DNA from: an uncultured Mycoplasmatota bacterium
Lineage (GTDB): Bacteria; Bacillota_I; Bacilli_A; RF39; UBA660
Reading direction: 5' to 3'
NCBI GenBank assembly: GCA_946498975.1
Contig: CAMMQC010000011.1
Coordinates: 1-41,314, forward strand
DNA: 41,314 bases
Shown: positions 1 through 41,314 of the stretch, in pieces
Layout: every line of letters starts with the position of its first letter
Position numbering within the stretch: the first letter of the stretch is position 1
Translations under genes and position numbers: made by a program
Notes under the pieces: model-generated
What the model was told of the DNA's origin: nothing
The model's input: only the letters and a program-made list of their open reading frames with translations
The model's database searches: none

Positions 1-1
1 G

Positions 2-85
2 GAGTGTTCTTATTACTCCTTAATTGTAACTTTTATTTTTAGAAAGTCCCTATATGATAGAATTTGGAAGCAATTTGAGGAATAA
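2..85 (+). CDS. C-terminal end of probable intron-encoded reverse transcriptase/maturase (partial)
   Basis: An open frame enters from the left edge and stops at TAA 83-85, just before the intron's domain V, which is where the protein of many group II introns ends. The last residues read DRIWKQFEE, a basic/aromatic end resembling maturase C-termini. Only about 27 residues are present, so this rests mainly on position and on the short tail. It could be chance coding in intron domain IV. Confidence 0.4.
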   Translation, partial: ECSYYSLIVTFIFRKSLYDRIWKQFEE

Positions 86-104
86 TTAAAATCTATATTA
101 TGAA

Positions 105-137
105 GAGCCGTATGTGGGAAAGCTGCACGTACGGATC
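105..137 (+). ncRNA. Group II intron domain V hairpin
   Basis: GAGCCGTA (105-112) pairs with TACGGATC (130-137), giving the short catalytic hairpin of a group II intron with the AGC triad in the 5' strand. One pair of the lower stem is unusual: the G of the triad faces an A, where the typical 3' strand reads GGTTC and gives G-U. This may be a variant or a sign of decay. Domain VI follows and the element ends near 176. Confidence 0.7.
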
Positions 138-176
138 TGTGAGGGGAATATATGGTGACATAGATTTCTACTCGAT

Positions 177-508
177 ATGGAGTTATCTTTGATTATGATA
201 AAGAGAGATTAAAATATATTAAAAATGTTATTGAAAAGGAGCTTGTTAAAGAAAAGTTAGAGCTTAATAAGAAAACTAATATATATAAGTTAAGTAGTGG
301 TTTTACTTTTATAGGATATAGATTTATTTTAAGAAATAATAAGCTTATTATTAGAATAAATAATAAAGTAAAGGCAAGGATTAAAAGAAAGATAAAATAC
401 TTAAGTATTTATGATAAAGATAAGTTAGTGAGAGTTAAAGCTAGTTATTATGGTTATATGAAGAGAGCTTCTACTAATTATTTACAATATAACTTTAAAA
501 TTAAGTAG
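177..508 (+). pseudogene. Reverse transcriptase, C-terminal fragment (3' exon after intron)
   Basis: From GGA at 179 an uninterrupted frame runs to TAG 506-508 (109 codons). It starts GVIFDYDKERLKYI, passes LELNKKTNIYKL and GFTFIGYRF, and ends in a basic region (KARIKRKIKYL). This is the layout found after the YxDD active site in retroelement reverse transcriptases: end of palm, then the FxGYRF thumb entry. The frame has no start codon of its own here and abuts the intron end. The first exon bases, AT, could complete a GAT codon of YxDD, so the intron appears to interrupt the gene at or just after its catalytic motif. If the intron still splices, the gene may be functional; otherwise it is broken. 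Confidence 0.6.
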
Positions 509-547
509 TTGTAAAATATAAAAAAATAGCTTATAATACACTTAAAT

Positions 548-770
548 GCGATTGATATTCAAGGAGTACATATAAAGTATTGATAGAGAGTTAATGGTTG
601 GTGGAAATTAACAATATGATATATGGAAGGTAGTGAATAGAGCAGGGTTTCTGAACTAATAGTAAGTTACCACGGTATGAGTCCGTTATCAATAATGAGA
701 TAGTTTAATAACTATAAATTAAGGTGGTACAGTGTAGGTTATCTATGCCCTTAAGTTATAGTTATTTTTT
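548..770 (+). promoter_or_regulatory. T-box riboswitch (valine) of the valS operon
   Basis: The leader shows the T-box landmarks in order: AGTA (565-568), an AGAGAG/GGTTGGTG distal Stem I region (585-602), the CCGTTATC block (683-690) and the T-box AAGGTGGTACAGTG (721-734), which overlaps the 5' arm of a terminator. CATATA 569-574 pairs with TATATG 620-625, so the specifier strand follows at 626-635; GTA at 630-632 is the best valine specifier. Uncharged tRNA-Val would stabilise the antiterminator and let transcription reach valS. The gene order (valS downstream) supports the specificity. The 5' limit is approximate. Apart from this leader, the stretch 509-787 shows nothing else. Confidence 0.9.
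709..770 (+). terminator. T-box-controlled terminator
   Basis: TAACTATAAATTAAGG (709-724) pairs with CCTTAAGTTATAGTTA (749-764) with one mismatch and is followed by a run of T. The 5' arm overlaps the T-box sequence, so antiterminator and terminator exclude each other. Confidence 0.85.
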
Positions 771-787
771 ATTTTAAGGAGGAGTCT

Positions 788-1228
788 ATGAAAAGAGGAA
801 AAGTCGTCATTATTCCGGATGAAGAACAAATATTAGAAGATAAGTTTGAACAGGATATTTTAGATGATGAATATCATGTTAAAGGTTATCAGAAATTTTC
901 TGACGATAATAATTTAGGTCTGAATTTTAGAGATGATGAATCACATAGAGCAGGTCTTAGTATTGCAGAGTTAGGACATTTTAATTATAAGACTGAAGAT
1001 GATATAGGTGTCATAGCTTTTTATCTTCCAAGTAAAGTTACAGATAGACAGTTAGAATATTTTGAAAATCATAAAGATGATTATGCTAGTTATGGGACAG
1101 TAGGCGCATATATTTTTAGAAGAGTAGATGATACTATTTATACTGATGAGATATATGGACTTGATGTGATAGAAAATCAAATGATTAAAAGAAATAGGAA
1201 AAGTGAGGAGATAGGTCATGTTAGATAA
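788..1228 (+). CDS. Small acidic protein of unknown function, first gene of the valS operon
   Basis: This 146-residue protein starts at ATG 788 behind a strong AAGGAGG site and lies between the T-box terminator and valS, whose start it overlaps by 11 bases. It is rich in Asp and Glu, with no signal peptide or membrane segment. A central stretch ([20 protein letters not shown]) looks like a folded domain. I do not recognise the family. Its place under the T-box means it is made when charged tRNA-Val runs short. The tight overlap suggests translational coupling with valS. Confidence 0.8.
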
Positions 1229-3755
1229 GAAATATAATCATAAAGAAGTAGAAAAAAATAAGTATAATGAATGGGTAAATAATGGTTATTTTAAAGGTGA
1301 TAAAGATAAGAGTAGAGAACCTTTTTGTATAGTTATCCCACCACCTAATGTTACAGGTAAACTACATTTAGGTCATGCTTGGGATACAACCTTACAAGAT
1401 ATTTTAATTAGATATAAGCGAATGAATGGCTATGATGCTTTGTGGGTTCCAGGAATGGATCATGCTGGTATTGCAACACAGGCTAAAGTTGATAAGAGAT
1501 TAAGAGAAATGGGTATTAATCCTCGGGGTATAACTCGTGATGAATGGTTAGAACATGCTTGGAGTTGGAAAGATGAATATGCTACTACTATTCACGAACA
1601 ATGGGCAAAACTTGGTCTTAGTCTTGATTATACTAAAGAAAGATTTACTTTAGATGAAGGACTTAGTAAAGCGGTTAGATATGTTTTTGTTAAACTTTAT
1701 GAGAAAGGTTTAATTTATAGAGGAGAGAGAATTATTAACTGGGATCCAGTTCAAATGACTGCTTTATCTAATGAAGAGGTTATCTATAAAGAGGATAAGG
1801 GGGCATTTTATCATATTAAATATTATATAACTGGTACTGATGAATACTTAGATGTTGCAACTACTCGTCCAGAGACTTTATTTGGTGATACTGCAGTTGC
1901 TGTTAATCCAAGTGATGATAGATATAAACATTTAATTGGTAAGACAGTAATTCTACCTATTGTTAATAAAGAAATACCAATTGTTGGAGATATTCATGCA
2001 GACCCAGACTTTGGCTCAGGTATCGTAAAAATTACTCCAGCACACGACCCCAACGACTATGAAGTAGGGTTGAGACATAACTTACCTCGGGTTGTGGTAA
2101 TGAATTTAGATGCTACTATGAATGAGAATGCTCCTGGTTATGAGGGAATGACTAGAGAAGAGTGTCGTGAAAAACTAGTAGAAGATTTAAAGAAACAAGA
2201 TTTACTTATTGGTATTGAAGAGATGACTCATAATGTTGGACATAGTGAGAGAAGTGATGCCGTAGTTGAGCCAACTTTATCTAAACAATGGTTTGTTAAG
2301 ATGAGACCACTTGCCGATAGAGTTCTTGAAAATCAAAAGAATAAAGATACTAAAGTAAACTTTGTACCAGAACGTTATGAGAAAACAATGAATCACTGGA
2401 TGGAAATTACTTATGACTGGTGTATATCTCGTCAATTATGGTGGGGACATAGAATACCTGCTTGGTATAAAGGTGATGAGGTTTATGTAGGTATGGATGC
2501 ACCTGATGGTGATGACTGGGTTCAAGATGAAGATGTTCTAGATACTTGGTTTTCATCGGCATTATGGCCATTTTCAACACTAGGTTGGCCAGAAAAGACT
2601 GATTTATTTAAAAGATATTATCCTAATAATGTCTTAGTAACTGGTTATGATATTATTCCATTCTGGGTTAATCGTATGACTTTCCAAGGTTTAGAGTTTA
2701 CAGATAAACGTCCATTTAAAGATTGCCTTATCCATGGCCTTATCCGTGATAAAGAAGGACGTAAGATGAGTAAGTCTTTAGGTAATGGAGTAGATCCAAT
2801 GGATGTTATAGATAAGTATGGTGCAGATAGTTTAAGATTTTTCTTAACTACTAATAGTGCTCCTGGAACAGATTTAAGATATGATGAAGAAAAGATAAAA
2901 TCTACTTGGAACTTTATTAATAAGTTATGGAATGCATCTCGTTATGTTTTGATGAATCTTGAAGATATGAAGACATCAGGATATGATTATCAAAATTTAA
3001 GTAAAGCTGATAAATGGATTTTAACTTTAAAAAATAATTTAATTAAAGATGTTACTAAAAATATGGATAGTTATGATTTTCATAATGTTGGTAATATGTT
3101 ATATAAGTTTATTTGGGAAGACTTTTGTGATAATTATATTGAGTTGAGTAAAGCTAATATGAATGATACAACGAAAGCAGTATTACTTGATGTTTTAACA
3201 ACTATATTAAAGCTTCTTCATCCATTTATGCCTTATGTAACAGAAGAGATTTATCAGATGTTACCATTTAAAGATAGTGAGTCTATTGTAATTAGTACTT
3301 ATCCTAAGTATGATAGTGAGACTGTATTTGATAAGGAAGCTGAAGAAATATCTAAAGTTATAGTTGATTTAAGAGAGATAAGAAATTTAAAGGCTACTAA
3401 TAATATTAAAAAAGATGACAAAGTGATGTTTAGTACTAATAGTGATTTAGAGTATATCTATAAGTCACAATTAAAGATTACTGATGATATTCTTATTAAA
3501 GAACCTTTAGAAGATTATCAATCTATTAACTATAAATCTAGTTTAATTGATATTACTTATTTCTTTAAAAATGAAGTCAATAAAGAAGAGTTGGAAGCAG
3601 ATATTAAGAAGTTAAAAGACTCTATCGAAAGACGTAAGAAGTTACTTAGTAATGAGAATTATGTTAATAAAGCTCCTAAAAATATAGTTGACCTTGATAG
3701 AGAGAAATTAAAAGAAGAAGAAGCTAAGCTTAAGTTATTAGAAGAACAATTGTAA
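1218..3755 (+). CDS. valS: Valine--tRNA ligase
   Basis: Class I aminoacyl-tRNA synthetase that charges tRNA-Val in the cytoplasm. The HIGH motif is HLGH at residues 50-53 inside [15 protein letters not shown]. The KMSKS motif sits in [10 protein letters not shown] near residue 515. Between them is the editing (CP1) domain, with [17 protein letters not shown] and the [20 protein letters not shown] block. The C-terminus is the charged coiled-coil arm typical of ValRS. At 845 residues it is slightly short of the usual ~880. The start at 1218 overlaps the upstream gene. Expression is controlled by the valine T-box. The last codons (LLEEQL-stop) are the sequence duplicated downstream, and the valS copy itself has lost the terminator half of the hairpin, which now lies 1.25 kb away at 5002-5028. 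Confidence 0.98.
3703..3755 (+). repeat. valS 3' tail, copy 1
   Basis: The last ~50 bases of valS, from AGAAATTAAAAGAAGAAG to the stop, recur at 4967-5013 with a 3-base gap and a few substitutions, including the stop (TGTAA here, TATAG there). The shared core includes GCTAAGCTTAAGTTATTAGA. Confidence 0.9.
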
Positions 3756-3756
3756 A

Positions 3757-4941
3757 ATGAAACAATTAATTAGAATAAGCTTTGATACACTTGTAAATAG
3801 TGTATTCTTCATTTTATTTTGTATAGTTTTAACTGTTTTAGTTGATGATAATATTTTGTCTATTTTTACATTGACATATCCAATTCAGTTGTTGCCTAGT
3901 ATTTTAAAAACTGTATTTGCTACTGGTCCTAATATTTTGAAAGAAAAACATGGTAGGGATGATGATGTTTTCTCAGCTTTAACTGTTGGAATAATTATAA
4001 CAGTATTGATTTTCTTTATATTACTGTTAAATATAGATAACTATATTAATTTTATGAATGGTAATTATATTGATAAAAAGGAGCTTGTTTCTTTCTTCAT
4101 TATTGAAATATTTTTTCAAACAATATTAGGTTATATATTAACTATATTTTATTATAAATCAGATAATGAACTAGCTAATAAAGTTTCTCTTAGTTTTAAT
4201 CTTATAAATCTTATTGTTATTATTTTAGCTGCCCTTATTTTTGATAATAATATATTAATTATTTTGACTACTACTATATTAATGAGTGTATATTTAATAA
4301 TTTTATTATTTAAAGTCTATAAAAAATTTATTTTCAAATTTAATATTCTTGAATGGATAAAATATGATTTAGTTTCTTTGGTTGATGATTCTTTGCTGTT
4401 AGTTGGTTATTTATTTAGTTTGAGTAGCGCTATGATATATGGTGAACAATATAGTGCTGCATTAGCATTTTCTTCATTAATTACAGATATACAATGGGAT
4501 ATAAGTTATTCTATTTCTACTGTTGCAAAAATAAATATAAGTAAGAAAAAGTTTAATTATAAAGAACACTTAAAAAACTCTTATAAATTAATTGCAATTT
4601 TAATATTAAGTATTTTTGTAATGTTCATTATTGCTTATCCTATATATAAACCTGATTTATTAATAACTTTTAGTTATCTAATATTTCATATTATAGATTT
4701 TATTATTTATCCAGTTTATAGGACTAAAACTTGTTATTTACAATTGGAATATTCTATTATTAAAACAAACATAAATAATTTAATTAATAAAGTTATTAGA
4801 GTTTTATTATCTTTATTAGTTACACCTTATGCTACAGTGATAGCTCAATTATGCTCTTCTTTGTATCAATACTTTTCAATGAATATTTTATTTTTAAAAC
4901 ATTATAAAATAAATAATAAGGGTAATGTTATTAACAGATAA
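3757..4941 (+). CDS. Multi-pass membrane protein, flippase/MATE-like
   Basis: A 394-residue, very hydrophobic protein with about a dozen predicted membrane segments and short Lys/Asn-rich loops. The size and the repeated pattern of helices fit the MOP (MATE/polysaccharide flippase) superfamily, but no diagnostic motif is readable, so this is a fold-level guess. It starts one base after the valS stop with only a weak ribosome site inside the valS tail. It is bracketed by two copies of the valS 3' tail (3703-3755 and 4967-5013), so it looks inserted between valS and its terminator. No transposase or integrase accompanies it. Confidence 0.75.
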   Translation: MKQLIRISFDTLVNSVFFILFCIVLTVLVDDNILSIFTLTYPIQLLPSILKTVFATGPNILKEKHGRDDDVFSALTVGIIITVLIFFILLLNIDNYINFMNGNYIDKKELVSFFIIEIFFQTILGYILTIFYYKSDNELANKVSLSFNLINLIVIILAALIFDNNILIILTTTILMSVYLIILLFKVYKKFIFKFNILEWIKYDLVSLVDDSLLLVGYLFSLSSAMIYGEQYSAALAFSSLITDIQWDISYSISTVAKINISKKKFNYKEHLKNSYKLIAILILSIFVMFIIAYPIYKPDLLITFSYLIFHIIDFIIYPVYRTKTCYLQLEYSIIKTNINNLINKVIRVLLSLLVTPYATVIAQLCSSLYQYFSMNILFLKHYKINNKGNVINR

Positions 4942-4966
4942 CAAAAATAATTAATTATAAATATTA

Positions 4967-5013
4967 AGAAATTAAAAGAAGAAGCTAAGCTTAAGTTATT
5001 AGAAGAACAATTA
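4967..5013 (+). repeat. valS 3' tail, copy 2 (non-coding remnant)
   Basis: Near-identical to the end of valS (3703-3755) but not attached to an open gene. It runs directly into the terminator at 5002-5028. It most likely marks the original end of valS, displaced by the gene at 3757-4941. Confidence 0.9.
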
Positions 5014-5027
5014 TAGGTTCTTCTTTT
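4993..5027 (+). repeat. valS tail plus terminator, repeat partner of 6427-6461
   Basis: Thirty-five bases starting AAGTTATT and ending GTTCTTCTTTT recur at 6427-6461 with a single change (A/T at 5001/6435). Together with copy 2 of the valS tail this gives three successive copies of the same gene end. Confidence 0.9.
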
Positions 5028-5028
5028 T
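5002..5028 (+). terminator. Rho-independent terminator, ancestral valS terminator
   Basis: GAAGAAC (5002-5008) pairs perfectly with GTTCTTC (5017-5023) around the loop AATTATAG, followed by five T. The 5' arm and the stop codon belong to the valS tail, so the hairpin encodes the last residues of the gene. Confidence 0.85.
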
Positions 5029-5040
5029 CTGTATGTAAAA

Positions 5041-5076
5041 TTTATAGTGACATTTATAGTGACATTTATAGTGACA
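5041..5076 (+). repeat. Three perfect 12-bp tandem repeats in a promoter
   Basis: TTTATAGTGACA occurs three times head to tail (5041-5052, 5053-5064, 5065-5076). The last four bases of each (GACA) line up with promoter -35 positions. It may be an operator array for the downstream regulator, or a simple expansion. Confidence 0.95.
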
Positions 5077-5087
5077 TCTAGTATAAT
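5059..5087 (+). promoter_or_regulatory. Sigma-70-type promoter inside the tandem repeats
   Basis: GTGACA (5059-5064) and TATAAT (5082-5087) are 17 bp apart, close to consensus. The -35 box belongs to the second tandem repeat and the third repeat fills the spacer, so a protein bound to the array would block the polymerase. Confidence 0.7.
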
Positions 5088-5118
5088 TGTAATTGGAGGT
5101 GTTACTTAAATGATATGA

Positions 5119-6450
5119 TTGACAGAAGATAAAAGAACAGAATTTAAAATAAAACTTACAGACAATATTGAAAAAGAAGTAATTGCTTTTTTAAATACAG
5201 ATGGTGGAAATATATTTATAGGTGTAGATGATAAAGGAAATATAAAAGGTTTAACAGGAAATTTAGATTTATTACAAAGAACGATAAAAGATAGAATAAA
5301 AGACAATATTATGCCATCAGCTTTAGGATTATTTGATGTTATATTAAACGAAAAAAATGGTAAAAAATATATTCAAATAATCGTTGCTAAAGGAAATGAA
5401 AGACCTTATTATTTAAGAGGGATGGGTATGACACCAGATAGTTGTTTTATTAGAATTGGTTCTTCAGTAGAGAGTATGAATCAAGAAGATATATTAAATT
5501 TATTTTCTAAACGTACAAGAAATTCTTTAAAAAATATTAAATCACCTAAACAAAATTTAGAATTTAAAACCTTAAAGATTTATTATCAAGAAAAAGGGTT
5601 TGAAGTAAATGATAATTTTTTAAAGAAACTTGACTTTTATAATGATAATAATGAATTTAATTATCTAGCTTACTTATTAGCAGATAATAATAATATTTCT
5701 GTTCAATTTGCTAAATATAAAGGCAATAACGTTTCTAATTTAATAGAAAATGAAGATTTTGGATTTTGTTCTTTAGTAAAAATAACTGATAACATTTTAA
5801 ATAAAATAATATTAGAGAATAGAACTTACACTAAAATTGAATATAAAACTAGAAAAGAAATTAAGTTGTATGATTATAATGCAGTTAAAGAGTTGGTAAC
5901 AAATGCTCTTGTTCATAATGACTGGTGTAACGGATATTCACCGAAGTTTGAGTTATTTGATGATAAGTTAGTTATTTCATCAAATGGTGGTATTCAAGAA
6001 GGAGTCTCACAAGATGAATTTTTAGAAGGCTTTTCTAATCCTAGGAATCCTGAATTAATGAGAGTTTTTAGAGATTTAGGATTTGTTGAACAATTAGGAA
6101 CTGGTATACAAAGAGTATTAAAAAGCTATGCTAAATCTATATTTAATTTTTTTCCAAATCACATAAGAGTTAGTATTCCTTTTAATGAAAATCAATTTAA
6201 AAAAGAAACAAGCAAATTAAAATATGAATCATATATATTTCTTAATCAACTTCAAAAATCAATTGTAAAATTAATTATGGATAGACCTAATATAACACAA
6301 GATGAATTAGCTAGGTTGCTTAATGTAAATAAAAGAACAATTATAAGAAATTTTAAAGTACTTATTGATAACAAATATATTGAAAGAATTGGTGCTAATA
6401 AAAATGGTTATTGGAAAATAACAGATAAGTTATTTGAAGAACAATTATAG
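5119..6450 (+). CDS. AlbA_2/Schlafen-type ATP-binding transcriptional regulator
   Basis: The N-terminal ~130 residues form an AlbA_2 (Schlafen AAA_4-like) domain: KRTEFK..., EKEVIAFLNTDGGNIFIGVD, and a DSCFIRIGSS strand. Residues about 250-340 resemble a GHKL/HATPase_c_4 region (AVKELVTNALVHNDW, FVEQLGTGIQRV). Residues about 375-435 form a winged helix (ITQDELARLLNVNKRTIIRN). Such proteins are putative DNA-binding regulators, often in defence or mobile regions. The start is odd: the GGAGG site (5095-5099) is well placed for ATG 5110, but that frame reads ATG ATA TGA before the TTG at 5119, so either TTG is used at a 19-base spacing or the gene has an early nonsense codon. The last codons (LFEEQL-stop) match the end of valS (LLEEQL) at DNA level, so the tail seems borrowed. 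Confidence 0.85.
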   Translation: MTEDKRTEFKIKLTDNIEKEVIAFLNTDGGNIFIGVDDKGNIKGLTGNLDLLQRTIKDRIKDNIMPSALGLFDVILNEKNGKKYIQIIVAKGNERPYYLRGMGMTPDSCFIRIGSSVESMNQEDILNLFSKRTRNSLKNIKSPKQNLEFKTLKIYYQEKGFEVNDNFLKKLDFYNDNNEFNYLAYLLADNNNISVQFAKYKGNNVSNLIENEDFGFCSLVKITDNILNKIILENRTYTKIEYKTRKEIKLYDYNAVKELVTNALVHNDWCNGYSPKFELFDDKLVISSNGGIQEGVSQDEFLEGFSNPRNPELMRVFRDLGFVEQLGTGIQRVLKSYAKSIFNFFPNHIRVSIPFNENQFKKETSKLKYESYIFLNQLQKSIVKLIMDRPNITQDELARLLNVNKRTIIRNFKVLIDNKYIERIGANKNGYWKITDKLFEEQL

Positions 6451-6461
6451 GTTCTTCTTTT
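6427..6461 (+). repeat. valS tail plus terminator, copy 3
   Basis: Matches 4993-5027 in 34 of 35 positions. It supplies the last codons, stop and terminator of the AlbA_2 gene. Confidence 0.9.
6436..6461 (+). terminator. Rho-independent terminator of the AlbA_2 gene
   Basis: GAAGAAC (6436-6442) and GTTCTTC (6451-6457) form the same 7-bp hairpin as at 5002-5028, followed by TTTT; the stop codon lies in the loop. Confidence 0.8.
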
Positions 6462-6528
6462 CTTCTAAATTCATCTTTACTTAAATAAAATGTAATGATA
6501 AAATTTAAGTATAGAAAGGATAGATATT

Positions 6529-7134
6529 ATGAAAAAATATGGAAAAATAATTATTATTGTAGTAGGTATTCTTGTTGTAATTGCTTTACTTATCTTAATT
6601 TATTTTAAGACAACTTTTATTAGTAAAGATGACGTAAAGGATATTATCGCTGCTAATATGAATGCTAATGTAAATGATTTATATTTTGAAGATATTGATT
6701 TTGACTTTGATAAGGGTGTTTATGAAGTAGAAGTTTATTATCATAATGATGCTTATGAATATAAAGTTGATGCTAGAACTTCTACTGAAGGTGGAAGCAT
6801 TATTTATACTGATTTTAAATATTTTACTAATGGTATAACTGATGATAATAATAGTAATAACAGTAATAGTAACAGTAATAATTCTAGTACTAATGGTTCT
6901 ACTAATAATGCAACTACTGCTAGTATACCTCTTGATGAAGCGAAAAATATTGCACTTACTCATGCTAATTTAACTGAAGATGCTGTAAGTTTATTAAGAA
7001 CAGAGCAAGAGTATGATGATGGTGTTCTTGTTTATGAAATTGATTTTACTAGTGGTGACTATGAATATGACTATAAAATAAATGCTAATACTGGTGAGGT
7101 AGTTAGTTACGATAGAGATAGTATATATGATTAA
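6529..7134 (+). CDS. Membrane-anchored PepSY-domain protein
   Basis: 201 residues. Residues 7-27 form one hydrophobic segment after a basic start (MKKYGK), with no lipobox Cys, so it is likely a membrane anchor with the rest outside. Two PepSY-like units follow: about 35-85 (KDDVKDIIAANMNANVNDL..., YEVEVYYHNDAYEYKVDA) and about 133-195 (LDEAKNIALTHANLTEDAV..., VYEIDFTSGDYEYDYKINAN, TGEVVSYD). An Asn/Ser/Thr-rich linker (about 105-132) joins them. PepSY domains are thought to inhibit proteases or bind other extracellular partners; the target here is unknown. A good GAAAGGA site precedes ATG 6529. Confidence 0.85.
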   Translation: MKKYGKIIIIVVGILVVIALLILIYFKTTFISKDDVKDIIAANMNANVNDLYFEDIDFDFDKGVYEVEVYYHNDAYEYKVDARTSTEGGSIIYTDFKYFTNGITDDNNSNNSNSNSNNSSTNGSTNNATTASIPLDEAKNIALTHANLTEDAVSLLRTEQEYDDGVLVYEIDFTSGDYEYDYKINANTGEVVSYDRDSIYD

Positions 7135-7164
7135 TTTTTAGCCATAATAGAAATAGGTGATTAT

Positions 7165-8616
7165 ATGAAAAATATTTCTATATGGCAAGATACTGTTAAT
7201 GATAGTGATAATTATGAATCATTAAAAGAAAATATAGATGTTGATATTTTAATAATTGGTGGAGGTATTACAGGATGTAGTACCTTTTATCAGTTTAAAG
7301 ATGATAGTAGAAAAGTAGCTTTAGTTGAAAAAAATAGAATAGGTAGTGGAGCATCTAGTAGAAGTAGTGCTAAAATAACTTTTTTACAAGAAGATATTTA
7401 TACTAAGCTTAATAATATCTTTGGAAGAGATAAAGCTTATCTATATTATAGAGGAGAGAAGGAAGCTTTAAAGATAGTTAGTAATTTGATAGAAGAAGAG
7501 AAAATTGACTGTGATTTAAAGAAAAGTAAGTCTTATTTATATACATTAGATCCTTCTAATATTAAGAGAATAGAAAAAGAAAAGGAATTACTTTCATCTT
7601 TTGGAGAGAAGACTACTTCTATTAAGAAATTGCCTAATGGAATGAGAGTAGAGTCTGGGTTTTATGTAAATAATACTTATATTTTTCATCCTTTAAAATT
7701 TATAAAAGAAATAGTTAGAAAATCTATTAGTCTTAATCATAGAGTTTATGAAAATACTAAGATAATTAAAATAGAAAAAGATGGAGACTATTTTAAATGC
7801 TATACTGAAGGTAATATTATAAAGACTAAAAAGATAATCTTAGCTCTTCATTATCCATACTTTTTATTACCTTATTTAATGCCTTTAAAGTGTTATTTAG
7901 AGAAGTCTTTCTTAGTGTGTTCAAGTGTTAATAATAGTTATGATTTTAATGCTATTAATATAGAGAAACCTTTAAAATCTATAAGGTACTATAATGATTA
8001 TTTATTAACTGTATCATCATCTGCTAATCTTGCTTTTGCATCTAATAGTAAAAATATGGTTAATGATTTAGAGAATAATACTAATATAAAAGATTATGAT
8101 TATGTATGGAGTAATTATGATTTAATGACTTTGGATCATCTTCCTTTAATAGGTTTTATTGATGATAATTTAATACTTTCTACTGGTTATAATACTTGGG
8201 GTAACTCTAATGGTATACTTGCTAGTGCTATAATAAAAGATTTAATTAATAATAAATATAATATTTATAAAGAACTAATTGATCCTAAAAGAGCATTTAA
8301 TAAACAAAAATTAATTAATTATCCAATAAATATCTTTAGTAATCTTTATAGTTTTATAGATAGTAAAGTTAATAAAAATAAATCTTTTTATAATGGTAAT
8401 CCTAAATTTACAAGAATAGATGGTAGGGCTATTGCAATTTATAAAGATGATAGAGGTAAAGAACATATTGTCTATAATAAGTGTCCTCATTTAGGATGTG
8501 GTTTGGTATTTAATGAAGTAGAGAAGACTTGGGACTGTCCTTGTCATGGTTCTAGATTTGATTTAGATGGTAAATGTATTATGGGGCCTAGTAATTATGA
8601 TATTAGTTATAAATAG
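7165..8616 (+). CDS. FAD-dependent oxidoreductase with C-terminal Rieske domain
   Basis: 483 residues. The N-terminus has a dinucleotide-binding fold (VDILIIGGGITGCSTFYQF, about 27-45) of the DAO family, followed by SGASSRSSAKITFLQED. A late GYNTWGNSNGILASAIIKDL block closes the FAD fold. Residues about 440-460 give a Rieske [2Fe-2S] site: CPH and, 15-17 residues on, CPCH with the GSRFD strand. The pairing of DAO and Rieske domains is known in Bacillota; the substrate is unknown. It stands alone, with a 30-base gap from the PepSY gene and a short gap to the AAA gene. The protein appears complete, with no signal peptide, so it is cytoplasmic. Confidence 0.92.
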   Translation: MKNISIWQDTVNDSDNYESLKENIDVDILIIGGGITGCSTFYQFKDDSRKVALVEKNRIGSGASSRSSAKITFLQEDIYTKLNNIFGRDKAYLYYRGEKEALKIVSNLIEEEKIDCDLKKSKSYLYTLDPSNIKRIEKEKELLSSFGEKTTSIKKLPNGMRVESGFYVNNTYIFHPLKFIKEIVRKSISLNHRVYENTKIIKIEKDGDYFKCYTEGNIIKTKKIILALHYPYFLLPYLMPLKCYLEKSFLVCSSVNNSYDFNAINIEKPLKSIRYYNDYLLTVSSSANLAFASNSKNMVNDLENNTNIKDYDYVWSNYDLMTLDHLPLIGFIDDNLILSTGYNTWGNSNGILASAIIKDLINNKYNIYKELIDPKRAFNKQKLINYPINIFSNLYSFIDSKVNKNKSFYNGNPKFTRIDGRAIAIYKDDRGKEHIVYNKCPHLGCGLVFNEVEKTWDCPCHGSRFDLDGKCIMGPSNYDISYK

Positions 8617-8670
8617 TTGTTTTCCTAAAAAATATTTTATGATATACTTAAAATGTAAGGAATGGTAGTT

Positions 8671-9603
8671 ATGGATGATAAAATAATTAGAAAAAGCAAA
8701 GTTAGTATATTAAAAAGTTATGGTGAAAATTTTACAGAAAAAGAATATATTACTAATCCCGCTATTGGAAGGGAAGAAGAGATTAAACAATTAGTTTTAA
8801 TATTACTTACTCCTGAGAAGTCTGCTATTTTAACAGGTAAACCTGGTGTTGGTAAAACTGCTATTGTTGAGGGACTTGCTTATCGGATTCAGTTAGGTAA
8901 TGTTCCTGATGCCCTAAAGGGGTATCAGATTATTAAAGTTAATACATCTGCTTTACTTGGAACAGATCCTGATACAGGTGAGAGTAAAATACAAATACTT
9001 TTAGATGAATTAAAAGAATATACTAACTTAATATTATTTATAGATGAGATTCATACTTTAATGGGAAGTAAGGGTGAGTCTCTTGACTTTGCTAATATGT
9101 TTAAGCCAGGACTTGATAGAGGAGATATTAAAGTTATTGGAGCGACTACTACTGAAGAGTATGAAAGATATATTTTAAGGGATAAAGCTTTTGTTAGACG
9201 TTTTCAAAAGGTAGAAGTGTTAGAACCTACAAGAGAGCAGACTATTGCTATTTGTATGGGTACACTTCCTAAAATAGAGAAGAAAACAGGTGCTAAGTTG
9301 ATGTATGATCCTTATGTTAAACAAAAGATTATGGCTTTTTTAACAGATCTTACTAGTGAATATAGAAGAATATATGAAATAGGGTCAAGATATCCTGATG
9401 TAACACTAACTATTTTACAACAAGCTTTTTCTTATGCTATTTATAATAATAGACATGAAGTAAATATCTTTGATATAGAAAAAGCGATTGAAAATACTAA
9501 AAATGTATATCCAGATGTTATAAAAAAAGAACTTCCTAGATTTAAGGAAGAGTTTAAACAAGAAATAGCGGATGGAATAGATACAGGTTTAACACATGCT
9601 TAA
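8671..9603 (+). CDS. Stand-alone Clp-type AAA+ ATPase module
   Basis: A single AAA+ domain resembling the first ATPase module of ClpC/ClpB: NPAIGREEEIKQL, Walker A GKPGVGKTAIVEGLAYRI (about 56-73), LLGTDPDTGESKIQ, Walker B LILFIDEIHTLMG (about 121-133), sensor and arginine-finger region GATTTEEYERYILRDKAFVRRF. There is no Clp N domain, middle coiled coil, second ATPase or ClpP-binding loop, so at ~310 residues it is not a protease partner in the usual way. ATG 8671 is preferred over ATG 8662 because the TAAGGA site (8656-8661) would sit too near the latter. It overlaps the next gene by 8 bases, so the pair is probably coupled. Actual substrate unknown. Confidence 0.88.
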   Translation: MDDKIIRKSKVSILKSYGENFTEKEYITNPAIGREEEIKQLVLILLTPEKSAILTGKPGVGKTAIVEGLAYRIQLGNVPDALKGYQIIKVNTSALLGTDPDTGESKIQILLDELKEYTNLILFIDEIHTLMGSKGESLDFANMFKPGLDRGDIKVIGATTTEEYERYILRDKAFVRRFQKVEVLEPTREQTIAICMGTLPKIEKKTGAKLMYDPYVKQKIMAFLTDLTSEYRRIYEIGSRYPDVTLTILQQAFSYAIYNNRHEVNIFDIEKAIENTKNVYPDVIKKELPRFKEEFKQEIADGIDTGLTHA

Positions 9604-9994
9604 AAAAATAGCTTATTATCTAAGATTAATTTCTGTAGTTTTATTTGTTATATTTGTTTGTTTGCTATTAAATGTAGTATTTAACTGTGGAGCCTTTGGA
9701 ATAACTTTTCTTGTTATGTGTGGTTTATTTGTTTTAATAAATATATTTACAGTACTTAGTAGAAAAGATATCTATAAAGAATTAGTTAGTTATAATTTAA
9801 TTTCCTTTGCATTAACGTTTTATTTAGGAATAATAGTAGTTAAATTATATACAGATTATAGAGCTCATAGTACGATGTATATGATAAACTATGATTACTT
9901 TAAGACTAATTTTATTATTATAGATTTAGTTATATTAGGAATTATTTTAAATACTTTATTTATTTACTTTTATGACATAAAAAAAGAAGACTAG
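9596..9994 (+). CDS. Small four-helix membrane protein
   Basis: 132 residues with four hydrophobic segments (about 7-30, 32-50, 63-82, 105-125) and few charged loops. The start overlaps the end of the AAA gene (ACATGCTTAA), so translation is coupled and the two may act together. No family recognised. Confidence 0.75.
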   Translation: MLKKIAYYLRLISVVLFVIFVCLLLNVVFNCGAFGITFLVMCGLFVLINIFTVLSRKDIYKELVSYNLISFALTFYLGIIVVKLYTDYRAHSTMYMINYDYFKTNFIIIDLVILGIILNTLFIYFYDIKKED

Positions 9995-10004
9995 TGCCTT
10001 CTTT
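9983..10004. terminator. Bidirectional terminator between convergent genes
   Basis: AAAGAAG (9983-9989) and CTTCTTT (9998-10004) form a 7-bp stem. On the minus strand it is followed by a long T run, serving hsp20; on the plus strand the tail is ATTTTAT. It overlaps both stop regions. Confidence 0.7.
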
Positions 10005-10392
10005 ATTTTATATCAATAAGTTTCTTATTTTCGTTTTCATCAATTTTTGGAATAGAAATAGTTAATGTACCATTATCGAATTTAGCTTCAATAGCATCTT
10101 CTTTAATATCTCCTAGGTAGAAGCTTCTAGAGTATTTACCATAAACTCTTTCACGACGTAGATATTTTTTATCTTCATCTTTATCTTCTGTGTTTTCAGA
10201 TTTTTCAGCAGTTATAACTAAATTTCCTTTGTTACATTCTACTTTAATTTCTTCTTTCTTAAATCCTGGTAAATCCATTTCTACATGGTATGTGTTATCT
10301 TTTTCATAGATATCACAATTCATCATCTTACTTCCTTCATTTCCAAATAATTGATCAAATGCATTATCAAAATAAAATCTTGTTGGTAACAT
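10003..10392 (-). CDS. hsp20: Small heat-shock protein Hsp20
   Basis: 129 residues of alpha-crystallin type: MLPTRFYFDNAFDQLFG start, the core YHVEMDLPGFKKEEIKVE, a charged loop with many Glu/Asp/Lys (ENTEDKDEDKKY), then RRERVYGKYSRSFYLG and the FDNGTLTISIPK end. It holds unfolded proteins in an ATP-independent way and assembles as oligomers. It is the only minus-strand gene here. It is transcribed from a near-consensus promoter overlapped by a CIRCE operator, so HrcA control is expected. A GAAAGG site precedes ATG. The C-terminal IxI motif is replaced by a DENENKKLIDIK tail. Confidence 0.95.
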   Translation of the reverse strand: MLPTRFYFDNAFDQLFGNEGSKMMNCDIYEKDNTYHVEMDLPGFKKEEIKVECNKGNLVITAEKSENTEDKDEDKKYLRRERVYGKYSRSFYLGDIKEDAIEAKFDNGTLTISIPKIDENENKKLIDIK

Positions 10393-10419
10393 ATATTATC
10401 ACTTTCCTTTCACAATTAT

Positions 10420-10448
10420 GTTATAGCACTAATTTTAGCACTTGTCAA
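10420..10448 (-). promoter_or_regulatory. hsp20 promoter
   Basis: Read on the minus strand, TTGACA (10448-10443) and TATAAC (10425-10420) are separated by 17 bp. The -35 box lies inside the CIRCE element. Confidence 0.85.
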
Positions 10449-10461
10449 GTTAAAGTGCTAA
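10435..10461. promoter_or_regulatory. CIRCE operator (HrcA binding site)
   Basis: TTAGCACTT, nine bases, AAGTGCTAA: a perfect inverted repeat matching CIRCE (TTAGCACTC-N9-GAGTGCTAA) except for a symmetric C/T, G/A change at the inner end. It covers the hsp20 -35 box, as expected for repression. A partial extra copy (TAGCACT) lies at 10424-10430. Confidence 0.93.
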
Positions 10462-10506
10462 TTATTTTTATTATTTCCAATATTTTTAAAATTATACATA
10501 TAATTA

Positions 10507-10515
10507 TGTTATACT
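10507..10515 (+). promoter_or_regulatory. Extended -10 promoter for the first Fic gene
   Basis: TGT TATACT (TGn plus -10) lies 21 bases before the Fic start codon and just ahead of an AGGAGG ribosome site; no good -35 is seen, in keeping with an extended -10 promoter. Confidence 0.45.
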
Positions 10516-10535
10516 ATTAAACAGGAGGAAACTTT

Positions 10536-11216
10536 ATGGATGTAAAATTAAAAGAAGAGATTTTTAACACTGATAATAAAGAGTTTTTAGATAGGTATTT
10601 TGGTTCATTAGTTAACAGGTTTACTTATTCTAATATGAGTAATAGTAAAACCACTGTTATTTTAAATGACAATATGAAGGCTTTTAAATATTTGTTAGGC
10701 AAATTATCTATAAATGAAGGAATGTCAAAAGAATTAATTAAAACGGTTGCAAATATGGTAAATAGTAGTAATCCCTATATTTCTAATGAATATAGAAAAA
10801 TAGGAAATGTTATAGTAGATACCGATATACCTATTTCATCTCCTGATAATATAGATACTGAATTGTCTATTTTGCTTGATTATTATAATAATCAGTGGAG
10901 TACATTAGATGCTTATCAAAGAGAAGCTTTATTTAATTTCTATTTTATAAGAATTCATCCTTATGAAGATGGAAATCGTAGGACTAGTAGACTTATATTA
11001 AATTTTAATTTATTAAGACAGGGATTATCTCCTGTAATTATAACAAGTGAGTTGAATGAGGCTTATTATAAGTGTATAAAATATGCTGATGTTGATTCTT
11101 TAGCTAGGTTATTTAGAGAACAATCACTTAAAGAGAATGAATTTATTGATATTTTATATATGGATTATTGTAAAGAAAAGGAGGAGCATGAAGATAATAT
11201 ACATAAAATAAAGTAG
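10536..11216 (+). CDS. Fic-domain protein
   Basis: 226 residues. The Fic signature is HPYEDGNRRTSR starting at His141, matching HxFx(D/E)GNxRxxR with Tyr for Phe and Arg for the second Gly. An upstream YRKIGNVI strand is the usual flap region. Fic enzymes transfer AMP or other nucleotide parts to target hydroxyls, using this His as base and the GNxR loop to hold phosphates. I cannot identify a clear inhibitory (S/T)xxxE(G/N) helix and no small antitoxin gene is next to it, so toxin or housekeeping role is open. It is divergent from hsp20 but has its own promoter outside the CIRCE site. It ends 63 bases before tRNA-His. Confidence 0.9.
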   Translation: MDVKLKEEIFNTDNKEFLDRYFGSLVNRFTYSNMSNSKTTVILNDNMKAFKYLLGKLSINEGMSKELIKTVANMVNSSNPYISNEYRKIGNVIVDTDIPISSPDNIDTELSILLDYYNNQWSTLDAYQREALFNFYFIRIHPYEDGNRRTSRLILNFNLLRQGLSPVIITSELNEAYYKCIKYADVDSLARLFREQSLKENEFIDILYMDYCKEKEEHEDNIHKIK

Positions 11217-11232
11217 ATTTTTACAAAAATAC

Positions 11233-11262
11233 TTGCCTATTTGCTATTTTTATGGTTATAAT
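11233..11262 (+). promoter_or_regulatory. Promoter of tRNA-His
   Basis: TTGCCT (11233-11238), 18 bases, TATAAT (11257-11262), ending 17 bases before the tRNA. Confidence 0.65.
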
Positions 11263-11279
11263 AAGTATGTATTTTAAAT

Positions 11280-11356
11280 GGCGGTATTGGTGAAGTGGTT
11301 AACACGCTGGTTTGTGGCACCAGTATGCAAGGGTTCGATTCCCTTATACCGCCCCA
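11280..11356 (+). tRNA. tRNA-His (anticodon GTG)
   Basis: The acceptor stem GCGGTAT (11281-11287) pairs with ATACCGC (11346-11352). The anticodon loop TTGTGGC carries GTG for His, the T arm has GGTTCGATTCC, and CCA is encoded (11354-11356). The base before the stem is G (11280) facing C73 (11353): the extra G-1:C73 pair that marks tRNA-His. Confidence 0.97.
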
Positions 11357-11388
11357 GATTGGAAAAAAGTCGAAAGACTTCAAGATAG

Positions 11389-11418
11389 AAATCGATTCTT
11401 ATGAGTCGATTTTTTTTT
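11389..11418 (+). terminator. Terminator after tRNA-His
   Basis: AAATCGATTC (11389-11398) pairs with GAGTCGATTT (11403-11412) around TTAT with one wobble, followed by a run of T. A small extra hairpin AAGTC-GAAA-GACTT lies just upstream. The 282-base stretch 11217-11498 otherwise holds only the tRNA and its promoter. Confidence 0.88.
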
Positions 11419-11498
11419 AAGATATTAATTACTATTTAAGATTGAAGTTAAAGTTATATTTGTGTTATATTATTGCTATAGAAACATGGAGGTGTAGT

Positions 11499-12290
11499 AT
11501 GCCAGTACATTTAAATTCAATTGTAAAGAACAAAGAAAAAGAAAATAATATTTTCTTAGGTATTATTAAAAAAGATTTTAATAATTCAACGAATGTTTTT
11601 ATAAGCGAAGATAAAAAAATAATAATTGCTTCAAAAGATATCTTTAATAAAGATAATATGGAAATAATTGGAAAAGAAGTAATAACAACTAAATTATCTA
11701 AAGATGGAGACTCTTATGAAATATTAGATGTAGATTTAGAATTACTTAATGAAAATAAAATAACTTTAGAGTTTGATTCAAAGCTTAAAGAGTCTAGTGA
11801 TTCTAACGAATATTATAATGTTCATACTGTTGATAATAATATTCATTTTCAAATAGAGACAGTTAATAGATATCAAATAGAAGATAAAAATATTGTTAAT
11901 GAGAGAAAAGATGTTTATATATCAGTATTTCCTTTTGTATTATCTATATTTAGTACTATGGAGGAAGTAAATAAAGCATTAGGATTTCTTAAACCTATAA
12001 AAGTTAAAGACTTAGATTTAGAAGTAAAAGGTTATAGTGAAGAATTTGTTGGTAATGGAGATATTTTTGTTGGACATATTAGTTCACTTATTATTGGTAG
12101 AGTTGTATCCTTTTCAGCTGTTAATGCTATAATAGGAGAGGAGTTAGTGCCATTTACATTAATAAAAGTTAAAACATCTATAGGTATAATACCGGTAGCA
12201 GCATCAAAAGATGTTTTTGATCTTTCTGATTTAGAAGAAGATAAATTAATACTTATGATAGCTAATGTTAAGACGAATTTTGTTAAATAA
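11499..12290 (+). CDS. Protein of unknown function between Fic genes
   Basis: 263 residues from ATG 11499, chosen because GGAGG (11488-11492) precedes it; a longer frame opens at 11442 but lacks a ribosome site. There is no signal peptide or clear membrane segment. A beta-rich first half (FLGIIKKDFNNSTNVFIS, IIIASKDIF) is followed by an acidic middle. The last third holds hydrophobic strands (GDIFVGHISSLIIGRVVSF, TSIGIIPVAASKDVFDL). I do not recognise the family. It lies 21 bases before the second Fic gene, so the two are likely co-transcribed and it could be a partner of it; that is inference only. Confidence 0.8.
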   Translation: MPVHLNSIVKNKEKENNIFLGIIKKDFNNSTNVFISEDKKIIIASKDIFNKDNMEIIGKEVITTKLSKDGDSYEILDVDLELLNENKITLEFDSKLKESSDSNEYYNVHTVDNNIHFQIETVNRYQIEDKNIVNERKDVYISVFPFVLSIFSTMEEVNKALGFLKPIKVKDLDLEVKGYSEEFVGNGDIFVGHISSLIIGRVVSFSAVNAIIGEELVPFTLIKVKTSIGIIPVAASKDVFDLSDLEEDKLILMIANVKTNFVK

Positions 12291-12311
12291 TTTATATAAG
12301 AGTTTGTTAGT

Positions 12312-13088
12312 ATGAGTGAAAAAGATTTGGATACTAGTATTAATGATTATAACGAGATAAATGATCCTAAAGGCTACTTTAAACAGTTAGAATGGGATAT
12401 GGCTATTGGCTTACAAGAAGTAGATAATTTAAAACCATCTAAATATTTAGAAGAGCTTATAGAAAAGAGCATTTTAGGAGAATTAACAATAGAAGAAGTA
12501 GAGAAAAATCTAAAAGATTATTATATAGAAAAGGAAAAACAAAATAGCATTAATTATAATGAATTAGAATGTGATTTTGTATCTATTAGAATAGTAGAGT
12601 TATTAAGTGTTGATAATTTTGAGTTATCAGTAGATTATTTAAAGTATATTCATAAATATTTGTTTCAAGATGTTTATGAATTTGCAGGAGAGTTTAGAAA
12701 TGTTAATTTTTCTAAACATGAGATTATCTTAAATAATGATTCAGTTGCATATGGAGATTATAAGACTTTAAAAGAATCTTTAGAATATGATATAAGTTTA
12801 GAAAAAGAGAAAAACTATAAAGATATGTCTGGTGTAGATGTAATTAAAAATATTACTGATTTTTCTTCTAGCATATGGCAAGTTCATCCTTTTAGAGAAG
12901 GTAATACTAGAACAATAGCTTTATTTATAGAAAAGTATTTAATTAGTTTAGGTTATAATGTATATAAATCTTTATTTAAAGATAAATCAGTATATTTTAG
13001 AAATACACTAGTCAGAGGTAATTATTTTAGTAAAGTAAAAATATATCAAAAAATTAATATAAAAGAGCTGACTTCTTCTATAAAATAA
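12312..13088 (+). CDS. Fic/DOC-family protein with N-terminal helical (antitoxin-VbhA-like) region
   Basis: 258 residues. The Fic motif HPFREGNTRT starts at His192, preceded by the FAGEFRNVNFSKHEI flap region. The N-terminal ~80 residues (LEWDMAIGLQEVDNLKPSKYLEELI..., GELTIEEVEKNLKDYY) resemble the helical region fused to many Bacillota Fic proteins that is compared with VbhA antitoxin, so the protein may inhibit itself; I do not see an exact (S/T)xxxE(G/N) motif there. Probable activity is AMP or similar transfer to a protein target. The ribosome site at 12312 is weak, which fits coupling to the preceding unknown gene. It borders the restriction island on its right. Confidence 0.9.
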   Translation: MSEKDLDTSINDYNEINDPKGYFKQLEWDMAIGLQEVDNLKPSKYLEELIEKSILGELTIEEVEKNLKDYYIEKEKQNSINYNELECDFVSIRIVELLSVDNFELSVDYLKYIHKYLFQDVYEFAGEFRNVNFSKHEIILNNDSVAYGDYKTLKESLEYDISLEKEKNYKDMSGVDVIKNITDFSSSIWQVHPFREGNTRTIALFIEKYLISLGYNVYKSLFKDKSVYFRNTLVRGNYFSKVKIYQKINIKELTSSIK

Positions 13089-13205
13089 ATTATAATAATA
13101 AAGGTGTCTGCTTTAACGAATATTTAGGGCTGACTTTTATAAAAAAAATATTTATAATATTATTGAGAGAGAAGTACAATACATTACTCTTGAGGGAGGT
13201 ACATC

Positions 13206-14279
13206 ATGAAAAAATATAGAGTTTTAGATTTGTTTTGTGGAGCAGGAGGATTAAGCTTAGGATTTCAACTAGCAGGATTTAAAATAGTTGGAGGTATTGA
13301 TTTTCAAATAGATGCTATAAAAACGCATGAGTTTAACTTTAAAAATAGCGTTTCCATATGTGGTGATATAAAAGAAATATCGGATGATAAAATAAAAAAA
13401 ATGTTTGCTAATAAAGTAGATATTATTATTGGTGGGCCACCATGTCAAGGCTTTTCAGCTGGTAATAGACAACAAATAGAAAATGATTCCAGAAATAAAC
13501 TTTTCTTTGAATTTATTAGATTTGTAAAAATACTTCAACCTAAAGCAATAGTAATAGAAAATGTTCGTCAAATATTAACAAAAGATAATGGCTTCGCTAA
13601 AAATAAAATTTTTGAAATACTTGAAGAGCAAGGATATAATGTTGATGTTAGAGTTTTAACATCTAGTGACTATGGTGTTCCTCAAACGAGGAGTAGAGCT
13701 ATATTTATTGGGATAAAAAAAGAAATAGGTAATTTTGATTATGATAATATAAAAAAAACTAAAAAAATAGTTACTGTAAAAGAAGCTATAGGAGAACTGT
13801 ATTCTTTAGAAAATGGGACTGAATTGGAATTAAAAAATCAGCCCCGAACAAAGTTTCAAAAATATGTTAGATCAAAAAATAATTTGATAACAAATCATGA
13901 ACCCAAATATCCTAATGAAGAAGTACAAGAACGTATTAGGTATGTTCCACAAGGGGGTAATTGGAGAGATGTTCCAGAACATCTTTGGAAAGTAAAAAGA
14001 AATAATAGACATTCTTCTGCTTATAAAAGATTAGATGAAAACAAGCCATCAATTACAATTGATACAGGGCATATGAATTATTTTCATCCACTTTATAATA
14101 GAGTACCAACTGTGCGTGAATCTGCAAGATTGCAATCGTTTCCTGATGATTTTACATTTATAGGTACTCCTACTAGTCAATTAAGACAGGTGGGAAATGC
14201 AGTTCCTCCGTTAATGGCAAAAGCAGTAGCAGAATTAGTTAAGGAGGTTTTGAATAATGCAGAGCAAAAAGATAATTGA
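13206..14279 (+). CDS. DNA (cytosine-5) methyltransferase A, BsuMI-like R-M system
   Basis: 357 residues with all main m5C methyltransferase motifs: I (VLDLFCGAGGLSLGF, 6-20), IV (GGPPCQGFS, catalytic Cys80), VI (ENV, 118-120), VIII (VPQTRSRAIFIG), IX (RESARLQSFPDDF) and X (QVGNAVPP). The target-recognition region lies about 190-295. It methylates the R-M system's own site. A strong GAGGGAGG site precedes ATG 13206. Its end overlaps the next methyltransferase by 23 bases. Order and content of the five genes match the B. subtilis BsuMI locus (YdiO, YdiP, YdiR, YdiS, YdjA, from memory), and the two methyltransferases plus McrB/McrC-like pair also resemble LlaJI. The actual recognition sequence cannot be read from this. 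Confidence 0.97.
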   Translation: MKKYRVLDLFCGAGGLSLGFQLAGFKIVGGIDFQIDAIKTHEFNFKNSVSICGDIKEISDDKIKKMFANKVDIIIGGPPCQGFSAGNRQQIENDSRNKLFFEFIRFVKILQPKAIVIENVRQILTKDNGFAKNKIFEILEEQGYNVDVRVLTSSDYGVPQTRSRAIFIGIKKEIGNFDYDNIKKTKKIVTVKEAIGELYSLENGTELELKNQPRTKFQKYVRSKNNLITNHEPKYPNEEVQERIRYVPQGGNWRDVPEHLWKVKRNNRHSSAYKRLDENKPSITIDTGHMNYFHPLYNRVPTVRESARLQSFPDDFTFIGTPTSQLRQVGNAVPPLMAKAVAELVKEVLNNAEQKDN

Positions 14280-15336
14280 TTTGTTTTGTGGATGTGGTGG
14301 ATTTTCAAAAGGATTTGAAGATGCGGGGTTTGAAGTTGCATTAGCAATAGATAATTGGAATGATGCTATAGAGACATTTAATATAAATCATAAAAGACCT
14401 GTAGGTGTAACAAAAAATATATATGATTTTACTAATGATGAAATTAAAATGTTTGCTAATGACAATAATGTAGTGGGTATAATTGGAGGACCACCGTGTC
14501 AGGGATTTAGTATGGTTGGAAAAAGAGAAGAAAGTGATGAGAGAAATACATTATATTTACAATATGTAAGATTTGTAGAGCAAATAAAACCGGAATTCTT
14601 TATATTAGAAAATGTTAAAGGTTTACTTACATTGAAAAAAGGATATTTTAAGAAAGAAATAATTGAAAGATTTTCAACGTTAGGATATAATGTTACATGC
14701 AAAGTGTTGAGAGCTTGTGATTATGGAGTTCCCCAAAAAAGGGAAAGAGTGTTTTTCGTGGGATTGAGAAAAGATAAATTTAAAGATAAAGTTTTTAATT
14801 ATCCATTACCACAAGAACATATTGTCAGTACTAAAGAAGCCTTAAGTGATCTTCCATCTTTAGATAATAGTGATAATCCTACAGAATATAAAACACAACC
14901 ACAAAATAATTTTCAGAAATTAATGCGTTCTAACTCTATAATTATAAAAAACAATGAAGTTACTAATCATTCAGAACAAACAAAAAAAATTATTTCTATG
15001 ATTCCAGATGGAGGAAATATAAAATCTTTACCTGAAGAATATTATAAAGTTAGAAATTATAGTTCGGCTTTTAAAAGGATGAATAGTAAAGAACCATCTA
15101 CTACAATTGATTGTGGGCATAGAAATTATTTTCATTATAAAGAAAACAGAATTCCAACAGTAAGAGAATCTGCTAGAATTCAATCTTTCTCAGATGATTT
15201 TGAATTTTTAGGATCAAAGACTAGTCAGTATACGCAAGTAGGAAATGCAGTACCTCCATTATTAGCACAAGCTATGGCTAACGCAATAAAAAATATGTAT
15301 GATAAATTGGAAAAAGATGATGATCATGGAAATTAG
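14257..15336 (+). CDS. DNA (cytosine-5) methyltransferase B, BsuMI-like R-M system
   Basis: 359 residues, a paralogue of the gene before it with the same motif set: I (IIDLFCGCGGFSKGF), IV (GGPPCQGFS, Cys81), VI (ENV, 118-120), VIII (VPQKRERVFFVG), IX (RESARIQSFSDDF) and X (QVGNAVPP). The C-terminal parts are alike (HRNYFH versus HMNYFH), while the region about 190-270 differs more, suggesting related but separate targets or strands. The AGGAGG site lies inside the upstream gene, 9 bases before ATG 14257, so the pair is coupled. The stop codon sits in a strong terminator, separating methyltransferase from nuclease transcription. Confidence 0.97.
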   Translation: MQSKKIIDLFCGCGGFSKGFEDAGFEVALAIDNWNDAIETFNINHKRPVGVTKNIYDFTNDEIKMFANDNNVVGIIGGPPCQGFSMVGKREESDERNTLYLQYVRFVEQIKPEFFILENVKGLLTLKKGYFKKEIIERFSTLGYNVTCKVLRACDYGVPQKRERVFFVGLRKDKFKDKVFNYPLPQEHIVSTKEALSDLPSLDNSDNPTEYKTQPQNNFQKLMRSNSIIIKNNEVTNHSEQTKKIISMIPDGGNIKSLPEEYYKVRNYSSAFKRMNSKEPSTTIDCGHRNYFHYKENRIPTVRESARIQSFSDDFEFLGSKTSQYTQVGNAVPPLLAQAMANAIKNMYDKLEKDDDHGN

Positions 15337-15352
15337 ATTATCATCTTTTTAT
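15313..15352 (+). terminator. Terminator between modification and restriction genes
   Basis: AAAGATGATGATC (15313-15325) pairs with GATTATCATCTTT (15336-15348) with one G-T, loop of 10 bases, followed by T. It includes the last codons and stop of methyltransferase B, and would limit read-through into the nuclease genes. Confidence 0.85.
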
Positions 15353-15381
15353 TGGTAAATAGGCAAGTTATGTGATAGAAT
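15352..15381 (+). promoter_or_regulatory. Probable promoter of the restriction genes
   Basis: TTGGTA (15352-15357), 18 bases, TAGAAT (15376-15381), between the terminator and the PLD-nuclease start. Confidence 0.55.
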
Positions 15382-15406
15382 GTAAATAAAGAAGTTGGTG
15401 TTGTGA

Positions 15407-16462
15407 ATGTTTAATTATGACGATTTGTATAAATGTGTATTTGACAAAAAAATAGATGCTAATAAATTAATTATTATAACTGGATATATAGGTCCAGCAA
15501 TTATTGAAGATTTAAATGAATTACCATATGATATAGAAATTTACGTTGGTATGTATGGAAACAATATCAGTAAGGTTTTGCATACTACATTATTAAGTCA
15601 AAATAATAAAAAAATAGAGATTAATTATACAAAAGTGTTAATTCATGCAAAATGTTATATTTGGCTAAAAGATGGTATAATTATGAAATCTTTGATAGGT
15701 TCTGCAAACTTTTCTATGAATGGGTTAAAAACGCCATTTAAAGAAGTGTTAGGTGATATTCCATGTAATACATATAGTCAATTAAGTGAATATGTAAATT
15801 ATATTAAAAATCATAGTTATTCAATAGAAAAATATTTAGGCAAGTTTTCTTCTATTGCTTATATAGATGAAAATACAAAAACTATAAGTGAAATAGAAGT
15901 AGAAGTTTCATTATTAGCTTCCAGAACAGGTGGTAAGAAAAATATATTAGGAGAAATAACTTATCCTGGGGATGTACACAAAGCAGGAGGATTAAATTGG
16001 GGATTTTCAAATGGAGAACCTTTACCTAATGATGCATATATAAAAATACCAATAGAATTAATAAGAAAGAATCCTCTTATGTTTCCACCAAAAAATAATG
16101 AATCAAATGAGTATGTAGATGTTATATGGGATGATGGAACAAGAATGCAAATGTTATTAGAAGGTACACAGACTGTAGATGATATAGAATACCCAAAACA
16201 AATTAGTACATATAAAAGCAAAAAGGAATTGGGACTTTATTTAAGAAAAAGAATTGGGGATGCTATAGGAATAAAGTTAATTATACCTACTGACTCAAAA
16301 GATGAATTTAGAACAAATATAAATATATATAAAGATAAATTAATTACCAAAGAAATGTTGGAAAAATATGGAAGAAGTTCAATAAATATAAAATTAATAG
16401 GTGAAGGTACATATTATTTTGATTTTTCAAGAAAAGATAGGGAAGGTGTTACAAATGAATAA
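15407..16462 (+). CDS. NgoFVII-like PLD-family restriction endonuclease
   Basis: 351 residues. The N-terminal half has one phospholipase-D type catalytic motif: HAKCYIWLKDG followed by LIGSANFSMNG (about 85-108), giving the His, Lys and Asn/Ser of an HxK...GSxN site. This is the layout of the RE_NgoFVII family, which cuts DNA without metal through a His intermediate. The C-terminal half (GGKKNILGEITYPGDVH, NWGFSNGEPLPNDAYIKIP, VIWDDGTRMQMLLEGT) is probably the DNA-recognition domain. In BsuMI the corresponding position is held by YdiR. It overlaps the McrB-like gene by 8 bases (ATGAATAA), so the two are coupled. Confidence 0.88.
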   Translation: MFNYDDLYKCVFDKKIDANKLIIITGYIGPAIIEDLNELPYDIEIYVGMYGNNISKVLHTTLLSQNNKKIEINYTKVLIHAKCYIWLKDGIIMKSLIGSANFSMNGLKTPFKEVLGDIPCNTYSQLSEYVNYIKNHSYSIEKYLGKFSSIAYIDENTKTISEIEVEVSLLASRTGGKKNILGEITYPGDVHKAGGLNWGFSNGEPLPNDAYIKIPIELIRKNPLMFPPKNNESNEYVDVIWDDGTRMQMLLEGTQTVDDIEYPKQISTYKSKKELGLYLRKRIGDAIGIKLIIPTDSKDEFRTNINIYKDKLITKEMLEKYGRSSINIKLIGEGTYYFDFSRKDREGVTNE

Positions 16463-18509
16463 TAATACGTTTGTTAGAGAAATTAGTGAATCACAATCAA
16501 AATATAAATTAGTTAAGAAAAATGTTACTCAACAAAGTTCTTATAACTTATCAGTTGAATTAGAAAAATATTTATATGAAAATGGTGCAATAAAAAAAGT
16601 AAATATAACTGGTAGAGAAAATGATGGAAATATTTATTATATTCTTAATGATAATGTGCATATAAAATTTGGTGATGGAATCATTTCATTAATAGGTGAC
16701 GAATATAGAGGTATTGATGCTAATATTATATTGGTTCATACAACAAATAATAATAAATTTCAAATAAGAAGAAATGATCATAATAAAGATAATTTGAAAT
16801 TAAATTGGTATAGAAAATTATATGACAATAACTATGAAGGTGCAGATTTTATTATCAATTATGATATAGAAAATAAAATATTAAATATTGATAATAAAAT
16901 TGATACGTCAAAAATAATTTCAAAATTAGAGACTTCTAATGAAAAAGAAAATAATCATTATTTAGAATTATATAGAAAATATTATATTAATAAATTACCT
17001 GATTTAGAAGAAAAAGAAAAAAACAAAATTATTTTAAGAAATAAATTTATTAAAGAATACCCCATTGATAGATTAAAATCATTAACTATAGACGAATATG
17101 CTTTAGGTACGGAAAATAATAAAGAAACATTATCTTATAAATTAGAATATGGTGAGTACAAAGATGCAGGACCTGGAATTGGAGGCTTTTCGGCCATAAA
17201 ATTTGGTGTATATAAGAATTCAGAAAACCATTATATTTATGGAAAAAATGTAATAGATAATATAAATGAGTTTTGGCCAGATTTTATAAATCAGTTGTAT
17301 TCTTTTATTAGAGAATATGGAGAAACGGAAGAACAATTTAAAGTAACAGAAAGGTATCCATTATTAAAAAGCATGAGCATGGTTCTAACCAAATTGTTAT
17401 ACCTTTATTATCCTGAGAAGTTTGTTAATATATGTTCTAAAAATAATTTGGAGCTTTTAATGAAATGCTTTGATTACAGTTATAGCAAAGATATGCAAGC
17501 AGAAGAGTTATCTTTTATTTTAAATAAAAATATAAGAAAGGATATTCCAGAAGTAAACGCACATGATTCACAATATATTGGGGCTTCATTATGGCAATTT
17601 ATTAAGGATATTGTAAATTCAGAAAATGAAACAGAAGTAGATGATATACTAGAAAATTATACTAAACAAGATTTTTTAAAAGAAGTTTTTATGAATGAGA
17701 GTGAGTATACAACTCTAGTAAATTTATTAGAACATAAAAAAAATATTATATTGCAGGGTTCACCAGGTGTAGGCAAAACATTTATGGCAAAACGTTTGGC
17801 ATACTCAATTATTGGTAAAAAATCAAAAAGCCAGATATTATCAGTTCAGTTTCACCAAAGTTATTCATATGAAGATTTTATTGAAGGAATTAGACCAAAT
17901 GAAAAAGGTGAATTTGGGATAGTAGATGGTGTTTTTAAAGATTTTGTAACTAGAGCAAAAGAGGATAGAACAAATAAATATTATTGTATTATAGATGAAA
18001 TTAATAGAGGAAATTTAAGTAAAATTCTTGGTGAATTAATGAAACTTATTGAATATGATAAAAGAGATCAAGAAAATGCTATTTTACCATATTCAAGAGA
18101 AGAATTTACTGTTCCAGATAACATATATATAATAGGAACTATGAATACTGCTGATAGATCATTATCAATGGTAGATTATGCTCTTAGAAGAAGATTCGCT
18201 TTTTATCATGTCGGTCCTGCATTTTCGAGATCAGAATTTGAAAAATATTTATTAGAAGAAAATGAGCTTGAAAAAAGTCAAATTGATGAAATATGTTCTA
18301 AATTTACAAATTTGAATGAGTTAATAAAAGGTGATTTAGGTAAAGGTTTTGAAATTGGTCATAGTTATTTTGTTGACTCTATAGATAAAAAAAATTATAA
18401 AGAATCTTATGAATCGATAATAAGTTATGAAATTAAACCATTACTTGAAGAGTATTGGTTTGATGATGAAGATAAAGTTAGAGAATATGAGGAATTGCTT
18501 TTAAAATGA
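16455..18509 (+). CDS. McrB-like AAA+ GTPase, restriction subunit
   Basis: 684 residues from ATG 16455, chosen because GGAAGG precedes it and it overlaps the PLD gene. The C-terminal third is an McrB-type motor: Walker A GSPGVGKTFMAKRLAY (about 435-450), SVQFHQSYSYEDFIEGIRP, Walker B YCIIDEINRGNLSKILGELMKLIE (split by the GEL segment), and the McrB signature MNTADRSLSMVDYALRRRF (about 562-580). The N-terminal ~150 residues are likely a DNA-reading domain, and a middle region around YYPEKFVNICSKNNLELL is shared by R-M-type McrB proteins. McrB motors translocate DNA on GTP and activate McrC. Here it sits with methyltransferases, so it cuts unmethylated rather than methylated DNA, as in LlaJI/BsuMI. 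TGA stop overlaps the next start. Confidence 0.93.
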   Translation: MNNNTFVREISESQSKYKLVKKNVTQQSSYNLSVELEKYLYENGAIKKVNITGRENDGNIYYILNDNVHIKFGDGIISLIGDEYRGIDANIILVHTTNNNKFQIRRNDHNKDNLKLNWYRKLYDNNYEGADFIINYDIENKILNIDNKIDTSKIISKLETSNEKENNHYLELYRKYYINKLPDLEEKEKNKIILRNKFIKEYPIDRLKSLTIDEYALGTENNKETLSYKLEYGEYKDAGPGIGGFSAIKFGVYKNSENHYIYGKNVIDNINEFWPDFINQLYSFIREYGETEEQFKVTERYPLLKSMSMVLTKLLYLYYPEKFVNICSKNNLELLMKCFDYSYSKDMQAEELSFILNKNIRKDIPEVNAHDSQYIGASLWQFIKDIVNSENETEVDDILENYTKQDFLKEVFMNESEYTTLVNLLEHKKNIILQGSPGVGKTFMAKRLAYSIIGKKSKSQILSVQFHQSYSYEDFIEGIRPNEKGEFGIVDGVFKDFVTRAKEDRTNKYYCIIDEINRGNLSKILGELMKLIEYDKRDQENAILPYSREEFTVPDNIYIIGTMNTADRSLSMVDYALRRRFAFYHVGPAFSRSEFEKYLLEENELEKSQIDEICSKFTNLNELIKGDLGKGFEIGHSYFVDSIDKKNYKESYESIISYEIKPLLEEYWFDDEDKVREYEELLLK

Positions 18510-19573
18510 ATAAATTTAAAGTGCCAATAAAAAATGCTTTGTTTATGTATAGTTACATTTGGGATAAAGTAGATAATCACGATTATATTAATTTATCTTC
18601 AGAAGATGATTTTGCTTCTTCTAATATATATGCAGAATTATTTTTAATTAATATTAGAAAAATATTAAAACGTAGTTTATATAAAACATATATTACTACT
18701 AATGATTCATTAAATGTAATTAAAGGTAAAATAGATTTTTCAACAACAATAAATAATCAAACACTTAAAAACGGAAAGATATGTTGTGATTATGATGAAT
18801 TAGTGGAAGATAATATTTATAATCAAATAATTAAAAGTATAGCTATACGATTGTACAAATCATCTGATATAACATCAGAAAATAAAAAAAGACTAAATAA
18901 AATAATTTTATATTTTAATCAAGTTTCATTTATTGAATTAAAAAAGTCAGATTTTGCAAATCTACCATTTAATAGGTCTAATAATTATTATTTTATGATG
19001 ATAAAAATATGTGAGTTGATATTTAATACTCAAATGTTAAATGAATCTACTGGTAAGTATACTTTTTTTGATCTGTTTAATTCTGATGAGGGTATGAATA
19101 ATGTTTTTGAATTGTTCATTAATAAATTTTATCAATATGAATTGCCTAAACAATATAAAGTTAAATACCAAACCGTTTTAAATTGGAATCTATATGGTGG
19201 AAATCAGTCGTTATTGCCAATTATGAAACTGGATACTTTAATTACATCTAAAGAAGAGACTATAATTATCGATACTAAATATTATAAAAATTATTTTATT
19301 GAAAATTATTTTAATAAGAAAGAATTAAGAAGTAGTCATCTTTATCAAATGATGTCCTATATGAATAATATTAAAGCTAACAATTTATTAAGGGGAATTT
19401 TGTTATATCCTTTACCTTTTAATGAAAAAACTATAAATGAAATATATAAATGTAAAGTAGTTTCGGATAATAATGTTAAGAATGCTTTTATTCAGTTTAC
19501 AACCATTGATTTATCAAAGGACTGGAGAGAGATAAAAAAGCAGTTGTTAGATATAATAAATATTAAATTATAA
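18506..19573 (+). CDS. mcrC: McrC-like PD-(D/E)XK nuclease subunit
   Basis: 355 residues, start overlapping the McrB-like gene in ATGA. The N-terminal part (VPIKNALFMYSYIWDKVDN, NVIKGKIDFSTTI, YDELVEDNIYNQIIKSIA) is the McrC finger/binding region and the C-terminal part contains the nuclease site MKLDTLIT...TIIIDTKYYK (about 240-260), a D-x(n)-DxK form of PD-(D/E)XK. It would form the cutting end of a ring complex with the McrB-like protein. Equivalent to YdjA in BsuMI or R2 in LlaJI. It closes the R-M operon; a new promoter begins two bases after the stop. Confidence 0.92.
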   Translation: MNKFKVPIKNALFMYSYIWDKVDNHDYINLSSEDDFASSNIYAELFLINIRKILKRSLYKTYITTNDSLNVIKGKIDFSTTINNQTLKNGKICCDYDELVEDNIYNQIIKSIAIRLYKSSDITSENKKRLNKIILYFNQVSFIELKKSDFANLPFNRSNNYYFMMIKICELIFNTQMLNESTGKYTFFDLFNSDEGMNNVFELFINKFYQYELPKQYKVKYQTVLNWNLYGGNQSLLPIMKLDTLITSKEETIIIDTKYYKNYFIENYFNKKELRSSHLYQMMSYMNNIKANNLLRGILLYPLPFNEKTINEIYKCKVVSDNNVKNAFIQFTTIDLSKDWREIKKQLLDIINIKL

Positions 19574-19574
19574 G

Positions 19575-19603
19575 TATACAAAAGTGTTTGTATAGTTTAT
19601 AAT
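19575..19603 (+). promoter_or_regulatory. Promoter of the TIGR04141-HEPN unit
   Basis: TATACA (19575-19580), 17 bases, TATAAT (19598-19603), immediately after the McrC stop. Confidence 0.55.
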
Positions 19604-19609
19604 ATAAGA

Positions 19610-19653
19610 AAAAGGCGCTAGTACAGGCTTTATAGTTTTGTATTGCGTCTTTT
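19610..19653 (+). terminator. Long hairpin: terminator of the R-M operon or attenuator of the next unit
   Basis: AAAAGGCGC (19610-19618) pairs with GCGTCTTTT (19645-19653) with one G-T, with a 26-base loop holding a possible inner TACA/TGTA stem. It lies downstream of the predicted promoter at 19575-19603, so it would be in the leader of the next transcript and might attenuate it. Confidence 0.55.
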
Positions 19654-19672
19654 ATTGTAGGAAGTGAAGTTT

Positions 19673-21229
19673 ATGAGTAGTAAAACGAAAAAATCTAACA
19701 AAATAACTATATATTTAATTAAGGATGGTATAGAGTATGATAAAATATTAAAAGATTATGCATATGATCAAATATTAAGTGAAGATGATAAGTCAGTTAC
19801 TTATTATTATCCAACTCAGAAAAAAATTCCAGTATGGTTAAGTTCATATTTTAATATAACAACTGATGTAGGTATAAACAATGCAAATGCAAAGGTTATC
19901 TCACTGCACCAATTAACAATAGATGGTGAAGAAAAAATATTTGCAATACCGTTTGGAAGTGGAAAATATTTGTTAAATGATGATGTCATTGAGGAACAAT
20001 TTGGTATAAGAGTATTATTAAATAGTGTTACAAAAGATGGTTTTAGGCAATTGAGTACTTCAAACTATGGTGGGGATCACAGAACCAAAAACGAGCAAAC
20101 TCCTAAAAAAACTGATATAGGTGAATTTGGATTTGATATACATAGTGATTTCTTAAGAAAAGCAATAGCCAAAAGTGAAGAGGAGTTGTTTAACAAAAAT
20201 ACTATAACTGGTGGAGACTTATTGAGTGTTTCTGTTCCTGTAAACATAAGTAATATAAATGATTTTTTGGTGAAATGCTATAATAGATATAAAAGTGATA
20301 ATTACAAAAAGGATTTTGCTTGGTTGGACAATATAAAGGAAGTTAAAGAAAAAGAACTTAAAGTCAAATTGGATCAAGAATTACTAAAAATTATAAATAA
20401 TCATGATTTTTCAAGAGTGTGGTCTGCAGTTCCTGAGGTTATAGAATGGGAAAATATTTTAGATTTTCGATATAAAAAAGCAAAGGTAGGTTATGATGAT
20501 ATTGAAATGCAAAATATAATTGAGTTATTTCCTAATGAAATCATTCCTGATATAGATTTGTTAAAAAGAAGACAAGTATTTGCTATGGCTCTAGATGGAG
20601 AAGAAGAACTTTATAAGTGGAAAATTTATAAGTGCATTATAGCAGAGATAGAATATAAAAATAATGTTTATTGTTTGAATTTTGGTAAATGGTATAAAGT
20701 AAAGAATGACTTTGTAAATTTGACAAGTGAATATTATAGTAAAGTTCCATTGTCTAATATTGATTTTCCAGATGCTAATAATGAGCGTGAGTCTAAGTAT
20801 AATGAAAAATTAAGTAGCTATCTTAATAATTCAATACTTATGGATAAAGAAACTGTGAGAATGACTGGAATGGGAAGAAGTTCAATAGAAGTTTGTGATG
20901 TATTAACTGATAACAAAGAGTTAATACATGTTAAGAAAAATGGTGGTTCTAGTTATTTAAGTCATTTGTTTAATCAAGCTGCTGTTTCAGGAGAAATTTT
21001 ATTAGATGTCAATTTTAGAAATGAAGTCAATAAAAAAATGCTAAAAACTGTCTTTTCAACAGATTTTATTTCTAACGATTATACTATAGTATTAGCCATC
21101 ATTACAAATAGTAATACTGACAGACCTAAAATACCATTTTTTAGTAAAGTTTCAATTCAATATGCAATTGAAGGTTTAAAAAGAAAAGGATATAATGTTG
21201 AAATTAAAAATATATATAATAAAAAGTAA
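19673..21229 (+). CDS. TIGR04141-family (DUF6119) sporadically distributed protein
   Basis: 518 residues from ATG 19673, with GGAAGTG 6 bases before it; a GTG at 19664 is also open. The start KSNKITIYLIKDGIEYDKIL and the C-terminal block DVLTDNKELIHVKKNGGSSYLSHLF, with FNQAAVSGEILL after it, are the features by which I recognise the TIGR04141 family. The ELIHVKKNGGSSYLSHL segment (D/E...xxK) resembles a PD-(D/E)XK-like core, which would make it a nuclease; that is inference. The family is scattered on mobile and defence islands with no firm function. It is followed after 23 bases by a HEPN protein in the same transcript. Confidence 0.8.
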   Translation: MSSKTKKSNKITIYLIKDGIEYDKILKDYAYDQILSEDDKSVTYYYPTQKKIPVWLSSYFNITTDVGINNANAKVISLHQLTIDGEEKIFAIPFGSGKYLLNDDVIEEQFGIRVLLNSVTKDGFRQLSTSNYGGDHRTKNEQTPKKTDIGEFGFDIHSDFLRKAIAKSEEELFNKNTITGGDLLSVSVPVNISNINDFLVKCYNRYKSDNYKKDFAWLDNIKEVKEKELKVKLDQELLKIINNHDFSRVWSAVPEVIEWENILDFRYKKAKVGYDDIEMQNIIELFPNEIIPDIDLLKRRQVFAMALDGEEELYKWKIYKCIIAEIEYKNNVYCLNFGKWYKVKNDFVNLTSEYYSKVPLSNIDFPDANNERESKYNEKLSSYLNNSILMDKETVRMTGMGRSSIEVCDVLTDNKELIHVKKNGGSSYLSHLFNQAAVSGEILLDVNFRNEVNKKMLKTVFSTDFISNDYTIVLAIITNSNTDRPKIPFFSKVSIQYAIEGLKRKGYNVEIKNIYNKK

Positions 21230-21252
21230 AAAAATATAGGAGATGAATTAAT

Positions 21253-22542
21253 ATGTGTAGTGATTTTAGTTTTAGTTATAATAAGCCTTTTAAGTTAAAA
21301 GATATAGGTCGGTGTTGGGACACAATATTAGATATGAAAGAGAATGGTGTTGAGTTAAAAATTAATAATGTAGAAGTTGATGATATTTTAAACCCAAATA
21401 TAAAAAAAGGAAAATTAGTTGACCCAAAAATATTATATTTAGTAGATAGCAAATTAAATACTTTTACTTTACTTAATACTTTTCATAAAAGTAGTACATA
21501 TCGAGCTATTTCCTATTCTACAGTTTATGCATCTAAATATGTAATGGGTCTAACACAACCAGAAAAAGAAATTACTCATTTTACAAAAGGAACAAAAATT
21601 AAAAAAATTTATTATTACCAAAACGATTTAAATTATATTTTTAACAATCCTTCTGTATTTATCAAAAGAAAACTTGTGTCAAATTCTAAATACATAAGTG
21701 TAGAAGCAAAAAGAAAAAAAGATATTCTAATGGGTAATATAACAATTGATAATAATGAAGTAAAAGTATTTTTAATCAATTCTTTTAATGTTGCAAACTT
21801 TACTAGAAATATTAATGTTGTTCCAACAAATTATATAAGATTAGAATTCAAACATTATATTAATTTTGATTTTGCTTATAAAATAAAAAGAAGAATTGAC
21901 GCAATACTTCACATATTGATTTTTACTAATAATATAAGTAATAAATTAGAATTTGTAGATACAAAGAAGAATAGATTTACTTATTTTGATTTAGATAATA
22001 AATATAATGAAAGATCACTAACATTACCATCTTTTAACACAAAAAATACAGAATTAATTTTTATTAAATTATTTGACTTGTTTTTGAATATACCAGATGA
22101 AGAAATTAATGCTTTTTTACCATTTTTAGATTTTTATAGGAATAAACCTTCAGTAGAAATAGAATTTCTTGAGTACTACAGAATGTTAGAGCTAATTGCA
22201 AAGATTAAAAATCAAGAATTGCAAAAAGGTAAAAATCAACTTTTTACATTACAATTAATAAGAAAATATCCTTACTTAAAAAAACAATATTTTGGTAATC
22301 AACCAGATGAAGAATTAGAAGAAGAATTGAGAGAATTAAGGAATTATTATTCACATGAGGGTTATTATTTAGATATATTGCCGATTACTAAGAATAAGCA
22401 AATTATTCGATATAAAAATGTAAATTCACAATGGAAGGTAGATACAAAAAATTTTATAAAAAAAATAGCATATTTAGAAATATATAATATGGCAGGGATC
22501 CAGATTGATGAAAAAGAATTTATTAGTAATGTCCCAATTTAA
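21253..22542 (+). CDS. HEPN (RxxxxH) protein, ApeA-like
   Basis: 429 residues. The C-terminal part has the HEPN RNase signature R363-NYYS-H368 (ELRNYYSHEGYY), after a helical region with EFLEYYRMLELIAKIK. The N-terminal part is beta-rich, with FTLLNTFHKSS...YRAISYSTVYASKYVMG and KIYYYQNDLNYIF, resembling the N-terminal domain of ApeA-type phage defence proteins. Expected action: RNA cleavage causing growth arrest when a trigger is sensed. It follows the TIGR04141 gene by 23 bases with an AGGAGAT-like site (TAGGAGATG), so they form a likely two-gene unit. Similarity to ApeA is by eye and moderate; the HEPN motif itself is clear. Confidence 0.75.
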   Translation: MCSDFSFSYNKPFKLKDIGRCWDTILDMKENGVELKINNVEVDDILNPNIKKGKLVDPKILYLVDSKLNTFTLLNTFHKSSTYRAISYSTVYASKYVMGLTQPEKEITHFTKGTKIKKIYYYQNDLNYIFNNPSVFIKRKLVSNSKYISVEAKRKKDILMGNITIDNNEVKVFLINSFNVANFTRNINVVPTNYIRLEFKHYINFDFAYKIKRRIDAILHILIFTNNISNKLEFVDTKKNRFTYFDLDNKYNERSLTLPSFNTKNTELIFIKLFDLFLNIPDEEINAFLPFLDFYRNKPSVEIEFLEYYRMLELIAKIKNQELQKGKNQLFTLQLIRKYPYLKKQYFGNQPDEELEEELRELRNYYSHEGYYLDILPITKNKQIIRYKNVNSQWKVDTKNFIKKIAYLEIYNMAGIQIDEKEFISNVPI

Positions 22543-22611
22543 AAACTATACTTGCATTTTTCAAAACATAGTTAGTATATATAGTATTGGGGTTTATATA
22601 TATAATTATAT

Positions 22612-22639
22612 TTACATAGTTATACAAGTTCATTATAAT
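22612..22639 (+). promoter_or_regulatory. Probable promoter of the SWIM gene
   Basis: TTACAT (22612-22617), 16 bases, TATAAT (22634-22639). Confidence 0.5.
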
Positions 22640-22666
22640 TAATACAAAAGAAAGATGTGGTTAATA

Positions 22667-24316
22667 ATGGAGATTGACTTTAAAGATGATTTTAATACTA
22701 GGATATTATCAAGAGGTTATGAATACTATGAAGATGGTTTAGTAGAAGATGTTTTATTAAAAGGTAATATTGTAACTGCAAAAGTCTTAGGAACTGAAAC
22801 TTATGATGTCTCTGTTGAAATAGATAATGGTATATTTATAGATGGAGATTGCACTTGCCATTATGCAAGTGATGGCTCTTACTGTAAACATATGGCAGCA
22901 TTATTATATTATTTAGATAATGAGAATCTAGATGAAAATAATAATTATACTACTAAAGAAAAAGAGATTAGAGATAGTCTTAAAACAATTAACAAGATAG
23001 AATTAGATGATTTCTTAGTAGAATTATTAATTGAAGATAGGGATGTTTATGATAAGTTTAGATTAAGATTTAATAAATCATTCCCTAGTTTAACTATTGA
23101 AGATTATGAAAATAAAATATATAGTGCTATTGAAAGCAGTGCTGGTCGTGATGGTTTTATAGATTATCATGAGTCATGGGATTATACTAAAAATATGCAT
23201 AAGATAACTAGTGAAGTAAATACTTTAGTTGATAATGGAGAATATGATTTAGCATTTGAAGTTGCTAAAACTATCTTAGAAACCATTCCTGAAACTGATA
23301 TTGATGATTCTAATGGATCTACAGGTGAAGTAGCAGATTCATGTATAGAAATAATTGAAAGAATATTAGAATATATATTATATGATGAAAATATCTTGGC
23401 TAAGAAAATTTTAGATTATATTTTAAATGAGACAAAGACAGAATATCTTTCTAATTATTCTATTGAATTATCCCCATTGTTAGATTTATATGTTGAAAGA
23501 AATATATATCTTGATGAAATAGAAAAAGGATTATTAGATGCATTAGAACTAGGAAAGAGTAAAAAGTACTTTTGGAATGCTAAACATTATGTAGATATCT
23601 TGGTAGATATTTATAATAAAGAAGGTGCCAAAGAAAAGATAATTAATCTATTAAAAAAATATTCTGCTGATGGTGATATTTGTTTAAAATTAGTTGAAGA
23701 ATACTTAAAAGAAGATAATGTTAAAGATGCTATTATTTTATTAAAGACTAGATTAAAAGAAGATAGTAATAGAGATTATGCATATAAACTATCTGATATA
23801 TATCTAAAAGAAAATATGATGGAAGAATATAAAGATATTTTGTATCAGTTATTATTTGAATATGATAAGTATGATATAGATGTTTATAAGAAGATAAAAC
23901 ATTTATATTCAAAGCAAGAGTGGTTAAAAGAAAGTGAAAATATTATAAATAGAATTACTAAAGAAGAACGATTTCACTTTTATGATGATAAATTATTAAG
24001 GATTTATATAGAAGAGAAAAAGTATGATGATATGTATAATTTGTTGAAGGATAAAGATATGAGTACTATTATGGAATATGAACAATTTCTTCTACCTAAA
24101 TATAATAAAGAATTAATAAGTATTTATGTGAAATGTTGTAAAAATTTTGCAAGTAAAGCCTATAATAGAAGTATGTATAGTGAATTAGCAAGAGATATGC
24201 TTCATATAAAGAAAATGAAAAATAGTGAGAATGAATATACTAAATTATTTGAAGAGATGAGAGAAAAATATCGTAATAGGCCTGCTATGCAAGATGAATT
24301 ATCACAAGTATTATAG
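22667..24316 (+). CDS. SWIM zinc-finger protein with helical repeats
   Basis: About 549 residues from ATG 22667 (ATG 22655 in the same frame has its purine-rich site too close). Residues about 55-75 hold a SWIM finger: CTCHYASDGSYCKHM, the C-x-C...C-x-H zinc ligands. The start DFNTRILSRGYEYYEDGLVEDV is the usual lead-in of this family. The rest (~450 residues) is helical and repeat-like (YDLAFEVAKTILE, EKIINLLKKYS, DAIILLKTRLKE), probably TPR-type scaffolding. SWIM domains bind DNA or proteins. It has its own promoter and terminator and lies immediately before the Wadjet operon; whether it belongs to it is unknown. Confidence 0.88.
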   Translation: MEIDFKDDFNTRILSRGYEYYEDGLVEDVLLKGNIVTAKVLGTETYDVSVEIDNGIFIDGDCTCHYASDGSYCKHMAALLYYLDNENLDENNNYTTKEKEIRDSLKTINKIELDDFLVELLIEDRDVYDKFRLRFNKSFPSLTIEDYENKIYSAIESSAGRDGFIDYHESWDYTKNMHKITSEVNTLVDNGEYDLAFEVAKTILETIPETDIDDSNGSTGEVADSCIEIIERILEYILYDENILAKKILDYILNETKTEYLSNYSIELSPLLDLYVERNIYLDEIEKGLLDALELGKSKKYFWNAKHYVDILVDIYNKEGAKEKIINLLKKYSADGDICLKLVEEYLKEDNVKDAIILLKTRLKEDSNRDYAYKLSDIYLKENMMEEYKDILYQLLFEYDKYDIDVYKKIKHLYSKQEWLKESENIINRITKEERFHFYDDKLLRIYIEEKKYDDMYNLLKDKDMSTIMEYEQFLLPKYNKELISIYVKCCKNFASKAYNRSMYSELARDMLHIKKMKNSENEYTKLFEEMREKYRNRPAMQDELSQVL

Positions 24317-24334
24317 CAATAATAATTACTTTAA

Positions 24335-24367
24335 GAAGTCTATCTTTGATAGATTTCTTTCTTTTTT
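24335..24367 (+). terminator. Terminator after the SWIM gene
   Basis: GAAGTCTATC (24335-24344) pairs with GATAGATTTC (24348-24357) around TTT with one G-T, followed by TTTCTTTTTT. Confidence 0.85.
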
Positions 24368-24398
24368 GGTAATATTTGGGAAAAGATAAAAAAAATAA

Positions 24399-24437
24399 CT
24401 ATACATTAACTAGAACATATGATAGAATAATAGCCAT
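24399..24437 (+). repeat. 39-bp promoter block, copy 1 (Wadjet operon)
   Basis: A 39-base block from CTATACATTAACTAGAAC to AATAATAGCCAT occurs without change at 34346-34384. It contains TATACA (24400-24405), a 17-bp spacer and an extended -10 TGA-TAGAAT (24420-24428), so it looks like a promoter. It drives jetA, whose start is 13 bases beyond the block. Confidence 0.9.
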
Positions 24438-24449
24438 AAAGGAGTGTTT

Positions 24450-25934
24450 ATGGATAATTTTGAAGTACTACAAAAAGCTATTACGGAGACTAAATATTTA
24501 TCACAAGAAAATACTTATCGTTATAGACCTATTATGCGTTTTTTTTATCACAAATATGAAGAAGCAGAGAATTGGCTTTTTAAAGAAGATATCTATGATG
24601 AATTAAAGGATAAGATAGATAACTATACTATGGAAGATTTAGAACGAGATTTAGAGTTTTTAGTAGATAATTTAAGTTTAACTACTGTTCAAGATGTTAA
24701 TAACATTAACTCGCTTGCCGACTTTAAATTTAAAAAATATAGATATCAATTAACAGATTATGCTATCGCTATAGAACGTATGACTATTGAACTTGAAGAA
24801 ATGGAAGTAAAGGTTGCATCTTTATCTCCTAAAAGATTTGAAGTATTAAGAGACTTATTAAAAAAGATAAAAAAATTAGATTCTCTATCTAACGAAGAAT
24901 TACTTGATACTTGGGAGAGAATTACTAATGAATTTAGTGATATTAATAGAAATTATCAAGACTTTTTAAAGAAGTTTCAAGAGTCAAAAACTGAAGAACT
25001 TTTACAAAGTACAGTCTTTCTAGAATATAAAAATAAAATGATTCAGTACTTAAAAGATTTTATAACAGGGTACTTAAATCAAGCTGAAGATATAAGAGAA
25101 ATTTTAAAGAGTATGGATGATAACTTTCAAGATAATCTTATTAAAAGATTAGAAGAAGCAGAAAGAGGTATTCCTAAAATAGCTTTAGACTTTAATTATC
25201 AGAAATTTAATCAAGTTAATTTGGGTAAATGGAGAAGTATTTATAAATGGTTTGTTAATACTAAAGAAAAGAGTGAAGGTGATAGACTTTTAGAAGTTAC
25301 TAGTAATCTTATCAGTAGAATTACTAAATGTGCTAGTAGTCTTATAGAACTTCATGGTAATATGATAAAACGTAAAGAAGAGTATAAGTATATTTGTAAA
25401 CTTTTTGATAAAAAAACTAATCTAACTGAAGTAAGAGATTTATCTAATGCTGTCTTTGGAATTTATAGAGTTAAACACTTTAAAGGTATTAGTAAAAAAG
25501 ATACTGACTCTTTAGTTAATTCTTATGAAGTAAAGCCAACAATAATATCAGTATTACCTAATGATAAAAAAGTTAGAGCAGAAAAACGTCATAGTACTAT
25601 AGTAGATAAAACTAGTAAGAAAAAAGAAATATTAGAGTTATATGAGAAAGAAGAAGCTAGAAAAAAAGAAATGTTAAAGAAGTTCGTTCAAACTAAAGTA
25701 GTAGAGTTAAAAGATGAAGTTAGATTAACTAAAGAAGAAAGAGGATATCTTTTAAATCTAATAAGTAAAGCAGGAAATAGTACTAATTATTTTAAAGAAC
25801 CTTTATTTGGACTTAACTATAAAGTTAACTTTAATGATAGTAATACTACTTGTAGAATTATTAGTGATGATGGAATATTTACTTTACCTAGTTTAAGTAT
25901 TATTTTTGAAGGGGGTTATGATGGAATCAATTGA
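24450..25934 (+). CDS. jetA: Wadjet subunit JetA (TIGR02677/DUF2397 type)
   Basis: 494 residues from ATG 24450, with GGAG 5 bases upstream. It shows the TIGR02677 pattern: start with YLSQENTYRYRPIMRFFYHKYEEAENWLF, a winged-helix-like FKKYRYQLTDYAIAIERM, then long helices and a basic tail. In Wadjet, JetA is the kleisin-like subunit linking the SMC-type JetC. The four-gene order is the one found for the TIGR02677/02678/02680/02679 group, which I recall as type II. The complex extrudes DNA loops and cuts small circular plasmids. It overlaps jetB by 14 bases. Confidence 0.9.
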   Translation: MDNFEVLQKAITETKYLSQENTYRYRPIMRFFYHKYEEAENWLFKEDIYDELKDKIDNYTMEDLERDLEFLVDNLSLTTVQDVNNINSLADFKFKKYRYQLTDYAIAIERMTIELEEMEVKVASLSPKRFEVLRDLLKKIKKLDSLSNEELLDTWERITNEFSDINRNYQDFLKKFQESKTEELLQSTVFLEYKNKMIQYLKDFITGYLNQAEDIREILKSMDDNFQDNLIKRLEEAERGIPKIALDFNYQKFNQVNLGKWRSIYKWFVNTKEKSEGDRLLEVTSNLISRITKCASSLIELHGNMIKRKEEYKYICKLFDKKTNLTEVRDLSNAVFGIYRVKHFKGISKKDTDSLVNSYEVKPTIISVLPNDKKVRAEKRHSTIVDKTSKKKEILELYEKEEARKKEMLKKFVQTKVVELKDEVRLTKEERGYLLNLISKAGNSTNYFKEPLFGLNYKVNFNDSNTTCRIISDDGIFTLPSLSIIFEGGYDGIN

Positions 25935-27096
25935 AAATGAAATAAGAGAACTTTTAACTAATTTTTGGATTTTAAAAGAAGATAATCCTGACTTATACTA
26001 TGACGTTAAAAGAAAACAAAATATTATTAAAGACTTTGTTACTAAGACTCTTGGTAGTAAATTAATTATTCATGATAGATTTGTAAAACTTGAAAAGATT
26101 CCTAGTAGTAGAGTTGATAATCTAGGAATAGATAACTTTACTTCAAAACAAGACTATGTCATTTTGTGTATAATTCTATTATTTTTAGAAGATAAAACTA
26201 GAGGTGAAGTCTTTGTTTTATCATCACTAATAGATTATGTTAAAAATACCGCGGTTACCTTAAATCTTGAGACAATACCAGATTGGAATTTAAGAAGTGA
26301 TAGACAAAGTTTAGTTAGGGTAATAGATTTCTTAACAGAAATATCAGTAATAAAGGTTAAAGATGCTGAAAAGATAAGCTTTAAAGATGATCAAAATGCT
26401 GAAGCTTTATATGAAGTAACAGGTCTTGCTAACTATGTAATGCGATTATTTACAAACGATATTTTTGAAATAGAAGATACTAATGATTTCTTAAATGATG
26501 AATGGAAATATCAAACTTTAGAAAAAGGTGATGTTAGAAGATATAAAGTTTATCGTAATCTTTTATTTACTCCTGCTGTTTTTTCTTATAACTTAACAGA
26601 AGCAGAAATTGATTATATTAAGAAGATGCGTGGTTATTTAGAAAATGAGTTTTCTAATTTAAACTTCGAAATTGAAGTTACAAAGAATATGGCTTTTCTT
26701 TATGAATATGAAACAAGTAATTCTAAAGATAATTTTCCTAATAATAAGAAAATTACAGATATAGTTTTAATGATAAATACTAAACTTTATGAAATGATTA
26801 AAAATAAAGAAATATCTCTTGATGATAAAGAGATAGGACGAATAAAAAAAGAAAGTTTAGAAATGATTATTAAAGACATTAAGACTAATAATAAAGAGTA
26901 TTTAAGTAAACAGTATCTTAATTTATCTTTACAGAAATTCTTTGATGAAGTAGTAAATTATATGATAGAATATTCTTTCTTAAAAGAAGAGGATAATACT
27001 TATTTAGTATTACCAACTATCGCTAGATTTAATGCTAAACTTATAAAAGATAATACAAAACAGATGGATTTATTTGGAGGTGAAGAAGATGTTTAA
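25921..27096 (+). CDS. jetB: Wadjet subunit JetB (TIGR02678/DUF2398 type)
   Basis: 391 residues. ATG 25921 is preferred over ATG 25918 because GGGGG (25911-25915) is too near the latter. The N-terminal part (LLTNFWILKEDNPDLYYDVKRKQNIIKDF, then LGIDNFTSKQDYVILCIILLFLEDK split across the family block) and RSDRQSLVRVIDFLTEISVI are as in the TIGR02678 family. Its role is a KITE-like winged-helix subunit binding the kleisin JetA. It overlaps jetC by 8 bases (ATGTTTAA). Confidence 0.9.
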   Translation: MESIENEIRELLTNFWILKEDNPDLYYDVKRKQNIIKDFVTKTLGSKLIIHDRFVKLEKIPSSRVDNLGIDNFTSKQDYVILCIILLFLEDKTRGEVFVLSSLIDYVKNTAVTLNLETIPDWNLRSDRQSLVRVIDFLTEISVIKVKDAEKISFKDDQNAEALYEVTGLANYVMRLFTNDIFEIEDTNDFLNDEWKYQTLEKGDVRRYKVYRNLLFTPAVFSYNLTEAEIDYIKKMRGYLENEFSNLNFEIEVTKNMAFLYEYETSNSKDNFPNNKKITDIVLMINTKLYEMIKNKEISLDDKEIGRIKKESLEMIIKDIKTNNKEYLSKQYLNLSLQKFFDEVVNYMIEYSFLKEEDNTYLVLPTIARFNAKLIKDNTKQMDLFGGEEDV

Positions 27097-30000
27097 ACCT
27101 ACAAGAATGGGACTTATAAACTTTTGGTTATATGATGATGAAGTATTTAATTTTTATGATGGTAAACTTTTACTTAGAGGACAAAATGGATCAGGAAAGT
27201 CTGTTACTATGCAATCATTTATTCCCTTAATATTAGATGGTAATAAATCTCCTAAAAGATTAGATACTTTTGGTTCTACTGACAAACATATAGAATATTA
27301 TTTACTTGGAGAAAATAATGAAAAAGATGATTCTACTGGTTATTTATATATGGAGTTTTATAATAATTTAGAAGATAGATATATTACTATTGGTATGGGA
27401 CTTAGAGCGAGAAGGGGTAAGCCTACTGACTTCTTTGGTTTTATCTTAAAAGATGGTAGAAGAGTAGGAAAAGATTTCTTCTTATATAAAACAAAAGATG
27501 GTTTTACTAAGACGCCTTTAACTAAATTAGAGTTAAGAAGTGCTTTAGGTGTTTCTAATAATTTAGTAGAAACTGCTAAAGAATATAAAAAGTTAGTTAA
27601 TGATAATTTATTTAAATTTAGAAATATAGAAACTTTTGATGAATTTATCAATATTATCTTACAAATTAGGAGTCCAAAATTATCTAAAGAGTATAAGCCT
27701 ACTAAATTAATGGAAGTATTAAATGAAGTTTTACCACCTTTATCAGATGAGACTTTAAGACCTTTATCTGATACTATTGAAAATTTAAATGCTACTAAAG
27801 AAAAAATTAATGAGTTAAAAAATAACATTGATATTCTTTCTAACTTTACTAAAGTCTTTAAAAATTATAATGAAGCAGTATTACTTGCTAAAGCGACTAA
27901 TTATTATAAAGAGTACCAAGCTCTTGAAAATATAAAGGTTAAAATTACTGAGAAAACTAATGCTATTACTAGTTTAGAAGAAGAGATTACTAGACTAAAA
28001 GAAGAAGAGGTAGTACTATTAGATGAATTTAATACTGCTAAAGAGGAGAAAGAACATTTAAACAATACTGATTTAGAAGAAAAAAGCAAAAGAAAAGTAG
28101 AACTTGATAATGAGTTGGAGATACTTAAAGAAAGACTTGTTAAAGAAGAAGAAGTAATTGATAATTTGAAACAGAAGATGAGTGAGATAACTTCTTTAAT
28201 AAACGATAATGAAGATGATATTACTAACCTTGATAAAGAAATAACTAATTTAATCACTAACTTAAGTGATTTAGGAGATGAGATTAGTTTTGATGAATTA
28301 AAAGACTTAATTCCTTTTATAAAAGAGAAAACTCAAGTTAGTTATATTATCGAAAAGATAAATTTTAAGAAAGAGGAAATAGAAAAGACTAAAGAACTAC
28401 TTATAAGAAAAGGAAATCTTTTAGAGACTCAAAATATTAAGTCTAATGAATATGAAAAATTAAAAACAGATTATTTAGAAAAAGAAAAGATAAGAGATGG
28501 TTTTTATCAAGAACTAGATAATGAACTTGAACTATTCTTTATTTCATTAAATAATATTAGAACTAATAATAAATTTCTTATTTTATTAAGTGATGATATG
28601 AAGGAAATTGCTAGTTATTTAGATGAATATAGTAGTGAAGGTTATTTAAAATCTAAAGAGAAGTATGAAGAAATATATAAGATTAAGTATAGTAAATTAC
28701 TAGAAGAAGTATCTTTTAAGAAGACTGAACTTTTAACTGAGAAAGATAAGTTAAGTAAAGAAGAGTTATTATTAAAAGAATTATTAGAAATGGAAGAGAT
28801 AAAACTAGAAGAAGATGATTTAACTAGAAAGACAATAGATTATTTAGATAAAGAAAATATTCCTTATGCTGCACTTTATCAAGTAGTAGAATTTAAAGAA
28901 GGAATAGATGATGATACTAAAAATAAATTAGAAGAAGTGCTATATTCATCAGGTATTTTAAATACTAAGATATTTAGAGATGAAGACTTAAGAAAGATAG
29001 AAAATATGAATATCTCTTACTTTAAGAAAAGTAGTAAAAAGAAAGATAACTTAACTAAATATTTAAAAGCATATCCTAATGAAGTTTTTAGTAATGAGTT
29101 TATTACTTCAATATTAGAATCTATTAGTACTAGTGATAGTGATGTTATTAGTATTAATGAAAATAATTATAACTTTGACTTTATTAAAGGTAATATTAAA
29201 GGTGATTATAATAGTAAATATATAGGAGTTTTAAAAAGAAAAGAAGAACATCAATTACTTATAAAAGAAGAGGAAGAGAAGATTAATGCTATTAAAGAAG
29301 TTATTAGAAAAAAAGAACTTGAATTAGATACATTAGATACTTCTATAAATACTTTAAATAATGAAAGTAAATTATTTCCTAGTAATAGAATATTAGAAGA
29401 AATTACAGCTAAGATTAAAGAAACAGATTTAGAACTTGATTTTATTAATAATAAAGAAAAGGAACTTGAAGAAGAAATTAGAAAGTATCAACAACAAATT
29501 GAAGAGGTTATTAAAGAATTAGAGAAATATCGAAGTAATATTCCTCTTAACCTTGTAACTTATGAGAAAGCTAGTGTTGTAATTAGAGATATTTTAGATA
29601 CTACTAAAGAGTTAAATGCTCTTTATGATAAATTAAATCAGAAAAAGGAATTATTAATGACTAATAAAGAAAGATTAGATGATTTAACTACTAATCATGA
29701 TGAAGTGTATGCTACTATATCTAGTTTAGTTAATGATAAGAAAAAACGAGAAATAGAACTTAATACTATTTTAAAGATTCTTAATACTAAAGAGTATCTT
29801 GAACTTAGTAAAAAAATAGAGAAAATTGTAAAGACTATTGAAGATTATCCTTTTAAGAGTGCTAATTTATCAAAGAGATTAGGTGTTTTAGAACAGAGCT
29901 TTAAAGGAGAAGAAGAACAACTTAAGTCTTTAGAAGAACAGAAAAAAGAAGAAGAGATTTTTTTAGAAATACTATCTAATATTTTAAAAGAAGAACTAGA

Positions 30001-31126
30001 TTTAGGTTATGTTGTTAAAGATTTAGAAGTAGACTTTAAAACTATTAAGAACTTTTTAAGAAATAATGATGCTAAAACTAAAGATTTGAAAGATGTTACT
30101 ATGAACTATTACCGTTCTTTTAATGAATATCGTCAGGAATTATTAGAGTATAATATTCAAGATGTAGTTTTATTTAATGAAAGAGATAATTTAATTAATC
30201 ATTATAGTGATAAAGTATCTGATAAAACAAGAGTTATTAACATATATAACGATGCGAAAAGACAAGATGTTTTAACTAGTTATCAAGGTAAGAAGTTAAA
30301 TATCTATGAACTTTCTAATGCTTTATTAGAAAGTTATGAGGCAGATAAGATTTATCTTAATGAACAAGATAGACATTTGTTTGAAGATATTTTACTTAGA
30401 ACTATTGGGACTAAGATTAAAGAGAAAATAATAGAAGCAAGAGATTGGGTTAAAAAGATTAATAATATTATGGAAATAAAACAACAAAATAGTAATTTAT
30501 CTTTTTACTTGGATTGGAAACCTAAAAGTGGAGAGGCTCTTGATGAGATGGATACTAAAGATTTAGTAGAGATATTTATGATGCCAAGTAATTTTATAAA
30601 GCCTGAAGATACTAATAGATTAATTAAGCATTTTAGATCTAAGATAAAAAGAGAAGAAGAGTCTATGCTTACTAATAATATAACGTACTTCCAAATGATT
30701 TTTAATATCTTAGATTATCGTAATTGGTTTACTTTTAAACTCTTTTATAAAAAAGATGGTAATCAAAAACGAGAATTAACTGATAAGATATTTTCTGTCT
30801 TTAGTGGAGGAGAGAAAGCTAAGACTATGTATGTGCCTTTATTTGCAAGTATCTATGCTAAATTAGATAGTGCAGCCCCTTCATCTCCTAGATTAATTGC
30901 TTTAGATGAAGCCTTTGCAGGTGTTGATGAAGTTAATATTGAAGAAATGTTTGCAATCCTTTCTAGTTTTGATTTAGATTATGTCTTAACAAGTCAAGCT
31001 TTGTGGTGTGATTATAAAGAAATAAAAGATATTTCAATATGTGAACTTATTAAACCTTTAACAGCAGATACTGTAAGTATTAAAAGATATCGTTGGAATG
31101 GATTAGTTAGAGAAAGTGTGGAATAG
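27089..31126 (+). CDS. jetC: Wadjet SMC-like ATPase JetC (TIGR02680 type)
   Basis: 1345 residues from ATG 27089 (GGAGGTG upstream). The Walker A is GQNGSGKS at 31-38, within LLLRGQNGSGKSVTMQSFIP. Two very long coiled coils (about 260-620 and 720-1130) flank a hinge-like segment (YAALYQVVEFKEGIDDDTK). The ABC signature VFSGGEKAKTMYVPLF (about 1237) and Walker B LIALDEAFAGVDEVNIEEMF (about 1269) close the head. This is the motor of the Wadjet complex; it would extrude loops on ATP and sense small closed circles. The coding sequence is intact, with no frameshift. Confidence 0.95.
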   Translation: MFKPTRMGLINFWLYDDEVFNFYDGKLLLRGQNGSGKSVTMQSFIPLILDGNKSPKRLDTFGSTDKHIEYYLLGENNEKDDSTGYLYMEFYNNLEDRYITIGMGLRARRGKPTDFFGFILKDGRRVGKDFFLYKTKDGFTKTPLTKLELRSALGVSNNLVETAKEYKKLVNDNLFKFRNIETFDEFINIILQIRSPKLSKEYKPTKLMEVLNEVLPPLSDETLRPLSDTIENLNATKEKINELKNNIDILSNFTKVFKNYNEAVLLAKATNYYKEYQALENIKVKITEKTNAITSLEEEITRLKEEEVVLLDEFNTAKEEKEHLNNTDLEEKSKRKVELDNELEILKERLVKEEEVIDNLKQKMSEITSLINDNEDDITNLDKEITNLITNLSDLGDEISFDELKDLIPFIKEKTQVSYIIEKINFKKEEIEKTKELLIRKGNLLETQNIKSNEYEKLKTDYLEKEKIRDGFYQELDNELELFFISLNNIRTNNKFLILLSDDMKEIASYLDEYSSEGYLKSKEKYEEIYKIKYSKLLEEVSFKKTELLTEKDKLSKEELLLKELLEMEEIKLEEDDLTRKTIDYLDKENIPYAALYQVVEFKEGIDDDTKNKLEEVLYSSGILNTKIFRDEDLRKIENMNISYFKKSSKKKDNLTKYLKAYPNEVFSNEFITSILESISTSDSDVISINENNYNFDFIKGNIKGDYNSKYIGVLKRKEEHQLLIKEEEEKINAIKEVIRKKELELDTLDTSINTLNNESKLFPSNRILEEITAKIKETDLELDFINNKEKELEEEIRKYQQQIEEVIKELEKYRSNIPLNLVTYEKASVVIRDILDTTKELNALYDKLNQKKELLMTNKERLDDLTTNHDEVYATISSLVNDKKKREIELNTILKILNTKEYLELSKKIEKIVKTIEDYPFKSANLSKRLGVLEQSFKGEEEQLKSLEEQKKEEEIFLEILSNILKEELDLGYVVKDLEVDFKTIKNFLRNNDAKTKDLKDVTMNYYRSFNEYRQELLEYNIQDVVLFNERDNLINHYSDKVSDKTRVINIYNDAKRQDVLTSYQGKKLNIYELSNALLESYEADKIYLNEQDRHLFEDILLRTIGTKIKEKIIEARDWVKKINNIMEIKQQNSNLSFYLDWKPKSGEALDEMDTKDLVEIFMMPSNFIKPEDTNRLIKHFRSKIKREEESMLTNNITYFQMIFNILDYRNWFTFKLFYKKDGNQKRELTDKIFSVFSGGEKAKTMYVPLFASIYAKLDSAAPSSPRLIALDEAFAGVDEVNIEEMFAILSSFDLDYVLTSQALWCDYKEIKDISICELIKPLTADTVSIKRYRWNGLVRESVE

Positions 31127-32356
31127 ATGGATTATTTAGATTATTTTAAGAATAATAAAGGTTTTGAAAGGTTTATGGTAAAAGCTAAAGAGAAGTATCA
31201 AAGTTATGGTAGGGTAACAGGAATTATTACTCTTGATAATATAACTTATGAAGAAGCAGTTGGTCTAACAGATTTCTTTGCTAGAAAATTTGAAGAAGGT
31301 AAGACTTATAAAATAAAGATAAGTGAATTTAATAAAGTACTTGATAAAAGCAAATTTCAAGACTTTGAGTTTACTGATTACTTCTATAATACCTATGATG
31401 ATTTTTCTTATCTTACTAATACCTTAAAGAAGAGAAAATTTCATGAAGAGTTTGTTTCATTTATAGAAGATTTACTTTTAGAGTTTAAAAGTGAGAAACT
31501 AAAAGAATTTTTTGAAAGAAATGTAAATAAAAACTTTAGTACTATGCGTAATATAAAAAGTAAATATAAACAAAATAAAAGAGCTTTAAAAGAAGAATTA
31601 CTTAGGATAGATAAACTCTTAAGTAATATTCCAGATAAGATAACCTATTTACCAATTTATGCTTCAATAACCTCTAATCCTCATTATTTAGATTATAATG
31701 CTAAGAGTAGTAACCTTTTTTATAGAATATTAAGTAATATTCTAGGAGAAGATACACCTAATACTAATTTAGATAAGACTAAACTATTAGAAAAGATAAA
31801 TGTCTATATAGATTCTCTTAGTAACTATGTTATTACATATAACCTAGTTTATGATAAAGAAATGCCTTTTGATGTTTTAAATCTAAATATTGATAATATT
31901 TCTAAAATAAATAATATAACTGGTAAGAGTAATAAAATATTTATCTTTGAAAATCCTTCTATTTTAAATTATTTAAAGAATAAAGATTTAGATATTTCTA
32001 TTATAATAACATCAGGTATACCTAACCTTGCTTTTTATAAATTATTAGAAAATATTACTAGTGATACAACTCTTTATTATAATGGAGATTATGATCCCGA
32101 AGGATTATTAATAGCAGATAAACTAAATAATAAATATAGTAATATTAAATTATTTCTTTATGATGGGAAAAGTTACTTTAATACTAAACCAAATGTTTCT
32201 TTAAGTAATAACAGATTACATAAACTAGAACTCATAAAGTCAAAAGAGTTGCAGGAAGTGAAAAGATTATTACTAGAAAATAAAAAGTGCGGTTATCAAG
32301 AAAATAACTTGTTATCTATAGAAGGATTTATTAAAATTAAAGTAAAGGAGAAGTAA
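31127..32356 (+). CDS. jetD: Wadjet nuclease JetD (TIGR02679/DUF2399 TOPRIM type)
   Basis: 409 residues, start directly after the jetC stop. The C-terminal half is a TOPRIM-like nuclease: E in IFENPS (about 273) and DxD in [16 protein letters not shown] (about 320-335). The N-terminal half ([34 protein letters not shown]) is a DNA-binding arm. JetD cuts the plasmid once the motor stalls. Only 4 bases separate it from the next gene, a SEC-C protein, behind AAAGGAGAAG, so transcription continues past the four core genes. Confidence 0.93.
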
Positions 32357-32360
32357 AAAT

Positions 32361-34298
32361 ATGAAGTTTTATGATAAAATAAGGGAACTATTAGAAAAAT
32401 ATTATCCAGATGATTATTATATATCTAATAGTACAAAAGGAAATTTAATCAACTATTTAAAAGAATATGACGATGATAAACTAAATGATTTAATTTATTT
32501 ATATCTTGATGATGACAAACTAAAGAATAAGAGTAAGGGTGAAAAAATAAAACTATTGGATAATGCTATAAAAGAAAACTTTAATAAAATATTTTATAAG
32601 CTTTCATTTTTTAATGTTATTTCATTTGATAAGATGATAAATAATAAGGAAATAGATAGTTTTGGGCATCAATATGTACTGTTAGGTCTTGCTTTCTTAA
32701 GTAAAAATGATGAAGTATCTATTCCTTTAGATATTAAAAAAATGTATGAAGAAAAGTTTGGTCTTGAAGATAAGAAAAAATTATTTATAGAAGAAGTAAA
32801 AAAACTAGGTCATGTTTTATTCATGAATTTTGCAATAGTAAAAGAAAGCATATTATTAAGTTTTTATGATGATAATTTTTATAATTTAATAACTAAGAAC
32901 GAACTAGAAGATAATTTAAAAGAAGATTTTAAATTTTATAAGATAAATGGAGAAACTTATCTATTAGATAAATACTGTGATTTAGAAATTGATGAAGAAA
33001 ACTTTAAAGATATTATTTATTTCAAAAGAAGTTATGATGATTATACAAAGTACTATGATGAAATTAGAGATGCCTTAGAAGAAATAAGTGAAGTTATAAC
33101 AGGTAAATTAGCAATTACTTATGAATTAGCAATAATGGTGTTGGATAAACCTAAAGAAGTATCTGATATACTTGATGAAATGAAAGAATATTATAAGTTA
33201 GATAATAAAAAACTTGAAGAAATAAGTAATATTCTTTATGAAATTTTTCCTAATATAAGATTTTGGGGATATGGTGGTAAAACCATAGATGAAAAGGCCT
33301 TAGATTTATTCATTTTAGATAAGGAACCTAAAAATGACAGTTATACTAGTCTTTTAAACCTACTATCTAGTGATGCAATAGAGTATTTAAGTGATAACTA
33401 TTCTTTTGATAGTAAAGCGGAGCTTGAAGATATTTTATTAACTTATTTTAAAGATTTTTATCTTAAAGAATTAGAAGAAAATGATTTAGTAGTTGATCTA
33501 TTAAGTTATAACTTTAAAGAGTTTGAGATGAATAGTTTCCTTACAAATGGAGTATTAAATGGATTAATTTTCTTATATAAAGAAGATAATAAAATAAAAG
33601 TTTATTTACCAAGAGAAGTAATAGGTCTGTTAGAAGAGGCTATGGGTGGAGTAATAAACTTAAATAATATAGGTAATCCTGATAGTCCTCTTATACTAAG
33701 TTATATTGCAATAAATGGTGTTATAGATAAAAACGTATTAAAAGAATTACTTTTAAAAAATAATAATTTGGATTTTTCTATTGATGAGTTAGATGATGTA
33801 GTTAATAATAGTGAGTTTTATGTTTTTAATAATTATTATTGTACTGATAGAGATTTAACTGAATTAGTAGATCAAGGTATACTATCTATTAAGAAGTCTT
33901 TTGGTAAATATAAGAAATTAGATGAAACACTTAATTTAAATGTAGAGTTTATATATGCTTTAAAACAAGAATTAGAAAATTATTTTACTAGTATTAATGT
34001 TAATGAAGTTAAACAGTCTTATTGTATTGGTACAATAATCTTTATGATATGTACTAATGCTTATAATAAAGATGATTTTATATACACTTGTAAGAGAAAT
34101 GGTTTAAACTTAACAAATAATCAGTATAATAATATTACAAATATCATTAATAAATATAGAAATGATATTCCTATGTGGACTTATAATGGTTATACTAAAA
34201 ATGAAGTTAATTCTATGCCTAAAGAGAAAAAAGTAGGTAGAAATGATCCTTGTCCATGTGGAAGTGGTAAGAAATATAAAAAATGTTGTGGTAAGTAA
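32361..34298 (+). CDS. SEC-C protein, paralogue A, fifth gene of the Wadjet operon
   Basis: 645 residues, mostly helical and acidic, ending in a SEC-C zinc motif ([18 protein letters not shown], about 626-643; C-x-C-x8-CC). Conserved blocks shared with the two genes downstream include an N-terminal [20 protein letters not shown], a central [12 protein letters not shown], an [19 protein letters not shown] strand region, and [18 protein letters not shown] followed by [13 protein letters not shown]. The family has no name I know. It starts 4 bases after jetD and is followed by a terminator, so it is a member of the Wadjet transcript. SEC-C motifs mediate zinc-dependent protein or nucleic-acid contact (as in SecA). 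Role in Wadjet is inferred from position only. Confidence 0.88.
34188..34295 (+). repeat. Homogenised SEC-C tail, copy in paralogue A
   Basis: 108 bases at the gene end match 38225-38332 in all but 6 positions, with 53 bases in a row identical (34203-34255). Five of the six changes are silent. The rest of the two genes is far more diverged. Confidence 0.9.
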
Positions 34299-34325
34299 AG
34301 TTAGCATTAATTTGTTAACTTTTTT
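34297..34325 (+). terminator. Terminator of the Wadjet-SEC-C operon
   Basis: AAAGTTA (34297-34303), extended by GCA, pairs with TGT-TAACTTT (34313-34322) and is followed by T; the stem begins in the stop codon. Confidence 0.75.
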
Positions 34326-34345
34326 CTAATTTATTAAAAATAAAT

Positions 34346-34384
34346 CTATACATTAACTAGAACATATGATAGAATAATAGCCAT
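34346..34384 (+). repeat. 39-bp promoter block, copy 2 (SEC-C paralogue B)
   Basis: Identical to 24399-24437, with the extended -10 TGA-TAGAAT at 34367-34375. It stands 38 bases before paralogue B, so B would be transcribed under the same control as jetA. Confidence 0.9.
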
Positions 34385-34422
34385 GAAATGAAATCTTAGT
34401 AATTGCTATGTGAGGAGAAGAT

Positions 34423-36297
34423 ATGAATAATAAAGAGTTTAAAAAATTTCAAAAAAAGCTTTTAAAAGTAGCAGATGCTTATACACTTGAAAAATTAGTT
34501 TTAAAAAAGAAAATAAAGGGTAATTTGATAGATATATTAAGAAGTCTTAATGAAGAACAACTTAATATTTTAGAAAGGGTATATTTAAGTGATAAAGAAA
34601 TAAAACTTCAAGATGAAGAAAAATTTTCTTTATTAGATGAAAAGATAAAAAAAGCATTTGTTAGAGTTATTGAAGCTAATGATTCTAAAATAACAAATAC
34701 TTTGGATGAAGTTTTCTATAATAGAGGACTTGGTGAAGTTGAACCTATTCTACTTATAGCAGGATTCATCTATGCTTATAAAGTACGTAATAAACTAAAA
34801 TACTTAATACCAGATGATTTACTTCTTGTATACTTAGATAAAGCTTTAGAATTAAAAGAAGAAGATTTACTTGATAAATATACATTTTTAATGAATCTTT
34901 TCTTTAATTATGGGCTTATACCTAAAGATATATTATTAAGTTTTAAAGATAAAAATAGTTTTAGTAAGGAAGAACTTTTAGAACATAATTTTATTATTAA
35001 AAAAATTAATAGAAAAGAATACTTATGGAATGAAGAAATACCATATCTTGATAGTTATGCTGATGGAATAGAAAAAAGAGATTATGTTAAAAGAGATTTC
35101 TATAATTATAATGATTATATGGTTGCAATAACTCCTTTATTTGTAGATCTTTATAATTTAGTAGAAAAGAGTAATGTGAATACAGATGATTTTTATGACT
35201 TTGCAATACCTCTTTTATTATCAAAAAAACGTAATTTAAATGAGATAGGTGATGCCTTTACTGAAAAATATAAATTATCTAAAAAAACATTTTCCAAAGT
35301 GATAAAAATACTTTTTGAATATCAATGTCTTATAAGATATTGGGAGTATGGTGGTAAAAATATAAAAGAAAATAATATAGATAAAAATATACTTTCTAAA
35401 AAGCCTAAAGAATTTACATTGTTATCATGTCTTGAAAAATTAGATGAAGAAAAGTTAAAAGAACTTATAGAAGAATTTGAGGTTAAAGATACTTTGGGCT
35501 TACGTGATATACTCTTTTCTAATATCGTAAATCGTTTACATAATCATTATTATGAATTTGAATCACTTGATACTATTTTAAAATATCAAAATAAAGAATA
35601 TGATTATAATGAAGATGTTACAGAATTTATTTCTGATACCTATTGCTTTCTTTATAAAGATAAAAATAAACTTAAAGTAATAGTTCCTTTAGATATAAAA
35701 GAGGAAATAGAGAATAATATCTATACTTATCTTGATGATGAAGTTTTAACTGATGATGATTATGTTAATTTATACGTATTTTTTAATGGAGTTATAGAAA
35801 AGAAAAGATTACAAGAAATGCTTAAAGTAAATCATAATTTAGATTATACTATTAGTGAAATGGATAAAATAGTAGAACATTTTAATATATATACTATTGA
35901 TGATTGTTATTATTTACCTTTTTTAACTCCAGATATGGCTCATGAGAAAATAATTCCTTTTAAAAGAGCTTTAAATAAATATAAAGTTATAACTAATGCT
36001 GATTTAAATTATTTTACTATGTTAGATACTTTTTCTTTAAAATTTGATAATTTCTTTAGTAAAATAAAAATATCTGAAGAGAATTTTATGGAATTGTTTA
36101 CCTCTGTTATGATTTTACTTGGTATTAATGAACCATTTGAAGCTTTTTTAAGATATTTCTTTTATGCAAATAATATTAAAATCAAAGAAGCTATGTTTAA
36201 AGAGTTAGTAGGTATTATTAATTCGTTTAAAGATGATTTTCCTATATGGATATATAATGGGTATTCTAATAATGAATTTAGTGTTTTGAATAAATGA
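34423..36297 (+). CDS. SEC-C family paralogue B, lacking the SEC-C motif
   Basis: 624 residues. It shares with A and C the N-terminal KLVLKKKIKGNLIDILRSLNEEQ pattern (positions about 20-45), the central LIRYWEYGGKNIKE, FNGVIEKKRLQEMLKVNHNL and the DDCYYLP block, and ends at IWIYNGYSNNEFSVLNK, where A and C go on into the zinc motif. So the SEC-C end is missing, by loss here or gain in the others. GAGGAGA precedes ATG 34423. It has the same promoter block as jetA. Function unknown. Confidence 0.85.
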   Translation: MNNKEFKKFQKKLLKVADAYTLEKLVLKKKIKGNLIDILRSLNEEQLNILERVYLSDKEIKLQDEEKFSLLDEKIKKAFVRVIEANDSKITNTLDEVFYNRGLGEVEPILLIAGFIYAYKVRNKLKYLIPDDLLLVYLDKALELKEEDLLDKYTFLMNLFFNYGLIPKDILLSFKDKNSFSKEELLEHNFIIKKINRKEYLWNEEIPYLDSYADGIEKRDYVKRDFYNYNDYMVAITPLFVDLYNLVEKSNVNTDDFYDFAIPLLLSKKRNLNEIGDAFTEKYKLSKKTFSKVIKILFEYQCLIRYWEYGGKNIKENNIDKNILSKKPKEFTLLSCLEKLDEEKLKELIEEFEVKDTLGLRDILFSNIVNRLHNHYYEFESLDTILKYQNKEYDYNEDVTEFISDTYCFLYKDKNKLKVIVPLDIKEEIENNIYTYLDDEVLTDDDYVNLYVFFNGVIEKKRLQEMLKVNHNLDYTISEMDKIVEHFNIYTIDDCYYLPFLTPDMAHEKIIPFKRALNKYKVITNADLNYFTMLDTFSLKFDNFFSKIKISEENFMELFTSVMILLGINEPFEAFLRYFFYANNIKIKEAMFKELVGIINSFKDDFPIWIYNGYSNNEFSVLNK

Positions 36298-36361
36298 ATA
36301 GTTTAATAATATTAAATTGTGAGATATAATAAATGTAAGAAGTAAAGGAGAAGAAAAGATT

Positions 36362-38341
36362 ATGGAAAAAAATTTTGATTTAAGTGAAATATTACCAAAT
36401 ATTGAAAAGGTTGGAGAAGAGTATGACTCTTCAGATTTAATGTTAGAAAATAAAGTAGATGGAGATTTAAAAGACTTTTTAAAGGCTTTAGATGAAGAAC
36501 AAATTGATGTAATAGCGTCTGTTTATTATGATGATGAAGATTCCTTTTTTAAAAAGAGTCTTAATAGTAAAATAGAATATTTAGAAAAAAATATTATAGA
36601 AAGTTATAAAGAAATAATAAGAAATGCTTCTTATAAGCAATATGTTATTTTAGATAAATTATCTAATAATGAAGATGTTACTAATATGTCAGAGCTTTTC
36701 TTATATAGTGGTTTTTGTTATTCATATTATGATAAAACTGAAGTTAAATATTTATTACCAACAGATTTAAAAAAGATATATTTAAAGGAAGTAGATTCTA
36801 CTATAAAAGGAAATTCCTTAAAAGGAGAAATATTAACAAGAATAATGGCTTTGTTCTTTAGTAATGGATTAGTACCAACTGATTTAGTATATAATCATTA
36901 TGAAGATGACTTTTATGGATACTTTACTAAGGATGAGTTATTAGAAGAAATAGATACCGCTGTAAGTATTAAAAAAATTAATAATAAAGAATATTTTTGG
37001 CTTACTGATACTCCTTATAAAAATTTGTATGAAGAATCTATTGATGATAGAGTTTATATTAGAAGAGATTTGGATGATATAGTAACATATATGATGAGTA
37101 TCCTTATGCTAATAGAAGAAGTTAGTAAAATTATAAAAAAGCCTTATAAAGAAACATTATCTTTAATAATATCAAAAGTACTTTTAAAAGAAAGAAGTCT
37201 TGATGATATTTTAGATGATTTTGTAAGTGAAGTAGGTTTAAGTAAGAAAGATAGTAGTAGATTAGATGATATACTAATTGATTACTATGATGATTTAAGA
37301 TATTGGGAAAATGGTGGGAATACACAAGATGAGATTTTAGCCCTTAATTTAGTCTTAAAAGAAAAACCTAATAATAGTAGTATAAAGTCATGCTTAAAAC
37401 AATTAACAGATAATGCTAAAGAAGAATTTAAAGATACATATAATATTGGTGATGTTTCTTCCTTAGATGAGATAATAGTAGATGATTTTTGTAATGAAGG
37501 ATATTTAACTATAGATAATGATGATGATATGATTGAATTATTAGCATTAGATGGTAAAGAATATAATGGAAATGCGACAGTTACTAGTTTTATTATAAAT
37601 GGTTATGCTTATCTATATAAAGATAAAGATAATTTTAAAGTAATTATACCTGATGAGATAAAAGATGTAATTAATAATTTTGATTTAAGTGATGATTATG
37701 GATTTAATGGTTTGAATGATAGAGAAATAATAAATTTATATATGCTTTATAATGGTATTATTGAAAAAAAGATATTACAAAGATTACTTCAAGAAAATCA
37801 TGATTTAGAATATACAATTGATGAATTAGATACAGTTATTAAAACTTTAGATATGTACTGTATAGACAATTATTATTGTGTTTTAGAAGAAACTGATGAA
37901 GTAATAGATAAATTTTTATTACCTAGTAAGAAGAACTTTAAAAAGTATAAAAAGGTTGATTTTGATAGTTATTATGAACTTGATTCTTTGAATACTTTAG
38001 AGAGTGAACTACGTAGTTATATAAATAAACTATGTAAAAATGAAGATAATGCGAGAGAAATTGGTATGTATCTTATAACGCTAATAAATATGAATTGTTA
38101 TGTACCTGATATTTTAATTCCTATTTTTGAAGATTATAAGATTAAAGCTAGTAATACAGACTATAAGAATATAAATAATATAATAAATAAATCTAAGAAT
38201 GATATACCTATATGGGCTTTTAACGGTTATACTAAAAAAGAAGTTAATTCTATGCCTAAAGAGAAAAAAGTAGGTAGAAATGATCCTTGTCCTTGTGGGA
38301 GTGGAAAGAAGTATAAAAAATGTTGTGGGAAGAATGCTTAA
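36362..38341 (+). CDS. SEC-C family paralogue C
   Basis: 659 residues, with the same conserved blocks ([51 protein letters not shown]) and an intact SEC-C motif near the end (about 638-656). It has its own TATAAT (36325-36330) and a strong AAAGGAGAAG site. The last 108 bases are nearly the same as those of paralogue A, although the rest is diverged. It is followed within 25 bases by the pRiA4b ORF-3-like gene, so the two are probably one transcript. Function unknown. Confidence 0.87.
38225..38332 (+). repeat. Homogenised SEC-C tail, copy in paralogue C
   Basis: Partner of 34188-34295: 102 of 108 positions equal. Confidence 0.9.
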
Positions 38342-38366
38342 ATAAAATATTATAGAGGTGTTTATG

Positions 38367-38960
38367 ATGGATAAAATATTAACTTTTAGAGTAGGAATTG
38401 ATGGGTTAGAAGATAAAATATGGAGAGAAATAGAGATACATGATAGAATGACGGTAGCAGATTTAGCTTATACTATACTTGCATCTTTTAATTCACTAGC
38501 ATATCATTTATATAATATAAAGTATAAAAAAATGCGTTATGATTGTATAGTTGATGATGAATTTCCTTTTGATGATGAAAAAATTATTGATGCAACTAAG
38601 ACTAAATTAAGTGATTTAAAATTAAAAGAGAAAGATACTTTAGAAATGGAATATGATTATGGATCAACTACAACTTTTCATATAATATTTCTAGGTTCAA
38701 AAAGGATAAATATGTTTGATGTTGTTATGTATCCTTTTGTATCTAAAGGAGAAGGATTAAGTATGCTTGATGATATGAGTGATTTTGATTTAAAAAAAAT
38801 AGTAGAAGAGACTGATAAATTAGGATATTCTGAATATTATTTTACTCCTGGATATGAGAAAGAAGATATATATGATTATAGAAATTATGATATAGACAGT
38901 GATAATGAATTATTAAAAGGACGAATTTTAGCGATTAAGAATGGCTATGAAGTTGAGTAA
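38367..38960 (+). CDS. Plasmid pRiA4b ORF-3-like protein
   Basis: 197 residues from ATG 38367, with GAGGTG 6 bases upstream. The start ILTFRVGIDGLEDKIWREIEI and the block TVADLAYTILASFNSLAYHLYNI are the hallmarks of the pRiA4b ORF-3 family, followed by the LSDLKLKEKDTLEMEYDYGSTTTF strand set (in two parts). The family is named after a plasmid gene and has no settled function; many members are fused to or next to SEC-C or YecA-type proteins, which fits its place after paralogue C. The C-terminal ~70 residues are less conserved. Confidence 0.85.
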   Translation: MDKILTFRVGIDGLEDKIWREIEIHDRMTVADLAYTILASFNSLAYHLYNIKYKKMRYDCIVDDEFPFDDEKIIDATKTKLSDLKLKEKDTLEMEYDYGSTTTFHIIFLGSKRINMFDVVMYPFVSKGEGLSMLDDMSDFDLKKIVEETDKLGYSEYYFTPGYEKEDIYDYRNYDIDSDNELLKGRILAIKNGYEVE

Positions 38961-38965
38961 TAAAT

Positions 38966-39403
38966 ATGAAAAAAATTAATTTAGTAGATTTTTTAAGAAC
39001 AATTAGAAAAGGTAGGACATATTATTTAAAAATAGATACTATGGAGATAGTTAATCCACACAAATATATAGAAAGACAGATTAAAGACTTTGATAAAATG
39101 ACTTTGGAAGAGAAAAATAATTTAATATTTCCTAGCTATGAAGAACTTAATATTTATGAATTACCTTCATATGAAGAAATTAATCATATTGAAATAATGA
39201 GATTCTATGTTAAGAATTGTATTATTGATACAAAAATAAGAAAAGAGTTATTTGATACTTTAAGAAATCATAATTATATTGATAAGTTTAATGATGTTTT
39301 AAAAAAATATGATTTACAAGATGAATATATGAATGTTTCTTCTTTCTATTATCAGTCTATAATAGAGGAATGGTTAGATAAGAATAACATTAAACTAAAT
39401 TGA
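38966..39403 (+). CDS. UPF0158-like protein
   Basis: 145 residues. The start LVDFLRTIRKGRTYYLKIDTMEIV matches UPF0158 (residues reading a beta hairpin with a bound turn), and the end YQSIIEEWLDKNNI is the usual EWLxxNxI finish of that family. It is 5 bases after the pRiA4b-like gene with a weak ribosome site, so it is coupled to it. Function unknown. Confidence 0.65.
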   Translation: MKKINLVDFLRTIRKGRTYYLKIDTMEIVNPHKYIERQIKDFDKMTLEEKNNLIFPSYEELNIYELPSYEEINHIEIMRFYVKNCIIDTKIRKELFDTLRNHNYIDKFNDVLKKYDLQDEYMNVSSFYYQSIIEEWLDKNNIKLN

Positions 39404-39456
39404 TAGTTTCCATTTTAGTTATCGATGCTATACTATTATTAGAAGGTTGTGATGTT

Positions 39457-40479
39457 ATGAGATTATATACAAATGAAATAGTATTTAGGGGTCATCCTGA
39501 TAAAGTATGTGATCAAATTAGTGATGCTTTACTTGATGCATATTTAAAAGAAGATAAACATTCTAGATGTGGTATAGAAGTAATGGGTGGTAAAGGTAAA
39601 ATCTTTATAACAGGAGAAGTTACTAGTAAAAGAGATGTTGATATAGAAAGTGTTGTTAAAAGAGTTTTAGCTAGTGTTGGTTATGATACTAATTATGAAA
39701 TAATTAATAATTTAGGTAAGCAAAGTCCTGATATTGCTATGGGTACTAATGATGAAGTAGGTGGAGCAGGGGATCAAGGGATGATGTTTGGTTATGCAGT
39801 TAACGATACTAAAGAACTACTTCCTACTGCTATGGTAATATTACAAAGATTTAGTAAATGGTATGATAAAGAAAGACAAACTTGTTCTTATCTAAAAAGT
39901 GATGGTAAAGCAGAGATTACAGGTTATTATGATGATAATATGAAATTAAAAAAGATTAAATATTTTACTATTTCTTATCAAAATGATGAAGAACATCGTG
40001 ACTATACAGATAATTTAATAAAAGAGGCATGTATTAATATATGTAAAGATTATGATATTGAAATAGAAGAGTTTTTAATTAATCCTACAGGAAAATTTGA
40101 AATAGGTGGATTTGAAGGAGATTCTGGTCTTACAGGAAGAAAGATAGTAGTTGATTCATATCAATCATTTGCAAGAGTAGGAGGAGGTGCTTTTTCTGGA
40201 AAAGATCCTACTAAAGTAGATAGAAGTGCTGCTTATAAAGCAAGATTAATCGCTAAAGATTATCTAAAAAAATATAACTTATCTTGGTGTGAAGTGGTTA
40301 TTAGTTATGCTATTGGTATAGATAAACCTCTATCAATATATATAGATAGTGATAAAGGTTATATCAAACCAGATGAAACTTTATATATTGAGTGTACTCC
40401 TAAAAACATTATTAAAGATTTAGATTTATTAAATATCTGTTATGAAGAGAAAGCTAGATTTGGGCATTTCCAATACTAG
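39457..40479 (+). CDS. metK: S-adenosylmethionine synthase (short, diverged form)
   Basis: 340 residues from ATG 39457 (a longer frame from 39400 has no ribosome site; AGAAGG lies before ATG 39457). It makes SAM from methionine and ATP. Key motifs: GHPDKVCDQISDALLDA (with FRGHPDK instead of the usual TEGHPDK), GAGDQGMMFGYA, INPTGKFEIGG, GDSGLTGRKI, and GGGAFSGKDPTKVDRSAAY; end RFGHF. It is ~45 residues shorter than typical MetK (~385-395), through short loops rather than a lost end. TATACT at 39429-39434 is a possible -10; no SAM riboswitch is seen. It may supply SAM for the methyltransferases nearby, but it is a housekeeping gene as far as I can tell. Confidence 0.92.
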   Translation: MRLYTNEIVFRGHPDKVCDQISDALLDAYLKEDKHSRCGIEVMGGKGKIFITGEVTSKRDVDIESVVKRVLASVGYDTNYEIINNLGKQSPDIAMGTNDEVGGAGDQGMMFGYAVNDTKELLPTAMVILQRFSKWYDKERQTCSYLKSDGKAEITGYYDDNMKLKKIKYFTISYQNDEEHRDYTDNLIKEACINICKDYDIEIEEFLINPTGKFEIGGFEGDSGLTGRKIVVDSYQSFARVGGGAFSGKDPTKVDRSAAYKARLIAKDYLKKYNLSWCEVVISYAIGIDKPLSIYIDSDKGYIKPDETLYIECTPKNIIKDLDLLNICYEEKARFGHFQY

Positions 40480-40584
40480 TTTTTCTTTTGATATTAATTG
40501 GTAAAAACTGGTAAAATATAATTATTTATGACACTTTACTTTTAGATATATTAGTGATATTATAACTAGCACGGAGTTGATTAT

Positions 40585-41274
40585 ATGTCTAAAATAAAAG
40601 ATGATATTAAAAGAGCTAATTATTTGATAAAAATACCATCATTTTTTAGAGAAAATGATGATATCTTTGATATGATATATCCATTTACTACAGAAAATAT
40701 TAATGGAATGTTTAGTCATTTTAATTTTAAAGATAAAGATTGTCTTAGTGTTTTAGGTTCATCTGATCAAGTTTTTGATATGTATTTAAGAGGAGCGAGT
40801 AGTGTTACTGCTTTTGATATTAATCCTTTAACAGAATATCTTTTTTATCTTAAAAAAGCAGCACTTGATGCTAATCTAACTAAAGAAGAATATTTAGATT
40901 ATTTTTGTTATCGTGGCACTGATAATTATACTATATTTGTGAATCGTTTAATAAAACCTTTTGATATAAGAATATTTGATAAAATTGCACCTAATTTAAA
41001 AGGAAATAGTTATAAGTTTTGGGCTAATCTATATAGTAAGCATAAATTTTTATCTATTAGAGAAGGTGCTAAATTATTTACTAGTGATGAATATTTTAGA
41101 GATACTTTAGAACATACAGTATCATATTTAGATGATGATAACTTTGAAAAACTTAAAGAAGTTTCTAAAAATATTAAAATAACTTTTATAAATAAAGATA
41201 TTAAAGAACTAGCATTGGCAAAAAATTATGATTTAATGTATTTTTCTAATATAATTCAATACGCTGTGTACTAG
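40585..41274 (+). pseudogene. DUF3419-like SAM-dependent methyltransferase, truncated at the C-terminus
   Basis: 229 residues. SAM-binding pattern: LSVLGSSDQVFDMYLRGASSVTAFDINPLT (in two parts, about 52-81), followed by the YLFYLKKAALDANLT helix and later FINKDIKELALAKNYDLMYFSNIIQYA. In the family as I know it, SNIxxY is followed by some 50-60 more residues with the last strands of the fold; here the frame ends VY-stop right after. No continuation is found in the other two frames of the last 40 bases, so an insertion at about 41265 is more likely than a simple frameshift. It is called truncated with moderate confidence. Confidence 0.6.
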
Positions 41275-41314
41275 ATTATAGGGGGTAAAGGTATTTTCAA
41301 ACACAAGTTTATGT
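41275..41314. other. Right-edge sequence of unknown origin
   Basis: The 40 bases after the truncated methyltransferase (starting ATTATAGGGGGTAAAGG on the heels of its stop) do not continue its protein. They could be the left end of a mobile element that goes on outside the window. No known terminal motif is recognised. Confidence 0.3.

Follow-up and report, generated by a model that had tools for sequence, protein, structure and literature searches.

A hairpin leader shared by a DUF6119-HEPN gene pair and unrelated defence genes in one family of uncultured Bacilli

PrrC is a HEPN anticodon nuclease encoded behind the type I restriction-modification (R-M) system PrrI, and in ToxIN and AbiF a short structured RNA with a terminator-like end is located directly upstream of the protein gene. 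AbiF has been described as a single RNA-controlled defence system (PMC12373285). In Pseudomonas, many defence genes are under the common control of Gac/Rsm (PMC11888443). The N-terminal domain of ApeA proteins is beta-rich, comprises about 300 amino acids and is followed by a HEPN domain; in some cases the genes lie within R-M operons (Anantharaman et al. 2013, PMC3710099). For the DUF6119/TIGR04141 family, no function is described in the open-access literature searched. Bacteria may carry dozens of defence genes that are costly and sometimes suicidal, and by what means these remain silent before an infection is an open question.

Here we consider two adjacent genes, encoding a DUF6119 protein and a HEPN-type protein, and the leader preceding them. 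They lie in a stretch of 41,314 nucleotides, below called the window, from an uncultured bacterium with a genome of 1.5 Mb. On balance, and with modest confidence, we read this feature as a mobile anti-phage cassette made of a leader, a probable DUF6119 DNase and an optional predicted HEPN RNase, in which the leader would act as a shared attenuator.

The locus and its two proteins

All elements of the cassette are on the forward strand. A promoter-like pair TATACA-17-TATAAT (19575..19603) matches the -35 and -10 boxes in 10 of 12 positions. Its TATAAT is kept before the same leader at other loci, which supports the claim of the original prediction that the pair has its own promoter; that prediction missed, however, that the leader behind the promoter is shared with unrelated defence genes. 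The leader (19598-19660) consists of promoter and terminator-like hairpin, the latter separating the -10 box from the DUF6119 start codon. The hairpin with its U-tract occupies 19609..19660 (fold z = -3.4), its 5' arm GCGCTAGTACAGGCTTT being at 19615-19631, and is followed by a ribosome-binding stretch AGGAAGTGA (19655..19672). A generic promoter and terminator scan of the window, which was not taken as evidence by itself, performed no better than on shuffled sequences and did not flag the hairpin as a terminator.

The DUF6119 gene (19673..21229) encodes a protein of 518 amino acids with a C-terminal PD-(D/E)XK-like domain. Its likely start codon, as judged from the comparison with the homologous locus L003, is ATG 19673; the same comparison disfavours GTG 19664. 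After a gap of 23 nt, the spacing already given by the original prediction, comes the gene of a predicted HEPN-type RNase (21253..22542, 429 amino acids). The neighbouring genes are as had been foreseen, with R-M genes on one side and Wadjet on the other: two C5-methyltransferases, an NgoFVII-type endonuclease, McrB and McrC are encoded 5' of the pair, whereas a gene for a SWIM/PDC-S62 protein and then Wadjet, with JetC matching a solved JetC at 1e-165, are found 3' of it. The SWIM zinc-finger/TPR protein between the pair and Wadjet (22655-24316; PDC-S62 match 2e-26) has a diverged counterpart in the same position in locus L002.

The first protein matches the DUF6119 model (PF19614) with 435.8 bits against the Pfam cut-off of 27, and the TIGR04141 model with 415.4 bits against the NCBIfam cut-off of 35, over the full length in both cases. 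Such scores leave the proposed TIGR04141 assignment secure. Among 18 homologues with 16-86% identity, the putative catalytic residues E406, D409, K421 and Q435 are invariant; the position two before K, usually D or E, is mostly H, and C, A or Y in some proteins. In the predicted structure, most residues of the C-terminal domain (about 366-518) have pLDDT of about 80-90, and PD-(D/E)XK enzymes prevail among the best structural matches: CdiA-CT nuclease (Z 7.1, a Z of about 7 being in the range reachable by unrelated models), EndoMS/NucS (6.6), HamA (5.5), SduA (4.3) and, also among the best ones, EcoT38I. All Foldseek E-values are above 0.01, and an unrelated fold, human CD38, comes near Z 5. 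The nuclease-like core suggested by the original prediction agrees with the conserved set of acidic residues and lysine, the Z of the fold match being modest. It is likely, though not proven, that the C-terminus adopts the PD-(D/E)XK nuclease fold, and conserved residues and modelled structure together make the protein a probable DNA-cutting enzyme.

The distribution of the DUF6119 family is sporadic. Type I R-M operons on alphaproteobacterial plasmids contain a DUF6119 gene placed between hsdS and hsdR (L049, L050, L054, L055); there the reading frames touch or overlap, and a gene for an SprT-like protease follows. On a Pseudomonas phage and on viral contigs DUF6119 is a lone gene, in several cases beside an integrase (lone phage or prophage loci L047, L059, L060, L062, L063, L064).

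The second protein contains the motif R363-N-Y-Y-S-H368, in which R363, N364 and H368 are invariant in six homologues with 27-76% identity. The R-x4-H motif had been correctly located, and it has the form typical of the HEPN superfamily, Rx4-6H with a polar residue after R. The protein has no match in Pfam, NCBIfam or PADLOC, including ApeA_NTD1 (PF18862), HEPN_Apea (PF18739) and the PADLOC models of ApeA. Its relative from L029 (40% identity) is matched by ApeA_NTD1 over residues 42-264 with 2.8e-5 and 24.2 bits, just below the cut-off of 25.5. Profile alignment by hhalign with four ApeA or HEPN-like proteins brought the R-x4-H region into register in three of them, without significance. Helices are predicted for residues 266-426; the AlphaFold model, made from a three-row alignment, has a pLDDT of 35. 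The label "ApeA-like" therefore holds as a distant resemblance in architecture, but not as membership: the tests with ApeA models failed, and the protein is best described as a predicted HEPN RNase of ApeA-like architecture. Its relatives were found only in the bacterial family of the source genome, and searches of plasmids, phages and viral contigs with the protein and two of its relatives returned nothing.

Recurrence of the gene pair

Both genes are present in two further loci, L002 and L003, which belong to metagenome-assembled genomes of uncultured Bacilli from a public genome set. In L002 the proteins are 98-99% identical to those of the window and the flanks, where covered, are the same. 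In L003 the identity is 86% for DUF6119 and 76% for the HEPN protein, the gap between the genes is 21 nt, and the flanks differ, with a type I hsdR gene upstream and no SWIM gene downstream. The homology between the window and L003 extends from the TATAAT box at 19598 to 3 nt past the stop codon of the HEPN gene (22545) and ends there. Since it is bounded by the ends of the cassette and the flanks are different, the pair moves together. The original prediction would have been abandoned if no second genome had the pair; L003 provides one, in another lineage and in other surroundings.

The pairing is not strict. Among 291 genomes of the family, relatives of the HEPN gene are found in six more, intact in five (G558, G444, G517, G579, G594) and degraded in one, and none of these six genomes has a DUF6119 match. 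The intact relatives that were aligned are 27-40% identical to the window protein. One relative (L032) is encoded 33 nt after hsdS. The degraded copy (L005/L021, G323:C18 about 3100-3860) contains internal stop codons. The closest relative of the DUF6119 protein (L040, 67% identity) is encoded behind the same leader without a HEPN gene, and this locus and the window are homologous between position 19605 and a point 9 nt beyond the stop codon of DUF6119. In the distant DUF6119 loci examined, from plasmids, phages and other Bacilli, no homologue of this HEPN protein adjoins. As the homology with L040 stops after DUF6119 and each gene occurs alone, the HEPN gene is an optional second gene.

One could still imagine an obligate two-gene system, in which DUF6119 would sense or cut, the HEPN RNase would kill, and both would be needed. 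Spacing of 23 and 21 nt has been kept in two lineages despite different flanks, there is one promoter, and no terminator was found between the genes. However, the five genomes with an intact HEPN gene and no DUF6119, the lone DUF6119 behind the same leader in L040, and the DUF6119 genes standing alone in prophages and within type I R-M operons make this improbable. The two-gene unit of the original prediction is thus upheld as a recurring arrangement but weakened as an obligate one: the adjacency of DUF6119 and HEPN is a facultative new arrangement of two already known families.

The leader and the genes behind it

The 5' arm of the hairpin is identical in the window, L002, L003 and L040, that is, across the three lineages carrying the DUF6119 gene. 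In its own genome the window leader is the sole copy, as determined both by a pattern allowing 3 mismatches and by a covariance model. In the family, however, leader sites are numerous: 38 sites in 30 of 154 genomes, against one for a reversed control pattern. In 131 genomes outside the family the pattern gave 14 hits against about 17 for the control, so these can be considered chance matches, and the leader is confined almost only to this family. Rfam gave chance matches only, none at the gathering score. Five of the pattern hits lack a hairpin (L074, L078, L083, L085, L102) and were left out.

Most of the other sites have the same geometry. An exact TATAAT occurs shortly before the motif at 19 of 32 sites, compared to 0-3 of 31-32 for each of five flanking windows that have the same length. 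The stem is long, and at 33 of 35 sites the hairpin is followed by at least six T within 8 nt, the layout of a terminator or attenuator, with a stem and then a U-tract between promoter and gene. The start codon is mostly 54-70 nt after the start of the motif, with a Shine-Dalgarno stretch between them at most sites. The second position of the stem shows two-sided compensating changes (C-G 27, G-C 3, T-A 2). The sites were retrieved through their 5' arm, so that covariation in this arm is under-sampled. Over 21 different downstream genes the identity is 0.93 in the motif, 0.76 in the 3' arm, U-tract and Shine-Dalgarno region, and 0.61 in the flanks, the last value being at the level of shuffled sequences.

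Behind the leader there are unrelated defence genes: Shedu, Hachiman, Tmn, Gabija/OLD, Ppl-like, DUF3644-HEPN, kinases and DUF6119. Matches to PADLOC models at 1e-5 or better were obtained for 15 of the 19 downstream genes scanned. The specific ones are PDC-S19/DUF3644 (4e-87), Tmn (1e-63; also YobI-ATPase, 4e-98), HamB (1e-54, with a 236-aa gene ahead of it in the position of HamA), GajA/Old (2e-54, with an OLD-like TOPRIM), SduA (1e-45), Ppl (4e-20; two proteins of the PHP-ATPase type) and a PifA-like protein. The remaining matches, to a kinase (PD-T4-6/mad6), AAA, helicase and REase, are less specific, the ATPase, kinase and helicase models being broad. The link between leader and defence is strong but not exclusive, as is seen from the sites, with the same or a variant leader, ahead of secreted Cys-rich repeat proteins (L069, L084, L091) and of AMP ligases (L098, L099), neither of which has a link to defence.

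Three leader-headed genes have no PADLOC match: L104 978-2960 (661 aa), L107 3306-5174 (623 aa) and L105 1118-2302, which encodes a ClpP-like SDH protease of 395 aa. They are candidates for new defence genes. The leader could serve as a sequence tag for new defence genes, such as DUF6119 and several unannotated proteins, that is independent of defence islands. It was not found before the HEPN genes standing alone or before the distant DUF6119 genes. At two of the latter, L041 (upstream of 386) and L042 (upstream of 6363), other, unrelated and very stable hairpins are situated directly before DUF6119; that of L041 has z about -6 against mononucleotide shuffles and a U-tract.

The leader also coincides with the joints between homologous and non-homologous DNA. 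Loci with the same downstream gene start matching at the leader, the window and L003 at -17, L079 and L088 at -20. Conversely, the DNA of L072, L073, L097 and L103 is 90-96% identical as far as +52..+61 of the leader; beyond this point the loci differ and contain Shedu, PDC-S73, an unassigned sequence and Hachiman. These four loci share the upstream gene, Fic-like by eye, and look like an exchange hotspot. Their hairpin is 4-12 nt after the upstream stop codon with no -10 box between, and could be the upstream gene's own terminator. Since homology starts or stops at the leader, we consider it a common control region and a place of defence-gene exchange; likewise, the limits of homology with L003 and L040 place the end of the cassette at the leader and make the HEPN gene an add-on.

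Possible mode of regulation and comparison with known systems

If the leader is an attenuator, transcription would start about 5-10 nt ahead of the hairpin. In resting cells, a large part of this transcription would end at the U-tract, keeping the potentially toxic nucleases low. Read-through might be allowed by a factor reading the invariant 5' arm, or by RNA polymerase altered in infection. These are likelier than a riboswitch, because the RNA ahead of the hairpin offers little sequence from which a competing anti-terminator could be formed. DUF6119 would then be made and attack DNA, and the HEPN RNase may provide an abortive second line of protection against the phage, as PrrC backs up PrrI. 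Homologous recombination in the leader would swap defence genes under the same control. The shared promoter and hairpin before unrelated anti-phage genes point to shared control of bacterial immunity. More tentatively, at slightly less than even confidence, one may suppose a dedicated leader RNA that attenuates many unrelated plug-in anti-phage systems, switched on by a common infection-linked signal.

Other explanations of the leader have to be weighed against attenuation. It may mainly stabilise the 5' end of mRNA, or simply terminate the upstream gene. It would then play no part in regulation, and its spread would be due to linkage with mobile defence cassettes. The hairpin is indeed very stable and close to the expected 5' end of the RNA, it directly follows the upstream stop codon at four loci, and its sharing is tied to cassette joints. 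However, conservation of the 5' arm is far beyond the need of pairing, whereas the 3' arm varies with the pairs kept, and a -10 box is ahead of the hairpin at most sites; we regard this explanation as rather unlikely. The same joints, with homology beginning or ending at the leader on either side, would suit a DNA site for integration or cassette exchange that does not act as RNA. Such a site is difficult to reconcile with a U-tract that is always on the gene side and with fixed spacing to the -10 box and the start codon. Moreover, there is one copy per cassette, one in the window and its genome, and no integrase tied to the leader, so that a pure recombination site is hardly probable.

Finally, the leader RNA could bind and inhibit the downstream protein, as in type III toxin-antitoxin systems or AbiF. 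A short structured RNA with a terminator-like end directly before a predicted nuclease, and the presence of a HEPN gene, resemble such systems. But it is a single hairpin with no tandem repeats, and the same RNA precedes unrelated folds, namely a helicase, P-loop NTPases, a kinase and Shedu. As the folds are unrelated, it cannot be the cognate inhibitor of each protein, and we find this explanation extremely unlikely. Attenuation remains the preferred reading. One leader preceding Shedu, Hachiman, Tmn, Gabija/OLD, Ppl-like, HEPN and kinase genes makes the question of how defence is kept silent before infection testable with one reporter.

A leader common to unrelated defence systems and serving as a cassette joint is not described in the open-access literature searched. 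The DUF6119 protein resembles its family in the full-length match, the sporadic distribution and the R-M linkage seen in relatives, but its gene has a shared leader in front of it and a HEPN gene after it. The HEPN protein has the beta-rich N-terminal domain of about 270-300 amino acids, the putative C-terminal HEPN domain and the Rx4H motif with a polar residue after R that are known from ApeA; however, it fails the Pfam and PADLOC models, and profile comparison with the ApeA proteins tried gave no significant match. As in PrrC/PrrI, a predicted suicidal HEPN RNase adjoins R-M genes, downstream of hsdR in L003 and after hsdS in L032, but it lacks the ABC ATPase domain, and its coupling to R-M is known here as gene adjacency. 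In AbiF and ToxIN, too, a structured RNA and a terminator-like element precede the defence gene; there each system has an RNA of its own, whereas here one type of leader precedes many unrelated systems. In this respect the situation is analogous to the Gac/Rsm regulon (PMC11888443), where many unrelated defence genes are under one type of post-transcriptional control, although the RNA signal and the bacteria are different, and the leader described here is at the same time a cassette joint and terminator-like.
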